Source: Lentisphaera profundi
GTDB taxonomy: Bacteria; Verrucomicrobiota; Lentisphaeria; Lentisphaerales; Lentisphaeraceae
DNA length: 64,000 nucleotides
NCBI RefSeq assembly: GCF_028728065.1
Contig: NZ_CP117812.1
Location: 1,674,001 to 1,738,000 of the forward strand
Direction: 5' to 3'
The position numbers and the translations under genes were made by a program. Positions 1-64,000 of this stretch are shown piece after piece. The stretch's first letter is position 1; each line of letters begins with the position of its first letter. Under the pieces are notes generated by a model, which saw only the letters and a program-made list of their open reading frames with translations, made no database searches and was not told where the DNA came from.

Positions 1-1143
1 CACTTCATTTAAACCTGAATGAAGCGTGTACTCTAAATGATAATTGATACTCTCACCAGCTTTGATTTTTGGTAAGCGCCCCATTTTACGTTCATGTGAA
101 CGATTCGCCGGAAAGGTATTGCCTGGCTCAAGGCCTGTTACATAGCCATTTTCCAGGCTGTCTTCATTTTTCCACTGAGTTAAATACGGAAGAGAATCGG
201 TATTAAAACTAAAGGAAACCGCTTTATCAGCCTTTTTATTATGCAGCATAAAATGGGCAAAGCCATTTTTATCCGCAAAAGGGACAATCTGATAGACTTT
301 CTCATCCGCCCACACTTTGGCTGAGGCATCGTAAACTTGATAGCTATCAAGGCTTTTAGCAGCATAATCATTGAAGGGCTGAACTTCTGCAATGGTACCT
401 TCCAAACGTGAGCCTGCTTCAAGTAGTTCTTTTGCGAAGTTCGCATGATAGAGAACTTGGAATTCTTTTTCTTGTGAAGAATTATTTGTCACTACATCAT
501 CGAAGCGAAAGCTATGGGAACCAGGAATAGTCGAAATAGTCGTTTCCAAAGTGAAATTGGCGCCCTTGAACCAAACTTCATTAACAATTCCCGTCACGCT
601 AATGCGATGCGGGGGAAGCTTATCCACTTTTACAGTAAGTTCCGATGCTGGAATATGAGCGATGCGACCATGCAAAGTCATGAGACGACCATCATCATCA
701 CCTGGGTGCCCTGAGTATTCGAGTCCGCAGCGCACCATCCATTCATTGAAAGAATCGAGCCAACCTAGGCCACCATTTATATTGAGGTTGACATTGCGAG
801 GATGAACAATTTCTTTGACCGGTGAATCCCAGCCTAAGGTGATATCTTTTGAACGCACGCTCATGACATTCATCCCACGAGTAGGAATAATGTCGATTTC
901 AATTTCACCATTATTTATGGTGACGAGTTCGACGCCTTCTTGCATTCCACCGTGAAGTGTTTTCTTAGTCACCGACCAGTCTGCAGTTGCGCCCACTCCA
1001 AAATCTGCAGCTGTATAAGCCCCATCACTAAGGCTGATGTTTTTCTCTACCGAACTGAGAGTAATTTCGCTGTCAGCTGTTTTATGCATTTGGCAAGATG
1101 TGGCTACAGTTAAGGCACATATGCCGAATAAAAAATGTTTCAT
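1..1143 (-). CDS. DUF4432 / aldose-1-epimerase-like lipoprotein (3' end beyond window)
   Basis: The reading frame is open from an ATG at 1143 to the left edge, so about 381 residues are visible and the C-terminus is missing. The N-terminus is a lipoprotein signal with lipobox VATSC (Cys17). The body carries the TRGMNV block (about residues 88-93) and the following GWDSP/HP stretch that I associate with DUF4432, a galactose-mutarotase-fold family. A sugar-binding or mutarotase role in the envelope is likely but the substrate is unknown. It lies 15 bases downstream of the AroE-like gene and reads as the last visible gene of the sugar uptake operon. Family call is from motif memory, not from a search. 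Confidence 0.75.
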   Translation of the reverse strand, partial: MKHFLFGICALTVATSCQMHKTADSEITLSSVEKNISLSDGAYTAADFGVGATADWSVTKKTLHGGMQEGVELVTINNGEIEIDIIPTRGMNVMSVRSKDITLGWDSPVKEIVHPRNVNLNINGGLGWLDSFNEWMVRCGLEYSGHPGDDDGRLMTLHGRIAHIPASELTVKVDKLPPHRISVTGIVNEVWFKGANFTLETTISTIPGSHSFRFDDVVTNNSSQEKEFQVLYHANFAKELLEAGSRLEGTIAEVQPFNDYAAKSLDSYQVYDASAKVWADEKVYQIVPFADKNGFAHFMLHNKKADKAVSFSFNTDSLPYLTQWKNEDSLENGYVTGLEPGNTFPANRSHERKMGRLPKIKAGESINYHLEYTLHSGLNEV

Positions 1144-1158
1144 ATATATCTCTCATTA

Positions 1159-2010
1159 TTAATTAAATAAATCAACTAATGCCTGACGCATCACATCGGC
1201 ATTTACATCTTTTCCTGACCAATATTTGATCGCAATCTTTCCCTGATTAACTAACATACCAAGACCATCAATTGTCGTACAGCCCAGCGCCGTAGCTTCT
1301 TTAATAAATTGCGTTTGCGGGGGATTGGGGATGACGTCAGAAACAATCATATTTGATTTTAAAGTACTCATATCTATAGGGACTTTTGTGGCATCAGGAT
1401 AGAGACCAATATTGGTGGCATTGATGACGATGTCGACGTTTGCGGGAACCGCAACTTCGCCGTCCAATTGAATAAACTCCCCACTTGCAGCTGTATTTTT
1501 CTCTACGAGTTCAGCCAAGTCTTGACCGCTACTTTTGCTACGATTGACAATGATGATTTTTTTTGCATTCTCGAGAGCGCATTCGATCGCAATGGCGCGC
1601 GCAGCACCACCTGCACCTAGGATAAGGATGGATTTCCCTTCTATCTTGGTGACCTGACTGAGTGATTCCGTATAACCTTTACCGTCAGTGTTTTCGCCGA
1701 TATACAAGCCATCGCGCTCAACCACACAATTTACCGCACCCATAAGTTCAGCGGATTCTCCGAGCCCATCGAGCAAGGGAATTATATTTTGTTTGTGGGG
1801 TAAGGTGCAATTAAAACCTTTATAACCCATAGCTTTGACACCTTCAAAAGCCGCCTTGAGCTTATCTTTGGGGACTTCGGTACTTATGTAGCGGTACTTC
1901 ATCTTTTCATGTTTGAATACAGCTTCCATCATAAATTCAGTAGGGTTTTCCCAAACGGGCATCCCAAAATTAGCAATCAGTGTATTTTGGCAATTGACTA
2001 TTCCAGACAT
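1159..2010 (-). CDS. AroE-like shikimate/quinate dehydrogenase family protein
   Basis: The 283-residue protein has the shikimate dehydrogenase plan: N-terminal substrate domain, then an NAD(P)-binding domain with GAGGAAR at residues 132-138. The family catalytic pair is present: Lys73 in NCTLPHK and Asp109 in GENTDG, plus Asn94 in AVNCVV. The N-terminal substrate loop is unusual. Where AroE has GxPIxHSxSP, this protein has GMPVWENPTEF (residues 16-26), so the first shikimate-binding Ser is replaced by Asn and the second by Thr. Position inside a sugar ABC/kinase operon, 11 bases from the permease gene, argues for a catabolic dehydrogenase acting on a sugar-derived or quinate-like compound rather than housekeeping AroE. 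The exact substrate is not deducible. Confidence 0.8.
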   Translation of the reverse strand: MSGIVNCQNTLIANFGMPVWENPTEFMMEAVFKHEKMKYRYISTEVPKDKLKAAFEGVKAMGYKGFNCTLPHKQNIIPLLDGLGESAELMGAVNCVVERDGLYIGENTDGKGYTESLSQVTKIEGKSILILGAGGAARAIAIECALENAKKIIIVNRSKSSGQDLAELVEKNTAASGEFIQLDGEVAVPANVDIVINATNIGLYPDATKVPIDMSTLKSNMIVSDVIPNPPQTQFIKEATALGCTTIDGLGMLVNQGKIAIKYWSGKDVNADVMRQALVDLFN

Positions 2011-2021
2011 AATAAGGACCT

Positions 2022-3302
2022 CTATTTCTTTTTGATTTTATCGATAATAATCGCGGCCAGAATAACGCAGCCCAGAACAATTTGCTGAGTATTCGAACTA
2101 ATCGCCATGAGATTCATGCCATTGTTGATGACTTCAATGATCGCACAGCCAATCAGCGTGCCGATGATTTTCCCTTGCCCACCCATGAGACTGGTTCCAC
2201 CAACGACCACTGCAGCAATAACATTGAGCTCCCAAGTTTGACCGAACTCACCGCTACCGGAATTGAGCTCCGAGGCCATAACCACCCCCGCAATACCCGC
2301 CATCACTCCAGAGATTGTATAAACAATCATCAGCACGCGCTTCACCGGAACACCAGATAAACGAGCGGCTTCTTCATTGCCACCAATAGCGTAGATTTGA
2401 CGTCCCAAAACGGTTTTATGCATGACAAAATATGCAATGGCATAGAGCGCCACCATGAGGATAATGGGGTTGGGATTCTGACCCAACCAAGAGATATCGG
2501 GCAAGCCTACTTTTATAGTACGGTTACCCGTAAGATTGAGCGCGAGACCGCGGGCAATGAGCATCATCGCTAAGGTCACAATAAAGGAAGGGATTTTGAA
2601 AGCTGTGGTCATCGCTCCCGAGAGAAATCCACAAAAGCCAGCAGCTGAAATCCCCGCCACGAAGGCGACGGCAATCATGAAGGGACTACTGGAGTTATTA
2701 AAGCCATTTTGCAATGTCAGAGTCGCGACTACCGTGGCCAGTGCTACGAGGCTACCAACCGAGAGGTCGATACCCGCGGTGATGATAATCATGGTCATAC
2801 CAATGGCAATAATCGCGGTCTTGGCGGTTTTATCAGGAAGCGTTTTTAGATTGCTAGCTTTGAGGAAACTTGAGACATTTTCATTTTTGGGCGTGAGGAT
2901 TTGACTCTTTTTAAACTTATCGACGTTATTGAAGAAAGTCCAATTACCCGTTTTTTTACTACAGGCAATTAAACAGTCTTGGGAAACTGTAGCTGCTAAG
3001 TCCTTAAGTCCAGCCTTGGCTTTGGTTGGCTCTGATGTAGCGATGATATGGATCTCTACACCTTTATCTCGCAAGGCTTCTTCAAAGCCTTGTTTGACTT
3101 GGCCGTCATCAGGTGAAGTCCCCACAATCAAGACGACTTCTTTGGCTCCAGCAGCAAGAGTTTTTTCTGCTAACTGAGTGCCCGCACCATAACCTTCTGC
3201 CGTTTGCTCTTTAAAAGTACTTAAGGAAAAAATGACAAAAAGTAGCGCCAAAACAAGCAGCATGCCATAGTCCGTTAAAAAAGATGATAGTTTAGTTTTC
3301 AT
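2022..3302 (-). CDS. Sugar ABC transporter permease (RbsC/FrcC type) with inserted periplasmic domain
   Basis: The 426-residue permease is about 100 residues longer than RbsC. After the first membrane helix (about residues 12-30) there is an insertion to about residue 155 containing an alternating hydrophobic/charged stretch (AAGAKEVVLIVGTSPDDGQ at 50-68) that looks like half of a Rossmann or periplasmic-binding-protein fold. The normal permease core then starts at AIIAIGMTM (about 163) with the GIDLSVGS signature and continues to the C-terminus. By topology the insert should face the periplasm, where it could contact the binding protein. The gene sits 11 bases after the ATPase gene. Function in fructose or ribose-like sugar import is inferred from the neighbouring kinase and binding protein. 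Confidence 0.9.
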   Translation of the reverse strand: MKTKLSSFLTDYGMLLVLALLFVIFSLSTFKEQTAEGYGAGTQLAEKTLAAGAKEVVLIVGTSPDDGQVKQGFEEALRDKGVEIHIIATSEPTKAKAGLKDLAATVSQDCLIACSKKTGNWTFFNNVDKFKKSQILTPKNENVSSFLKASNLKTLPDKTAKTAIIAIGMTMIIITAGIDLSVGSLVALATVVATLTLQNGFNNSSSPFMIAVAFVAGISAAGFCGFLSGAMTTAFKIPSFIVTLAMMLIARGLALNLTGNRTIKVGLPDISWLGQNPNPIILMVALYAIAYFVMHKTVLGRQIYAIGGNEEAARLSGVPVKRVLMIVYTISGVMAGIAGVVMASELNSGSGEFGQTWELNVIAAVVVGGTSLMGGQGKIIGTLIGCAIIEVINNGMNLMAISSNTQQIVLGCVILAAIIIDKIKKK

Positions 3303-3313
3303 GAATGATTTCC

Positions 3314-4804
3314 CTAGTGAATTGCGTGATCTAATAAAATTTCTTGAGTGGTGTTTTTGACGTCTTTGACTTCTGCGGAGACCTGACCAGAACGCATCAC
3401 CATGATTCTATCTGACATGCCCATAACCTCAGGAAGCTCTGAGCTAATCATAATGATCGCTTTACCCTGTTCGGCGAGTTTATTGATCAACATGTAGATT
3501 TCGTATTTGGCTCCCACATCGATGCCTCGAGTGGGTTCATCAATAATCACCACTTCGCAGTCTTGTTCGAGCCACTTGGCTAAAACGACTTTCTGTTGAT
3601 TCCCTCCCGAGAGGTTTTTGGCCAATTGTTCTTGATTGGGAATTTTGATCAGCATATTCTTTACATGCTCCGCAAAACTCACTTTTTCTTGCTTGGCATT
3701 AATGATGCCAAACTTGGAGAATTTTCCAAGATTGGGCAATCCAAAATTTTCACGAACCGAATGAATCAAGACGAGGCCCTGCCCCTTTCTATCCTCAGTT
3801 AACAGTCCGATGCCATGAGCGATCGCATCGCGCGGAGCATCTATTTTTAATTCTTTGCCATGTAGCTTTATTGTACCTGAGTCACGTTTATCGGCGCCAA
3901 AAATCAGACGCATGAGTTCAGTCCTTCCTGCGCCTACTAAGCCGGTGAAACCAAGCACTTCGCCTGCATGAACTGTGAAAGAAACCTTCTTGACATCTTT
4001 TGAACTCATATCAGTGACCTCCAGTACGGGAGCACCAATCTTGTGATAATGCTTAGGGAATTCATTTTCGACTTTGCGACCTACCATCATCTCAATCATT
4101 TCTTGACGGTTTATATCTTCAATATTCTTGCTTCCAATATATTCCCCATCGCGCATCACCATGACTCGAGTCGCTATATCAAAAATCTCATCGAGACGGT
4201 GACTAATATAGATAATTCCGATACCCTGTTTTTGTAAATCACGGATGATTTTAAAGAGGCCTTCAACTTCTTGCGGAGTTAAAGTTGCACTAGGTTCATC
4301 CATCACCAAGAGGCTCACATCCGTGGATAAAGCCTTAACAATCTCTACAATCTGTTGCTCAGCAGTACTCAGCTGATTGCAGATCGTCTCGGGATCAATT
4401 TCTATACCAATTTTTTGAAAGAGCTCTTTGGCATGGCGCTGTTCTTCTTTTTTATTAATGACCCCACTCTGAGCTTTAGGTCTTCCAAGAAAAATATTCT
4501 CGCGCACAGTCAGATGAGGTATGAGATTGAACTCTTGATAGATAATTCCAATACCCGCATCTTGTGAAGTTTGTGGATTATCAATTTCAATGATTTTACC
4601 CTTGAGCTCAATCGTGCCTTCGGTCGCTTGATGGGCTCCACCAAGCATTTTGATCAGCGTACTTTTACCCGCACCATTTTCCCCCATCAGGGCGAGAACT
4701 TCTCCAGGATAAAGGTCCATGTCGATGCCCTTGAGCGCATGCACCCCTGGAAATCGTTTATGGATACCCCGCATTTTGAGCAGTGTTTGAGAATGTTCAG
4801 ACAT
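3314..4804 (-). CDS. Sugar ABC transporter ATP-binding protein (RbsA/MglA/FrcA type)
   Basis: The 496-residue protein contains two fused nucleotide-binding halves, as is standard for CUT2 sugar importers. The first half has a full Walker A (GENGAGKST) and Walker B (LLVMDEPSATLT), with a degenerate signature (LSTAEQQ). The second half has the usual degenerate Walker A (GLVGAGRTEL), a full signature LSGGNQQKV and Walker B VVIIDEPTRGIDVG. It energises import through the adjacent permease at the inner membrane. It is 11 bases downstream of the binding-protein gene and the same distance upstream of the permease gene. Nothing looks damaged. Confidence 0.95.
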   Translation of the reverse strand: MSEHSQTLLKMRGIHKRFPGVHALKGIDMDLYPGEVLALMGENGAGKSTLIKMLGGAHQATEGTIELKGKIIEIDNPQTSQDAGIGIIYQEFNLIPHLTVRENIFLGRPKAQSGVINKKEEQRHAKELFQKIGIEIDPETICNQLSTAEQQIVEIVKALSTDVSLLVMDEPSATLTPQEVEGLFKIIRDLQKQGIGIIYISHRLDEIFDIATRVMVMRDGEYIGSKNIEDINRQEMIEMMVGRKVENEFPKHYHKIGAPVLEVTDMSSKDVKKVSFTVHAGEVLGFTGLVGAGRTELMRLIFGADKRDSGTIKLHGKELKIDAPRDAIAHGIGLLTEDRKGQGLVLIHSVRENFGLPNLGKFSKFGIINAKQEKVSFAEHVKNMLIKIPNQEQLAKNLSGGNQQKVVLAKWLEQDCEVVIIDEPTRGIDVGAKYEIYMLINKLAEQGKAIIMISSELPEVMGMSDRIMVMRSGQVSAEVKDVKNTTQEILLDHAIH

Positions 4805-4815
4805 TTTTTGTCAGT

Positions 4816-5793
4816 TTACTTGAGTAAGGGATCGTTTTGAGCATCGGCCTGGAAGTAGAGCTTGGTATCAATCAAGATTTCTGACTTGACTTCATCACCA
4901 TTTTTATAAGCTAACATTTGTTGAACCGCAAGCCTACCAATTTCTTTTGGAAACTGAATCGGATCCGCATAAATTTCGCCGCGTAAAATGGCTTCTTTTC
5001 CAATGCGTTGACCATCGAAACCAATGATCTTTATATCTTTGAGCTTATCGGCCTTTTTAAGGGCCACAACCGCACCAAGTGCTGAGGGATCATTGATTGC
5101 AAAGATTCCCTTGAGGTCGGGATTGGCATTGAGCTGATCTTCTGTTGCTTTTTTACTGGGCTCTTCAGAAGCGGCTCCATCGAGTTCTGCGACAATGACG
5201 ATTTTCTTACTTGGATTCGCTTCGTTATGTGCGCTGATCACTGCTTTAAAACCATCTACACGTAAAATACAGGATTGAGCTTTTTTATAGTCCAAAATTA
5301 AAATCTTTCCGCCATTCGGTAGCCCCTGGATCATCGCCTTCGCAGCTAGTTTACCACCACCAAAATTATCTGTCATTACATTACAGACCACCTTAGCATC
5401 CTTATCGCTACAGCCCGTATCTGCAGTAAAAACGGGGATGCCTGCTGCGTTGGCTGCTTTGATTGGCTGACCTATGGCTAAGGTATCTTTTGGTGCGATG
5501 ATGATGGCATCGGCTTTTTGCGAAATAAAATCATTTATTTGCTTGGATTGCTTATCGGCGTCATCACCCGAGAGGATCACCACTTCATAGCCGTGCTTCT
5601 CAGCCTCTTCTTTAGCGGCATTAGTGAGTTCAACAAAAAAGGGATTTGCCAGAGTCATGACGGTAATGCCTAAAAGCTTTTTGTTTTCTTGACCTTCAGT
5701 TTTTGCCGAGTTTGTAGACTTAGTTTTATTCTCACCACAGCCGGTGACTAGTGCAAGTACCACACTTAAGATAAGTAAGTTAATAATCTTCAT
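4816..5793 (-). CDS. Periplasmic sugar-binding lipoprotein (RbsB/FrcB family, type 1 PBP)
   Basis: The 325-residue protein begins with a lipoprotein signal ending in LVTGC, so it is probably tethered to a membrane although the organism is diderm. After a low-complexity linker, the body has the type-1 periplasmic-binding pattern: GITVMTLANPFFVELTNAA at the start, INDFISQKADAIIIAPKD, then GIFAINDPSALGAV and IIGFDG near the hinge. It captures a monosaccharide for the ABC importer encoded next. Its ATG overlaps the kinase stop codon (TAATG), so the two are translationally coupled. The coupled kinase suggests fructose, but ribose or another hexose cannot be excluded. Confidence 0.93.
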   Translation of the reverse strand: MKIINLLILSVVLALVTGCGENKTKSTNSAKTEGQENKKLLGITVMTLANPFFVELTNAAKEEAEKHGYEVVILSGDDADKQSKQINDFISQKADAIIIAPKDTLAIGQPIKAANAAGIPVFTADTGCSDKDAKVVCNVMTDNFGGGKLAAKAMIQGLPNGGKILILDYKKAQSCILRVDGFKAVISAHNEANPSKKIVIVAELDGAASEEPSKKATEDQLNANPDLKGIFAINDPSALGAVVALKKADKLKDIKIIGFDGQRIGKEAILRGEIYADPIQFPKEIGRLAVQQMLAYKNGDEVKSEILIDTKLYFQADAQNDPLLK

Positions 5794-6653
5794 TATACGT
5801 ATTCCATTTTTTGTTTTAATAAGATGGGAAGTTCGACGGTGGCGCCTTTTTGAGTGCAGACAAACGCTGCAATTTCGGAGGCTAATTCTTGAGATTTGGG
5901 GATGGTCATGCCACGAAGATAGTTGATAATGAAGCTGGCGGTGAATGAATCTCCCGCACCAACCGTATCTACAACTTTACATTTAACTGCAGGCTGATCC
6001 GAAACAGCGTCTTTACTAATAATGCGACTTCCTTCTGCTCCAAGCGTAAAGATCACGAGCTCAAGTTGGTAGCGCTCAATAATAGCACCCAGCGTGATGT
6101 CGAGTAATTGTTCGATAATGGGCAATTCATCTTCGTTAAGCTTTAGAAAGTCACAGGCTTTTAAAGAGGCTTCAATGATTTCGGTGTTATAAAAATCTTG
6201 ACGCAGATTAATATCAAAAAGGACTTTAGCACTCGGCTTTTTATGGGTAAGGGCACGATAAATAGTTACCCTGCTCTGTTCATGGCGTTGGGCCAAACTT
6301 CCAAAAACAATTAAATCAGCCTCCGAACTTAAACGCTGCAACTCTGGAGTAAAGGCAATATAATCCCAACTGCAATTATCATTAAATTGATATTGAGCAT
6401 GTCCTTCATCATCAATCAGAATATCAACTTTCCCTGTGGAGTACTCATTAGCCTCTGCGAGTAGATTGATTCCACAGGATTTGATAGCGCCACTGAGTTC
6501 AGTGCCAAGCTGATCATTACCAATAGCTGAATAGGCAGTTGCATCCGCCCCCAATTGCGCTGTGTGAAAAATAAAGTTTGCCGGTGCACCACCCCAAACC
6601 TTATGGTCGGGAAAAATATCCCAGAGTATTTCGCCAATACATAATGTTTTCAT
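5793..6653 (-). CDS. PfkB-family carbohydrate kinase, probable fructokinase
   Basis: The 286-residue protein has both PfkB signatures: the N-terminal GGAPANFIFHTAQLG block (about residues 21-35) with the following GNDQLG, and the C-terminal DTVGAGDSFTASF block containing the GAGD anion hole and catalytic Asp. Length and the WGGAPAN motif fit bacterial fructokinases, so the expected reaction is fructose plus ATP to fructose-6-phosphate in the cytoplasm. It is the first gene of the minus-strand uptake operon and is coupled to the binding-protein gene through a one-base stop/start overlap. The many GH32 enzymes downstream support fructose as substrate. Other ketose or sugar kinases of the family remain possible. 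Confidence 0.88.
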   Translation of the reverse strand: MKTLCIGEILWDIFPDHKVWGGAPANFIFHTAQLGADATAYSAIGNDQLGTELSGAIKSCGINLLAEANEYSTGKVDILIDDEGHAQYQFNDNCSWDYIAFTPELQRLSSEADLIVFGSLAQRHEQSRVTIYRALTHKKPSAKVLFDINLRQDFYNTEIIEASLKACDFLKLNEDELPIIEQLLDITLGAIIERYQLELVIFTLGAEGSRIISKDAVSDQPAVKCKVVDTVGAGDSFTASFIINYLRGMTIPKSQELASEIAAFVCTQKGATVELPILLKQKMEYV

Positions 6654-6803
6654 AATGAATCCCTACTTATTTCTTTACTGTTAACTCCAATATACATAAA
6701 AATCAAGTCTTTGATAACATAAAAGTATTCTTAATGATATATAAATGTAAATTATATACTCCTTGATCCACCTAATAAGATCGGACACGGACCACATGAA
6801 GGC
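6654..6803 (-). promoter_or_regulatory. Probable promoter region of the fructokinase-ABC operon
   Basis: This AT-rich stretch lies between the regulator's terminator and the kinase start. On the minus strand a TTTACA box, 16 bases, then AATACT could serve as -35/-10. The stretch AAATGTAAATTATAT at about 6743-6757 resembles AAATGTAATTATAT at about 7969-7982 in front of the regulator gene, which suggests a shared operator. These are visual matches only. Confidence 0.35.
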
Positions 6804-6842
6804 AAAAAAAGCTCCAAGCCTGCTGGCCTGGAGCTTTTTTTT
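6804..6842 (-). terminator. Rho-independent terminator after the GntR/LacI regulator gene
   Basis: A near-perfect hairpin (GCTCCAAGCC paired with GGCCTGGAGC around a short loop) is flanked by an A run on one side and a T run on the other. It lies 17 bases past the regulator stop codon on the minus strand and could work in both directions. It separates the regulator from the kinase operon. Confidence 0.88.
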
Positions 6843-6858
6843 ATCTAGAAGAGTCTGA

Positions 6859-7953
6859 TTAGTTCGATGACTCACGCAAAATAAGTTCGCCATGTAATAA
6901 GACTTTACGAGCACTCATCTCTGGGTTTTTAATCCGCGAGATCATAATCTCAACTGCAGCGCTGCCTATATCACGACATGGCTGGCGGTAAGTTGTCAGT
7001 GGCGTTTTAAGAAGACGAGCATATTTGACATCGTCAAAGGCACAGATTCTGATATCCTCAGGAATATTTATACCTCTTTCATTTAGAGCAATACTTAATT
7101 CGGCTGCAGCTGCATCATTATAAACTGCTAAGGCATCAAACTTTTTATTTTTTACGATGGCATCAGCTAAATCATCGATACCAGCTTCAATCATAATTTC
7201 TTCCACAGAATCGTGTGGCATGTCTGCCTGAAGAATAGCTTCGCGCACGCCCATGAGACGCATATGCACTGTACTCGCAATATATGGACGAGTGACAAAG
7301 CCTATATTTTTACACTTTTTTTCGACTAGGTGCGAACCAATTAAAAACCCAGCTTCAATATTATTTATCCCAATGACATCGAATTCGCTTTTAAGCGGCG
7401 GAGATGCAATGTCTCGATCTAAAAGAACTACAGGGATATTAGCATTCTGAAAGAGTTTTATAATGCGCTCATTGACTTCTTGAGCATCAGCAATGAGTTC
7501 AAGAGGAGTGAAAAATACACCGTCAACATCCTGTGAAACGTACTTTTGGGCAAGTTGTTCGGCTATATCACTAGCCTTTCCTAGTGGTGAACCACCCCCA
7601 CCCCAAAGAAGATTGAAATTGTGTGAATCGGCCAAGTTGGCAATTTGGCCACAGATGGGCTCAAAAATCTCCGTCTCACCCAGTGAGGGAATGAGTAAGC
7701 CAAGGCTTAATTCCAAAGACCCACTTTTCTTTGGTCGGTTCTTTAAATACGTTCCAAAGCCCGCTTTCCGACCTAAAACATTTTCTTCCACGAGTCTTTG
7801 TACTGCTTTCGCTACCGTGGGCCGACTCGTATTAAATTTTTCTGATATTTGTAAATCCGTTGGTAATAATTCGCCCATGGCATAGGCGCCCGAATCGATT
7901 TCCTTCTTGAGGAATTCGTAAATTTCTTGTGTTTTACTTTTTCGACTTTTCAT
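6859..7953 (-). CDS. Transcriptional regulator: GntR-type HTH fused to LacI-type sugar sensor
   Basis: The 364-residue protein starts with a GntR winged helix (about residues 5-70; LPTDLQISEKFNTSRPTVAKAVQRLVEE is its recognition core) and continues with a LacI/periplasmic-binding-like sensor domain (LSLGLLIPSLGE onward, ending AFDDVKYARLLKTPLTTYRQP). This AraR-like architecture is typical of local sugar-responsive repressors. It is divergently separated from nothing: the uptake operon follows in the same direction after a terminator, so it probably controls that operon in trans through an operator and also itself. Released fructose or a phosphorylated form is the natural effector guess. Confidence 0.92.
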   Translation of the reverse strand: MKSRKSKTQEIYEFLKKEIDSGAYAMGELLPTDLQISEKFNTSRPTVAKAVQRLVEENVLGRKAGFGTYLKNRPKKSGSLELSLGLLIPSLGETEIFEPICGQIANLADSHNFNLLWGGGGSPLGKASDIAEQLAQKYVSQDVDGVFFTPLELIADAQEVNERIIKLFQNANIPVVLLDRDIASPPLKSEFDVIGINNIEAGFLIGSHLVEKKCKNIGFVTRPYIASTVHMRLMGVREAILQADMPHDSVEEIMIEAGIDDLADAIVKNKKFDALAVYNDAAAAELSIALNERGINIPEDIRICAFDDVKYARLLKTPLTTYRQPCRDIGSAAVEIMISRIKNPEMSARKVLLHGELILRESSN

Positions 7954-7955
7954 AT

Positions 7956-7966
7956 GTAAATGTTAC
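7956..7966. promoter_or_regulatory. Candidate operator GTAAATGTTAC
   Basis: The 11-base palindrome GTAA-ATG-TTAC starts 3 bases upstream of the regulator's ATG and so covers its ribosome-binding region. Position and symmetry fit autoregulation by a GntR-type winged helix. A related half-site (AAATGTAA) recurs just upstream and in front of the kinase operon. Confidence 0.35.
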
Positions 7967-8512
7967 TCAAATGTAATTATATTCAAGTACTGCCTTATCA
8001 AAATCCTCAAAAGATCCATAACTTTTATCCTTAAGCACACTTTAATTTAGAGGTAATATTAAAACTTGCTATTTTATAGAATCAATTCATAGGGAAAAGT
8101 GTAGCTTAAGCTTTAACAGCACACTCAAATACATCGAATGATAGACCTGGAGTGAGTTTAAGAATGAGCACCAAGCAAAGTCCATTCATCACCTTAGTAC
8201 CGTCGAGTTATAAAAATTTTTAGGCAAATACTTATTTGTCCTGACGACTTAAATCCCCTAGTTCATGAAATCAAAATTTTTAACTCCTTTTTGAATGAAA
8301 AACAAAATGATGGGGGAATTGGAATGAGATTTTTATTAAATTGCGCCCGCCTACGAGGTGTAGGCGCAGTTATTCGCTCCAAAAACGGTTTATTTGGATC
8401 ATCTCAGTAAGGGTAATGCGAAACCATACGATTTACCCATGCAGAAAATGCACAATCGATAATTACATAGAGTTGATTTTGTTGAGTTTCCATCCCGTTC
8501 AGCAAGGCCTAA
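7967..8512. other. Intergenic region without a supported gene
   Basis: About 550 bases hold no convincing coding sequence on either strand. The only structure I see is an imperfect inverted repeat at 8342-8368 (TGCGCCCGCCTAC against GTAGGCGCA). It lies downstream of the serine hydrolase gene on the minus strand and could act as a weak terminator, but no T run follows. Confidence 0.4.
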
Positions 8513-9727
8513 CTACTTTGTTCTTTTTGGGGATGTCTTTTCTACGGTAAAAAGAGTAAGGATGTTGTCCACATGTGCTTGTCTGGCGTCTTTTAAACCA
8601 AAGCCAACGCCACTCCGATTATCGCTGGTGGCGGCAATGACCAGGTCGAGCTGTTCATAACTTGTGATGAACTGGCCGGCAGCACCTCTACCACCAACGC
8701 CGATAAAGGTCATGCCGTTCATTTTATACTCAAGTCCTTCAGTGAAGTAAGTGTAAGCATGGGGCCCTCGCATATGAGGTCTTTTGGTTCTACGGGCTTT
8801 CATATCAAATAAGCAATCCACATATTCACGAGAAAAAAGTTGCTCGCCTTTATAGATTCCTTTTTGGTGAAGAGCTATACCGACTTTCAGCAAGTCGCGA
8901 CTCCGTAGCCGACAACCAGCCGCACTTGCAGGGTTTCCGTTTGACGCTGTGCCCCATTTATAGTTAGTTATTCCCAGCTTACCCAAAAACTCCTGTTCCA
9001 GAAATTTGCGTACTGTTGAAAATTGGGGCAAAGAAGACTTTGGCCGTCTTGTTGTCAATTCATCTATAATGGCCATCACTATAATACAATCAGTGGCAGC
9101 ATAGGCGTACTTTTTATTCAGAGGGAGTTTTGTCTGTTCGAAATACTTTTGGATCATTTTATAACCTTGCAGGTCATCGCCCTTCATCCATTCCTTTATA
9201 CCGCGAAAGCCGGTCTGCATCATCAGAACTTCATACAAAGTTACTGCGGCCGCTTCGGCTTTAATATTTGTCCGGTCAATATTCGGAAAGAAATCCAGAA
9301 CAGGCTTTTGCAGATCGGCGACTGACAAGTAGCCCATCTCAATAGCCCGTGAGAGAAGTAAACTTGTTATGGTCTTAGTAACGGACATGAGGAAATGGGG
9401 AGAATTTTCATAGCCATAATTGGCGTACATTTCAAAAACTAATTTACCTTTATGCCAAGCGAGAATACTCGCCAGTGGGCCGTACTTATTATTCTCTACA
9501 TCGCCAATAAAATTTTTTATTGCTACATCGGCTCCTTTAATATTAAGTATACCGACTTGTATGCCATCATTCATATTCACCGGAGAAGTTGAGTAGTAGA
9601 CGGTATTTTGCTTTTTAGGTTTATTTGTGTTATCGCTTGTTGGTGGTTTTTCGGCCTTCAAAAGAGACGTAAAAAATAATAATACTAAACAGGTCAAGCT
9701 CGTACTTTTGATTTTTTTTAATATCAT
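8513..9727 (-). CDS. Secreted beta-lactamase-fold serine hydrolase (EstB-like esterase family)
   Basis: The protein of about 404 residues has a signal peptide ending near LLKAEKPP and a penicillin-binding-protein/beta-lactamase-like domain. The SxxK catalytic motif is SVTK, followed by TSLLLSRAIEMGYL, and the Tyr motif is in the KYAYAATD stretch. Family members are esterases or acyl hydrolases as often as lactamases, so removal of acyl groups from a glycan is plausible here. I prefer the ATG at 9727: AAGGA lies 8-9 bases ahead of it but only 3 bases ahead of the in-frame ATG at 9733. The first about 80 residues, and the upstream DNA, are duplicated at 26.4-26.8 kb in front of an unrelated protein. 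A paralogue is at 61789-62991. Confidence 0.85.
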   Translation of the reverse strand: MILKKIKSTSLTCLVLLFFTSLLKAEKPPTSDNTNKPKKQNTVYYSTSPVNMNDGIQVGILNIKGADVAIKNFIGDVENNKYGPLASILAWHKGKLVFEMYANYGYENSPHFLMSVTKTITSLLLSRAIEMGYLSVADLQKPVLDFFPNIDRTNIKAEAAAVTLYEVLMMQTGFRGIKEWMKGDDLQGYKMIQKYFEQTKLPLNKKYAYAATDCIIVMAIIDELTTRRPKSSLPQFSTVRKFLEQEFLGKLGITNYKWGTASNGNPASAAGCRLRSRDLLKVGIALHQKGIYKGEQLFSREYVDCLFDMKARRTKRPHMRGPHAYTYFTEGLEYKMNGMTFIGVGGRGAAGQFITSYEQLDLVIAATSDNRSGVGFGLKDARQAHVDNILTLFTVEKTSPKRTK

Positions 9728-9815
9728 AAACATAGTCCTTTAAATTTTTAGTCATTATTTCCATATACCGGATTTTGAATAGAATTGGATGCTGCCATTT
9801 ATGAAATGAGCAGAA
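9495..9815. repeat. Duplicated leader segment, copy 1 (copy 2 near 26430-26765)
   Basis: This segment covers the promoter, signal peptide and first about 80 codons of the serine hydrolase gene. Copy 2 carries the same promoter and leader in front of a cytochrome/discoidin protein. Shared landmarks are the peptide KAEKPPTSDN and the upstream DNA TAGAATTGGATGC. Edges are approximate. Confidence 0.8.
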
Positions 9816-10104
9816 AAATCCATGACTCAAAATCATCTCTTGACATATTTTAAATATGTCTTGGCTTACAAAATAATCCTTATCAAGTTACGCTAATAAA
9901 GCAACTCGGAACAAGTATCGGGGAATTATAACCTTCTATATTTTTTTATTTCACTCATCCAATCCCTTAATTTTATCTGTATATGGGAATTAAAAGTTGA
10001 AGTGTTCATCATTAATGAAGCCAGTTTTAACTGAATTCACCCCAAAACTTCTAAAGTGCTGGATTCATTTCACTTATAATAAACCTATAAAACAGAAGAA
10101 AAAC
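9816..10104. promoter_or_regulatory. Divergent intergenic region
   Basis: This AT-rich spacer separates the minus-strand serine hydrolase from the plus-strand beta-helix gene and must contain the promoter of the latter. A frame open from an ATG at 9997 runs through it, but has no signal peptide, so I place the real start at 10105. Confidence 0.4.
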
Positions 10105-12366
10105 ATGAAGAAAAACATCTCTATAATCCTGCTATTATTATTCGGAAATATTTCCTTGGCCACCGCGAATGATAATTTTAAAGATCAGCTTAAAGCTGCC
10201 GATGCTCTTTTCTCAAACTCAAGAGATCAGGCTCAAGAAGCTTACCGTGACTTACTAGATCAAATTCCTGAAAAATATGAGCCTTTCCGTTCCTTGATAA
10301 TTTTGCGATTGGCCTATACAACGCGTCAGGCTGACCGGATGAAAGTTCTCAAACACTTAGATCAGCTAACCTATGTCCCGGAACATCACGCTCTGGCAGC
10401 TAAGGAGATGATTGCTGAAATTAAAGGAAGAGATAATCCCGGGCATCAGAAAACTGCGATTCCGGTCTTGCCGAAAGTTGATCTAAGAATTGATGTTTCT
10501 CTCAATGGAAAAATTGATAATCTGGGCGATGCACTAATTGCGGCTCGCAAAGCTAAGTCTAAAGGTAAATCAGTTGAGATCGTTCTCGCATCAGGCACTT
10601 ACCTTCAGAAAGAAACTCTTGAGTTGAATGAACAGGATACTGGCTTGATCATTCGTTCCGCTGATACCCAAAATCCAGCCATCATAAGCGGTGGCCTTAG
10701 GCTAAAGAAATGGAGTAAGGAGCTTTCTCCAGCGGCACTGAATAGATTACCAGAGTCAAGTAAAACTAAGGTCTTAGCCTGTGATTTAAAAGCTAACGGC
10801 GCTGATGAAATCCACGAACTGCTTATGGGCGGCGTATTCGATAAACGGCCCGGTGCAGTTGTTACATCCAAATCGCAAAAAACTACGACCAGTATAGCTA
10901 TCCCTGAACTATTTTATAACGGTGAAGCACAAGGCCTAGCACGCTGGCCTAATGACAAAACAACAAAGCTCCCCATCAACAAAAAACCTAAAAAGGCGAA
11001 CCCCTACTTCAAGCGCTGGAACAATGAGTCCGATCTTTGGCTACACGGTTATTTTGGTGTTCATTGGGCTGATACCTATCAGAAATTTGAGCGAGTTCAT
11101 CGAGACGGAAAAATTTCGATTGTTCCGCCAGTCCATCCGTTTGGATTCAAGCTTGGAGATGGGCAAGTAGTGAATGCACTATGTGAGTTAGATCAACCTG
11201 GAGAATGGCATTTTGACAGCAAAAACAATCTTATCCACTACCTGCCTCCTTCTGGGTTTGATCCGACTCAATGTGTACTTTCATCATTCGGCACGCCAAT
11301 CATCGCCAAAGACTGTGACAATCTACAGATACGGGATCTCAACATCAATTACATTTGTGGTGATGCAATGATTATGCTCGATTGTGACAAGCTATTGATC
11401 AAAGGAGTCAATATTGAACATTGCTCAGGATATGGACTCAAGAGCATCGGTGGAATTAAGCAACTCATTCATTCCTGCAAAATAGCAAGTATGGGCTGCG
11501 GTGGGCTTATCGTAAAGTCGGGCGACTGGACAAGTTTGACTCCAGGCCATTCTATTATTGAAAATTGCCAAATCAGTGGCATGTCACGCATCAATCGAAC
11601 CTATACTCCCGCTTTAAACCTGAATGGTATGGCATTCAAAATTCGTCATAATCTTTTCTTAGATATTCCAAGTAGCGCACTCAGTTTTCAGGTCTGTGAT
11701 ACACTCGTAGAGTTAAATACCTTCCGTAACTGTGTCTACGAATCTGGTGATCAGGGAGCGATAGATATATATGCTAACCCGCTTGCAAGAGGTAATATTA
11801 TTCGCTGGAATCTCTTTGATGACATTATCGCCGAACACCAAGATAAGCTGGGTGCCGCAGGCATCAGACTAGATGATTATGTCAGCGGTTTCATGATTAG
11901 TGAGAACATCTTCAGAATGGGCGGTCAAGGAAGTTATGGGATGTTCTTTGGCGCGGTACAGATAAACAAAGGTTGGGACAACTATATCGAAGGTAATATT
12001 ATTATCGACTGGCCCCGTGCAGTCAGCGGCCGGACCGGCGTGCGTGAGATGTGGGATACCATGAAGCATCACAAACATACCCAGCAAAGGTTGAAATCCG
12101 TAAACTGGAAGTCCGAGGCATGGCAGAAGAAGTATCCACGCGTTCGCGACATTATGGATAGAGAGCGGCACAGCAATTACCTGGCCGACAACCAGCAGTT
12201 TGGAGCCGGTGACTGGCATGGAGTCGCCAACTCGATGAACGTGGCCAATATCCGCGGCCCAGAAGACTTCCACGGAGAAAGCCTTAATTCAATTAAGTAC
12301 TTTCTTTCACCTTGGCATCAGATCCCCGTCGACCTGATTGGACCGTATGACTCCACTAATAATTAA
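10105..12366 (+). CDS. Secreted right-handed parallel beta-helix protein, probable glycosidase or lyase
   Basis: Starting at 10105 the protein has 753 residues with a clear signal peptide (NISIILLLLFGNISLATA). The start is preferred over an upstream ATG at 9997 because it gives this signal and has AGAAG ahead of it. After an N-terminal helical region of about 110 residues come the features of large beta-helix carbohydrate enzymes: a GGLRLKKW block, the GLARWPN motif, a WLHGYFGVHWADTY block, and then repeated short strands (IENCQI, IRHNLFLDI, VELNTFRNC, ISENIFRMGG). This arrangement resembles GH141-like and related helix proteins. The substrate cannot be read from sequence. The codon after the last residue is TAA and a GH43 gene follows in the same direction. 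Confidence 0.75.
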   Translation: MKKNISIILLLLFGNISLATANDNFKDQLKAADALFSNSRDQAQEAYRDLLDQIPEKYEPFRSLIILRLAYTTRQADRMKVLKHLDQLTYVPEHHALAAKEMIAEIKGRDNPGHQKTAIPVLPKVDLRIDVSLNGKIDNLGDALIAARKAKSKGKSVEIVLASGTYLQKETLELNEQDTGLIIRSADTQNPAIISGGLRLKKWSKELSPAALNRLPESSKTKVLACDLKANGADEIHELLMGGVFDKRPGAVVTSKSQKTTTSIAIPELFYNGEAQGLARWPNDKTTKLPINKKPKKANPYFKRWNNESDLWLHGYFGVHWADTYQKFERVHRDGKISIVPPVHPFGFKLGDGQVVNALCELDQPGEWHFDSKNNLIHYLPPSGFDPTQCVLSSFGTPIIAKDCDNLQIRDLNINYICGDAMIMLDCDKLLIKGVNIEHCSGYGLKSIGGIKQLIHSCKIASMGCGGLIVKSGDWTSLTPGHSIIENCQISGMSRINRTYTPALNLNGMAFKIRHNLFLDIPSSALSFQVCDTLVELNTFRNCVYESGDQGAIDIYANPLARGNIIRWNLFDDIIAEHQDKLGAAGIRLDDYVSGFMISENIFRMGGQGSYGMFFGAVQINKGWDNYIEGNIIIDWPRAVSGRTGVREMWDTMKHHKHTQQRLKSVNWKSEAWQKKYPRVRDIMDRERHSNYLADNQQFGAGDWHGVANSMNVANIRGPEDFHGESLNSIKYFLSPWHQIPVDLIGPYDSTNN

Positions 12367-12454
12367 TAAGAAGAACCGTAATAAAATATACTATAGTAGG
12401 TGAAAAAACCTCTATTCTACGATGCACAAATAACATAACAGATGGACTTGCTTT

Positions 12455-12691
12455 ATGAAAGAATGGAGAGAGATGTTGTGCGTTCTTCTTTGGGCACCCC
12501 ATATCCGCGCAGCAGAGCAAACGACGATCAAAGAGACAGGTAGTAGTACCTTAAGTATTGGCAACGATCTGGTTCGTCTGGATTATGACTGTGTAACGAC
12601 AATTAAATTCCATCCCCGAGCGCTGCCGATTAGCCGCAACGTTTCAGAAAGTGGATTCGAAAAGAGGGCCGTCAATGAATCTTTTAACTAA
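12455..12691 (+). pseudogene. Small ORF, probable relic of a secreted enzyme N-terminus
   Basis: The 78-codon frame begins with a signal-like stretch (LCVLLWAPHIRAA) followed by TLSIGNDLVRLDYD, similar to the first strands of secreted glycan enzymes, and then loses coherence before stopping inside the upstream flank of the GH43 gene. I do not recognise a family. It is most likely the truncated beginning of a lost gene, but a real small secreted peptide cannot be excluded. Confidence 0.3.
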
Positions 12692-12752
12692 GAAATGGAA
12701 AGAACAGTTGGATATTTTAAATGAATATTATTTAAGTTGGAGAAGCTCGAAG

Positions 12753-13841
12753 ATGAAAAAGATTAAAGTTCTGTTTATTATGTTGGTGATAAGCGTTGTA
12801 TCACATGGAGAAGAAACTCCCTATGTCAAATCCAATTCCCACAGCTTCACCTATCAAAACCCGATCACATCGGGAATATCACGTCATGGACTTCGCGATT
12901 GCCAGGTATTCAGGGACGGTGAGTTCTGGTATTTAACAGGAACGGGGGCTCCGTTTGGACTGGGAAGCGGCCAGCTATCCAAAGGTATTCCGCTCTACAA
13001 ATCAAAAAACCTTATTGATTGGACGTTTGTAAAAATCATCGTCACGCGCCCAGAGAAATCCGCGTGGTATTATGAGAAATTCTGGGCACCAGAGATCCAT
13101 CATATCAAAGGGAAATATTATGCCATCCTGAACTGTAGAAATGTCAAAGAGGGTTACACATGGCAGCATATTGGCTATGCCGTTGCGTCCCATGTTGAAG
13201 GGCCCTATACCGTGGTAACCAAATCCAAACCAATCGCCGAAGGTAACGATCTCACTTTTTACATAGAGGACAATGGCGACGTTTACGCCTTCTGGCATAC
13301 ATTGGATCGACGTTTTGGAATTGGGTACGCAAAAATCGATCTTGAGTCAGGTAGGTTGATCACCACTCCGCGCAGCGCAGTCAGACCAGGAAAGGTGGAT
13401 TACATCAAAGAGACAGGACCGCCGAGACACTATAATTACACACAGGAACGCACAGGTAAGAAAATCAGCAAATACTACAGTTGGGACTCCATGGGTATCG
13501 AAGGGGCTTACGTCATAAAAAGAAAAGGAACCTACTACCTGTTCTACTCCAGTTGGCAGCGTGGTTACGAAATGGGTTATGCCACCTCATCAAGTATTCA
13601 CGGTCCTTGGGAAAAAGCCGCCAACAATCCCGTTTATAGCGTGGTTGGCACCGATAGCCCATTCAGCGCCGTAGGTCACAACGAGGTTTTCACTGGTGTC
13701 GATGGTCGACTCTGGCTATCATGCCACGGTAGCTTGAAAGGAAAACCTCCATTTCTGGTTATTGATCCAATCGATTTTGATCCCAACGGAAGAATCATAA
13801 AAAAGGTACCAACACACACTCCACAAACCGTCCGCTGGTAG
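12753..13841 (+). CDS. Secreted GH43-family glycoside hydrolase
   Basis: From the ATG at 12753 (GGAG upstream, signal peptide VLFIMLVISVVSHG) the protein has 362 residues. An earlier in-frame ATG at 12651 lacks a signal. The five-bladed propeller signs are present: YQNPITSG and RDCQVF near the N-terminus where the general base Asp lies, FWAPEIHHIKGKYY, and IEGAYVIKRKGTYYLFYSSW containing the expected acid Glu. GH43 enzymes release arabinose, xylose or galactose from side chains. The gene follows the beta-helix gene in the same direction, so the two may act on the same polymer. The exact subfamily is not assigned. Confidence 0.82.
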   Translation: MKKIKVLFIMLVISVVSHGEETPYVKSNSHSFTYQNPITSGISRHGLRDCQVFRDGEFWYLTGTGAPFGLGSGQLSKGIPLYKSKNLIDWTFVKIIVTRPEKSAWYYEKFWAPEIHHIKGKYYAILNCRNVKEGYTWQHIGYAVASHVEGPYTVVTKSKPIAEGNDLTFYIEDNGDVYAFWHTLDRRFGIGYAKIDLESGRLITTPRSAVRPGKVDYIKETGPPRHYNYTQERTGKKISKYYSWDSMGIEGAYVIKRKGTYYLFYSSWQRGYEMGYATSSSIHGPWEKAANNPVYSVVGTDSPFSAVGHNEVFTGVDGRLWLSCHGSLKGKPPFLVIDPIDFDPNGRIIKKVPTHTPQTVRW

Positions 13842-13858
13842 AGTGCTCTACCTCTTAT

Positions 13859-13890
13859 GGGACAGCGGGGACAGGTGCCATTTTATCACA
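13859..13890. repeat. Short G-rich motif shared with 46588-46610
   Basis: The stretch GGGGACAGGTGCCATTTTA resembles GGGACAGGTTCCGTTTTA at about 46588-46605. Motifs of this kind commonly flank REP-associated or IS200-like transposase genes, but no transposase is present at either site here. I regard both as possible scars of such elements. Confidence 0.3.
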
Positions 13891-13978
13891 TACAAAATAT
13901 GAAAAAAGGACATACTATTATGAATATATGTACATATAATTACACCCTTGCCTTTTTACCGAAGCCGGCAAAGGCATG

Positions 13979-14539
13979 TTATATAAAATCATATTCTTCT
14001 AATAATTTAGTCCCGCTATAATTCATGATTAAACTCCACTTACCATCTTGCATTGCAAGTTGCGGCCAACTCAAAGGACGAAACTACTCGGGTGCATTAA
14101 CATCCCAAAAAAAAGTTCGATCTTTCGCTTGTGGAGTTCCCAAAAGTGCAGGTAAATTGTTTTCACCATCAGTAACAAGATCCTCGGGAAGTTTAATATT
14201 TGCGGCAGCGCAAAGTGTTGTTAACAGATCACAAGACGATAGTTCCGTACTCGTATCTTTAAGACCTTGTGGTATTTTTCCAGGCCAACGAACAAAGAAG
14301 GGGACACGTACGCCACCGTACAATAAGCTCCCCTTTTGGCCGCGATATGGACCCGAAGACCCTACCGAGAAGTAGGCACCAGCATTTTTTTTACCATTTT
14401 TCATATGTTTTACTGTAGTGGTGGCCTCTGGACCATTATCACTGGTGAATACCACAATTGTATTATCCGCAATCCCCAAATCATCTAACAATTTTAAGAC
14501 TCGTCCTATACTACAATAAGAGCAATGAAAACAGCACAT
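13979..14539 (-). pseudogene. S1 sulfatase pseudogene (5' truncated, internal stop)
   Basis: The frame starting at about 14512 matches the middle of an S1 sulfatase: IGRVLKLLDDLGIADNT, then VVFTSDNGPEATT, the GSLLYGGVRVPFFVRWPGK loop and the DLLTTLCAAANIKLP helix. The N-terminal half with the formylglycine motif is gone and unrelated bases replace it. After FFWDVNAPE a TAG stop interrupts the frame, yet sulfatase-like sequence (LAMQDGKWSLIMNYSG) continues to a TAA at 13979-13981. So the gene is dead twice over. It adjoins the pseudopilin gene. Confidence 0.8.
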
Positions 14540-14548
14540 ATTTTCAAC

Positions 14549-15247
14549 TTATTCAAATTCAAAACCGCCTCCAGACCAAGAAGGATTAGCTGTATCCCAG
14601 GCAATCCATTGGGGATTAGAAAGCAAAGTCGTCCATTTTACACTGGCACTATGGCCATCAGCAAACAATAAGTTAATTTTTGTACCTACGTGCCTTATTT
14701 TAAAGTTATCTGTACGATACTGAACCATCCAGGAGTTTTTCGCGGCCTCCCCAACCATTGCCGTTTCTGCGGGGTCAGTCAATTCTGTAATTGATCTATT
14801 ATCATCACCACCAGAACCTTGCAGGTGCATGTTAAACATGTAGTTCTTAAAATATGAGAATACATTTTCTTGCTGTGAGCTTTCTGTACAGATAAAAGTA
14901 TCGTGGCTATTTAGATAAAGATCATCAATTTTGACTTGATAGTCGCCAAACTCTTTTTCAAAAAATATTCCTGATTCATAATAACTATAGCCATTATATC
15001 CCTTCGTTGCTAAATCGGCGTCGGTGTAATTAGGGGTAAATAAATCCTTATTATCATCCAATTGCATATAAATGCCAGAACCTTGATTTTTTAGATTTAC
15101 ATTGCACAATAAAGCTTTTGATGTACGTCGCGCTTTACCGAGCACAGGCAAGAGTAGGCTAGCGAGTATTCCTATAATAGCAATAACTACTAAAAGTTCG
15201 ATGATTGTAAATGGCGTATTCGCATAGCGGGAACGAATTTTTTTCAT
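14549..15247 (-). CDS. Pseudopilin-like secreted protein with H-Xn-DG tail
   Basis: The 232-residue protein has a type IV pilin-like cleavage/methylation signal, FTIIELLVVIAIIGILASLL (about residues 13-32), preceded by a short basic leader. Near the C-terminus, RHVGTKINLLFADGHS matches the H-Xn-DG signature of the DUF1559-like pseudopilins that are expanded in Lentisphaerota and Planctomycetes. These are thought to be processed by prepilin peptidase and associated with type II secretion or surface structures. AGGAGTTT-type spacing lies just ahead of its ATG. It neighbours a sulfatase relic on one side and the kinase/sigma pair on the other. Confidence 0.88.
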   Translation of the reverse strand: MKKIRSRYANTPFTIIELLVVIAIIGILASLLLPVLGKARRTSKALLCNVNLKNQGSGIYMQLDDNKDLFTPNYTDADLATKGYNGYSYYESGIFFEKEFGDYQVKIDDLYLNSHDTFICTESSQQENVFSYFKNYMFNMHLQGSGGDDNRSITELTDPAETAMVGEAAKNSWMVQYRTDNFKIRHVGTKINLLFADGHSASVKWTTLLSNPQWIAWDTANPSWSGGGFEFE

Positions 15248-15410
15248 TTTAAACTCCTTTATTTATATTAATAACATATAAACAACGCTAAATATCACTT
15301 CTTTACATTTATGTTAAAATAATCAAGTAAGTTTAAATCAACGATCAATAGGTATTACTAGACTAGTAAGGGTTAGACAATTTGTTTTTAAGGTAATATT
15401 TACTTTCCCT

Positions 15411-17417
15411 TTATTGAATTTCAGGTTTCACGGTAACTTTTATTCTACTTTTAAAAATTGATAACACTGCCGCTGAATATTGAGAGGTAAAAAGCTCTAA
15501 CTCTTTAAATGTTGGATTTTCATTTATAAGCTTAAGGATTTGTGATTCATCAATTATTGATACGTGACTTAAAATTATTTTTTTTATTTCCAGTCCTCTT
15601 AAGAGTGAAAATGATTCACCTCGTCCTTTATCATAATAAAGAACATTTAATTTGGGGCCTGAAAGTTTTAATACTTTTGTTTGGCTATTATACTCAACAC
15701 CTTTATCACCCCAATTGGGGTTAAATGATTTAAGTAACTCTTTCACTACTTGCTCGTAGCCTGTTCGGTCTTTGCGTACTTCTAGGTCGTACATAAGCGT
15801 TCTATTGAGCACTGCGGGAGGTATACGGCCATTAGTCTGGAGTCTTATTTGTCGAAGAATTGCGATAAAATCATTGATGGGAACATTTAAACTTTTTTTG
15901 GGAATAGAGCCTGACGGGAAAGCAGCTTGAATGACTTTGTATAAGTAGAAATCTTTATGAAAATGACTTAGAGCCTGTTTTGCTTCAAGATAACTTTGCC
16001 GAATAAACATGAGGTGACCCCGAGCTCTGAAAAGATCATTATTATCAGGTTTTTTTTCTAGAGCATATCTGTTTGCCATTAATTCTTTATTTAGCGTGTG
16101 TCTTAAAGAAACCTTATAATTGGTTGTTCCAAAAACCTTGTATTGGGAGCTTAAGTCATCTAAGTACCTATCTCGCATGAATTCTCGGCTCGCAATTTCT
16201 TCTCGTAATAAACGCAAGGTTTTTTCAGTTTCTGAACGGGCTAGTTCCGCGTTCAGCCGTGCACGGTTTTCAGTTTGCCTGCTCTCTGCCAAATGCGATA
16301 TATAGAGCGAGGTCGTAATCGCAATAGTTATGAAACTTAGCACAACGACTAAGCATATGGCTGTATTTCTCAAGACAAAACGCTTAAGTTCCTTGAAAAA
16401 TCCTGACTTTTCCGCAGACGTTGTGTAGCCACGTTTATACTTGCGAAGGTCATCGATAAGCTCATCTACTGAGGCAAACCGTTTAGTTGGTTGTCTTTGC
16501 ACTGCTTTCATGATGATCGCTTCAAGGGAGTCCGATATTTCAAATTCCTTAGAGGGGGGGACAATAATAGTACCATCAATTGTTTTTTGCGATATTGTTT
16601 TGAGAGATGAACCTGAGATTGGTGGCTTTAAAGTCAAAATTTCATAGAGGATTACACCCAATGCATATATATCTGTTTGTTTTGTTTTGGGCTCCTTTAG
16701 AAGGAATTGCTCTGGTGCCATATAACCTGGAGTGCCACTGATAGAGTTGGCATTCTTCTGGTTTATCACAAGGTTTTCATTATACTTCTCATCTGCAACA
16801 TCGCTTAATTCAAGTTTCTTGAGTACTTTGGCTAACCCCCAATCAAAAACAATGACTTCACCATGATCGCCCACCTGAATATTTCCAGGTTTTAGATCAA
16901 GGTGAATGATATCATGTGAATGTGCATATGAAACCGCATCACATATTTTAAGAAAAACTTCCAGCATATTTAATTTTTGACTAGGTACTAGAGCCCCTGA
17001 TTCTACCTTGAATTTCGCCAGTAAGAGATCGAGTGAAGTACCTAATTTCAAATCCATGGTGAAATATGGTCCTTGTTCTGAATCATGGCCAATATCATAT
17101 ATTGTGACGATATTTGGATGATCTAAATGAGCCACCAAACGAGCTTCATGCAAAAATGAATCTAATGTATTTCCCATGAAATGCTCATTAACATGAGCCA
17201 TAGCAACATCACGACATGTATAATTATCATACACACGAGAAATTTGCTTCATCATTCCTGAGCCAATTATCTCACGATGGCAATAACGACTACGCTCTTC
17301 TTCAAACAAGAGAAATTTCGATTCTTTAGGGTCGTTTTCATGACTAGAAGAAACCGCTAAATCGTATAAGTTTTTTTTCTCTTCTGAATTTAAGGCATTA
17401 GCCATAGAGGGTACCAT
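15411..17417 (-). CDS. Membrane-bound Ser/Thr protein kinase with periplasmic/extracytoplasmic C-terminus
   Basis: The 668-residue protein has an N-terminal PknB-like kinase domain, one membrane helix at about residues 347-370 (CLVVVLSFITIAITTSLYI), a coiled-coil-rich stretch and a C-terminal region of about 250 residues I do not recognise. The catalytic loop is intact (IIHLDLKPGN, about residue 170), the metal site is DWG rather than DFG, and the activation segment ends GYMAPEQ. The beta-3 lysine of VAxK is missing: the site reads CRDVAMAHVNE. Phosphorylation activity is therefore uncertain. The gene starts 3 bases after the sigma factor stop and is surely co-transcribed, so it probably transmits an envelope signal to that sigma factor. 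Confidence 0.9.
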   Translation of the reverse strand: MVPSMANALNSEEKKNLYDLAVSSSHENDPKESKFLLFEEERSRYCHREIIGSGMMKQISRVYDNYTCRDVAMAHVNEHFMGNTLDSFLHEARLVAHLDHPNIVTIYDIGHDSEQGPYFTMDLKLGTSLDLLLAKFKVESGALVPSQKLNMLEVFLKICDAVSYAHSHDIIHLDLKPGNIQVGDHGEVIVFDWGLAKVLKKLELSDVADEKYNENLVINQKNANSISGTPGYMAPEQFLLKEPKTKQTDIYALGVILYEILTLKPPISGSSLKTISQKTIDGTIIVPPSKEFEISDSLEAIIMKAVQRQPTKRFASVDELIDDLRKYKRGYTTSAEKSGFFKELKRFVLRNTAICLVVVLSFITIAITTSLYISHLAESRQTENRARLNAELARSETEKTLRLLREEIASREFMRDRYLDDLSSQYKVFGTTNYKVSLRHTLNKELMANRYALEKKPDNNDLFRARGHLMFIRQSYLEAKQALSHFHKDFYLYKVIQAAFPSGSIPKKSLNVPINDFIAILRQIRLQTNGRIPPAVLNRTLMYDLEVRKDRTGYEQVVKELLKSFNPNWGDKGVEYNSQTKVLKLSGPKLNVLYYDKGRGESFSLLRGLEIKKIILSHVSIIDESQILKLINENPTFKELELFTSQYSAAVLSIFKSRIKVTVKPEIQ

Positions 17418-17420
17418 TTT

Positions 17421-18014
17421 TTAAAATTCCAACTCATCAGTCAGTTGCCGTATTTCAACTAACATTCGTGCTTTAATTCTATTGCGAATTATATAAACCG
17501 TGTCTTTTTTAACATCTAGCTCTTCAGCGATCTCTTCTACCGATCTATTGTTCAATGTCATTTCAAAACATTTAAGGGCCTTATCAGCAAAAATATTACG
17601 CATCCGCTCCATGGCGCAATCCACTAAATACTGTTTCCATTGATTTTCTATAAGGTCATCAATCTCTGCATTGCTATAGCTTTCAAATACGTTCAATGAT
17701 TCATGATACTTGTTGAGGTTTTTATCATAACGGCTCCGTTTAATAATGTGGTTTTTAGCTGTATTTCGAATCACAGTGCCGAGCCAGGTTCTAAATCGTG
17801 ACTTTTGCTTAATATATTTACGTATATTCTTATGCAAGTTCAGCAGAATTTCTTGTACCACATCATCCCGCTCACTAAAGTCTACATTCACTTGCTTGAG
17901 TAGAAAATAAATAAACGGACGGTAACAAGCTTCAAATTCTTCCCAGGCCTCATCATCTGTGCCTACCTGGATCCTTTTAATAATAGACTCTCTGGTATTC
18001 CAGTCTTCACTCAT
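17421..18014 (-). CDS. ECF-type RNA polymerase sigma factor
   Basis: The 197-residue protein has the two sigma-70 regions expected of an extracytoplasmic-function sigma factor: region 2 with RDDVVQEILLNLHKNI and RFRTWLGTVIRNTAKNHI (about residues 48-90), and region 4 with MTLNNRSVEEIAEELDVKKDTVYIIRNRIKAR at the C-terminus as a helix-turn-helix. It would direct RNA polymerase to a small regulon. No anti-sigma gene is adjacent; instead a Ser/Thr kinase gene follows after 3 bases, an arrangement known from Planctomycetes and Lentisphaerota. Its targets cannot be identified from this window. Confidence 0.92.
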   Translation of the reverse strand: MSEDWNTRESIIKRIQVGTDDEAWEEFEACYRPFIYFLLKQVNVDFSERDDVVQEILLNLHKNIRKYIKQKSRFRTWLGTVIRNTAKNHIIKRSRYDKNLNKYHESLNVFESYSNAEIDDLIENQWKQYLVDCAMERMRNIFADKALKCFEMTLNNRSVEEIAEELDVKKDTVYIIRNRIKARMLVEIRQLTDELEF

Positions 18015-18104
18015 TTATCTAAAATCCAATTACTTGCCTTGCCTCTAATTATACATCTTCTTACTTAGTCTTTCCAATAAAGTTTGCTAAACAGTTATTA
18101 AGCT

Positions 18105-19214
18105 TTAGTTATTATCAATTAATACCGCTATATTCCCACTTATATTCCACTCCTTGTCAAAAACAGCTATGTAAACGGCAATTGGCGTTCCCATATTGTT
18201 CGTTAAAATAAAAGGTCGCTCAAAACGACTGGGCTGCCAAGTTTTATTATTACTTAAATGGAACTCTTTTTTAGAAAATAAAGCTTGCTTAGCAGGTTGC
18301 CACGAATAACTATCTTTAGATGAAAAGAGCCTCAGGTCAGGTTTTCCCATAACATGACAAGCCATAAAGTAACGTTTTCGCTTTTTGTCGTACCATACAC
18401 CAGCATCTTCTGTTTGTGCTTCGCTATAAACAGGCTTTTCCTGAAATACAAAGGGTCCTTGCGCTTTTCTTGAGTGACCCACTAACTGAATTCTAAACCA
18501 GCCATCCTTCTTTACATCATCACCTTTCATTACCATAACGTATTTGTCTTCAACGTAGGTAACAGCTGGGTTAACGGCAATATTCTTAAAGTTACCGTGA
18601 GGTGTAACAACGGGTTCTTTTGATCTTAGGAACGGGCCTGATGGAGAGTCTGATAGGGCTACACCTATACGTTGTGAATTCCTTACATGACGACGATTAG
18701 CCTTGAGCCATTGATCCGTCGGATAAACACTACCTCCTTCTGCTTTATGTATATTTCGCAAGTCATTTGAAATATAATAAAGAGCTATTTTTCCATCAAC
18801 GACACAGATGGCTGGATTATGAGCATTATTAATATCCCAGCCTTTTACATTTTTCCCTTCTATAACAGTATTTACATAGTCAAAGGGACCTTCGGGTTTG
18901 TCGGCAACGGCATGCGCGATTTCACAATGAGTCATCCAGCCACTAAAACCATATTTTTTAGGCCAACGTGAGTAATAACTATGGTACTTCCCATCATTCC
19001 ATTTAATGACTGCCATGCCCCATATATAATAATCAGGGTCGACTAAAACATGAGAACTGGTTTTTTGAGCATAAAACTTACTTTGTACTTCCACTGGTAG
19101 GTTTTGATAATTAATTTTTAACGAGTCCTCCGCTGGTGTACTCTCAATAGCCATGACGACGGTACCATAAAGTAAGCTGATCAAAAAATAATAAGGGAAC
19201 TGAAAACTATTCAT
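18105..19214 (-). CDS. Secreted beta-propeller glycoside hydrolase-like protein (GH43/GH117-like)
   Basis: The 369-residue protein has a weak N-terminal signal (YFLISLLYGTVVMAIES). Repeated propeller-blade patterns are visible: VDPDYYIWGMAVIKWNDGKYHSYYSRWPK (an acidic residue before an aromatic strand), AHNPAICVVDGKIALYYIS, NPAVTYVEDKYVMVMKG and EDAGVWYDKKRKRYFMACH. This points to a five-bladed propeller of the GH43/GH117 type often found next to sulfatases. It is the last gene of a minus-strand group that begins with GH16. The family number is not certain. Confidence 0.65.
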   Translation of the reverse strand: MNSFQFPYYFLISLLYGTVVMAIESTPAEDSLKINYQNLPVEVQSKFYAQKTSSHVLVDPDYYIWGMAVIKWNDGKYHSYYSRWPKKYGFSGWMTHCEIAHAVADKPEGPFDYVNTVIEGKNVKGWDINNAHNPAICVVDGKIALYYISNDLRNIHKAEGGSVYPTDQWLKANRRHVRNSQRIGVALSDSPSGPFLRSKEPVVTPHGNFKNIAVNPAVTYVEDKYVMVMKGDDVKKDGWFRIQLVGHSRKAQGPFVFQEKPVYSEAQTEDAGVWYDKKRKRYFMACHVMGKPDLRLFSSKDSYSWQPAKQALFSKKEFHLSNNKTWQPSRFERPFILTNNMGTPIAVYIAVFDKEWNISGNIAVLIDNN

Positions 19215-19354
19215 TATAGATCCTTAGAGTTAATAAATATTTTTGGTTAAATATGATTAAGAGTGTGGAAAGTGCTTTTTAAATTTTAAAACCCTTAATC
19301 GCTTTGTGATCTTGTAAAAAAGGACAGTAACCACAAACCACTATCGTATGAACT

Positions 19355-19897
19355 TTATTTTTCAGAAGCAACATTATTTATAGCATTAAATCTCGCCTTA
19401 TAGGCTTCACTTTCATCCGCTAATAATTTATCAATTTGTATCATAATCACATTCAGTTTTGCAGACACTTCTTGATGCTTCTCCGTGCCGCGCTCTATGA
19501 GTTTTAACTCCTTTGCCAATGGGCGAGCACTTTTCCAAAGTTTTTTGATTTTGCTATTGCCATTTTTTTTCATGGCAACTAGTCTTTCATTCCACGGCAT
19601 TAATTTAACCATACTAACTGAGTTTATATTCTCAGGATTTTCATCAACTAAAGCATGATCAATTTTTATCAAAAGTATATTGATTTTTTGTTTTAATAGC
19701 ACCTTCTCTGAAGATTCGTTCTCTGCTTTTTTAAATTTCCTATTCAATTGATCGACTTCCTTCCAAAGTGTTTTAATCATCACTACCTCACTTTTTTCTA
19801 TAGCCCTAATACGCTCTCTCCATTTGTCTGATGATGCTTGTAGAGATAGGTTGCTAAATAATGCAATCACAGTCATTATTAAAATATTCTTTTTCAT
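19355..19897 (-). CDS. Secreted protein of two similar helical repeats, function unknown
   Basis: I do not recognise the family. The 180-residue protein has a standard signal peptide (ILIMTVIALFSNLSLQA). The mature part is almost entirely charged helix and consists of two similar halves: one starting WRERIRAIEKSEVVMIKTLW with KINILLIKIDHALVDE, the other WNERLVAMKKNGNSKIKKLW with KLNVIMIQIDKLLADE. This looks like an internal duplication of about 70 residues. It sits between a sulfatase relic and the propeller protein in a minus-strand group, so it is probably exported with them. Confidence 0.6.
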   Translation of the reverse strand: MKKNILIMTVIALFSNLSLQASSDKWRERIRAIEKSEVVMIKTLWKEVDQLNRKFKKAENESSEKVLLKQKINILLIKIDHALVDENPENINSVSMVKLMPWNERLVAMKKNGNSKIKKLWKSARPLAKELKLIERGTEKHQEVSAKLNVIMIQIDKLLADESEAYKARFNAINNVASEK

Positions 19898-19917
19898 AGT
19901 TTTACCTTTTTTTTTAA

Positions 19918-20163
19918 TTATTTTTGTGTGGAGCTTTTTGAGAAAATCCAGTCTTGTTCTTTTTCAAAACTGTAGTTCGCATTAAATAACGGCAACTGAG
20001 CCCCTATCTTTTTTTTCCACGTGCTAAAGTCTGCCATGAGTTCTGCTAATTTACACTTTTCGCCAACATCATTTCTAAAATTATAAAGTTCCGGCTCTCT
20101 TTGTTTATACAAAAACAAGTTTCCAGTCCTCTTTGCGTATAGCACTATAATTATCTTCAACAT
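19918..20163 (-). pseudogene. C-terminal relic of an S1 sulfatase
   Basis: The 81-codon frame reads KRTGNLFLYKQ, REPELYNFRNDVGEKCKLAEL, then DFSTWKKKIGAQLP, which is the standard closing part of an S1 sulfatase (strand, ELYNxxxDxGE, final helix). The residues normally between LAEL and DFSTW are shortened, and everything upstream including the active site is missing. It starts directly at the GH16 stop codon, so a GH16-sulfatase operon probably lost most of its second gene. A translated product would be inactive. Confidence 0.7.
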
Positions 20164-20164
20164 T

Positions 20165-21583
20165 TTAATGACCTCTCACTTTTACTAAAGCATCGTTACT
20201 AGGACTTAATTTTGGGGCCTCTTGTCCTTCATGAGTCATCCCTTTGTTTTCCCAAACGCGCACATAATCAACATGCATTTCTGTAGGGAAACCCTCTCCA
20301 GTTATTTTGGGATCTTTATTGTTTTTTGTTCTTCTATAGGGAGGCCTTAGACCCAAGGAAAGAAACATATGGTAGTTATGTGAATGATAAGCCTTACCAT
20401 CGACTACATCTGAAGTTCCCACGAGTTTGCCATCAAAATAGAAATAGGCCATTTTCTCTGTAATAAGAGAACCGTATACATGAAAGCCATCTCGCACATC
20501 GGTTCCTACATCAACAGAAACACGATCTAAAGCAGGTGGGAAATATCTAGGTTTTTCTTTGTAAAAAGTTTCAGACCACCCCATAAAGAAAACATACTCA
20601 TTTTCTTTGACGTTTGGTACTTGTTGCATTTCTACATAATCAATTTCTCTATGTTCTTTTAAAGTTCCAGCGCTACCCCAAAAAGCAGGACAAACGCCCA
20701 TATGCAAGCTGGCTCCTTTAATTCTCGCTTCAACATAGGTCGTTCCTGGGTACTCATGTTTGGAGACTATACCTCCAGAACGGTAATGAGTTTGGCGCTC
20801 CCCCAGTTCTTCAAATCCCGGGTTTTTAATTAAATTCTCAGAACTGCCCACTGCGTTAAATTTAATATCATCTAGATAAATTCGATCTCCGCCACTTCCT
20901 TCTCCAAAGAATCGAAGTTCAAGAATATTTGAATCTGCACTTACTTCAAGATTACTAAAACTCATCTCCACCCATTCAGGGTTATGAGCAATTTTTTCCG
21001 ATATAAGAACATGGGGCTTATCACCTCCCCCTGCCCCTTGGAGAATTACTTTATTGCTTATCCATTTACTTGGATTTTTAACCCGAAATGATAAATTATA
21101 TACGCCGGGATTTAAATAAATTCTTTGCTTTAATTCGCCTAAAGCCCTTTGTGTTTGTCTTTGTAAAGAAATTCGAAGGCTTTTTTTACCGCTATATTGT
21201 TCATCTGAAACAGTCGTAAACATCATTTTTGGCATCGAATGAAATTTTGTTTTCCATGAATATGCCCCGAGCATTTCATGCTTCTTTTTTTCTTCGGTAT
21301 CTAGGTACTCCATTTTTAATTTCAAAAGCCCCTTATCCAATTGGACATTACCTTTAGAAACATCTCCCCATAGCCAATCTGTCGACCATGTTTGAGGAAA
21401 ATCCCATTTTTCAGTATCTAAGTGTTCTTCATTAAACTCATCCGAAACCTGCTCTAAAAAGACCCAGTCATTATTAGATTTAATCTTTGGACTTATTGTT
21501 TCTTCGACATCATTCATTTTCTGACAGCTTATGGTTAAACTAACCATAAATAAACTTATAAACATGGACAATTGCTTAATCAT
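20165..21583 (-). CDS. GH16 endo-glycanase lipoprotein with inserted CBM-like domain
   Basis: From the ATG at 21583 (AAGGA 11 bases upstream; the in-frame ATG at 21610 has no such site) the protein has 472 residues and a lipoprotein signal ending LTISC. The GH16 catalytic motif EIDYVE is at about residues 311-316. The catalytic fold starts normally (VSDEFNEEHLDTEKWDF) but is interrupted at about residues 113-260 by a domain with SGKKSLRISL, PGVYNLSFRVK, LELRFFGEG and RIYLDDIKF, which looks like a CBM4/9-type jelly roll. The catalytic part then resumes at GGIVSKHEYPGTTYVEARIK. GH16 enzymes cut agar, carrageenan, porphyran or laminarin; which one applies here is not clear. It heads a minus-strand group. 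Confidence 0.82.
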   Translation of the reverse strand: MIKQLSMFISLFMVSLTISCQKMNDVEETISPKIKSNNDWVFLEQVSDEFNEEHLDTEKWDFPQTWSTDWLWGDVSKGNVQLDKGLLKLKMEYLDTEEKKKHEMLGAYSWKTKFHSMPKMMFTTVSDEQYSGKKSLRISLQRQTQRALGELKQRIYLNPGVYNLSFRVKNPSKWISNKVILQGAGGGDKPHVLISEKIAHNPEWVEMSFSNLEVSADSNILELRFFGEGSGGDRIYLDDIKFNAVGSSENLIKNPGFEELGERQTHYRSGGIVSKHEYPGTTYVEARIKGASLHMGVCPAFWGSAGTLKEHREIDYVEMQQVPNVKENEYVFFMGWSETFYKEKPRYFPPALDRVSVDVGTDVRDGFHVYGSLITEKMAYFYFDGKLVGTSDVVDGKAYHSHNYHMFLSLGLRPPYRRTKNNKDPKITGEGFPTEMHVDYVRVWENKGMTHEGQEAPKLSPSNDALVKVRGH

Positions 21584-22050
21584 AATGAGAGGAATCCTTA
21601 TTTTTTCCATTTTAAAGTTAATGAGTTTCTATTAAAAAATAATTTAATATGATTAACTTTATTCTCGGTGTAATATTCTCTTTTATAATACAAACAACTG
21701 TGAATCTGCTGTCTTTACATGAATCAAAAAAGTTTTGTTACTTTTTTTGAAGGATATTAATTGCTTACACCTGAACCCGTGAGGCTACACTCTTTGTGAA
21801 TAACGGAAATTGTCTTGATACTTAACTAGGATTGACTGAGCAATAAACTGCCCCGCAGCAAGCTACTCGGTATTGCCGGGCCGTCGCGGAGCGACAAGTT
21901 TATATTAACATGGGGCAAGGAGCGACACAGTCCTATGTTAGAGTCCCCCCACCTATATCAACTCTGAAGGAGCTTCCCAATGCAAAATATTACTACTTTG
22001 CTAAAACGACCGATTCCTTAACCCATTTATCCAGGTTTGACTGCCGACAA
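21584..22050. other. Intergenic region with possible mobile-element scars
   Basis: No coding sequence is convincing here. The motif CACCTGAACCCGTGAG at about 21768 recurs with one change at about 39556, where it borders a truncated GH32. A further GC-rich patch at about 21850-21895 (CCCCGCAGCAAGCTAC and neighbouring short inverted repeats) is unlike its AT-rich surroundings. Both look like ends of lost insertions. Confidence 0.35.
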
Positions 22051-22200
22051 TCAATCATTACGGTCAGTCGGGGTCCAGTCTTTTTTCCAAAGGAATGCAT
22101 TCGGACGCCAATGTTTCCCCTGCCAGAAGCCCCACATGAGGATACCTTCGACCGACGGATGCGCAAAGCACATGATTGATGTGACAATTAGAAAACTCAC
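22051..22200 (-). pseudogene. C-terminal relic of a GH10 xylanase-like gene
   Basis: About 50 codons on the minus strand read CFAHPSVEGILMWGFWQGKH followed by WRPNAFLWKKDWTP and a TGA stop. This is the closing beta-strand and Trp-rich part of GH10 enzymes (the GFW/HWRP region). The catalytic glutamates lie further upstream in GH10 and are absent. Short blocks on each side are not homologous. The call rests on motif recognition only. Confidence 0.65.
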
Positions 22201-22230
22201 TTATTTTGTTTCGATCAAGAATTAGTCTTG

Positions 22231-23639
22231 CTATTTCTCAAAAAGATCTTTCACTAATTTTGTTTTACTTTTGAGTATATTGTCCTTAAGCTGAATCCTT
22301 GAGCTTGGCATATCAATGTTTTTTCCTCGCTTACCAATAACTCCAATATCAGCAAGCTTGCTTGTCTCAATTCTATTGCCTTTAATATAAACATCTCGGC
22401 ACCAGTTAAGCTCAATTCCATATCGCATCGAACCAGATATGATATTATCGATAATATTAACGTGCATAGTTGGACCATACTTATCTTTAGGCAGAGGTGA
22501 TTTTTTATTCGGACGTTCTACATTGGGCGCTGCAATTCGGATGCTATTCCAACATGAATTCTTGATTGTATTCCCCTTTATCAAGCAATGATAACCCTGG
22601 CTTAACGCGCCGCCGAAATATATCCCATACTGATCCTCTCGTTTCTGATTTTTTCTTCCCGAACCCTCAATATAATTCCCTATAATATACATATGATTTT
22701 GGCCATCTGCGATTTCAATGCCACCAGTTCTAGCATTTAGTATCTTATTGTTTATTATGAGATTCTTTTCACCTTTGTTCAAATTTCCGTGTGAGTCAAA
22801 AGCAACTCCATGCGCAAAATCACCGCCCGGAAGAAGCCCCGTATCTTTGATGGTATTCTCGGACACTTCACTAAAACTTCCACCATTGGCAAAGATGATT
22901 CCATGTGTGGTGGTGCGCTCTACGGTGTTCTTTGTGATGAGAGCATGACTGACTCCATCGAACATGGCGATTCCGGCCCTACCTGTACTTTGTATATGAC
23001 ATTTCTCAATGAGGAAGTATTTACTTTTCGAACCCTTACACAATATCCCACAGGCTCCGACTTCCCTAACAGTGACTTTACTGACAGATACTCTTGAAGA
23101 GTCCTTCACGCTCAAGATCCCATTAGTGTCACATTTATCAACCCCACCACCAACAATAGTAAAGTTAGAGATAAAAACACTCTCGACGCCGTCTAAGACG
23201 ATAGCAGCAGGCAAAGTCAAGGCTGGCTTCAATGTGACAGAGCCCTCTCCCCTGAGCAATTGATTTCTCTGAGGCTTAAGTGGCTGATCGAGAAGATATA
23301 CTCCGGGTTTGAAGACAAACTCAATACTCTTACCATCATTTTCTTTTGCTAGTTGGTTAAAGAGTTTAGCCATACTTTTTCCACTTAGAAGCATCCTACC
23401 TGCTTTTGATTTAGCACTAAATGATTTTTCTGTAGCGGAGAGATGGATCTCACGTCTACGTCTGCCAAGAACGCCCTTGTTTATATTAGACTTAATACTC
23501 ACCTGATAAGAAAACGGCGCCTTAAGTCTTCCTTGCCTATACGAGACCACATAAGGTTTAAATGACTCTCCTGCCTGAATGCCCTCCCCCCGATTAAAAA
23601 CAACAACAATACAAATCCACGTAATGATGAAAAATTCAT
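22231..23639 (-). CDS. Secreted right-handed beta-helix protein, frame broken at a G6 run
   Basis: The main frame (22231 to at least 23550) encodes over 430 residues of parallel beta-helix: FVFKPGVYLLDQPL, FISNFTIVGGG, LIEKCHIQSTGRAG, ITKNTVERTTTHGI, ISENTIKDTG, IINNKILNARTGGIEIADG, IIGNYIEGSG and more. It has no start of its own with a signal. An ATG at 23639, overlapping the upstream GH32 stop as ATGA, begins a good signal peptide (SLRGFVLLLFLIGG) in another frame. The two frames meet in a run of six G (23586-23591); one more G would join them. So the gene is a frameshifted but otherwise intact beta-helix enzyme coupled to GH32. A GH91-like inulin fructotransferase would fit the context but I cannot confirm it. 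Confidence 0.7.
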
Positions 23640-25210
23640 TTTTCTGTCCCCTTCCAGATTGAGTTCAACTCGTTTACAACCAGGCTGTTTATTTTCAGAT
23701 CGTCACCTTTTGATACTTTAAAAGAGATCTTATCAGAAGTCGGCAAACAATAACTGGCTGCGACATATGCCCCTTCATTAACAAACATCTCAATAGAAAG
23801 TCGGTCGAGCAAAATACGCAAGCTCACTTTACCATCAACGCTCGGAGCTGGAATTTTTATCAAATCGGTGCCGCGGTCAATATCACGGAACTCAATGCTC
23901 TTAACCTTGACCATCTTGCCGTTCTTATCCGGAAACATTGTGCTATTACCATATACCACATCAAGTCCGCATATATTGAACGTTACCAGGTCATCTCCTG
24001 ACGGCTCAAATTCGACGATCATATCAACTAGATCGCCTTTGATACCTGAAACAGCTGCGCTGGCTTTTGATGCAGTCGTAAGGTTCTCAAACGTATGGCT
24101 CTTCTTATAAAGCTTTTTAATCCCATCAATCGGCCAGCGATACATACGCTCGCCCTCTGCTGTTGATTTAAGGGTCAACTCGCAAGGGAAACTCATCTGC
24201 TGGGTAAAGGGTAATTCATGCTTCTTAAAAGGGTTATTTTTTCCTGCGCCTTTCAACCATGCTATCTGGTACACACGCCCGTCGGGACTGTTATTAAAAG
24301 TCTGACTGGCATAGAAGGCTTTAAAGAAACGGCGGCCACCCCAGTCTCCCAATAACATCTTATTATCACTTTTAAAAACAGAGCCATCGAAATCGCCAAT
24401 CTGATAATAAAAGGCAGCGTCGTTACAAACCCACTTGGTGTTATTTTTATTGCCATCAAGCGGCAGTTCATACATATCAAAACATTCAACAAAATTACGG
24501 CTGAAATCGCCGGTCTTTGTCCAGTTAACCATATCATCTGAGTTCCAGATTCTAACCAGCTTATCAGGACCTGCAACTATCACTGCCATAATCCATTTTT
24601 TTGTTGCTTCATGCCAGAACACCTTCGGGTCGCGCTCTCCTTTCCATATCCCCTGATTTGGAACCACCGGATCACCATCGTTGATCAGAGTATAGGTACG
24701 CCCTTTGTCAGTACTGTAAGCTGCGCACTGCTCCATGGGACCTGCCGTGAGCGTAAAATATGCAACCAACGTTTTTGTATCTCCGACCTGTTTACCCAGG
24801 CTATTGTTGTGGTCAACCACTGCACTACCCGACCAGATCACACCACCTTTGCCACTTCCGCTTTTGTAGGGTAGGATCGCATGTGGCAGTTGCTCCCAGT
24901 GAAGCATATCCTTACTGACTGCGTGTCCCCACGATTTTGGTCCGTCACCATTTTTAATCGAAACATGCTGAAAATACATGTGCCATTCGCCATCATAATA
25001 AACCAGACCATTGGGGTCATTTAGCCAATTCTTGCGCGAAGTAAAGTGAAACTGTGGTCTGTACTTCTGATCGTAGCCAACATCCTTATAGCTTTCGAAG
25101 GTCATATGTTTTTTATTGAAACGAGGGTCGTCTTCTGCTTTCAGCTCTAAGAATGCGCCGGAGGTGATTGTTAATGTAAGTAGTATTTTAACGTATAGTT
25201 TTAAAGTCAT
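23636..25210 (-). CDS. Secreted GH32 glycoside hydrolase (fructan hydrolase)
   Basis: From the ATG at 25210 (one base after the stop of the upstream gene, with GGGAAA ahead) the protein has 524 residues and a signal peptide ending LELKAED. All three GH32 motifs are intact: WLNDPNG with the nucleophile Asp, GERDPKVF with the transition-state Asp, and FVECFDMYELP with the acid/base Glu. The C-terminal beta-sandwich typical of the family follows (KVSLRILLDRLSIEMFVNEGAYV). It should release fructose from levan, inulin or sucrose-like ends outside the cytoplasm. It is coupled to the cytochrome-like gene before it and the beta-helix gene after it. Confidence 0.95.
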   Translation of the reverse strand: MTLKLYVKILLTLTITSGAFLELKAEDDPRFNKKHMTFESYKDVGYDQKYRPQFHFTSRKNWLNDPNGLVYYDGEWHMYFQHVSIKNGDGPKSWGHAVSKDMLHWEQLPHAILPYKSGSGKGGVIWSGSAVVDHNNSLGKQVGDTKTLVAYFTLTAGPMEQCAAYSTDKGRTYTLINDGDPVVPNQGIWKGERDPKVFWHEATKKWIMAVIVAGPDKLVRIWNSDDMVNWTKTGDFSRNFVECFDMYELPLDGNKNNTKWVCNDAAFYYQIGDFDGSVFKSDNKMLLGDWGGRRFFKAFYASQTFNNSPDGRVYQIAWLKGAGKNNPFKKHELPFTQQMSFPCELTLKSTAEGERMYRWPIDGIKKLYKKSHTFENLTTASKASAAVSGIKGDLVDMIVEFEPSGDDLVTFNICGLDVVYGNSTMFPDKNGKMVKVKSIEFRDIDRGTDLIKIPAPSVDGKVSLRILLDRLSIEMFVNEGAYVAASYCLPTSDKISFKVSKGDDLKINSLVVNELNSIWKGTEK

Positions 25211-25211
25211 A

Positions 25212-26669
25212 TTATTTCCCATATACCTGAACTTCACTTAAACCGCTCCATTTTCTCTTTGCCATCACAAGATCAGTGATTTTAACAGAGCTTGTAGAGC
25301 GCGCTTTGAATTTAATAGCTTGAGCTTTTGCATTTCGCTTTAGTTTAAACGGGACTTTTGAGCCGTCGGAGAATTCCAGTGTCCCTGACTTAAAATAGCT
25401 GTCGTGATCGCCTTCACGATACGGAGAGAAATCCGCACGTATATAGATGACAACCATGTCCACCTCATGCTTTTTACCCAGGTCAATTTTCACCCAGATA
25501 TTATCAGCAACATTAGGACCCCATGAAGGGAAATGTTCGCCGTTAAGCCCATTATGACCATGTCCTTTGTTTGAGGTTTTGCCGTTGATAATATTGTTTG
25601 CCGCAAAAAGCCCATTATTGGTGATCTTTGGGTACTGATTGTTTGTCGTTACCTGTGGGAAGCCGCCTGCAAATGCATTGGGGTTGAGGGCAACGTTCCT
25701 GGTACCCGGTGTCGGCTTATATGGTTCAACCTTATGAATTGTCTCAAGCTCATCCCATTTTGCCTGCTCTTTCTTCTTAAAGTAGTTTTTATAACGCGGT
25801 TCGGGGTCTTGCAACTTAAGTGTTTTACCGCTTCGTTTTTTATAGAGCAACTCTGTACTGCGTCTGTTTTCTTCGGCAAGTGACTCACGCTTTGTGTGAT
25901 AGTGAATATACTTCTTTTCTGTTTTTTCATCCCAGATATTATTCTCCATATAGTCTCCACAATAGGGCACGCAGAGGTCGATCCAAGCGCAGAACTTATC
26001 CAGTTCTTCTCTAGTCAGCTTGGTGCCGCCATGACCATTGCGCAACATTTCAACAATTCTTGATGTACCAGAGCCGGCGTGATAGGCCGGTAACATTGAG
26101 GGGCGTGATTGAGCACTGACCCAATTGAGTATTTCGCGACTGTCCTGCCCCTTGCTTCCACGTCCCACAGTTGTTCCGGTGAGAGTTAGGTATGACTGCA
26201 GCCAGGCTCTTCCGGCGAACTTGTCATTGACCTTTGTTGAAGTTAAGTCTCCTAGTACTTTGCCGCTTTTCTTTGATTCACCATCGTGACATGAGATACA
26301 ATTTTTATCGAGAATGGGCTGAATATATTTTTCGAAACTGAAGCCACCCGTGATATTGTAGAAAGGAGTAAGCTCCAAAGCGCCTTTTTTCATCGCCATT
26401 CTTGTTTTAGAGGCAGGAGGCGTGTAGTCTTTGTTCTCGTGGCAGCCGATAAATTTCTTGATTGCTATATCGCCTCCTTCAATATCGAGAGTACCTACTT
26501 GTATACCGTCATTCATATCAACTGGAGAAGTTGAATAGTAGACGGTCTTTTGCTTTTTAGGCTTATTTACATTATCACTAGTCGGTGGCTTTTCGGCCTT
26601 TAAAAGAGTTGTAAAAAGCAATATTATTAAACAGGTCAAACTCCTACTTTTGATTTTTTTAAATCTCAT
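25212..26669 (-). CDS. Chimeric secreted protein: serine-hydrolase leader, c-type heme (CISCH) region, discoidin-like C-terminus
   Basis: The 485-residue protein is a mosaic. Residues 1 to about 85 match the N-terminus of the serine hydrolase at 8513-9727 (KAEKPPTSDN, TVYYSTSPVDMNDGIQVG). The next part is typical of planctomycete HzsA-related proteins: FEKYIQPILDKNCISCHDGE with a CxxCH heme site at about residue 125, then ELDKFCAWIDLCVPYCGDY. From about residue 340 there is a discoidin/F5-8-type domain (FPSWGPNVADNIWVKIDLG, SGLSEVQVYGK). These proteins are common beside sulfatases but their role is unknown. The N-terminal portion of the family is missing here, replaced by the foreign leader. 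Confidence 0.8.
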   Translation of the reverse strand: MRFKKIKSRSLTCLIILLFTTLLKAEKPPTSDNVNKPKKQKTVYYSTSPVDMNDGIQVGTLDIEGGDIAIKKFIGCHENKDYTPPASKTRMAMKKGALELTPFYNITGGFSFEKYIQPILDKNCISCHDGESKKSGKVLGDLTSTKVNDKFAGRAWLQSYLTLTGTTVGRGSKGQDSREILNWVSAQSRPSMLPAYHAGSGTSRIVEMLRNGHGGTKLTREELDKFCAWIDLCVPYCGDYMENNIWDEKTEKKYIHYHTKRESLAEENRRSTELLYKKRSGKTLKLQDPEPRYKNYFKKKEQAKWDELETIHKVEPYKPTPGTRNVALNPNAFAGGFPQVTTNNQYPKITNNGLFAANNIINGKTSNKGHGHNGLNGEHFPSWGPNVADNIWVKIDLGKKHEVDMVVIYIRADFSPYREGDHDSYFKSGTLEFSDGSKVPFKLKRNAKAQAIKFKARSTSSVKITDLVMAKRKWSGLSEVQVYGK

Positions 26670-26765
26670 AAAAATACTCCTTTAAATATATTAAATTTCT
26701 AGTCATTATTTCCACATACCAGTTTTTAAATAGAATTGGATGCCTCCATCGCTGAAATAGGTAGA
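26430..26765. repeat. Duplicated leader segment, copy 2
   Basis: Promoter region, start and about 80 codons match 9495-9815. Differences are scattered substitutions, so the duplication is not recent. The copy now drives the cytochrome/discoidin gene. The paralogue at 61789-62991 also has the DMNDDIPVGS motif, which shows that the leader belongs natively to the serine hydrolase family. Confidence 0.8.
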
Positions 26766-26921
26766 AAAGTCGATGGCTCAAAGAACCTTATCTTCAAAGT
26801 TATTCTTTTTGATTGAGCTTTGTAAGGAACTTGTTTTTTCGCTGGTCTTGAACAGTCCAAGCTTGCTTTTAACCTTTTAATGAAATCTTTCAGCAAGCTG
26901 CCGGATTTATTTGAACACCTT

Positions 26922-28325
26922 TCAGCGAAAGGCCTTTTCATTTTTAGGCAGCCACTTTTTGTGTTGCTCTTTTATGGCCTTGTATTCCGGATTACTCGCG
27001 AGGTTTTCGTGCTCCCAAGGATCTTTACTGTGATCGTAGAGCTCTTCTGTCCCATCCTTGTAGCGAATATAACGCCAGCGATCCGAACGAATGGCGTGAT
27101 TTCCCGGGTTTTGCGTCATCAGTGCTGGACGCTTCCAATTCATCTGCGGGTTTTTCAAGAGAGGCACCAGGCTCTGTCCATCGAGTTCTACTTTTACAGG
27201 TAAGTTAGCCAGTTCGTTCAGAGTCGGAAATATATCCACTAAGCTGACTGGACGATCACAGCGCGTACCAGGTTTGGTAATTCCCGGGGCGACAATGATA
27301 AAGGGAACGTGGTTGGCTTTTTCCCACAGGGTGAATTTTACTGTCGCTGATTTGTCACCGAGGTGATATCCATGATCTGACCACAGGATAATGATGGTAT
27401 TTTCAGCACGGCCAGTTTTATCGAGCTGATCGAGCAAACGACCGACCATTTCATCTGAATAATCACTGGCAGCTTGGTAGGCTTGGACCATTTTTTTGAG
27501 ACTACCTGGATGCTCGGGGGCTTTCTTTGAGGCATTATCCCAGATAAAGCCTTCGGTACGAGACATATTTCTCCCAATCGGCGGGACATCATTCAAGTCA
27601 TTTCTGGGCATGGGAGGCAGGCGTAATTGATCAAGTGGATAACGCGCGAAACTGGCTGGTGGGGCCCAGAACGGTAAGTGCGGGCGAAAGATTCCTGCCG
27701 CTAAAAAAAGCGACTTATCTTTGGGGTATTCGGCCATCACTTTATTGATGTAGTTTACGGTATATTCATCTGTCTGTTTATCGACATCGTGAACGCCCCA
27801 GTCCCAGCCATAATGAGCTAAGGCACCGATTTTCTTATCGCCACGGCGGTAGCCATTGTAATTATGTTTTGGTTTATTGGCGTGTAGTTGCAGAGGAAAG
27901 AACTTTTCAAATGAAGGTTTGTCTTTACGATCGACACCAGTGCCACCGTGGTGAAATATTTTACCGGCTCCAATGGTCGCATAGTCATTTTCTTTGAAAT
28001 GTTGTGGCAGTGTTACTACATTCGGCAATAAGCTTTTCCAGGCATTGCCATTGCTGTAAACCCCGGAGGTACTTGGCCGCAAGCCCGTAAGAATAGAAAC
28101 CCGTGAGGGGTTACAGGCCGGAGTCGTACAATAAGCACGAGTGAAGAAGCAACCTCGTGCAGCAAGCCGTTTTAAGTTCGGCGTTTTAATCGGGTTATTA
28201 TCATCGAAGAGTGTTGTCCAGTCATTCATATCGTCAATGGCAATAAACAGCACATTCGGTTTTTTAGCCGCGTGAATGGACATGACGAAGCCCATTAGAA
28301 TGCATAATGTTATTAAATTTTTCAT
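26922..28325 (-). CDS. Secreted S1 sulfatase, iduronate-2-sulfatase-like subgroup
   Basis: The 467-residue protein has a signal peptide (LITLCILMGFVMSIHAA) and AAGGA eight bases before its ATG. The formylglycine motif is CNPSR in TTPACNPSRVSILTGLRPS. Metal-binding residues are recognisable in AIDDMNDW and SDHGYHLGD, and the DHGYHLG form is typical of the iduronate/choline sulfatase-like subgroup. It should hydrolyse sulfate esters of a sugar in the periplasm or outside, after activation by a formylglycine-generating or anaerobic sulfatase-maturating enzyme encoded elsewhere. It follows the GH32 group on the minus strand. Confidence 0.93.
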   Translation of the reverse strand: MKNLITLCILMGFVMSIHAAKKPNVLFIAIDDMNDWTTLFDDNNPIKTPNLKRLAARGCFFTRAYCTTPACNPSRVSILTGLRPSTSGVYSNGNAWKSLLPNVVTLPQHFKENDYATIGAGKIFHHGGTGVDRKDKPSFEKFFPLQLHANKPKHNYNGYRRGDKKIGALAHYGWDWGVHDVDKQTDEYTVNYINKVMAEYPKDKSLFLAAGIFRPHLPFWAPPASFARYPLDQLRLPPMPRNDLNDVPPIGRNMSRTEGFIWDNASKKAPEHPGSLKKMVQAYQAASDYSDEMVGRLLDQLDKTGRAENTIIILWSDHGYHLGDKSATVKFTLWEKANHVPFIIVAPGITKPGTRCDRPVSLVDIFPTLNELANLPVKVELDGQSLVPLLKNPQMNWKRPALMTQNPGNHAIRSDRWRYIRYKDGTEELYDHSKDPWEHENLASNPEYKAIKEQHKKWLPKNEKAFR

Positions 28326-28443
28326 TTATTATTCCTTAATTTATTTAAATGATTTTTCAATTCATATATATGTAGAATTTTTCTCGCTATTGCTCATCCC
28401 ACCTTAATCTATTACGCTAAGCCAAGTTCAAATCCAAGGCGTA

Positions 28444-30236
28444 TTAACGACCTGAAATTGACTTCAGTTCATAAACATTTAGGGACTCAATCCCCACTTC
28501 ACCATCTTCAACATGGATTTTAATATCATTTAGAGCGGCACCTTGATCGGTGCGATTATGAATGAAATAAACCGCACCATTTTCGGCAAAAGTTTCGAGG
28601 GTTGCACTGTCGATATAAATACGTAGGTCGAGCTTACCATCCTCTTTATCATAGGAACTTATTCCACTATATTTACCCTTTGCTCCGTGAAATTTATTTT
28701 TAGCAAGATCGCAGAGAATCTTAGTTTGACCTACTTGAAGGTAAATCGCAGATGGTTTACGTCCCAGTGGGTAATCCAGAGTCATTTCAAGCTCTATGAG
28801 TTTTGCTGATTTATCAAAAGTTAGTGTATTTTCACCAAGCAATAGAGCTTTGTCTTCTATTGTTAATATTTTTTTGTCACGTAGGACCTTCAGTTCATCG
28901 ACAGGGTTTGCATAAGAGCGGACGCCATCCTTGCTCGTGCGTAGAGAAATTTCAAGTGGTAGAGTAAAGCCCTGATTAAATGGCGCTTGGGGATCCGCTG
29001 GTTTAAAACGTGCCCAGACCATCATGATCGCTCGTCCATTCGGTGCGTTACTAAAACATTGCGCAGCCTTCAAGTCCCCCCGATTCCTCGTCGAACACCC
29101 GTAAACTCAGATGTGAATTTTTTGCCATCAAAGCTTCCTATTTGATAACTGGGTGTTGCATCAAATAGAATCCATTTTTTATTATGGGGGTTCCCATCTA
29201 CAGGTAATTCTACAAACTCGGGACACTCATGAAAGACCTGATCAGAAAAGCTAGTAAAAGTCCAATTCTTCAAATCCTTACTTATGTAGAATGCCATTTT
29301 ACCAAGTTTGGGGTTTTTGCACTGACGATAGGTGACTAAACACCAATGCTGTCCGGGTTCATACCAAAATGGCTTAGGATCACGGCCATGATGTGATATC
29401 AGTGGATTAGCTTCCTTAAGCAGAGAATAAGTTAAGCCGCTATCAGTTGAATAAGCAAGTGACTCGCCAACAAGCTGGCCAGCGCCTCCTTCATCTTTAG
29501 TGGGGTCACCGCCCTTGGTATCTGTTATCATGGCAATAATTGTTTTGGTAGAACCCACTTGCTTACCAAGAGTATTATTGTGATCGACGCATGCGCCTCC
29601 AGAAAACGCCTGCCCTATTACCATGGATTGATGCACTTTATCCACAGGCTTGCCCTTCAAGTCCTTTGCTCCAATACGTATCATGTGTGGTCGTTCTTCC
29701 CAATGCACGAGATCCTTGCTCACCGCATGACCCCAGTACATATTACCCCAATTAAGACCTACGGGATTCGACTGCCACGAAACATGATATAAGCCATCGG
29801 CATAGACCATTCCGTTGGGATCATTATTCCATCCAATTTTTTGGCTTAAATGAAATTGTGGTCGTCCTTTTTCTGAATAAAGTGGGATAAAAGTTTTAAT
29901 CTTATCTGAAGTCTCAAATAATGGCAAGGCAGCCATATTATCTGGATGTCCAGTGACATTACGAATGATAGCCGTCTTACCGACATATTCACTCATATCC
30001 AAAGAACCCCAAAGCCAGATATCTTCAAGTTTGCTAGTCATGCCAAGAGTAAAACTATGAACTTTAAGGCCTTCAACTTCGATTTCTATTAGATTCCCCC
30101 AGCCCTTGTATTGCTTGGGCTTAGCAACTGGCACGCTCAAGTATTTCCCAGTTATCTTAATTTCTCGACTTTGAGCGGGTTTCGCGCTCAATGTTTGAGC
30201 TGTAAATAAATAGACAAATATAAGAGAAAGCATCAT
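28444..30236 (-). CDS. GH32 fructan hydrolase, frame broken at a G6 run
   Basis: Two frames together make one GH32 enzyme. The first (start preferably at 30236, signal MLSLIFVYLFTAQTLSA; the frame is open further to 30389) has an N-terminal domain beginning REIKITGKYL, WNNDPNG, HHGRDPKPF and FHECPEFVELP, so all three catalytic acids are present. It stops at 29070 after ATC GGG GGG ACT TGA. The second frame continues without loss (LKAAQCFSNAPNGRAIMMVW) through the C-terminal beta-sandwich to 28444. One extra G in the run of six restores a protein of about 597 residues. Either a sequencing undercall or real slippage explains this. Confidence 0.88.
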
Positions 30237-30364
30237 TTTTAAAATCAAGCTTCTTAAATCCTTAATCTTTACAACTAAGTGCTGAACTGAACTAGAGTCT
30301 CGCTCAATTGAACTCAAATATGTCGTCGCCGAGATCTCATCATTAAACATTTGTATACGCTTGC

Positions 30365-32547
30365 TCATTCTTCCACCTTTGACGTCCAAATTGATTTCAT
30401 GGGATAGATTTCTAGATGGTTGATGGACACACCACTGCCACTGGGGGCATCGACACTAATGGTCATTTTACCCAATACATTTCCCGAGAGGTTCCTTCGT
30501 TGTTCCATGTGATAGGCGTAGCCATCTGCCATGAACACTTCTAGGCTTGGACGGTCGACTAATATACGCACCGTGACTTTCCCGTCGGTCATCGGCGCGG
30601 GGAATTTTCCAAAGCGTTCTTTGGCGAAATCATAGGTGAGGGCCAGTTTATCCATTTTAATGGTTGCTGTTTTCGGCTTGCCTTTCTTTTCGATGGTGAA
30701 AGAGATGTCGTATAACTCCCCGGGTAACTCCTTGGTGAAGGTAGAATTGCCGGCATTCAGTAGGATTCCAGTTTCCTCGACCTCGGCAGCTTTGCGCAGG
30801 GTCGCCACTTCCTCAATCGGATTGGCAAAGAGATGTACGTCGCCATCCGTCAGCGTCTTCAGAGTTAAATTCATCGGAATGGTAAAGCCTTGGTTGAACG
30901 GCATGCCTTCGGTGACAATTCCAGCCCAGCCAATGTAAGCCGCGCGACCATCAGGCGAATTGCTAAAGCACTGCCCTGCATAGCAGCTACGGGGGATCAT
31001 CGTTACCTTTTCTCTTTGTGGTCCGAAACGAACTGTCCTTCGTCGAACTCACCGACGAAGTATTCGCTACTCGCCTCCATCATGACCCACTTCTTATTGC
31101 GCGCATCGCCGTCGACCGGCAGTTCGAAAAACTCCGGGCATTCGTGCACGTCGAGTATGTTTTGAGTCAAGGTCCAGTTCTTCAAATCCTTGCTGGTATG
31201 CACCGGAAAATGACGCCCGTGTTTTTTGCCTTTGTCATCCGTCACACTCACTGCGACCCACTGTTTAGAGGGTTCATGGTAAACAACTTTCGCATCGCGG
31301 CCAGTGATTCCCATCGGATACTTTTCCATCCATCGCTGGAAGTTCAGGCCATCGTGCGAATAGAAAATGGAGACGCCCGCATTCATATCGGAATTGAAAA
31401 GCAGCATGGTCTTCTTATCCCCAATATTCAGACCCATCGCATTGTTATGATCCACATTACCGCCACCGGAAAAGCAGGCTCCGGTCGCCATGGCAGGATG
31501 ACGTACCCCCAGAGGCACTCCCTTACCCGCTCCACTGCGCAGGGCGCGCTTATGCTCAGTCCAATTCACCATATCAGGACTTGAAGCATGGCCCCAATAC
31601 ATATTCCCCCAGCCCGTGCCGACGGGATTACACTGCCAAAACAAATGGTAGCGGCCTTCGTAATACACCATGCCGTTGGGATCATTATTCCAGCCCTTGA
31701 GCTGTGAAAAATGGAACTGAGGACGGTACTTCTCATCATAGGCAGGCAACAGTGACCGCGGCTCATCGGCACATTCCAACATCTTCACGGTATCGCTGCC
31801 GAGTTTGGCCGCAAGCGTCACTTTCACGCTTCGACCCTTCACATCACTCAGGTCCAAATAGCTCCACAATGCAATATCGTTCTCATTGGCGGCTAAGCTC
31901 ACCGTGATGGTATGCAGAAGGATGTCTTTATCATCAAAAATCTCGAGTCTTCGAGCAGTGCCACCCTTGGCACAGGGAATCAGGATGAGATTCTTTGTGA
32001 CATCCAGGGTAATCTCTTCGTCTTCGTAACCTACTTTTGTATCGCTCTGCATCAGATGGTCGACGGCAAGATATCCCCACCATCCCTTGGCATCATCAAA
32101 AATTACCACCTGAGCTTTTTTACCCTTATAGTCTTTGACTTCAATGCTTACATCATCAAGAAAGTTTCCTTTAGTTGAGTTGGCGCGTCCTACCTCCTTA
32201 CCGGCCACCATCACTTTCACACCTAAACGTCTTTTGTCATAACCACCGGCGATAAGCATATTGATGTAATCGCGCTCAATGATGAATTCCGGACTTGTTA
32301 GTGTACCAATTGGTTTAGTATTTACTCCATCACCAGTTGCCACAAAGCCCTTGCCTTTAAACCCGCTAAACCTGGAGAAGATTTTAGCTGTTTTGTCGGT
32401 CGGTTTATCACCAAACGCATCTCCCTCCACCTTCCACTCACCGTAATTACCGTCATCAAAATTCATTATCGGTATATCTTCGACTGCTTGAACAATGTTC
32501 GTAATAGACATTATCACGAAGGCTAGTGTAAATAAAATTGTTCTCAT
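30365..32547 (-). CDS. GH32 fructan hydrolase with N-terminal module, frame broken at an A4 run
   Basis: The upstream frame (31003-32547) encodes a signal peptide, an N-terminal module of about 200 residues (FDDGNYGEWKVEGDAFG, GGYDKRRLGVKVMVAGKEVG) and most of the propeller: GWNNDPNG and VHECPEFFELP are intact, but the RDP motif reads GRDAK. It ends VSDHKEKR. The downstream frame (30365 to about 31010) resumes at once with SCYAGQCFSNSPDGRAAYIGW and the beta-sandwich. One extra A in GAGAAAAGG would join them into about 727 residues. A similar N-terminal module is found in the GH32 at 58092-60191. It lies between a sulfatase and another GH32 in the same orientation. Confidence 0.87.
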
Positions 32548-32599
32548 ATTTTCTCTCAGTTATTGTATATTATATATAGCTTTCACACTTTGCTGCCTA

Positions 32600-34336
32600 T
32601 TATTTTCTCGTGATTTTTACGTACATGGCTCCGCAAAGTATTTCACCGTCTTTATCTAATAAGTTTGCAGTCAACTTAGTTTTTCCAGCTTTTAGCTTAA
32701 GGGTAAATTTAGCAACTGTATCTTCCGGTTTTGTGGCGATCGTTTTATTAAAATCAGCAAGCTTTAATTGTGCTTGAGTAATTGGCCGTGCAGATTTTTT
32801 CTCCCAGCCCTTGGGTCCTTGCGCTTCTATAAATGTTTTTTGCGACTCTTCCGGCCAGCGACGCAGTTCTATTTCATATTCACCATCGCGATCCACAATC
32901 AGATCCCAATAACCTTTTGCTTTTGCGACAAACAGTCCACCAGAATTATCACAGTATCCGCCAATCCAGTCGCTGGCATAAAGCGTAAGCGGATTTTGAT
33001 AGTCGGTTCCGACAATAGCGTAACGTTCCTTATCCCACAGTGGCTTAGTTCGTTCATACCAGCTATCGTAATGTGCCGTAAGTTGTTGAGCTATTTCCGG
33101 AAACTGACTGTATACATTTTTATCCTGGTGCGGATCTTTGCTGACATCATACAATTTATTATTCATCAGGCGCCATTTATCCTTCATAATCACAGTCTGA
33201 TTCCACTTTTGACATTTTTCACCAAACTGGGTAACAGTTATACGGTCTGCCAATCTTGTCTCATCACCTTTAAGGAGCTTTGCAAGGCTTGTCCCGTCCA
33301 ACTTTGACACATCACCTTTAAGGCCACAAAGATCAACAAGAGTGGGGAGTAAATCCTGCACAATGGTAAGCTCTGAGATCTCCTTGCCATGCTGGAGTTC
33401 ACCATCGATCCAGCGGACAAATAATGGTACGCGATGCCCACCTTCATATAAACTACCTTTCTTATCTTTCATCCCTGCATTAAAGATTTCGTACGCAGCT
33501 TTATTCTGCGTTCCGTTATCTGATAAATAAATAAGGATGGTGTTATCGCGCAATCCACTCTTTTTGAGAAATGCTTCGAGACGACCGAGATTCTCGTCAA
33601 TATTGGCAATCATACCGTAAAACTGATCCGGCATCTTCTTCCCTTTAAAGTTTCCTTTGTAAGGAGCTGAAAATTTGTCTGGTGAAATATCGGGAACATG
33701 TGGCGTATTTGTCGGGAGATACACAAAAAATGGTTTATTACTATCTTTGCATTTCTTCATCCATTTCATAGCTTCGTCAAAGAATATATCGGTTACGTAG
33801 CCCTTGTACTTAGTGTCAACACCATTGAGCATAAGCATCGGGTTGAAGTAGCTATTCTGCCAATAGTCCGCCAGAGATGTTATTCCCCAGGCACGAAAAG
33901 AGAGCACTTCTTGAAAACCCCTAAAGCGTGGTCGGTGCGGGTAGGCATCGCCAAGGTGCCACTTACCGAACATGCCGGTGGCATACCCAGATTCTGCAAA
34001 ATACTGTGGCATCATCTTAATATCGCGGCGAACAATCGAACGCCCCTGACACACACGGGTGGCGCCATTGCGCATGGCATCCATCCCTGTCATAAGCGAT
34101 CCACGGGTCGGCGTGCACTTAGGAGCTACGTGGAAATCGCTAAAACGAGCCGATTCGCTTCTCAACTGATCCATGACCGGTGTTTTAAGAACCGGATTGC
34201 CATGGGCTGATATGTCACCATAGCCCTGATCATCGGTTAGAATAACAATAACATTCGGCTTGTCTTGAGCCCATGTCTTTGTTGTAGCTATTATGGAGAG
34301 TACTCCTATAACGATAATTGTAAAAAAATTCTTCAT
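32600..34336 (-). CDS. Secreted S1 sulfatase with C-terminal beta-sandwich (paralogue of 37672-39414)
   Basis: The 578-residue protein has a signal peptide ending KTWA and the motif CTPTR in VAPKCTPTRGSLMTG, a less common version of the formylglycine site. Other sulfatase landmarks are DDQGYGDISAHGNP, GKWHLGDAYPH, YLSDNGTQ and the KGSLYEGGHRVPLFVRW loop. The last about 110 residues (LYASDWIGGYC to the end) form an extra beta-rich domain. Its paralogue at 37.7-39.4 kb is about equally long, and the two share almost identical signal peptides and promoter DNA, so they arose by duplication. It precedes the A4-frameshifted GH32 by 52 bases and is probably co-transcribed with it. Confidence 0.94.
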   Translation of the reverse strand: MKNFFTIIVIGVLSIIATTKTWAQDKPNVIVILTDDQGYGDISAHGNPVLKTPVMDQLRSESARFSDFHVAPKCTPTRGSLMTGMDAMRNGATRVCQGRSIVRRDIKMMPQYFAESGYATGMFGKWHLGDAYPHRPRFRGFQEVLSFRAWGITSLADYWQNSYFNPMLMLNGVDTKYKGYVTDIFFDEAMKWMKKCKDSNKPFFVYLPTNTPHVPDISPDKFSAPYKGNFKGKKMPDQFYGMIANIDENLGRLEAFLKKSGLRDNTILIYLSDNGTQNKAAYEIFNAGMKDKKGSLYEGGHRVPLFVRWIDGELQHGKEISELTIVQDLLPTLVDLCGLKGDVSKLDGTSLAKLLKGDETRLADRITVTQFGEKCQKWNQTVIMKDKWRLMNNKLYDVSKDPHQDKNVYSQFPEIAQQLTAHYDSWYERTKPLWDKERYAIVGTDYQNPLTLYASDWIGGYCDNSGGLFVAKAKGYWDLIVDRDGEYEIELRRWPEESQKTFIEAQGPKGWEKKSARPITQAQLKLADFNKTIATKPEDTVAKFTLKLKAGKTKLTANLLDKDGEILCGAMYVKITRK

Positions 34337-34465
34337 TTCTAACTCCTTCTAAGTTTTATACATGGACTGTGATTAAGTTCCATATATTGATTATTTGCTT
34401 ATCTTCTATTGAGTTTATACAAGTAATTTGATTGAAGTGGACGTCATGATGAAAAAGAACTGAAA
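34337..34465 (-). promoter_or_regulatory. Conserved promoter region of the CTPTR sulfatase, copy A (copy B at 39415-39541)
   Basis: The roughly 125 bases upstream of two paralogous sulfatases are nearly identical, which is unusual for non-coding DNA when the coding parts have diverged clearly. On the minus strand a TG-extended TATAAA box (CTTGTATAAAC) is the best -10 candidate. The palindrome GACGTC lies further upstream in the block. Shared regulation or a recent gene conversion are both possible. Confidence 0.55.
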
Positions 34466-34576
34466 TTTTTTAGTGGTTTACATCCGGTTAGTTCTTCTGC
34501 AAGAAGTCGCAAATTGAGCATCACATCATAGCCAGTGCTGCCACTTGTATTACTGTATTTTCATCAAATGCGACTA

Positions 34577-35896
34577 CTACTTCGACTTTTTGATTTTTTG
34601 ATATAGTTTTTTAAGTTCAGAAAGTACTTCCGGGTATTGTTTTGCGAGATTATTCTTCTCACCAAGATCTGTTTCTAAATTGAATAGCCTGTCGGTTTTT
34701 GCCGAGCCTGTTTCCTCTGCATAAGTCGAGGACTTCATTTCAGCGTCAAGAAACTTCCATTTCCCTTTACGAACACCCGCACCATCAAAATAAAAGTCAT
34801 CGCGTCCTTTTTCACTTTTACCCAAAAGAAGTTCTGTCTGATCTATACCATCTATTGTGCGGTCTGTTGGCACGCTTGCTCCTGAAAATTTGGCAAAGGT
34901 CGGCAGGAAATCAATAGTAGCAAAAATCGCATCGGAACTTCGGTCTGCGGGAACCTTGCCAGGCCAGCGCACGATGCAGGGCAAGCGATAGCCACCTTCA
35001 TATGGTGAACCTTTGCCGTTTCTCAGAGGTCCGGATTCACCCCAGAAAATAGATTCTTTCGGGTGACCTTTTTTCTTTTCATAATACTCAGGCTGATTCC
35101 ACGGACCATTATCCGATGTGTAGATAACTATTGTGTTCTCGCGCAGTCCCAATTCATCAAGCGTATCTAAAAGCCGTCCTGTTTCGTAGTCAAATTCTTC
35201 GACAACATCACCGTAGAGGCCACCGGCCGATTTGCCTTTAAATTTCGGAGATGCATCGATAATGGTATGCATCATGGTGTGTGCCAAATAAAAGATAAAG
35301 GGCTTATTTGGGTCGCGCTTATTTTTTAGATAATCTATGGTTTTGTCCGTATACCTACGAATCAGACTTCCCATATCTCTCGTCTCTCCATCTGGCTCAT
35401 TATTCAGGTGAAAAATACATCTGCCTCCGTCATTTGCTCCCAATGGCCCCCAATAATAATCGAAACCCTGGGCATTGGGCATACGGTCAATAATGGCCTT
35501 ACGGTTTGATACGTCCCATTTTCCCACACAGGCCGTTTGGTACCCGGCATCTTTCATTATTTCTGCAAAAGTCACCTCAGTTGCCGGCATGCTCCATCCT
35601 TTACTGCGTTTCGGGTAACGACCAGTTAGCAATGCCGAACGTGATGGCCCACATACTGCCTGGGCATAAAAGCTGGTGAATTTAGTGCCTTCTGTAGCCA
35701 GTTTATCCATTCTAGGAGTCTTGTTTTTTTTATTACCAAAACAGCCGAGATCGGCATAACCTTGATCATCGGTAAAGATAATCAGAATGTTTGGCCTAGC
35801 TTTTTTAGATTTTTTTGCTGATGTTTGGTCTGCTGCGAAGCTTCCTACGCAGCACATCACCACTAAGTAAATAAATGTAAAAATTGATCTATTCAC
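34577..35896 (-). CDS. Secreted S1 sulfatase (CGPSR)
   Basis: The 439-residue protein has a signal peptide (FIYLVVMCCVGSFAA), the metal site FTDDQGYADLGCFG and the formylglycine motif CGPSR in QAVCGPSRSALLTGRYP. Further conserved parts are GKWDVSNRKA (a GKWH variant), IVIYTSDNGPW, the KGSPYEGGYRLPCIVRWPG loop and the ELYxL-type end (RLFNLETDLGEKNNLAKQ). Its ATG overlaps the end of the upstream GH32 gene by 8 bases, so translation is coupled. It is the third gene of the operon sulfatase, GH32, sulfatase (39414 to 34577). Confidence 0.94.
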   Translation of the reverse strand: MNRSIFTFIYLVVMCCVGSFAADQTSAKKSKKARPNILIIFTDDQGYADLGCFGNKKNKTPRMDKLATEGTKFTSFYAQAVCGPSRSALLTGRYPKRSKGWSMPATEVTFAEIMKDAGYQTACVGKWDVSNRKAIIDRMPNAQGFDYYWGPLGANDGGRCIFHLNNEPDGETRDMGSLIRRYTDKTIDYLKNKRDPNKPFIFYLAHTMMHTIIDASPKFKGKSAGGLYGDVVEEFDYETGRLLDTLDELGLRENTIVIYTSDNGPWNQPEYYEKKKGHPKESIFWGESGPLRNGKGSPYEGGYRLPCIVRWPGKVPADRSSDAIFATIDFLPTFAKFSGASVPTDRTIDGIDQTELLLGKSEKGRDDFYFDGAGVRKGKWKFLDAEMKSSTYAEETGSAKTDRLFNLETDLGEKNNLAKQYPEVLSELKKLYQKIKKSK

Positions 35897-37661
35897 TTCT
35901 ATCTACTTCCTTTTGATTTGATTTCTTCCAGATCGACTTGAGTTTGTGCACCGTCATGGACTTAATAGTGGCGCTGCCGCCATTGACAGTCATGGAAATC
36001 TCTTTTACGGGCTCTCCTACTGTTTCAGCCGACCGTGGCAATATAAAATAAGCGCTGCCTTCTTCGGCGAAGATTTCAACTGAAGCTTCGTCGATGTAGA
36101 CGCGCAGTTCAAAGTTTCGGGGAGTCCCGTCAAGGGAAAAACCTGAACGTCCATGAGGCTTACCATTTTCAGGAATAAAACCACCACGCTTAAAGTTGTA
36201 TCTTAGCGGTACACCATCGAAAGAAAAAATGAGTTCTTCTGCTTGATCATCTGCTTTAATTGTTACATTGAATTCGACAAGCTTTTGTTTTGGGGATAGC
36301 ACTACCTTGTTCTCTGCTCCAGAGAGAGTTTTATTCTTCAGTGAACTTAACTCTTTATCGCGCAAGACTTCCAAGTCCTTAACCGGACTTGCAAATAATC
36401 TCTGCCCCCTTTGGCTTGTCCTCAAAGTCAATTCCAGTGGCAGGGTGAATCCCTGGTTGAAGGGAAGGTCTTTTCCAAGCTTAAGTGTTCTAACCCAACC
36501 GACATAGATGACGCGTCCGTCGGGAGCATGAGAGAAGCATTGTCCGGCATAACAACCGTGAATCGTATCCATCTTGCCCTTGCCTGTACTCTTAAATTCA
36601 CGACCGTTAAAATCTCCCACCATATAATTGGCATCTGCGCCCATAAGGACCCACTTCATTTTGTTCTTGTCACCATCGACAGGTAACTGAAAGAATTCCG
36701 GACACTCGTTGAATCCCTTTACAAAGCAGGTTTCTTCCCATTTTACTAAGTCTTTACTAACGAGGAACTGCATTCCACTATTTCTAGCACCTTCTTTAAT
36801 AGCAAAGACCACCATCACCCAACTCTTAGTTGGTTCATGCCAGATGATTTTGGGGTCCCGGCCGATCTTCTTGTGAGTATATACTGGGTTGTGCTCCCTC
36901 AAGAGTGTAAAGGTGCGACCTTTATCCGTTGAATAGGCAAGAGATTCTCCAAGTTTCGTGTCGGTGAACGCTGCGACGATAGTTTTTGTTTTACCTTTTT
37001 GTTTTCCAAGGGTGTTGTTATGGTCAACAAATGCACTACCTGAATAACAGGCCCCATCTGCCATTGACGCGTGGCGCTTCTCCACACCTTTGCCAAAGCC
37101 GCGCAGGGCTAACGGGAGTTCCTGCCAGTGAACCAGGTCTTTACTGACGGCATGCCCCCACATCTGATTGCCCATATTATTGCCCATCGGATTGGATTGC
37201 CACATGAGGTGGTACTCACCGTCATAGTAGACCATGCCATTGGTGTCGTTATTCCAGCCACGCATCTGGCTGAAGTGAATCTGTGGACGCCCCTTTTCTT
37301 GATACAAGGGCATGGTATTTTTAATCTCATCTGAGCTCATAAAGTGCTTAGAGTTTGGATGAGACACTTTTACTGTTTTGCCTTTATATTCACTTAGGTC
37401 TATATGTGCCCACCAGGCGATTTGGCCTTCCTTGGCTGCAGTCTTAGCTCCGCAAGAAAAAATCAAAACGTCATCGACACTGACCGTTAATTTCCCCGGT
37501 CGGATTTTTGCATCATGATTTGCTATAGGAATCAGCAGGTATTTGCCGGTAAGTTTGATCTCTCGATCTGCTGCGAAGGCACTAAAAGAGCTTAGGCATA
37601 TAATTGCCATGAAAATCGCAACTGATTTCACTTCCATTGGTTTCATAAAAAATAATTTCAC
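35889..37661 (-). CDS. Secreted GH32 hydrolase with WNNDTNG active-site variant
   Basis: Translation starts at a GTG (37661) with AGGAG 7-8 bases upstream, inside the stop region of the preceding sulfatase. The 590-residue protein has a signal peptide (VAIFMAIICLSSFSAFA), an N-terminal domain starting REIKLTGKYL as in the GH32 at 28-30 kb, then the catalytic propeller. GRDPKIIWHE and FNECPEFFQLP are normal. The nucleophile block is GWNNDTNGMVYYDG: the Asp is kept but the otherwise nearly invariant Pro is Thr. The C-terminal beta-sandwich is complete (FELRVYIDEASVEIFAEEGSAYF). It sits in the middle of a coupled sulfatase-GH32-sulfatase operon, the clearest sign that its substrate carries sulfate. 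Confidence 0.94.
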   Translation of the reverse strand: MKLFFMKPMEVKSVAIFMAIICLSSFSAFAADREIKLTGKYLLIPIANHDAKIRPGKLTVSVDDVLIFSCGAKTAAKEGQIAWWAHIDLSEYKGKTVKVSHPNSKHFMSSDEIKNTMPLYQEKGRPQIHFSQMRGWNNDTNGMVYYDGEYHLMWQSNPMGNNMGNQMWGHAVSKDLVHWQELPLALRGFGKGVEKRHASMADGACYSGSAFVDHNNTLGKQKGKTKTIVAAFTDTKLGESLAYSTDKGRTFTLLREHNPVYTHKKIGRDPKIIWHEPTKSWVMVVFAIKEGARNSGMQFLVSKDLVKWEETCFVKGFNECPEFFQLPVDGDKNKMKWVLMGADANYMVGDFNGREFKSTGKGKMDTIHGCYAGQCFSHAPDGRVIYVGWVRTLKLGKDLPFNQGFTLPLELTLRTSQRGQRLFASPVKDLEVLRDKELSSLKNKTLSGAENKVVLSPKQKLVEFNVTIKADDQAEELIFSFDGVPLRYNFKRGGFIPENGKPHGRSGFSLDGTPRNFELRVYIDEASVEIFAEEGSAYFILPRSAETVGEPVKEISMTVNGGSATIKSMTVHKLKSIWKKSNQKEVDRSE

Positions 37662-37671
37662 TAATAAACTC

Positions 37672-39414
37672 CTATTTTCGCGTCACTTTCACATAAGTAG
37701 CACAAGCGATAAGCTCACCACTTTTATCTAGAAAGTTTGCCGTTAGTTTGGTCGTTCCTTTTTTCAGGTTGGCGCTGAATTTCGCCACTGTATCTTGCGA
37801 TTTCACATCGATCGTCTTGTCATGGCCTGCAATTAGCAACTGTGCTTTGCCAATTGGCAAGGCACCAAGTTTTTTATTAGCTCTATAGCCTTCAATCATC
37901 GTCTTTCCCGACTCTTCCGGCCAACGGCGCAGTTCAATTTCGTACTCCGCATCGCGATCAACGATAAGATTCCAGAACCCTTTTGCCTTTTTGTTAATGA
38001 GATCGTGACGAGTATCACAGTATTCACCGACCCAATCGCTGGCATAAAGTGTTACCGGGTTCTGGTAATCTGTTCCGATAATTAAGTAGCGCGTCTTATT
38101 CCACTCAGAGTAAGCGTCAGCATACCACTTGTCATAGTGACCTGAAAGTTGTTTCGTGATTTCGGGAAACTGTTTACTTACATTTTTGTCCTGATGAGGG
38201 TCTTCACTAACATCGAAAAGGGCCAGAGAATTGCGGTATCTATAAAGACGCCACTTATCCTTCATAACTACGGTATTATCCCACTTCTCACATTTCTCAC
38301 CAAATTGACTTACGCAAATGCGTTCTTCTAATTTTTTCTTACTGCCTTTTAGTAAGCCAGCGATACTGACTCCGTCAAGTTTGGAAACATCGCCCTTCAG
38401 GCCGCAGAGGTCAGCCAGAGTCGGCAGCAAGTCCTGAACTATAGTCAGCTCTGAAATATCAGTACCATGCTGTAGTTTACCATCAACCCAGCGGACAAAG
38501 AGGTGCACGCGGTGCCCACCTTCCTGATTGGAGCCTTTCTTATTATTCATGCCTGCATTGAAGATTTTCATAGCACTAGAACTACGAGTTCCGTTGTCGG
38601 AAAGAAAGAGCAGGATGCTGTTGTCACGAAGTCCGGATTCTTTAAGAAATGCTTCAAGTCGGCCAATATTTTCATCAATATTGGCAACCTGACTATAGTA
38701 CCCCGTATGCATTGGTATACCCTTATATTTTCCTTTATAGGGTGCTTGAAATTTCTTAGGCGAATCATCCGGAGCATGTGGAGTATTTGTCGGAATATAG
38801 ACAAAGAAAGGTTTCTTTTCATCCTGGCATGATTTCATCCAGTTCATGGCTTCGTCAAAGAAAATATCTGTGCAAAAGCCTTTGTATTTTTTATCGACGC
38901 CGTTGTGCATCAGAGTCGGATCGAAATAACGGTTTCCCCAATAATCGGCAAGTGATGTGATGCCCCAGGCACGAAAAGAGAGCACTTCTTGAAAACCCCT
39001 GAATCGTGGAGGATGAGGGTAAGAGTCACCCAAATGCCATTTCCCAAACATGCCTGTTGCATATCCGGAATCAGCAAAGTATTTTGGCATCATTTTATGC
39101 TCATTTCGAACCAAAGAAAGCCCCTGACAGACACGAGTCGCACCGTTACGCATAGCATCAATCCCAGTCATCAGTTGGCCTCGCGTTGGCGTACACTTCG
39201 ATGCCACATGGAAATCGGTAAAGCGGACTGATTGACTGTACAGCTTATCCATTTCCGGCGTTTTGAGAACCGGATTACCGTGTGCTGAAATATCACCATA
39301 TCCCTGATCATCGGTTAGAATAACAATAACATTCGGCTTGTCTTGAGCCCATGTCTTTGTTGTCGCTATTATGGAGAGTACTCCTATAACGATAATTGTA
39401 AAAAAAATCTTCAT
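37672..39414 (-). CDS. Secreted S1 sulfatase with C-terminal beta-sandwich (paralogue of 32600-34336)
   Basis: I start the protein at 39414 (AAAGGAG directly upstream, signal peptide identical in type to its paralogue), giving 580 residues; an in-frame ATG at 39462 has no signal. The active-site motif is CTPTR in VASKCTPTRGQLMTG, with DDQGYGDISAHGNP, GKWHLGDSYPH, FLSDNGTR and GSNQEGGHRVHLFVRW. A beta-rich domain of about 110 residues closes the protein. It heads a three-gene coupled operon with GH32 and a CGPSR sulfatase. Close similarity to the sulfatase at 32.6-34.3 kb includes the promoter. Confidence 0.94.
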   Translation of the reverse strand: MKIFFTIIVIGVLSIIATTKTWAQDKPNVIVILTDDQGYGDISAHGNPVLKTPEMDKLYSQSVRFTDFHVASKCTPTRGQLMTGIDAMRNGATRVCQGLSLVRNEHKMMPKYFADSGYATGMFGKWHLGDSYPHPPRFRGFQEVLSFRAWGITSLADYWGNRYFDPTLMHNGVDKKYKGFCTDIFFDEAMNWMKSCQDEKKPFFVYIPTNTPHAPDDSPKKFQAPYKGKYKGIPMHTGYYSQVANIDENIGRLEAFLKESGLRDNSILLFLSDNGTRSSSAMKIFNAGMNNKKGSNQEGGHRVHLFVRWVDGKLQHGTDISELTIVQDLLPTLADLCGLKGDVSKLDGVSIAGLLKGSKKKLEERICVSQFGEKCEKWDNTVVMKDKWRLYRYRNSLALFDVSEDPHQDKNVSKQFPEITKQLSGHYDKWYADAYSEWNKTRYLIIGTDYQNPVTLYASDWVGEYCDTRHDLINKKAKGFWNLIVDRDAEYEIELRRWPEESGKTMIEGYRANKKLGALPIGKAQLLIAGHDKTIDVKSQDTVAKFSANLKKGTTKLTANFLDKSGELIACATYVKVTRK

Positions 39415-39541
39415 TTCTCCTTTCCTTTTAAATTTTACACATGGAGCGCGATTAAGTTCCATATCTTGATTATTTGCTTATCTTCTATTGAGTTTATACA
39501 AGTAATTTGATTGAAGTGGACGTCATGATGAAAATTAATTG
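39415..39541 (-). promoter_or_regulatory. Conserved promoter region of the CTPTR sulfatase, copy B
   Basis: This is the second copy of the block described at 34337-34465. Identity holds up to ATGATGAAAA and then ends abruptly; beyond it lies the motif CACCTGAATCCGTGAG and the truncated GH32. The promoter of the three-gene operon is expected here. Confidence 0.55.
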
Positions 39542-39596
39542 AAGGATTTTAGTTTAGCTATCACCTGAATCCGTGAGCTGGCTTTGAAAGAATCTC

Positions 39597-40318
39597 ATGA
39601 AGCTTCGTCGATGTAGACGCGCAGTTCAAAAGTGCGGGGAGTCCCGTCAAGGGAAAAGCCTGCGCGACCGTGCGGCTTACCGTTTTCAGGAATAAAGCCA
39701 CCACGCTTAAAATTGTATCTTAGCGGTATATCATCGAAAGAAAAATGAGTTCTTCTACTTGATCATCTAATTTAATTGTTACATTTAATTCGACAAGCTT
39801 TTCTTTTGGGGATAGCACTACCTTGTTCTCTGCTCCAGAGAGAGTTTTATTCTTCAGTGAACTTAACTCTTTATCGCGCAAGACTTCCAAGTCCTTAACC
39901 CGGCTTGCAAACAGTCTAGCACCTTTTTGACTTGTTCGCAGAGTTAATTCCAGTGGCAGGGTGAATCCCCGGTTTAAGGGAAGGTCTTTTCCAAGCTTAA
40001 GTGTTCTAACCCAACCGACATAGACGACGCGTCCGTTTGGGGCATGAGAGAAGCATTGTCCGGCATAACAACCGTGAATCGTATCCATCTTGCCCTTGCC
40101 TGTACTCTTAAACTCTCGATCATCAAAATCGCCCACCATGTAATTTGCATCAGCACCCATAAGTACCCACTTCATGTTGTTCTCATCACCATCTATAGTC
40201 AGCTCAAAAAAATCAGGACACTCGTTGAATTCCTTTACAAAGCAGATTTCTTCCCATTTAACTAGATCTTGGCTTACCAGAAACTACATTCCGCGATTTG
40301 ACCGAGCCGCAACTTTTT
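39597..40318 (-). pseudogene. GH32 pseudogene, paralogue of the gene at 35889-37661
   Basis: The segment matches the second half of the GH32 at 35.9-37.7 kb: FLVSQDLVKWEE, FNECPDFFELTIDGDE, MGADANYMVGDFDDREF, CYAGQCFSHAPNGR. It is damaged in four ways. The 5' half with WNNDPNG and RDP is gone, replaced by an IS3 relic meeting it in a run of nine T. A TAG replaces Gln just before FLVSQ. A frameshift follows EELIF, where five T stand against six in the paralogue. The 3' end is cut after VYIDEAS. It testifies to a duplicated GH32-sulfatase block. Confidence 0.88.
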
Positions 40319-40660
40319 TTTTAGCCATTCATTCTCAAGCTGAAGCTTTCCTACTTCTTTATAAAGAGGATTCAATATTTCTTCTTTTTAACTTTCTGTC
40401 ACTTCAGAAGATTTCGTTTTTTTCTCAAAAATCTCTGAGGCATTTTTTGTCAGTTCAGACTTCCACTGACTTACCATTTTGATATAAATACCATGCTCTG
40501 ATGCTACCTCACTAGCGGTTTTGAGTCCTTGAATTGCTTCAAGAGCTATCTGAGCTAAATTGATTACGGTATCTTCGGCGACTTTTGGCCATGATGCGAT
40601 CCTCGTTTTATGGAGTTTAGGCTAACTTACATCATTGTCTCGTTTATGGGATCCACTATA
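40319..40660 (-). mobile_element. IS3-family insertion sequence relic (OrfA remnant)
   Basis: Reading leftward from an ATG at 40592 (GAGGA upstream), the frame gives MAKSRRRYRNQF and, after a small frameshift, IALEAIQGLKTASEVASEHG followed by IYIKMVSQWKSELTKNASEI and, past one stop, KLQLENEWLKKKL. This is the helix-turn-helix plus leucine-zipper of IS3-family OrfA. OrfB, the integrase, is missing; the element is cut at its C-terminal side by the GH32 relic. TAGTGGATCCCAT at about 40646-40660 could be the left inverted repeat. The element is inactive. Confidence 0.75.
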
Positions 40661-40827
40661 GCTCCAAGGAATTCAATTTGAGCTCTGAGCTACTACTGGT
40701 AACATTAAAATGAGGTTTTAATTTCATCTTAAATGAAAAATAAATCATACTGTACATCCAAAAAAGAAAAAAGATTGGTATATGGAAGCAATCAGCATTT
40801 CTACATAATCAAATTAGAGGATTTATA

Positions 40828-41607
40828 ATGGTTACAGCAAGTCACAATTTTAGTTCACCTTTAAAAGAAAAACAAACTTTCACTCTGCTAGAACTACTCG
40901 TGGTAATTAGCATTATAGCAATCCTTGCTTCATTACTTATACCTGTACTCTCCAAGGCTCGTGAGGCCTCCAGGTTTACTGTTTGCAAAAGCAATCAAAA
41001 ACAAATCGGTATGGCTTATATATTATATACTACAGATAATAATGGCTTCTACCCAGGGATGTTTGAGCTCCATGGTCCTATAGGCTGGGATGATGCACTA
41101 GCTCCCTATCTCGGATTAGACTATACGATAGCGACAGGCCCCACCTCTGAATCAGCGGTATTAGCGTGCCCTTCAGATGATGTTCCCCGAGGAAATAACA
41201 GCTTTAAAAGAAGTTATAATGCCAGCCTATATTCCAGCACAGCCAGTCATCTATTTAATGGTTTAATGGGATATCCGAGTGATGGCACATACGAGTCTGT
41301 AAAATCCACGGATGTCACCAGTCCGGCTTCTGTTGTTGTCAGCGGCGAAACCTGGGCCAACATGAACCGACAGGGAGCTGGCTATGACAATCACTCTAAG
41401 CTCATACTCCCTTATTATCAGCTTCTAATCAATAACACAAATGATATAATTCGAGGTTTTTTTCTTTGTCATGATGGCAAGGGCTTGGCCAATTTTTCCT
41501 TTGTTGATGGCCACGTTGAAGGCATGAATGGCAAAAAGCTTTTTCAAGGCCAGGAAAGCCCAGGTACAACTCTTAGCGCTGGCACAATGTTTGATCATCA
41601 AAGATAA
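40828..41607 (+). CDS. Pseudopilin-like secreted protein with DG tail
   Basis: The 259-residue protein is preceded by AGAGGA. Its pilin-like signal is [20 protein letters not shown] (about residues 18-37), followed by a long helix ([20 protein letters not shown]) and, near the C-terminus, [20 protein letters not shown], a form of the H-Xn-DG signature. It belongs to the same group as the protein at 14549-15247. It is the first plus-strand gene before two sulfatases, with 290 bases in between, and may be exported or displayed together with them. The individual function of these pseudopilins is not known. Confidence 0.88.
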
Positions 41608-41898
41608 GAGAATTCTTTTAATTTAAAAGAGTATGCACCAGAGAAGCATTGGGGATGAAAGGTTTTTTAGTTTAACTTAATTTAGTACTGACTATAGCTT
41701 TACCCTCGGAAAACAAAGAAAACAGTCTAGTCATAGGCACAGATATTAAGGCTTTACAAAAAGGTCTATACCTGTGTAATATACATGCCAAAACAGCATC
41801 TGTGATAATAGATAGAGAATCTTACACCTTTGGGTGAAACCAAGAAGGAATAAGCTTCTGCAAATCAACTCACTATCACTAAAAATGGAGAAAGAACC
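41608..41898. promoter_or_regulatory. Intergenic region upstream of the plus-strand sulfatase group
   Basis: I see no gene in these 290 bases. A short AT palindrome (CTTTTAATTTAAAAG at about 41616-41630) lies just behind the pseudopilin stop. A promoter for the following three plus-strand genes should be located here. Confidence 0.4.
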
Positions 41899-42465
41899 AT
41901 GAACAAACTATTTAAATTCGCAATCGCACTTATCGCCACAGGAACTGTCACCACTGCAACTTGCTTTGGAGGAACTACTGATAAAGACAGTAAAAAAATC
42001 ACTCCAAAAACAGCAAGCACTGATAAAGTCATTAAAACCTTCACGCCAAAAATGGCAACACTTACTGAAGGAGCAGAGGTTAAGTTCGTGAAAAACAGCC
42101 CAGCTTTCGGTAAAGATGAGACAATGATTTTGAGAAAAAAAGATATAGAAGCGACATACACTTTTGAGATCACTGAAGTAGGTAAGTACTACTTTAATGC
42201 AGTCGTGAGAACTGGCACATCATTAAAATCCGATGAGAATATAGCCCGCAACTACCAATTTCAATTTAAAGGTAAGCAACACGGAACAACGTTTGTCAAA
42301 ACGATTAAGCAAACGAAATTCGAAGATAAGAACTACGCCGTCACAGTTGGTCTGATACAAAGTGGTCACTTTTTAATGACCAAGGGTAAACACAGTATCA
42401 CTGTCGTCAACAAGGTGGCAAATGCGGCTCTGTCAACGCTTACTCTTCTTAAGAAGAAAAACTAA
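41899..42465 (+). CDS. Small secreted beta-rich protein, function unknown
   Basis: I do not recognise the family. The 188-residue protein has GGAG nine bases before the start and a signal peptide (FAIALIATGTVTTATCF). The mature part starts with a Lys/Thr-rich linker and continues with alternating strands (ATYTFEITEVGKYYFNAVVRTG, NYQFQFKGKQHG, KHSITVVNKVANAALSTLTLLKK). The pattern resembles the small C-terminal sandwich of the CTPTR sulfatases, so a stand-alone carbohydrate-binding or accessory module is possible. It lies 87 bases before a sulfatase gene in the same direction. Confidence 0.6.
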   Translation: MNKLFKFAIALIATGTVTTATCFGGTTDKDSKKITPKTASTDKVIKTFTPKMATLTEGAEVKFVKNSPAFGKDETMILRKKDIEATYTFEITEVGKYYFNAVVRTGTSLKSDENIARNYQFQFKGKQHGTTFVKTIKQTKFEDKNYAVTVGLIQSGHFLMTKGKHSITVVNKVANAALSTLTLLKKKN

Positions 42466-42552
42466 GTCCTTCAAACCTCAACAGCATCAAGAAGGATAAA
42501 GCATATTGCTTGATGGCAAGAGTCAAATAATTACGAGAAGCATAGGAAAATA

Positions 42553-43968
42553 ATGAAAGAAAAACTAATACTATCAATACTTCTCATGGTCACAGCAGCT
42601 GTGCATGCAGCTCAAGGTACTCATGAGACAAAGAAGCCAAACGTAATTTTTATCCTTACTGATGACCAAGGCTCTGGTGATTTGGGCATTACCGGTCATC
42701 CGTATCTGCGAACACCAAATATTGACCGATTGGCAAAAGAAGGAACACGTTTTACGCAGTTCTATACTAACGCCACGGTCTGTGCTCCGAGCAGGGTTGC
42801 CTTTATGACGGGGCAATTCCCCGTTCAGCACAATGTACACCACATCTATATGAATCATAAATTTAATGTCAAACGCGGTATTCCAGACTATTTGGATCGC
42901 GATGCATTTACAGTAGGTGACCTTATGAAGCAAGCCGGTTACGATACCGCTCATATCGGCAAGTGGCACCTGGAGGGAAGAGATCTCAAAAGTCCTCCTT
43001 CGCATTACGGATTCGATGAATGGCTGGTCACCCATGATGCATCTGCCAGCCCTTCCTACATCAAACGTTTCAACTCAACAGAACACAATGTCACCATGGC
43101 AAGTCACTGGATTGTTGACGATGTTATTGAATATCTGGAAAAACAAAAAAAATCAGACAAGCCGTTCTACCTGAACCTATGGACCTTAGTGCCTCATGGT
43201 TTGTTGAATCCTTCGAAAGAGGAACTTGCTGAATATAAAAACCTGAACGCAAATTCTGAAGACTTTAAATCGTGGATGAAGGAGTATGGAGAAGACGCAG
43301 AAAACTTTACTGAACAGATGAAGGTTTATTGTGCAGCTATGACAAGTACCGATAAAGCCATCGGCAGACTGCTTGACTACCTTGACGAATCAGGTCTATC
43401 AGAAAATACCATCGTCTTTTATACTTCAGATAATGGCCCTGAAGACTACAAGGTCGGCGATGCCACAAATGCTGGGGTGGGTTCTTCTGGTATATCACGC
43501 GGAAGAAAAAGAAGCATGTACGAAGGCGGCGTAAATGTACCGGCAATTGTCCGCTGGCCAAACAAAGTTAAAGCCAACCATGTGTCAGACGCTATTTGGA
43601 GCGGAGCTGACTGGTTGCCAACCCTAGCCAAGATTTCAGGCGGCAAGCTGCCACGCACTTATAAGTCCGATGGAGAAGATGTTAGCGATATTCTTTTTGG
43701 CAAAAGCAAGGAGCATAAGAAGCCATTATTTTGGGAATGGAAATATGAAGTGATGGGAAATAAAAAATATAATCCGCCACAATTGGCAATTCGCCAAGGC
43801 GATTGGAAGTTCCTGTGCAAGCCTAATGGCAGTGCTGCTGAACTATACAATATCAAAAAAGACCCTGCAGAAAATAATAATTTAGCTTCCAAAGAAACAA
43901 GTATTGCCAACAATATGAAAACAATATTGCTTGAGTGGAAAAAGACTATTCCGACATCGGCATACTAA
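42553..43968 (+). CDS. Secreted S1 sulfatase (CAPSR)
   Basis: The 471-residue protein has a signal peptide (LILSILLMVTAAVHAA), metal site LTDDQGSGDLGITGHP and the formylglycine motif CAPSR in ATVCAPSRVAFMTGQ. Conserved GKWHLEG, FYTSDNGPE, RSMYEGGVNVPAIVRWP and ELYNIKKDPAENNNLA blocks are all present, so the protein is full length. It begins a tight pair with the next sulfatase, 15 bases downstream, and probably a three-gene transcript with the small secreted protein upstream. Confidence 0.94.
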   Translation: MKEKLILSILLMVTAAVHAAQGTHETKKPNVIFILTDDQGSGDLGITGHPYLRTPNIDRLAKEGTRFTQFYTNATVCAPSRVAFMTGQFPVQHNVHHIYMNHKFNVKRGIPDYLDRDAFTVGDLMKQAGYDTAHIGKWHLEGRDLKSPPSHYGFDEWLVTHDASASPSYIKRFNSTEHNVTMASHWIVDDVIEYLEKQKKSDKPFYLNLWTLVPHGLLNPSKEELAEYKNLNANSEDFKSWMKEYGEDAENFTEQMKVYCAAMTSTDKAIGRLLDYLDESGLSENTIVFYTSDNGPEDYKVGDATNAGVGSSGISRGRKRSMYEGGVNVPAIVRWPNKVKANHVSDAIWSGADWLPTLAKISGGKLPRTYKSDGEDVSDILFGKSKEHKKPLFWEWKYEVMGNKKYNPPQLAIRQGDWKFLCKPNGSAAELYNIKKDPAENNNLASKETSIANNMKTILLEWKKTIPTSAY

Positions 43969-43983
43969 CCCAAGGAACAAGTC

Positions 43984-44766
43984 ATGAGAAAGATTCTATT
44001 ACTGGCCACATTCATTATAGCAGGCGCAGGAGCTGTGAATGCCGCGCAAAGGCCCAACATCATCTGGATGTTTTCTGACGACCATACACGTCAGGCCATC
44101 GGGGCATACGAAGGTATTTTAGCGAAACTCAGTCCTACCCCAAATCTTGACCGCCTTGCAAAAGAAGGCATGAGGTTTGATCGTTGCTATGTAGAAAACT
44201 CCATATGTGCGCCAAGTCGTGCGGCTTTGCTGACGGGAAAATTCAGCCATAAGCACGGTAAGAAAGATAACATCGGCCGTTTTGATCACAATCAACAGAC
44301 ATTCCCCAAAATACTTCAAAAAGCTGGTTATCAGACCGCAATCGTCGGCAAGACCCATCTAGACGGGAAAATCCAGGGTTTTGATCATTGGGAAACCCTG
44401 CCTGGTCAAGGAAGCTACTACCAGCCGTCATTTGTAACTAAAAAGGGAATGATCCACGAAAAGGGCTATGTTGCAGATGTGATTACCCGCAAGTCCATTG
44501 ACTGGTTGAATAACAGCCGCGACCCAGAAAAACCGTTTATGCTGATGATTCATCACAAAGGTACACACCGTACTTGGATGCCGGCTTTGCGCCATATTTC
44601 AGCCTTCAATGATATTGAGGTTCCATACCCTGCAAACTTTTGGGATGATTACGGTACTCGTGGAACTGCAGCTCGCGTTCAAGAAATGACTGTTAAAAGC
44701 AAAATGAACATGAGAGATGACCTTAAGTTAAGACTGCAGAGTACCGCAAAGAGCAAAGCGATCTAG
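43984..44766 (+). pseudogene. C-terminally truncated S1 sulfatase (CAPSR)
   Basis: The 260-codon frame has a good ribosome site (AAGGA), a signal peptide (ILLLATFIIAGAGAVNAA), metal residues MFSDDHTRQ and the formylglycine motif CAPSR in NSICAPSRAALLTG, then GKTHLDG. Full S1 sulfatases have about 450-550 residues. This one stops after NMRDDLKLRLQSTAKSKAI, before the second metal-binding DNG/H region and the C-terminal subdomain. The 100 bases behind the stop show no continuation in any frame. Part of the active site is therefore missing, and it is most likely a truncated, non-functional gene. Confidence 0.75.
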
Positions 44767-44866
44767 TCTGATAGATATGTCACTGCCTGAGCAAACAGAC
44801 TGTGATTGTTGACTGAAATTATTACTTCTTAGTTTTGTAAGGCCTGTCCTTGTTAATTAATTTATC

Positions 44867-46192
44867 TTAATCAATTACGAGAGAATTGAGGAGCCCGGCC
44901 AAGTATATTGGTGCGTTAATATGGCCGTTTTCATACCGTAAATTGTTCGCACTGAGTTTTATTGCTAATTCTGGTTGGTACTTTTTTTTGTATGTTGCCA
45001 AGCTTTTTGCTTGAGTTCTCTTCCCTGATTTAACCTCTACCGGAATTACTTTGTTTTGGTTCTCAATCAGAAATTCTATTTCGCTTCGGTTATTCTGCCA
45101 TGAAAATAATTCGTCCCCATATGAACTGTGGAGTTGTTGTGCAACGAAGACCTCAGCAATAAAGCCTTTATAGCTTCCGATTTGCTGGTCTATAACAGCA
45201 TTCATCCCTAAATTCAGTTGTGTTACTAGCAATCCAATATCAAAGAAGAACAACTTAAATAAATTATCTTTTGAATAAGCAGATAGAGGTAACTCAGGCT
45301 TCGATGCAATATGTATTTTTCTTGCAAGTCCAGAAGTGACCAACCACTCAATAGGTCCTTGAAGTTGTATGAACTTAGATTGACCAGGTAACACATCTTT
45401 GAAATAGTATCGCTGTGTTGAGTCGTCGTGAACTTTCTGGAGTTGTTTTGCAATATTTTTAAATACAAGGGTGATCTTTTGAGCATTTATTTTACCGGAA
45501 TACTTAGCAAAGTCCATTGTATAAGCCTTTAGTAAGTCTGAATGCACTGCCCTCGCTCTTGAAAGGGCCTTATAGAGATCTTGTTTTTCTGAAAGGTATT
45601 CTACAACCGCTTCAGGCATACCTCCAACAATAGTATATTTTTTGTATTGATCCCAAAGCAGGTTGTGAATACTATCATCTATTACATGAAGTGTAACGCT
45701 ATCGTGTATCGCTTTATAAAGATATGCATTCGCTTCTCTTAAAAATTCATCAAAAGTCATTGGATACAGTGTGAGAAAGTTAACTTTTCCTACTGGGAAT
45801 GGGTATTCACCCCGTTCAATGCCGATGTGTGAACCTGCACAGGCAATTCTCATTTCCGGGTGCTTTTCACAGAAATACTTTAATGATGATATCGCTTGCG
45901 GGCAGTCTTGAATCTCATCAAAAATTATCAAGTCATCAACACGATTTATTGCCTTGTTAAAATAAGCTTCTATACGGAAGAGGATCTTCTCTGTATCGTA
46001 CGCACCATCTAGGAAAATTGAGTGTAGCTGTTTATCCTCAAAATTTAAATAAAAATAGCTGGATGATAAGCTCTCCCCAAAGTCCTTTAGAATGTATGTT
46101 TTCCCAACTTGCCGTGCTCCTTGTAGCAATAATGGCTTTCTTCTTGTGTTATTTGACCACTTAAGTAATTCTTGTGTTATATTTCTTATCAT
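44867..46192 (-). CDS. AAA-type ATPase with DUF4143 C-terminus
   Basis: The 441-residue protein has Walker A LLQGARQVGKTYIL (about residues 22-35), Walker B DLIIFDEIQDCPQ and sensor-like IACAGSHIG, followed by the DUF4143 region with the restriction-nuclease-like pattern SWQNNRSEIEFLIENQNKVIPVEVKSGKRTQ near the C-terminus (D/E...E-x-K). These proteins are widespread, often in variable regions, and have no settled function. It stands alone on the minus strand after the plus-strand sulfatases and is unrelated to sugar use. A 33-base tandem repeat lies right in front of it. Confidence 0.9.
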   Translation of the reverse strand: MIRNITQELLKWSNNTRRKPLLLQGARQVGKTYILKDFGESLSSSYFYLNFEDKQLHSIFLDGAYDTEKILFRIEAYFNKAINRVDDLIIFDEIQDCPQAISSLKYFCEKHPEMRIACAGSHIGIERGEYPFPVGKVNFLTLYPMTFDEFLREANAYLYKAIHDSVTLHVIDDSIHNLLWDQYKKYTIVGGMPEAVVEYLSEKQDLYKALSRARAVHSDLLKAYTMDFAKYSGKINAQKITLVFKNIAKQLQKVHDDSTQRYYFKDVLPGQSKFIQLQGPIEWLVTSGLARKIHIASKPELPLSAYSKDNLFKLFFFDIGLLVTQLNLGMNAVIDQQIGSYKGFIAEVFVAQQLHSSYGDELFSWQNNRSEIEFLIENQNKVIPVEVKSGKRTQAKSLATYKKKYQPELAIKLSANNLRYENGHINAPIYLAGLLNSLVID

Positions 46193-46257
46193 ATTGGTAT
46201 TTTATACTAGTTGTTGTTTTTATTTTAAAGATCATACTCTACACAAAGATTCCTACT

Positions 46258-46420
46258 AAATATATCTTTATTCGCATGAAGTTTTACTCCTAAATCTTCT
46301 TTATCTACATGAAGACTAGTCCTTAATGTATCCTTATCTGCATGAAGATTAATCCTTAATATATCTTTATCTGCATGAAAGAACAAGTATAATATATCTT
46401 TTTATGCATCAAACATTATT
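46258..46420. repeat. 33-base tandem repeat array, about 4.5 units
   Basis: Units with the core CTTTATCTGCATGAAG recur every 33 bases, about 65 bases upstream of the DUF4143 gene. Unit-to-unit differences are a few bases, and the last unit is degenerate. The period is a multiple of 3, but I find no open frame of interest through it. Regulatory iterons or simple slippage expansion are possible. Confidence 0.7.
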
Positions 46421-46791
46421 ATTTAGCGTAAAATGTCTTTCCGTTAATGGTACTGGATTCTCACAGTCAAGATCCTGACTGTCCACCATCAGATAAGCAT
46501 GAATGTAATAAATTAACATCGCTTCTGGTGAAGCAGTATAACAAGCGAGGTGATAAATGAGTGCATTTGAATGAGCCGCGGGTGCCGCGGGACAGGTTCC
46601 GTTTTAATGACTCTCCGTTGTCAAGGTTGGCATCGTGAGTATTTTCAGGAAATGTAGTGACAGCTATACTACCTCTACTTCAGTCAGGTTTTATTTGTTA
46701 TTTCGGGTAATATGAATAACTTACAAAAATCGCATTTTTCTATCGGACATGTCTTTCCCGTAATTTTAGGTAGGGTCATAATTTTAGACAA
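46421..46791. other. Intergenic region with possible insertion scar
   Basis: There is no convincing gene. The patch GCCGCGGGTGCCGCGGGACA at about 46575-46594 is GC-rich and leads into the GACAGGTTCCGTTTTA motif shared with 13859-13890. I read it as a remnant of a small mobile element. Confidence 0.3.
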
Positions 46792-46833
46792 GACGGGCTA
46801 CATCTGTAGTCTAGACTACAGACGTAGTCCGTC
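46792..46833. other. Long inverted repeat (20-base arms, 18 of 20 paired)
   Basis: GACGGGCTACATCTGTAGTC and GACTACAGACGTAGTCCGTC face each other with only TA between them. The arms pair in 18 of 20 positions, so the DNA or RNA could form a strong hairpin or cruciform. A loose T-rich stretch follows on the plus strand, but there is no gene just upstream that would need a terminator. Confidence 0.7.
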
Positions 46834-46938
46834 AAGGGTACTTTTTATTTCCTTTCTGTCATGGATTCGGGTATATGGCTCCGGGGACGTAACATATTTA
46901 ATTTTATTAATTACGTACCGGGGCCATTCCAAGATCCT

Positions 46939-47142
46939 CTAATTATCATTTTCCCAGATCGAGCTGAGCTGATACATTTTCACTTCGCTTACTGCCGATT
47001 CGCCACCTTTCGCGCTGCAGGTGAGGATCGGCTTCTTGGGATCGTTCGGGACACGCACCATAAAGTAAGCGGCGCCTTCGTTGAGTGCCAAATCAGCCAT
47101 GCCTCGGTCGAGCAGCATCCGCACCTTCAACTTAACCTTCAT
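46939..47142 (-). pseudogene. GH32 C-terminal relic
   Basis: The frame reads KLKVRMLLDRGMADLALNEG, AAYFMVRVPNDPKKP and VKMYQLSSIWENDN. This is the end of the GH32 beta-sandwich (compare VRILVDRPSLEVFMADG and EIYPMKSIW in the gene at 30.4 kb). Upstream of about 47156 the sequence switches abruptly to a SASA gene segment. No catalytic part remains. Confidence 0.75.
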
Positions 47143-47156
47143 CGCGTCGGTAACCG

Positions 47157-47636
47157 TGAAACAGTAATTTCCTCACCGGCAAGCGAGCTTCCCCAAACGG
47201 CAATCTCCTTACCTCTTTGCAGGATCATATTATCATCTAATACCGGCGGCAGCTTTATTTCTGCCAATAGATTCGATACCAAAGTGAGTGAAAATAAAAA
47301 ATAAATGTGGTTATTTTAAACAAACTATTCTCCTTTTAAATATTTGATTTCTGCATTGAAGACCAAGGATTGGCAAATCGTCTTTCTTAAACAAGTTAGC
47401 GTGGTTTGGATTTCAAGTGCGAAATGGACAACACCGCCATACACCCTGCCAGCAGGCGGCAATGCCGAGAAGTAGAATCAATTTTGTCATTCTCTTCATT
47501 TTTCTACACGGAACGTGATGGTGCTCGACAACTATTTATCCTTAGCCTGATGTTGGTAATAAGGGAAGATCTTAACGCGTTTGGCTCAGTTGGTCCATTC
47601 TGCCTCCATGGCTTTGGTCAACACAGCTATAATTTT
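47157..47636 (-). repeat. About 460-base duplicated segment: SASA gene start plus sulfatase gene end (donor 52327-52790)
   Basis: The segment matches 52327 to about 52790 almost base by base. It contains, in minus-strand order, the end of the sulfatase (RVKIFPYYQHQAKDK, with a TGA inside it in this copy), the spacer, and the ribosome site, TTG start and first about 55 codons of the SASA gene (with one T lost in the signal peptide). Both gene pieces are non-functional here. Homology ends near 47619. Confidence 0.88.
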
Positions 47637-47686
47637 TGATAAAGGATAGTTAGATACTTTCATTATTTTTTCTCCGTTGTTGATTT

Positions 47687-49612
47687 TTATTTTACTTTTA
47701 TAGTGAAAGGGGAAGCAGGCAATTTTTCTTTATTGCCCAGATTGACATCGAGATTTTCTTTTCCCATATCAACTTCAGCACCGTAGCGAACAACCGCAGG
47801 ATTTGCAACATTGGTTGCCGTCACAACGACATAATTGTCTCGAATCACCGCGGTGGCTTCAACAAATTTCTTGGAGTTAGAACTCACGTAAAAACCACGT
47901 AAAGCTTGTCCGTCTATGGCAGCAAGTCCAGAACCGATATGTTTGAATGACAAGATAGCCTTTGAGCCATCAGACTTGGCTGACTGGATGACCGGCCCTG
48001 AATACACCAGATCATTTTCACCATACACATTGGCTCGTGCGGCCAGCGCCAGACGATGTCCAATCGGCGCTTTCGTTGTCGGATGAACCGGGTGGTTCTT
48101 AGGGTTCCAGTCTTTAGATAGATCAATCGTTACCGCCATAAATGAATGAGGGATCTTTTGCCACACTTCTAACTGGGCAAGACGGAACTGGTGCCGATGC
48201 TGATCCTCATAACGAGTCAGTTGAACTAGATAGAACGGCAGTGATTTGTCTCCCCAACTAGAGCGCCAATCGTTGACCATAGCTGGGAACAGTTTCTTCT
48301 GTTCCTGAGCACGCTGTGAATTGCCTTCCCCCTGGTACCAGAGGAATCCTTTCACCGGAAATGGCATGACTGTTTTGAGCATTCTTTTGTACAGGTACGA
48401 TGAGGTTTTCCGCATTGGAAACTTTGGGTCCTTTAGTTGAGCTGCCTGATATTTTTCCCAACCTGGGTACCCCTGCTTCATCACGCTTGGGCTACTCCAC
48501 GTTTCAGTAAATGTCCCTCCATAGGCGCACTGAACTATTCCTACTGGTATCTTTTGTGTGTCTTGAATTTCACGAGCAAAGTAGTAGGCGACCGCACTGA
48601 ATCCACCTGTAACACGCGGTCCTGCCGTTAACCATGTACGTCCTAGCGGCAACACGGTATTTTCAAGTACAAGTGGTACTTTGAAAAATCGAAGTTCACG
48701 GTTCTTCGACGCTGCAATTGCCTCTTTAGCTCCTTTACTCTCAACAACCCTCATAGACATATTTGACTGCCCTGACGCAAGCCACACATCACCTATCAGA
48801 ATCTCATTAAGCTTACGCTCAAATCCATCACTGCTGGTAATTGTCATCTTCGAAGGCTTTGCATTTGCCGGCATTGCAGGATACGTCACTTTCCACTTTC
48901 CATTTTCAGCAACACACTCACGCTCAACGTCATTAAAACTGACCGTCACAGTAACGCCGTCCTTCGCCTGCCCCCAAACTGAAATCGGTTTATCACGTTG
49001 TAAAATCATCCCACTTGAGAAGAGATCGGGCATAACAACACTCTGCTTGGGAGATCCGCTGACGTGACACTGCCCAATGATAAAATCCACGTCTCCAACA
49101 ACGGTGATACGAAAATCGTTATTCTGACAACGATTGCGAAAAAGGGCATCCTTCAACGTCCATTTCACAGTTTTCCAGGTTCCCGTATCGCCAACCTGAA
49201 AGGTCTTTCCCCTCTTCAACACTCCGGCACCATACTGATGCTTCACCAACTGATCTGATGAATCATACTGTAGAAAGAGCGAAACATTTCCTCTATCAAG
49301 ATAGGTCAGCGAAATCGTTACTTCTGAGGCATTGCCGTTTTTTAATAACGAGTCCTGAATATTAAAGTAAAAATATCGCTCTTGTTGCGGTTTATTAACA
49401 AAGCTTTGCCACCCGATTAATCCGTTAATATCAACCCGTTTCACGGGCCCGAATGCCACCAGCTTATTCAATGCTACTGCATCTCCCTCACTGCAATGGT
49501 ACCCAAAAAAATAGGAGTCATCATCAGAGATAAATTCTGTTGGCGACAGGAGAGGATTCATAGCGCTAGCCATTGAACTCAAAGCCAAAAAAATCATTAA
49601 CATTTTATTCAT
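47687..49612 (-). CDS. Secreted SGNH/SASA-family acetylesterase with N-terminal accessory domain
   Basis: The 641-residue protein has AAGGAG before its ATG and a signal peptide (MLMIFLALSSMASA). Residues to about 185 form an additional beta-rich domain (YFFGYHCSEGDAVAL, RYFYFNIQDSLLKNG, GNVSLFLQYDSSDQLV) that looks like a carbohydrate-binding module. The sialate-O-acetylesterase-type part follows: an Ig-like domain (MPDLFSSGMILQRDKPISVWG), GQSNMSM with the catalytic Ser, WYQGEGNS, and HPTTKAPIGHRLA with the catalytic His. It would remove O-acetyl groups from a glycan. Its gene is followed by no close partner, while a sulfatase relic lies just upstream. Confidence 0.9.
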   Translation of the reverse strand: MNKMLMIFLALSSMASAMNPLLSPTEFISDDDSYFFGYHCSEGDAVALNKLVAFGPVKRVDINGLIGWQSFVNKPQQERYFYFNIQDSLLKNGNASEVTISLTYLDRGNVSLFLQYDSSDQLVKHQYGAGVLKRGKTFQVGDTGTWKTVKWTLKDALFRNRCQNNDFRITVVGDVDFIIGQCHVSGSPKQSVVMPDLFSSGMILQRDKPISVWGQAKDGVTVTVSFNDVERECVAENGKWKVTYPAMPANAKPSKMTITSSDGFERKLNEILIGDVWLASGQSNMSMRVVESKGAKEAIAASKNRELRFFKVPLVLENTVLPLGRTWLTAGPRVTGGFSAVAYYFAREIQDTQKIPVGIVQCAYGGTFTETWSSPSVMKQGYPGWEKYQAAQLKDPKFPMRKTSSYLYKRMLKTVMPFPVKGFLWYQGEGNSQRAQEQKKLFPAMVNDWRSSWGDKSLPFYLVQLTRYEDQHRHQFRLAQLEVWQKIPHSFMAVTIDLSKDWNPKNHPVHPTTKAPIGHRLALAARANVYGENDLVYSGPVIQSAKSDGSKAILSFKHIGSGLAAIDGQALRGFYVSSNSKKFVEATAVIRDNYVVVTATNVANPAVVRYGAEVDMGKENLDVNLGNKEKLPASPFTIKVK

Positions 49613-49636
49613 CTTAGACTCCTTTATGCTCTATCG

Positions 49637-49774
49637 TCACCATCTCGTGTTGATCGGCGTGTCGATGATGTTGGGCCTGTCCTGAGCTGGAAGGGCTTGA
49701 TCGGCAGCTTGAAGCTGCCCAATGGCGCATAATGCTGAGATGCCTGCCATTGCGAAGGTGATGATAGATTTCAT
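49637..49774 (-). pseudogene. N-terminal relic of a sulfatase gene
   Basis: From an ATG at 49774 the frame encodes a signal peptide (SIITFAMAGISALCAIGQLQA) and AQDRPNII, which is how many S1 sulfatases in this window begin (compare AQERPNIIVILVDDMG at 54.3 kb). After Ile-Ile the sequence leaves the family and stops at 49637. Only about 45 codons remain, between a GH32 relic and the large SASA gene. Confidence 0.6.
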
Positions 49775-49803
49775 TGTCTTGATATCCTATTTCTGTTATG
49801 TTG

Positions 49804-50443
49804 CTATTTAATATGATCCCAAGCGGATTTGAGCTCGTGCACAATAATGGAGTCAAATTTCATTGCATCTTCTCCTTCAATGGCAATTTTATGATTGTCT
49901 TTGTCTATCAGGGTAACAAAGCTTCCCGCCACCTGACCGTTATTGATAAAAACCTCAACTGAGGCTTTGTCAATCAGAGTGCGAATGATGGCCTTGCCAT
50001 CTACGGTTGGAGCAGGAATATGCCTGATGCTGTCATCTTTTTCATACTTCTGTTTCTCTTTGGGAAGCTTTGCGATCTCCGCATTCTTGGCTGCTATCCT
50101 AGCCTTGCGAGTCATGTTGGTGAATATAATAAGCTTGTTTTTTGCGTTATAGGTAATTTTCTCTCCACGCACATTCAAATCGAAACTACCCGACGGTGCG
50201 AACTCTACTGTCATGTCAATCAGTTCGGGGCTGAGTGAAGCAAGTTTTGCGTTGGCTTCTTTTGCAGAAATATTCTTGAGGGTTTCGCTCTTGGCGTAGA
50301 GGGATTCAATCTCCTTTACAGGGTTTCGGAACATCCGAATGCCATCGGGAGTTGTGCGAAGACTCAATTCTACGAGGGTTGACATCTGCTGGGTAAAGGG
50401 CATCTTTGCCTTGGTAAATAGGTCGCGAGTATTCATCCAGCCA
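49804..50443 (-). pseudogene. GH32 C-terminal relic, near-identical copy of 58092-58731
   Basis: These 640 bases repeat the last third of the GH32 gene at 58092-60191 with only scattered substitutions (shared GWMNTRDLFTKAKMPFTQQM, SVEVFINNGQVAGSFV). The copy includes the stop codon. Its upstream edge is fused within a GTGGCTGGATGA junction to the SASA fragment at 50433-51020. No catalytic residues are present, so it cannot act as an enzyme. The close identity suggests recent duplication or continuing gene conversion. Confidence 0.88.
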
Positions 50444-51020
50444 CTTTGACCAACATTGTGCGAATCCGGTCCCATGCGGGTACTCCATTGGAAAATGGGC
50501 TAATCCGAGCGATGATAACATTGATGTCATCTCGGCCTAAATCTGCTCGTAATTGGGCAATAACTGCCTTTAAGCTTTTCTCATAATACGCATTATTATC
50601 ATTACCTTTCATGCCATCTGCTTCGCCCTGTAACCAACAAAACGTAATCGTTTGGAGTGTCTCACCTTTTGTGTCAGCTTTAACAGTATCTATTAGCTCC
50701 TTATAGATATCACCAGCTTCCCCTCGCGTAGAAACACTAACCAGACGACCTTCTGGCTTTTTCCATTCTTTATGCCACCTCCGTATCGGCTGACCACTCT
50801 TCGCGACCTTGACGACAATTACGTTCTTCTTCCCGAATTTCTTTTCGACAATCGGAGAGAAGTCTTTACTGTGATTCATTTTAGCCATATTAGACTGACC
50901 CGAAAGTATGAATAAGTGTTTTCCCTGTGTAGCTGCACTCGCACTTGTGTATGTTAGCGAAATAAATACGACTGCTATTAATAGGTAACTCATGGCTATG
51001 ATTCCTTTTTGCTTCTTCAT
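50433..51020 (-). pseudogene. SGNH/SASA-domain esterase truncated by the GH32 relic
   Basis: The frame of 195 codons has AAGGAG before the start, a signal peptide (YLLIAVVFISLTYTSASA), the block HLFILSGQSNMAKM with the catalytic Ser, and TITFCWLQGEADG. It belongs to the short SASA group, which normally goes on with a His-containing final block (DxxH). Here it ends in DRIRTMLVKVAG and a stop made by the fusion with GH32 DNA, so the catalytic His is lost. It may be translated but is presumably inactive. Confidence 0.78.
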
Positions 51021-51172
51021 AGTTATTCTCCTTCTTATTTTAAGTTATCTATTCTCTGACATAGGGCTGTTCAGCACTAACATTTTCAACTACTAATGCA
51101 CACTAATGAAACAGCGTTTTTTACGCCGCATACTCGGCTATTCAGATTAGTATCTCAAACTCTTATAACATA

Positions 51173-52495
51173 TCATTTTTGTAGCGTAGGTTTTCCTTTA
51201 AGGAATCCCAGGCTACCTTTCCAGTTATCAGTGTGAAAGGGGGATGCGGGAAGCCCTGATTTATTCATTAGATTTGGATTGGCGAATTGGTGCCAGCCAA
51301 AGCGGACATTTTTGGGTTTCTTTATATCTGCAGACTCCACAATAACAGTGTCACCGCGTATTTCGGCTTTAGCAGGAACATATTTGCCATCATCACCAGC
51401 TATTTGAAATTCGTTTAATTCCTTTCCATCGCGTGAAACAAGTTCTCCATCTGTGTACTCAAAAGAGAGAATAATTTTGCTTCCCGATATTTTCATAGAT
51501 TTATAGAGCGGGCCAGAAAAAACAACTTTTTTACCATAATCTTTGGCCAGTGCCCAACGAGCCAAACGCTCACCTACATCCAACTTATTTCTAGGGTGTA
51601 TATTCTTAACATTACCTATATCTGTAACCACAACCATTCCCGTTTTAGGAATAGAGAGTGATTTACACTGAGCCTCCCATATAGCTGGTTGTTGTCCCGC
51701 GTACTTAGGATGATTACAGGGGGCTATTTGTACAAAGTAAAAAGGCAAACTTTGATCATTCCACTTATTGCGCCAACCTTCTATGAGGTCTTTCTGCTTA
51801 TCATAGTATGCTAGACCCGTTTTTGTTATGGCATTTGTTTCGCCCTGATACCACGTGAAACCCTTGATTGGAAAATCATGCAGAGGTTTGATAAATTTAT
51901 TGTAATGATGGCCTTTTTTCAACAGCCAGGTTTCTATTGGTGAGCCTCCGACAGAAGCATTAATTAAACCTATTGGCACGTCAAGCTCTTTATGCAGTTT
52001 CCTCCCAAAATAGTAAAGAACCCCAGAGAATTGTTTAACGCTTTCGGGATTGCATTCACTCCAGGCTTTATCTTTATTCCTATTAAGCAAACGAATATTG
52101 GGATACTTTGCGGCGGCTATGGCCTCTTTTGAGTTATCAGTTTGCTGGAGAGGCCAGGCCATATTTGACTGCCCGGAGCCTATCCACACATCACCAATAA
52201 GGATATTCTTTAAGGTGATGTTATTGATCCGCATTTCCTGACTTTTAGCATTCACCTTCTGGGCTGGAAGAGCAACTTTCCAATTACCTTTTTCATCTGC
52301 TTTTGTGGTGACTTTCTCACCGGCAAATGAAACAGTAATTTCCTCACCGGCAAGCGAGCTTCCCCAAACGGCAATCTCCTTACCTCTTTGCAGGATCATA
52401 TTATCATCTAATACCGGCGGCAGCTTTATTTCTGCCAATAGATTCGATACCAAAGTGAGTGAAAATAAAAAAACAAATGTGGTTATTTTAAACAA
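51173..52495 (-). CDS. Secreted SGNH/SASA-family acetylesterase
   Basis: Translation appears to start at a TTG (52495) with GGAGAA just ahead; this gives a complete signal peptide (ITTFVFLFSLTLVSNLLA) and 440 residues. The domain order is usual: Ig-like LPPVLDDNMILQRGKEIAVWG, GSGQSNMAWPL with the catalytic Ser, GFTWYQGETNA, and NIHPRNKLDVGERLARWAL with the catalytic His. The C-terminus LPASPFHTDNW is repeated as a relic at 60236-60290. It follows a sulfatase gene by about 200 bases on the minus strand, so deacetylation and desulfation may be coordinated. Confidence 0.92.
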   Translation of the reverse strand: MFKITTFVFLFSLTLVSNLLAEIKLPPVLDDNMILQRGKEIAVWGSSLAGEEITVSFAGEKVTTKADEKGNWKVALPAQKVNAKSQEMRINNITLKNILIGDVWIGSGQSNMAWPLQQTDNSKEAIAAAKYPNIRLLNRNKDKAWSECNPESVKQFSGVLYYFGRKLHKELDVPIGLINASVGGSPIETWLLKKGHHYNKFIKPLHDFPIKGFTWYQGETNAITKTGLAYYDKQKDLIEGWRNKWNDQSLPFYFVQIAPCNHPKYAGQQPAIWEAQCKSLSIPKTGMVVVTDIGNVKNIHPRNKLDVGERLARWALAKDYGKKVVFSGPLYKSMKISGSKIILSFEYTDGELVSRDGKELNEFQIAGDDGKYVPAKAEIRGDTVIVESADIKKPKNVRFGWHQFANPNLMNKSGLPASPFHTDNWKGSLGFLKGKPTLQK

Positions 52496-52703
52496 ACTAT
52501 TCTCCTTTTAAATATTTAATTTCTGCATTGAAGACCAAGTATTGGCAAATCGTCTTTCTTAAACAAGTTAGCGTGGTTTGGATTTAAAGTACGAAATGGA
52601 CTACACCGCCATACACCCTGCCAGCAGGCGGCAATGCCGAGATGTAGAATCAATTTTGTCATTCTCTTCATTTTTCTACACGGAACGTGATGTTGTTCTA
52701 TAA

Positions 52704-54410
52704 CTATTTATCCTTAGCTTGATGCTGGTAGTAAGGGAAGATCTTCACCCGTTTGGCCCAATCAAGCCATTGTTTTTCCATGGCTTTGGCCATTTCGGGG
52801 TGCGTCTTGCTGAGGTCATTGGTTTCACAGCGATCCTCATCGATATTGTAAAGCTCCCAGTTCCTTTTATTGAAACGCGGGCGCACAAGTTTCCATGGCC
52901 CCTTGCGGATCGCACTGGAGTTGAAATGATCAAAGTAAATGGTACGCTCTGGCAATTCCTGATCACCGTCAAAAATTGGTTTCAAACTCGTTCCCTCAGT
53001 AGGCGTAATGGTGTTGCCATTAAAGGTTTCAGGATATTTGGCGCCCGAGGCATCACAGATCGTGGACATATAGTCCATCAAGTGAATTGGCGTACGCACC
53101 CAGCGGTCTGGATTCTTGATACCTTTCGGCCAGTGAGCGATAAGTGGGCTACAGTTTCCACCCTCGTGGTTAAAGTGCTTATACAAACGCAATGGAGTAT
53201 TGCTTAGGTTTGCCCATGCACTTCCTACCGACATCTCCTTCTCTCCGCGCACATTGAGCCCCATTGTCTTTAAGGCGTCTCCTTTATGCAGAATGTATTC
53301 ACCTTGACGAGATCCGCCGTCAAACCCCAGCGGTCCCCACTCATAACAAGCGCCATTATCGCTGGTAAAGAGAATGAGAGTATTTTCAAACTCACCCAAA
53401 GCTTTGAGTTGAGCAATAATTTTACCGACCCCTTGATCTACATGATCTATCATGGCGGCAAAAAGAGCCATACGATAAGCTAGATCCTCGCGAGTATCGA
53501 CATCGAGTGTATCCCAGGCAGGGTTGGGTTTGCCGCCATAGCCGTTGTCGATCGGCCCATGTTTTCCGTTGGGATCCTTGGGTACATAGGAACGGTCGGT
53601 AAATTTCCAAGCATCGGTGCTCAGCCCGATCTCTTTTTGACGTTTAAATCGCTCATCTCGAAGCACATCCCAACCTTTTCGGTAACGTTCAAGGTATTTA
53701 TCGCGCGTTGCTGCCGGAGCCTGAACGGGAAAATGTGGAGAAGAGTGAGCAAGATAGAGGAAGAATGGTTTTTTCTTCTCTACCCCCTGTTTGATAAATT
53801 CAAGACTGTAATCGGTGAAAGCGTCTGTAGCATAGAAGGTTTCCTTAGTATACTTTATCTCGTGCTCACGCCCTTCTGGCATTCGGTTATATCCGCCTCT
53901 CCTGTTCTTCGTATTATACATCCACTGATTCTTTCCATGAAAGTCTGTATAGCCGTAATACTCATCAAATCCGCGATTTGTCGGTGAGGCTACTTCTTCC
54001 TTGCCCACATGCCATTTACCCACACCGTATGTACTGTACCCGGCTGTTTTAAGCACCTCAGCTAATGTAACACAGGTATTGTTCAAGTGTCCAAGATACG
54101 CAGGGCCCTGCTTTGCAGTTTTATCTGGGCCGGTGAAATCCGCAAGTCCGGTCTGGTGGGAATAGAGACCCGATAATAGCGATGCCCTGGAAGGACAGCA
54201 GCGTGCCGAATTATAGTTCTGAGTGAAACGCAGACCATTAACGGCAAGAGAATCAATATGGGGCGTATCAACTTCACCACCAAATGCACCCAGATCGGAA
54301 TAGCCCATGTCATCGACAAGGATGACTATGATGTTTGGCCTCTCTTGGGCATATAGAGATGGGCAGAGCATAACGGTTACGATCATGAGGATATTGATCA
54401 GTTGTTTCAT
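52704..54410 (-). CDS. Secreted S1 sulfatase (CCPSR), arylsulfatase A-like
   Basis: I start the protein at 54410 (AAGGA six bases upstream, signal peptide INILMIVTVMLCPSLYAQ), giving 568 residues; the frame is open to 54503 without a signal. The formylglycine motif is CCPSR in SARCCPSRASLLSGLYSHQ, with metal residues in VDDMGYSDLGAFGGE and FTSDNGACYEWGP, and GKWHVGKEEV. The end ELYNIDEDRCETNDLSK is normal. The long middle region and CCPSR form are typical of the largest arylsulfatase subgroup. Its last about 30 codons are duplicated at 47.5-47.6 kb. Confidence 0.94.
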   Translation of the reverse strand: MKQLINILMIVTVMLCPSLYAQERPNIIVILVDDMGYSDLGAFGGEVDTPHIDSLAVNGLRFTQNYNSARCCPSRASLLSGLYSHQTGLADFTGPDKTAKQGPAYLGHLNNTCVTLAEVLKTAGYSTYGVGKWHVGKEEVASPTNRGFDEYYGYTDFHGKNQWMYNTKNRRGGYNRMPEGREHEIKYTKETFYATDAFTDYSLEFIKQGVEKKKPFFLYLAHSSPHFPVQAPAATRDKYLERYRKGWDVLRDERFKRQKEIGLSTDAWKFTDRSYVPKDPNGKHGPIDNGYGGKPNPAWDTLDVDTREDLAYRMALFAAMIDHVDQGVGKIIAQLKALGEFENTLILFTSDNGACYEWGPLGFDGGSRQGEYILHKGDALKTMGLNVRGEKEMSVGSAWANLSNTPLRLYKHFNHEGGNCSPLIAHWPKGIKNPDRWVRTPIHLMDYMSTICDASGAKYPETFNGNTITPTEGTSLKPIFDGDQELPERTIYFDHFNSSAIRKGPWKLVRPRFNKRNWELYNIDEDRCETNDLSKTHPEMAKAMEKQWLDWAKRVKIFPYYQHQAKDK

Positions 54411-54568
54411 ATTGATCCTTTTTCGGCCGGTTATAGACAAAGCCAGTAATGCTTTCGCGCCTAAGTGAAGACTTATTTTATTGATAAAAAATCTGAATTG
54501 CATTAGCTTAACTATCCATTAATATTAAAAATATGTACTCGTTCCTAAAGTTTATTAACGAAAGGAGT

Positions 54569-55732
54569 CTATTGCTCAAGTACTGAGAATTTATAGATTG
54601 ATCGTGTCTCGTATAAGTCTCCTTCAGCCAAAACAATCGAAGGAAAGTCTTTCTGATTGGGAGCATCAGGAAACCTCTGTGTCTCCAGCGCCAGCGCGCC
54701 ACGATATATTTGCGGCAAGCCGTTCTTGCCAATCGTTTTGCCATCAAAGAAGTTACCGCCATAGAACTGCAGGCCAGGCTCCTGGGTGTAGATTTCCATG
54801 ACACGGCCGCTTCTCGGTTCAATGAGACGGGCGGCGAGCGCCAGCGATGAATGAGACGGACGGTTCAATACCCAGTTGTGGTCATAGCCAGCCCCGTGCT
54901 TGAGCTGAGTATTGTCCTTCTGCTGCCACAAATCACGGCCAATGGCCTTAGGTGTGGAGAAATCAAACGGCGTGTTCTCTACAGTTACATTTTGTCCCAG
55001 TGGAATCAGTGTCTCATCGACTGGTGTGTATCTATCTGCATTGATCATCAAGATATGATCATTAATGGTAATGCCCTCGCCGGCAAGGTTGAAAAATGGA
55101 TGCCAGGTCAAATTCACAACAGTCTTTTTGTCGGTGAATGCTTTGTACTCAATAAGAAATTCATTCTTATCGGTCAGCTCATAACGGACATCGACACTGA
55201 GATTCCCCGGATAACCCATTTCACCATCTTTGGAGAGGTAGTGCAGCTCTACAGATGAAGGTGTAATTTTTTTAACATCCCACACCTGATGATGAAAGCC
55301 TTTCGTTCCGCCATGGAGGTGATTGACGCCATTGTTGACCGACAGGCAATACTCCTTTCCATCAAGCTTAAACTTCCCACTCTTTATACGGTTGCAGACA
55401 CGACCGACAATCGGGCCATGAAAAGGCTCAGGGCAAGTGATGTACTCGTCAAGAGTGTTAAAGCCGCTAACCACATCACCATAAATTCCATCTTTATCTG
55501 CGGCCAAAATACTGACTACACGCGCTCCATAGTTTGTTATCGACACTTGCATACCCTTAGTGTTCTTAAGAGTAAATAGGTCGGTCTTCTTACCATCAAT
55601 CGTCTTGCAGAAATCCTCTGCATTCAAGGCAGGAAACTTTGTTGTCGAAGACTTGCATGCGGCCAGGAGTAAAAATAACGCTCCAGAAATCAAAATCTTC
55701 TTTACTAGGCGCCTTTTCGGCTTCTCTACCAT
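54569..55732 (-). CDS. galM: Aldose 1-epimerase (mutarotase) lipoprotein
   Basis: The 387-residue protein has a lipoprotein signal ending LLLAAC and the GalM fold: VSITNYGARVVSI, GRVCNRIKSGKFKLDGKEY, the first catalytic His in NHLHGGTKGF, the second in LTWHPFFNLAG, and the catalytic Glu in ALALETQRFPDAPN. It interconverts alpha and beta forms of galactose or glucose, here at the envelope. Its ATG overlaps the GH2 stop by 7 bases, so the two are coupled; it would equilibrate the sugar released by that enzyme. Confidence 0.93.
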   Translation of the reverse strand: MVEKPKRRLVKKILISGALFLLLAACKSSTTKFPALNAEDFCKTIDGKKTDLFTLKNTKGMQVSITNYGARVVSILAADKDGIYGDVVSGFNTLDEYITCPEPFHGPIVGRVCNRIKSGKFKLDGKEYCLSVNNGVNHLHGGTKGFHHQVWDVKKITPSSVELHYLSKDGEMGYPGNLSVDVRYELTDKNEFLIEYKAFTDKKTVVNLTWHPFFNLAGEGITINDHILMINADRYTPVDETLIPLGQNVTVENTPFDFSTPKAIGRDLWQQKDNTQLKHGAGYDHNWVLNRPSHSSLALAARLIEPRSGRVMEIYTQEPGLQFYGGNFFDGKTIGKNGLPQIYRGALALETQRFPDAPNQKDFPSIVLAEGDLYETRSIYKFSVLEQ

Positions 55733-57978
55733 GTTATCGACTCTTCGCCAATTCCAACATCGATATACTGGCTCTTGTTTTTATTATCCACATGAATAGC
55801 TATCACATTACCTGTTTTCTTCAGCGCCGCTGCTGCTTCAGCTGGCATTGGGATATTCAGGTGTCGCGTATTATCACCTTTCTTAAGAGATAATGCTTTA
55901 ACACCATTAATATAAATGGTTGCATTTTCATCATAGGCGACACGAATAACAGGACGCTTTAGAGGGAATTCCGACAGGTCAAAGTTTCTTGCGACCCATA
56001 GGTCCGAAGACTTCCACTCGGTTCCAATATTGATGGTAGGATTGCGGTGTACTTTATTACCGATAACTCCAGGACCTTTAGACCAGCTTGAACGATCGGC
56101 ATTTGGCTTGAACCAATCATCAGATGGTTTCGTCATGGTGTAATAATACTCTTGCGGCTCTTTTTCCGAGGTTGGAACCAACATTCTTGCGCTTGCTTTT
56201 TTCGGAAAGTTTCGGTCCTCAATTGCCTTTCGGGCCAATTCTGGATCAATTTTCATCACCTTCCGGTCATAGCTCATAAGACCATTGATCTCAGTTTCTA
56301 CATCTGTCAGCTGTGTGTAGATAGCTCCAGACATACCTACTCGTAGATCATTCGCAAAGGTCTCCTCCCAGGCTTCAAGGTACATCTTTTCAAAGTGACG
56401 TTTATCAACAGCAGTTCCATACACTGATGATTCTCTCTGATCAGCAACCCACAAGTTACCTACAGCAACGTAACCGAAACCACCAAACTCACCACCAACT
56501 CCGATTCGTGTTGCATCCGGAGCAACACTCGGAGCTCTTTTGTAAACATGGCGGTCAAAAACATCACCACAAGCTGGTGGTATGTACCACCCACTACCAC
56601 CACAAACAAGACGAGTCGGATCCATATCTTTCACCATCTTAGTAAGGCGCGGAGTGTCATACTGTCCCCAAGACTCATTGAAGATCACCCACATAATCAC
56701 CGATGGGTAATTAGAATGCTGATCAACCATTAAACGTAGCTCTTTCTCAAACTGATCAGCTTGTTCTTTGGATTTTGGAACTCCGTCTTTATTTCCCTTT
56801 GCTCCTGTTCCAGCTCCACCATTGGGCATATCCTGCCACACAAGAAGTCCCAATTTATCAGTCCAGTAAAACCATCGTGCTGGTTCAATTTTTACATGTT
56901 TACGAGTCGAATTGAAACCGTATTTCTTTGTCATTTCAAGGTCAAATTTCAGAGCCTCATCAGTGGGAGCAGTTAAGTTTCCGTCAGGCCAGTACCCCTG
57001 ATCGAGAGGACCAGTCATAAAAATAAATTCATTATTCAACTTTGGACGCATTTTTCCTTTTTCGTCTTTTTCAATGGAAATTTTACGCATTCCGAAGTAG
57101 CTGGTCACAGTATCCTTGCCCAATGATATTTTGAGATCATAAAGAAATGGTGAATCAGGTGACCACAGTTTTGCTGATGGGATATTCAGGATAATTGTTT
57201 CTCCCGCTTTACCTTTGGCAGTTGCTATTTTCTTGCCTTCATCCAGAGCAGTAACGCTTGCCGTTCCACCCTTAGCGTTTACCGTTACCGAAACTGTTCC
57301 ATTATCGATATTTGGTACGATTTTCAAATCGCTAATATGTGTTTCAGCAACCTTCTCCATCCACACAGTCTGCCAGATACCTGAATTTGCGGTGTAGTGA
57401 ATGCGGCCAGGCTGATCAAATTTGATAACTTGCTGTTTACCTCTTGCACCATTTGTACTATCGGTAACAGAAACAACGAGCGTGTTTTTCCCTTTTTTCA
57501 GTTGTTTTGTTATATCATAAGAAAAAGCGTCGTATCCACCAGTATGCTTTCCAACCGACGTTCCATTCACAAACACTTCACTCTTGTAATCAATCGCACC
57601 AAAGTTAAGCATCAAACGCTCTCCACCTTTTACTGCTGGAGGATTAAATGAACGAGAGTACCATAGACGATCATTAGGTGTGAATTTACGTTTCACACCG
57701 GAAAGAGCCGATTCAATTGGATATGGTACAAGTATCTCACCTTCGAAGGTATCAGGTTGACCAGCATCTTTTGAGGTTATTGCGTAATCCCATAGTCCAT
57801 TGAGATTGGTCCAATTTTCACGCACAAGCTGCGGTCTTGGATACTCCGGCAAAGGGTTCTTCGGGTCGACTTCACTCGCCCATTTCGTCATAATCCTGCC
57901 TTCTACAGGCTTCCATTCAGCGATAACATTTGAAACAAATGTCGTCGCAAAAATAACAATTAGTATAACCTTTTTCAT
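55726..57978 (-). CDS. Secreted GH2 glycoside hydrolase (beta-galactosidase/glucuronidase group)
   Basis: The 750-residue protein has a signal peptide (VILIVIFATTFVSNVIA). The N-terminal jelly roll (YSRSFNPPAVKGGERLMLNFGAIDYKSEVFVNG, HTGGYDAFSYDIT) and Ig-like domain are followed by the TIM barrel, with acid/base Glu in IMWVIFNESWGQYD and the likely nucleophile Glu in GVGGEFGGFGY. The last about 130 residues are another jelly roll (WVARNFDLSEFP, ATIYINGVKAL). It releases terminal beta-linked galactose, glucuronate or mannose; galactose fits the coupled mutarotase. It precedes the galM-type gene on the minus strand. Confidence 0.93.
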   Translation of the reverse strand: MKKVILIVIFATTFVSNVIAEWKPVEGRIMTKWASEVDPKNPLPEYPRPQLVRENWTNLNGLWDYAITSKDAGQPDTFEGEILVPYPIESALSGVKRKFTPNDRLWYSRSFNPPAVKGGERLMLNFGAIDYKSEVFVNGTSVGKHTGGYDAFSYDITKQLKKGKNTLVVSVTDSTNGARGKQQVIKFDQPGRIHYTANSGIWQTVWMEKVAETHISDLKIVPNIDNGTVSVTVNAKGGTASVTALDEGKKIATAKGKAGETIILNIPSAKLWSPDSPFLYDLKISLGKDTVTSYFGMRKISIEKDEKGKMRPKLNNEFIFMTGPLDQGYWPDGNLTAPTDEALKFDLEMTKKYGFNSTRKHVKIEPARWFYWTDKLGLLVWQDMPNGGAGTGAKGNKDGVPKSKEQADQFEKELRLMVDQHSNYPSVIMWVIFNESWGQYDTPRLTKMVKDMDPTRLVCGGSGWYIPPACGDVFDRHVYKRAPSVAPDATRIGVGGEFGGFGYVAVGNLWVADQRESSVYGTAVDKRHFEKMYLEAWEETFANDLRVGMSGAIYTQLTDVETEINGLMSYDRKVMKIDPELARKAIEDRNFPKKASARMLVPTSEKEPQEYYYTMTKPSDDWFKPNADRSSWSKGPGVIGNKVHRNPTINIGTEWKSSDLWVARNFDLSEFPLKRPVIRVAYDENATIYINGVKALSLKKGDNTRHLNIPMPAEAAAALKKTGNVIAIHVDNKNKSQYIDVGIGEESITW

Positions 57979-58091
57979 ATTTTCTATCTCCTTATTCGAT
58001 TATGGGTATTGAGTAAAATTAAAACAGTAGGTAGATTTCTATTACTACCGATGATTGTAATATTTTTCATTCTATTCTATTTTTTGAAAAT

Positions 58092-60191
58092 CTATTTAAC
58101 ATGATCCCATGCGGACTTAAGTTCGTGCACAATAATGGAGTCAAATTTCATTGCATCGTCTCCTTCAATGGCGATTTTGCGGTTGTCTTTGTCTATCAGT
58201 GTAACAAAGCTTCCCGCCACCTGACCGTTATTGATAAAAACCTCAACTGAGGCTTTGTCAATCAGAGTGCGAATAATGACCTTGCCATCTACGGTTGGAG
58301 CAGGAATATGCCTGGTGCTGTCATCTTTTTCATACTTCTGTTTCTCTTTGGGAAGCTTTGCGATCTCCGCATTCTTGGCTGCTATCCTTGCCTTGCGAGT
58401 CATGTTGGTGAATATAATAACCTTGTTTTTTGCGTTATAGGTAATTTTCTCTCCACGCACATTCAAATCGAAACTACCCGACGGCGCGAACTCCACCGTC
58501 ATGTCAATCAGTTCGGGACTGAGTGAAGCCAGTTTTGCGTTGGCTTCTTTTGCAGAAATATTCTTGAGGGTTTCGCTCTTGGTGTAGAGGGATTCAATCT
58601 CTTTTACGGGGTTTCGGAACATCCGAATGCCATCGGGAGTTGTGCGAAGGCTCAGATCTACGAGGGTTGACATCTGCTGGGTAAAAGGCATCTTTGCCTT
58701 GGTAAATAGGTCGCGAGTATTCATCCAGCCAACCTGAACAACACGCCCGTCTGGACCATTGGTGAAGGTCTGAGCTGCATAGTAATTTGTTCCGTGATCA
58801 AACCTGAAAACCTTTTTATCCTTGTTCCCAAATCCGGTCCATTTATCTCCGTCAAAGTCTCCGACTTCGTAAAAGGTCTGTGCGCTGGAGATGACCCACT
58901 TCATGTTATTCTTATCACCATCAACGGGAAGGCAGTACATATCGAGACATTCTGCAGATTTATTGGGGATATCGAGAAACTGTTTCCAGTTCAACAGGTC
59001 AGTGGATTTCCAGAGGCGCGCTGCACGATCCTTTCCGCCCACCATCATAATAGTCACGTAGAATTTTCCGGGAGCATAGTAGAATATGCGCGGGTCGCGC
59101 TGTCCTTTGTATAAACCTTCCTGATGTGGAATAAGAGGCTTTCCATCGTTGACCTTTGTCCAGGTGCGGCCGCGGTCGGTGCTGTAGGCGCCTGCCTGAA
59201 AGAATTTTTCCGAAGTGGCTGAATAGAGGGCAAAAAGTGTCTTTACATCATTTTTCTGTTTTCCTAATGCGTTAAACTTGTCTACCACCGCAGAACCAGA
59301 CCATATAGCGTGCGCGCCCTTGCTGCCATCCACTTTGGCATAGGGAGTAATGGCGTGAGGGAGCTGAGTCCAGTGAACAAGGTCGGTGCTGACCGAATTA
59401 CCCCAGCTCTTGGTTCCACCAAGATTGCCTTTGGCGTAATGTTGAAAATACATATGCCACTCGCCATCGTAATAGACTAAACCGTTGGGATCATTGAGCC
59501 AGCCCATGCGTGAAGTGAAGTGAAATTGCGGACGGATATCTTGATCGTAGCCGACACGTTTGTAATAGGGAAAGGTTGAGTCGGAATCCTTGACTTTGGG
59601 CCGCTCGATGGGGGTATATACCACGCCAATCTTTTCATCGGAGGCACGAAAGTCATCGGCACTGATATAACCGAAACGAACTTTGCTCTGGTCACTAATG
59701 ATGAGTTGCGTCTTTTTTCCCATTAGACTCTTGACGTCTAGGCTCACAGCAGTGAGAGTATCAGAAGATCTTGGAGTAGTATCTGCAGCCCCAACGAGTT
59801 CCTTGCCATCAACAATGAGGCCCACGTTAAGCTGCTGGTAGTCAGGCCCACCACCGATACGGAAGGTGATATAGGGCTTGGTGATCGTGAACTCCTTCGA
59901 GAGTAGTTTCCCTGTTGGGGCATGGTGACGCATGGCGCCGGGCTTACCGCTTTTGCCATCGTACTTCTCGGCGGTTCCGATCCAGTATTCGCCCTGGATA
60001 TTGCTTGTGCCCTCCTTGCGAGCCGCGAGCTGATCACCTTTGGTGGGCTGCATTGACATGGCATCGCCTTCGGCCGTCCAGTTCTCCAGCGTTCCCTTCT
60101 CAAAATCACTGTTTTCAAACAATAACTCCGATCCGGCAAATGCCGTTGTGCCTGCCAGGGTAATTGCGAATATTGCTAATTTCATTTTCAT
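58092..60191 (-). CDS. Secreted GH32 fructan hydrolase with N-terminal module
   Basis: I start the protein at 60191 (AAGGA 10 bases upstream, signal peptide LAIFAITLAGTTAFAG), giving 699 residues. Residues to about 205 form a module (FENSDFEKGTLENWTAEGDA, ITFRIGGGPDYQQLNVGLIV) similar to that of the GH32 at 30.4-32.5 kb and probably binding carbohydrate. The catalytic motifs WLNDPNG, GQRDPRIF and AECLDMYCLP are all intact, and the beta-sandwich is complete. This is the only full-length copy for the relic at 49804-50443. A tail fragment of a SASA gene lies just upstream of its leader. Confidence 0.95.
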   Translation of the reverse strand: MKMKLAIFAITLAGTTAFAGSELLFENSDFEKGTLENWTAEGDAMSMQPTKGDQLAARKEGTSNIQGEYWIGTAEKYDGKSGKPGAMRHHAPTGKLLSKEFTITKPYITFRIGGGPDYQQLNVGLIVDGKELVGAADTTPRSSDTLTAVSLDVKSLMGKKTQLIISDQSKVRFGYISADDFRASDEKIGVVYTPIERPKVKDSDSTFPYYKRVGYDQDIRPQFHFTSRMGWLNDPNGLVYYDGEWHMYFQHYAKGNLGGTKSWGNSVSTDLVHWTQLPHAITPYAKVDGSKGAHAIWSGSAVVDKFNALGKQKNDVKTLFALYSATSEKFFQAGAYSTDRGRTWTKVNDGKPLIPHQEGLYKGQRDPRIFYYAPGKFYVTIMMVGGKDRAARLWKSTDLLNWKQFLDIPNKSAECLDMYCLPVDGDKNNMKWVISSAQTFYEVGDFDGDKWTGFGNKDKKVFRFDHGTNYYAAQTFTNGPDGRVVQVGWMNTRDLFTKAKMPFTQQMSTLVDLSLRTTPDGIRMFRNPVKEIESLYTKSETLKNISAKEANAKLASLSPELIDMTVEFAPSGSFDLNVRGEKITYNAKNKVIIFTNMTRKARIAAKNAEIAKLPKEKQKYEKDDSTRHIPAPTVDGKVIIRTLIDKASVEVFINNGQVAGSFVTLIDKDNRKIAIEGDDAMKFDSIIVHELKSAWDHVK

Positions 60192-60235
60192 AACTATATT
60201 TCCTTGATTGTTAGTTTTACTTTCAATTAGAGGCT

Positions 60236-60290
60236 TCCCTGCCAATTATCAGTGTGAAAGGGAGATGCGGGAAGCCCTGATTTATTAATC
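60236..60290 (-). pseudogene. SASA C-terminal relic (18 codons)
   Basis: The minus strand reads INKSGLPASPFHTDNWQGSL and a stop, matching the end of the SASA protein at 51173-52495 (MNKSGLPASPFHTDNWKGSL). It lies between the complete SASA gene at 60289-61761, which has its own similar ending, and the GH32 start, and marks a recombination join. Confidence 0.75.
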
Positions 60291-61761
60291 ATTTCTTTTT
60301 TGATAATTGCCATGTATCCGTTCTGAAAGGAGATGCGGGAAGGCCTTCCTTAGAGTAAAGGTTGCACGTATTCGGATTCATCGCCCAGGCGTAACGAACT
60401 GACGCTGGTTTTTTGATCTGTGGGCTACTAACCACGACTACATCTTTGCCGTTGCGTTTTTCAATAACGGCATCAGCCCAGAGCAATTTTTTGTCATCAC
60501 CAGCAATGGCAAAATATTCGAGCTTGTCACCTTTAGCCATAAGTCCGGACCCGGCATAATCAAAGTGGATAATAACCTTGTCGCCTTCGATCTCGCTTTT
60601 TATGTAAAGTGGTGAAGTCGGTGTATTCTTGCCGTATGTTTTATTCAGGACTAACGATGCCATGCGCTTACCGACATCGGTTTTATTTGTTGGATGAATA
60701 TTCTTTATTTCCCCTAGGTCAATAGTAACAACCATACCTGTATTGGGTGTACTTTTAGCGACGTCGAGAAAGCTCTCCCTGATAATAGGCCACCCACTAG
60801 TTTTAGCATTGGGGTCATCTGTGGTCTCTTTGAAATTTGGAAGCTGAACAAAGTAAAATGGCAGTTCCGGGTTACCCCACTGTTGGCGCAGGCAGTTGAT
60901 CAGGTTCCTGAGCTGGACTCGATAATACTCCGCACGCTGAAGTTCAAAGGCATTATTCTCACCTTGGTACCATATCACTCCTTTAAGTGCAAAAGTTTTC
61001 AATGGAGCAATATTTCCACGGTACAGAACTCCGGGGTAATTCTTGTCTACACGAGCTTTTTGGGTACTCTTACTCTCTGCCGCTTTTTGCTTCGCTCGCT
61101 CAATCATACGTTTGGCGATAATATCATCTTTGAGGAATTCAGCAGAGGTATAGGACTCAATAAAGGTCCCGCCACTGGCAGCCATGACGATACCGATAGG
61201 TACATCGATCTCCTTCTGGAGCTCCCTCATTGTATAAAAGGCAGTTGCAGAGAACTTACCCGCGGTCTCTGGAGAACAGCTTAGCCATTCGCTTCTTGCA
61301 TCTAAGTCTTCTGGAACCTCCATCACCGGCATAATTCTGTTTGAGAATCGACGGATCTGAGGAAAGTTTGCCGTTTTGATAGCGGACTCGGCATTGTTTG
61401 TTTTCTCAACTGGCCAGGCCATATTGGACTGTCCGGTACACAACCAGACGTCACCTGATAAAACATCATTTAGTGTAATTGTGTTATTACCCTTAATTGA
61501 GATTGAATGTGGACCACCCGCTTTCGGCGTTTGGAGTTGAAGCATCCAACGGCCGTCCTTGTCAGCCTTTACTGCGGACTTACTTCCCCAGCTACCAGAA
61601 ACCTCAACCTGTTCACCGGGTTCAGCCCAGCCCCATACGGGAGCCTTTGCTTCGCGTTGAATCACCATGCCATTTGTAAATAAGCGCGCCGTTTTAACAT
61701 CTGCATAGGCAGTCACCGACAAAACGAGCAATGCCATAACAAGTAAATATCTTTTAATCAT
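60289..61761 (-). CDS. Secreted SGNH/SASA-family acetylesterase
   Basis: The 490-residue protein has a signal peptide (YLLVMALLVLSVTAYA). The domains are as in the other SASA genes: Ig-like TARLFTNGMVIQREAKAPVWGW, CTGQSNMAWPV with the catalytic Ser, GVIWYQGENNAFE, and IHPTNKTDVGKRMASLVL with the catalytic His; the end is LPASPFRTDTW. It should remove acetyl groups from a sugar chain. It lies between the serine hydrolase and the GH32 gene on the minus strand, with short spacers on both sides, suggesting an esterase-esterase-GH32 transcript. Confidence 0.93.
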   Translation of the reverse strand: MIKRYLLVMALLVLSVTAYADVKTARLFTNGMVIQREAKAPVWGWAEPGEQVEVSGSWGSKSAVKADKDGRWMLQLQTPKAGGPHSISIKGNNTITLNDVLSGDVWLCTGQSNMAWPVEKTNNAESAIKTANFPQIRRFSNRIMPVMEVPEDLDARSEWLSCSPETAGKFSATAFYTMRELQKEIDVPIGIVMAASGGTFIESYTSAEFLKDDIIAKRMIERAKQKAAESKSTQKARVDKNYPGVLYRGNIAPLKTFALKGVIWYQGENNAFELQRAEYYRVQLRNLINCLRQQWGNPELPFYFVQLPNFKETTDDPNAKTSGWPIIRESFLDVAKSTPNTGMVVTIDLGEIKNIHPTNKTDVGKRMASLVLNKTYGKNTPTSPLYIKSEIEGDKVIIHFDYAGSGLMAKGDKLEYFAIAGDDKKLLWADAVIEKRNGKDVVVVSSPQIKKPASVRYAWAMNPNTCNLYSKEGLPASPFRTDTWQLSKKK

Positions 61762-61788
61762 TTTATAATTCCTAATTAATTTCTTTTC

Positions 61789-62991
61789 TTATTTCGCAAT
61801 GGCTGGAATAATGCGATTGGGAATATCTTTGATCAAAGACATCACACCATGAGCGGTAGCTACGACGATTAAATCTTGTTTTGGAAAAACGAAAACAAAT
61901 TGGCCTAAAGCTCCTCGAAGTTCAATACTCGGGTATTCTTCGCCATCATGCTTTAAGTTGCGGTGCCAACAGAAATATCCATAGTTATTGACTCCGTAAG
62001 CATTCGATATGGGGCTTGTGGCGCGTACCATGAATTCCTCGGGAATTAACTGCTCGTCCTTCCACTTTCCTTTATTGCTAACCAGCATTCCCATTTTGAG
62101 CATATCGCGCGATCGAAAACTCGAACCGGCAGCTGACTTTGGGAGCCCGCTGGTGTCTTCCTGCCAGGCATACTCAGTAATGCCCATCTTGCCCATCAAT
62201 TCCTTTTTAATAAAATCCGCCGCCGAACCTGGAACGACTGCTTCGAGAACCTGCATAATCATGGCAGGATCAGAAGCCTTATAAGCGAACTTTCTCGGTG
62301 CCTGCAAAATCGGCACGCTGTCCGAAAGATAGGCCTGGATCTGCTTTTGGCCCTGTAAGAGTTCTGGCTTGTTTTTATACTTCATGACTTTCTCCCGTGT
62401 CAGTTTTACTCCAGAGCGCATATTCATCGCTTCTGCCAGAGTCACTTTATCGGCGTCTTCAACAAGCTTACTTCGATCAAGGTCTTTGAGAAAATCGACG
62501 ACAGGTTTATTCAGATCTTCCATCTTCATATAGCCCAATTGTATAGCTCGTCCGAGTGCAAACGCTGTATAAGACTTGGTGATAGACATTTGAAAATGAG
62601 GGAGGTTTTGACGGCCGCGTCTATAGTATGACTCAAATATAAGCTTGCCTTTGTGACTAATGAGTAAGCTATCTGTTTTGTCTTTTCTATCTTTATTGGG
62701 GTCTGTTGCAACTTCACGGGCAAAGGCCAAAATCATTTCCTTGTTAATCCCATCTGTGCCCAATGAGCCGACGGGAATATCGTCGTTCATGTCTGTGGGA
62801 TGTTCACTGATATAGGCTTTATCAAGATAGGGAATATTCTTCTCCCACTGCATGGAAACATCTTTGGCATTGAGATCTATAACTTCCGGGGCCGTGCCGT
62901 TGTTTTGAGCCATAAGAGTACAGGGCAATGCCAATAATGATTTAAGTACTGTAGCGAAGATTCTCTTTTTGTTATTTCTGAAAAATTTCAT
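61789..62991 (-). CDS. Secreted beta-lactamase-fold serine hydrolase (EstB-like)
   Basis: The 400-residue protein has a signal peptide (IFATVLKSLLALPCTLMA) and the SxxK motif SITK in HFQMSITKSYTAFALGRAI; the Tyr motif lies in KFAYKASDPAMI. It is a paralogue of the protein at 8513-9727, sharing DMNDDIPVGS in the leader, HKGKLIFESYY and the order of motifs. An acyl-ester hydrolase acting on the glycan is more likely than a lactamase, given the neighbouring SASA gene 27 bases downstream. A 49-base triple repeat lies in front of it. Confidence 0.88.
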   Translation of the reverse strand: MKFFRNNKKRIFATVLKSLLALPCTLMAQNNGTAPEVIDLNAKDVSMQWEKNIPYLDKAYISEHPTDMNDDIPVGSLGTDGINKEMILAFAREVATDPNKDRKDKTDSLLISHKGKLIFESYYRRGRQNLPHFQMSITKSYTAFALGRAIQLGYMKMEDLNKPVVDFLKDLDRSKLVEDADKVTLAEAMNMRSGVKLTREKVMKYKNKPELLQGQKQIQAYLSDSVPILQAPRKFAYKASDPAMIMQVLEAVVPGSAADFIKKELMGKMGITEYAWQEDTSGLPKSAAGSSFRSRDMLKMGMLVSNKGKWKDEQLIPEEFMVRATSPISNAYGVNNYGYFCWHRNLKHDGEEYPSIELRGALGQFVFVFPKQDLIVVATAHGVMSLIKDIPNRIIPAIAK

Positions 62992-63084
62992 CGTCTAAAC
63001 TTCCTTTAATATTAATGAATAAAATTACTGTTATTCGGCTACAGCGATGGGGCTTTAGGGCATTGTCACTTTGAGCGTCATTGA
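62992..63084. promoter_or_regulatory. Leader between serine hydrolase gene and tandem repeat
   Basis: This short AT-rich stretch should contain the ribosome site and possibly the promoter of the serine hydrolase gene. AAGGAAGT stands shortly before its ATG on the minus strand. Confidence 0.35.
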
Positions 63085-63228
63085 AACTGTTTCTTTCATA
63101 TACCCTGAGATTTTTAAAATTGGACGTTATGGGAACTGTTTCTTTCATATACCCTGAGATTTTTAAAATTGGACGTTATGGGAACTGTTTCTTTCATATA
63201 CCCTGAGATTTTAAAATTGGACGTTATT
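63085..63228. repeat. 49-base tandem repeat, three units
   Basis: The unit starts AACTGTTTCTTTCATATACC and contains TTGGACGTTATGGG; copies begin at 63085, 63134 and 63183. The first two are identical as far as I can see, and the third lacks one T in a T run. Such exact tandem copies are recent. They sit upstream of the serine hydrolase gene. Confidence 0.9.
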
Positions 63229-63606
63229 GTAGTGGTAACTTTGGTACATAGCTATTTGGATATTTTTGATAAGCGCCCAGACTTAGCTTGCTCCACTGTA
63301 TTGGCCCACCCATTTCTACATAAATATAATTGTTCCTATTTTGCTTTTTTCCCTATTAATCTGGCAAGGATATAGATTGAATAAATGATCTAAGTAAATG
63401 GTTTAATTGGATGGGTCCGATACGCATATTTTATGCCGGGCTAAAGTCCTAGAGGCAGGAAAAGGGGTCGAAATTGATCTAGGGCTCACTTGTGAGCCCG
63501 CTAGAATGTAGCGTGCTCCATCAGGGGCATGACTATGAGGAGATCATTCTTACTTTAAAGATTTTAGATCTTCGAACTTAAGGTGATTTTTATTAACAGG
63601 TGAGAG
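63229..63606. other. Intergenic region with one hairpin
   Basis: No gene is apparent. A perfect inverted repeat GGGCTCAC-TT-GTGAGCCC lies at 63482-63499, downstream of the partial GH32 gene on the minus strand. Without a T run it is only a weak terminator candidate; together with the surrounding GC-rich patch it may be part of an old mobile element. Confidence 0.45.
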
Positions 63607-64000
63607 TCATTTCTGTGCACTTGTCTTCCATGAGCTTTTTACTTCGTGAATCTTCATTGAATTGATAAGCGTACTCCCTCCCGAAAAAGAGATCGATCTA
63701 TTGTCAAGATCATGAAGCTCAGAATGGGTTAACACTGTAATGCCATCATTAAGAAAAATTTCAAAGGAGCCGCGATCAACAAGGATACGCAATTTTACTG
63801 TTCCTTTGTTATTTAACGCGTCATTCATGACATACTGATCATACTTGAAACGGTGGTTTTTCCGATCTTTCTTCTCTTCCACACTCTTAGCGTCCCAAGT
63901 AGATTTTTTGCTTAAATTGCTTTTACTTATAAAGTGAATTGTATTTTTAGTAGCATTAAAACTGAGCTTACTTCCACGTATATTAAGTTCTAAGTCCTTG
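63607..64000 (-). CDS. GH32 family protein, C-terminal part (gene continues beyond window)
   Basis: The minus-strand frame is open from the right edge to the stop at 63607, giving about 130 residues. KDLELNIRGSKLSFNATKNT and GTVKLRILVDRGSFEIFLNDG are standard parts of the GH32 C-terminal beta-sandwich (compare SFDLNVRGEKITYNAKNK and IIRTLIDKASVEVFINNG at 58 kb). The catalytic propeller must lie outside the window if the gene is complete. It extends the cluster to the right. Confidence 0.85.
   Translation of the reverse strand, partial: KDLELNIRGSKLSFNATKNTIHFISKSNLSKKSTWDAKSVEEKKDRKNHRFKYDQYVMNDALNNKGTVKLRILVDRGSFEIFLNDGITVLTHSELHDLDNRSISFSGGSTLINSMKIHEVKSSWKTSAQK

Follow-up and report, generated by a model that had tools for sequence, protein, structure and literature searches.

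Single-base losses that interrupt the reading frame were found at G/C runs of 6-7 in at least eight genes on both contigs of the genome, and these losses are best read as residual consensus undercalls, an artefact of the assembly (probability about 0.6). The breaks share one direction, are spread over unrelated genes, are restricted to G/C runs and have intact counterparts in relatives. Undercalling was also the first explanation offered by the initial annotation of the window, the 64,000-nt stretch at C2:1674001-1738000, and it has become the best-supported one because the losses are one-way, genome-wide, specific to G/C runs and seen between near-identical copies of an insertion sequence (IS).

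The genome consists of two contigs (C1 and C2, 5.46 Mb) and was compared with two other genomes of the same genus, G001 (3 contigs) and G002 (80 contigs). All G runs of at least 7 were inspected genome-wide, together with G6 and A/T8 runs in approximately 1.2 Mb, and runs were scored as in frame or broken, after which candidates were corrected by reading and the beta-helix gene was added by hand. Apparent breaks dismissed on reading were explained by an overlapping GTG start (L196), an ATG start in each case (L103 and L060) and a single open frame (L173). Open-frame and homology tests were used instead of coding-potential segmentation, which was too weak and in which ordinary gene junctions mimicked breaks. 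A sulfatase family search was uninformative as a measure of frameshift rate, the best 150 candidates scored being intact by selection.

Interrupted genes of the window

Three genes on the minus strand of the window are each one base short, as had been proposed, with the downstream frame lying one base back in all three. The gene for a beta-helix protein (PF13229; 22231-23639) begins with a signal-peptide-like frame (23639-23499), the ATG of which (23639-23637) shares bases with the stop codon of the preceding, upstream GH32 gene in the sequence ATGA, while the 439-amino-acid body (22231 to approximately 23586) lies in another frame. The join is limited to 163 nt (23502-23664) and contains a C6 run on the plus strand (23586-23591), which reads as G6 within AATCGGGGGGA on the coding strand. 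The orthologue in G002 (L062:6440-7896, 81.5 % identity) has a single open frame in which the signal peptide is joined straight to the body.

The two GH32 genes each encode an N-terminal part matching PF00251 and a C-terminal part matching PF08244 in two different frames, and each pair is therefore one gene. In GH32a (28444-30236, with PF00251 matched over profile positions 1-236 of 307) the frame changes within 34 nt (29073-29106), where the only run of at least four bases is C6 on the plus strand; the G6 had been reported correctly but at approximately 29075-29080, one base away from its true position at 29076-29081. In GH32b (30365-32547, with PF00251 in 31003-32547 and PF08244 in 30365-31000) the change falls within 43 nt (31006-31048), where the only run of at least four is A4 (31008-31011), and the codons of its relative do not indicate this run. 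The description of the breaks as lying at homopolymers thus applies to the beta-helix gene and GH32a, whereas GH32b is not clearly such a case. The nearest relative found for GH32a (L029, 58 % and 57 % identity for the two parts) and the G002 relative of GH32b (L061:14810-16921, 55 % and 52 %) each carry both parts in a single frame, as do the remaining GH32 relatives for which the two halves were both located, apart from a C-terminal frame change elsewhere in L030. A second stop or frame change was sought on either side of the break in the beta-helix gene, GH32a, GH32b and the SASA-family esterase gene described below, and none was found.

The shared sequence context noted earlier for the beta-helix gene and GH32a is real, as the 11-mer AATCGGGGGGA has only two copies in the 5.46-Mb genome, both of them at these breaks, but approximately 1.3 copies are expected from a rough estimate based on base composition, and the coincidence is mild. 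A further GH32 copy (39597-40290, minus strand) does have T5 where its paralogue (35889-37661, 88-92 % identical) has T6, as had been pointed out, but it does not belong to the same class as the other breaks. It is shortened, its 3' end is missing and an in-frame TAG interrupts it, so it is an independent, multiply damaged copy in old decay and is not to be pooled with the fresh breaks.

These genes belong to a locus of approximately 60 kb (window positions 20165-64000 and L057:1-17000) with nine GH32 genes, including the relic, among sulfatases, GH16 enzymes, SASA esterases and F5/8-type domains, which suggests that a sulfated, fructan-like polymer is degraded. G002 has a similar but smaller GH32 locus (L061-L062), and no GH32 match was found in G001. 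A remnant at L057:13480-13900 (C2, approximately 1751630), of which the G002 counterpart (L062) is intact, lacks its N-terminus and changes frame at a T7 run, and is a case of true decay within the locus.

One-base losses across the genome

The same shortfall of one base extends well past the window. A homology scan located it at a G6 run in a gene for a SASA-family esterase (PF03629; C2:1754840), 57 kb away from the first three, whose orthologue in G002 (88-93 % identity) has nearly the same DNA at this point with G7 in place of G6 and an open frame. Runs one base short were also found in a GH43 gene (C1:1410690), whose halves align to positions 46-149 and 152-286 of the profile and which has an intact paralogue of 92 % identity, in the conserved MlaE permease gene (C1:2255644; profile positions 3-96 and 93-212), and in genes for a DUF7133/HEAT protein (C1:2584288), a LamG-tailed protein (C2:565083) and an AXE1-like esterase (C2:1526421). 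The first homology scan had shown the breaks clustered in the fructan locus, and locus-specific decay was considered as their only cause, but this was rejected when inspection of all G runs of at least 7 revealed the same type of break elsewhere; the clustering is therefore largely a matter of ascertainment.

All eight breaks at G/C runs shorten the gene (8:0, p = 0.004), and no break one base too long was found in a search of all G runs of at least 7 in coding regions of the genome. Among the sampled runs, 8 of the G/C6-7 runs were broken and 81 were in frame, compared with 0 broken and 104 in frame for A/T8 (p = 0.002). The two relatives had a single broken run and 126 in frame at G/C6-8 (1/127 compared with 8/92 here, p = 0.005), the exception being a C8 run in a KsgA-like gene of G001 (L216:17013-17020) that is one base too long, the opposite direction. 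L075:15158 (C9) is similar to this KsgA-like case and likewise opposite in direction to the genome studied here (G000). Whole-genome matches to the G7 7-mer number 81 against approximately 118 expected from the two relatives, so that they are rarer here, while the run-length spectra of the sampled stretches broadly resemble those of both relatives. Core genes with intact G7-8 runs include aroE, thiL, ftsW/rodA and a KdsB-like gene; core genes are absent from the eight broken ones, which is not significant at n = 8. The longest G runs of the genome, G12 at L146:2034 (C1:1784033) and G10 at L143:2176 (C1:66175), lie outside any long open reading frame and are candidates for length variation near promoters. 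In a sulfatase gene at L097:9185-9260 (C1, approximately 2089200), a 10-bp unit similar to GGGCATATAC, present as three tandem copies, breaks the frame in the opposite direction.

A consensus that sometimes gives G/C runs of 7 or 8 one base too short would explain the direction of the losses, their spread, the lower density of G7 and a discrepancy between IS copies described below. It also agrees with the lack of second lesions in the beta-helix gene, GH32a, GH32b and the SASA gene, and with the presence of a conserved permease among the broken genes. The missing bases would then be present in the DNA of the organism, and the beta-helix, GH32a and SASA genes, broken only in the record, are probably intact in the cell. 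Several observations weigh against undercalling. No A/T8 run was broken, whereas deletions in a published profile of nanopore assemblies were commoner in A/T than in G/C runs (PMC12007338); sequencing platforms differ in this respect, and the lack of A/T8 breaks hence weakens undercalling rather than excluding it. Many longer G runs are called in frame, including 32 of length 7-8 inside long open reading frames. GH32b, a sulfatase gene and L045 are also one base short where there is no long run, the sulfatase (L171:700-1612; C1, approximately 229900) near ACCTTCCCTCAATG; the direction of these breaks agrees with undercalling, their sites do not. The break in GH32b would be either a random one-base loss from the consensus or a genuine recent mutation. 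The disruption of mutL in the same genome would also be an unlikely coincidence.

Disruption of mutL and possible real losses

The mutL gene (L169:1673-5204; C2:2378672-2382203) is split at L169:3312/4907 by an IS of 1,594 bp that encodes a DDE transposase, has terminal inverted repeats of 14 bp and is flanked by a target duplication of 6 bp (TAGCTG). The insertion cuts the dimerisation domain, MutL_C, at profile position 87 of 142, and it is considered recent because the remaining 101 codons beyond it are still open, with 76 % identity to G002. From the known role of this domain the truncated MutL is predicted to be non-functional and the strain mismatch-repair deficient; mutS is intact, and both congeners carry an intact MutL. 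The same IS is present in 13 near-identical full copies on C1 and C2 (L249-L261), which indicates a recent burst of movement. This lesion was not visible to the author of the initial annotation, and it gives the main alternative to undercalling, namely that unrepaired slippage in G/C runs really has broken dispensable genes, for example genes of polysaccharide degradation. Loss of mismatch repair gives this kind of slip, its published signature being indels in G/C runs.

Such real slippage is an unlikely but substantial alternative. It agrees with the recent split of mutL, with the excess of broken runs over the two congeners in which MutL is intact and with the concentration of breaks in G/C6-7, and mismatch-repair-deficient Pseudomonas aeruginosa shows the corresponding bias, with 96.3 % of its indels in G:C runs, 6-bp runs being affected most often (PMC4702332). 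The direction of the breaks argues against it, as insertions as well as deletions would be expected and only losses were seen among all coding G runs of at least 7. In the same P. aeruginosa study insertions were 3.3 times as frequent as deletions (PMC4702332), Pseudomonas fluorescens ATCC948 also has an insertion bias, and Vibrio mutS lines are near balance, with Vibrio fischeri slightly deletion-biased (PMC4316635, PMC5854121). The absence of broken runs among the 104 A/T8 runs counts against slippage too, and only one weak candidate nonsense break was found in the sampled regions.

Substitutions are normally far more frequent than indels. A mutator that had been active long enough to shorten a large proportion of G7 runs should have left base changes too. 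When 12 young IS copies were aligned over their 1,594 bases (19 kb in all), they differed by one SNP splitting them into two groups and by a single change private to the copy at C2:275812 (L260), in which a C6 run is given as C5; private substitutions were sought in these copies and none was found. Undercalls and real slippage may also coexist, with GH32b as a particular candidate for a genuine mutation. The further proposal that this lineage is a mutator, arisen in nature or in the laboratory, whose mutL was inactivated by a bursting IS and whose polysaccharide-degrading repertoire is being eroded by one-way contraction of G/C runs, is unlikely.

Remaining explanations and known systems

Ordinary recent pseudogene formation in a large, redundant and partly decaying GH32/sulfatase locus is improbable as the source of these breaks. 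True relics do lie beside intact paralogues there (39597-40290 and L057:13480-13900), and the break in GH32b has no long run. The fresh breaks, however, are free of second lesions, the same type of break occurs in unrelated genes elsewhere, and the bias towards G/C runs would be left unexplained.

Phase variation, in which the enzymes would be switched on and off by G runs of changing length, had been suggested as an alternative and is very improbable. Some of the G runs do lie in carbohydrate-active enzymes, and runs would switch more readily once mismatch repair was lost, but the runs are only 6-7 long, the losses are one-way and the locus shows no enrichment of G runs of 6 or more (4.7 G/C6 runs per 100 kb in the window compared with 11.75 elsewhere). 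The relatives of GH32a and the beta-helix gene are intact in a single frame and lack a run at the site. The other suggestion, that programmed -1 frameshifting or transcriptional slippage yields full enzymes, is the least credible, since every broken gene tested has an intact single-frame relative, so that no such site is conserved, and the canonical X XXY YYZ heptamer is absent (C GGG GGG A; G AGA AAA G), although every shift is -1 and GH32a and GH32b are broken at nearly the same position in the fold. The undercall part of the earlier interpretation is therefore the best supported and its switching alternatives are not supported; whether the bases were lost from the record or from the genome, calling these enzymes switchable is unwarranted.

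Should the runs be undercalled, several carbohydrate-active enzymes, the MlaE permease and other proteins are wrongly annotated as split or absent, and the correction is straightforward. Real losses would mean that the genome represents a mismatch-repair-deficient strain of an under-studied phylum in which the mutL lesion and its early targets are both visible, and mutator status would have to be weighed in every phenotype measured on the strain.

Poly-G contingency loci likewise have frames broken at G runs, but the runs here are 6-7 long and not conserved in relatives, with no sign of two states. Mismatch-repair-deficient P. aeruginosa, P. fluorescens ATCC948 and Vibrio mutS lines share the length-dependent one-base changes in G:C runs, and mutL is disrupted here; the published spectra, however, contain many insertions, whereas every change here is a loss. 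Undercalling finds its parallel in long-read homopolymer errors, which differ in that A/T runs of up to 8 appear spared here and only G/C runs of approximately 7-8 are hit, and which resemble the present breaks in their single-base run losses, falsely split genes and predominance of deletions (PMC12007338).
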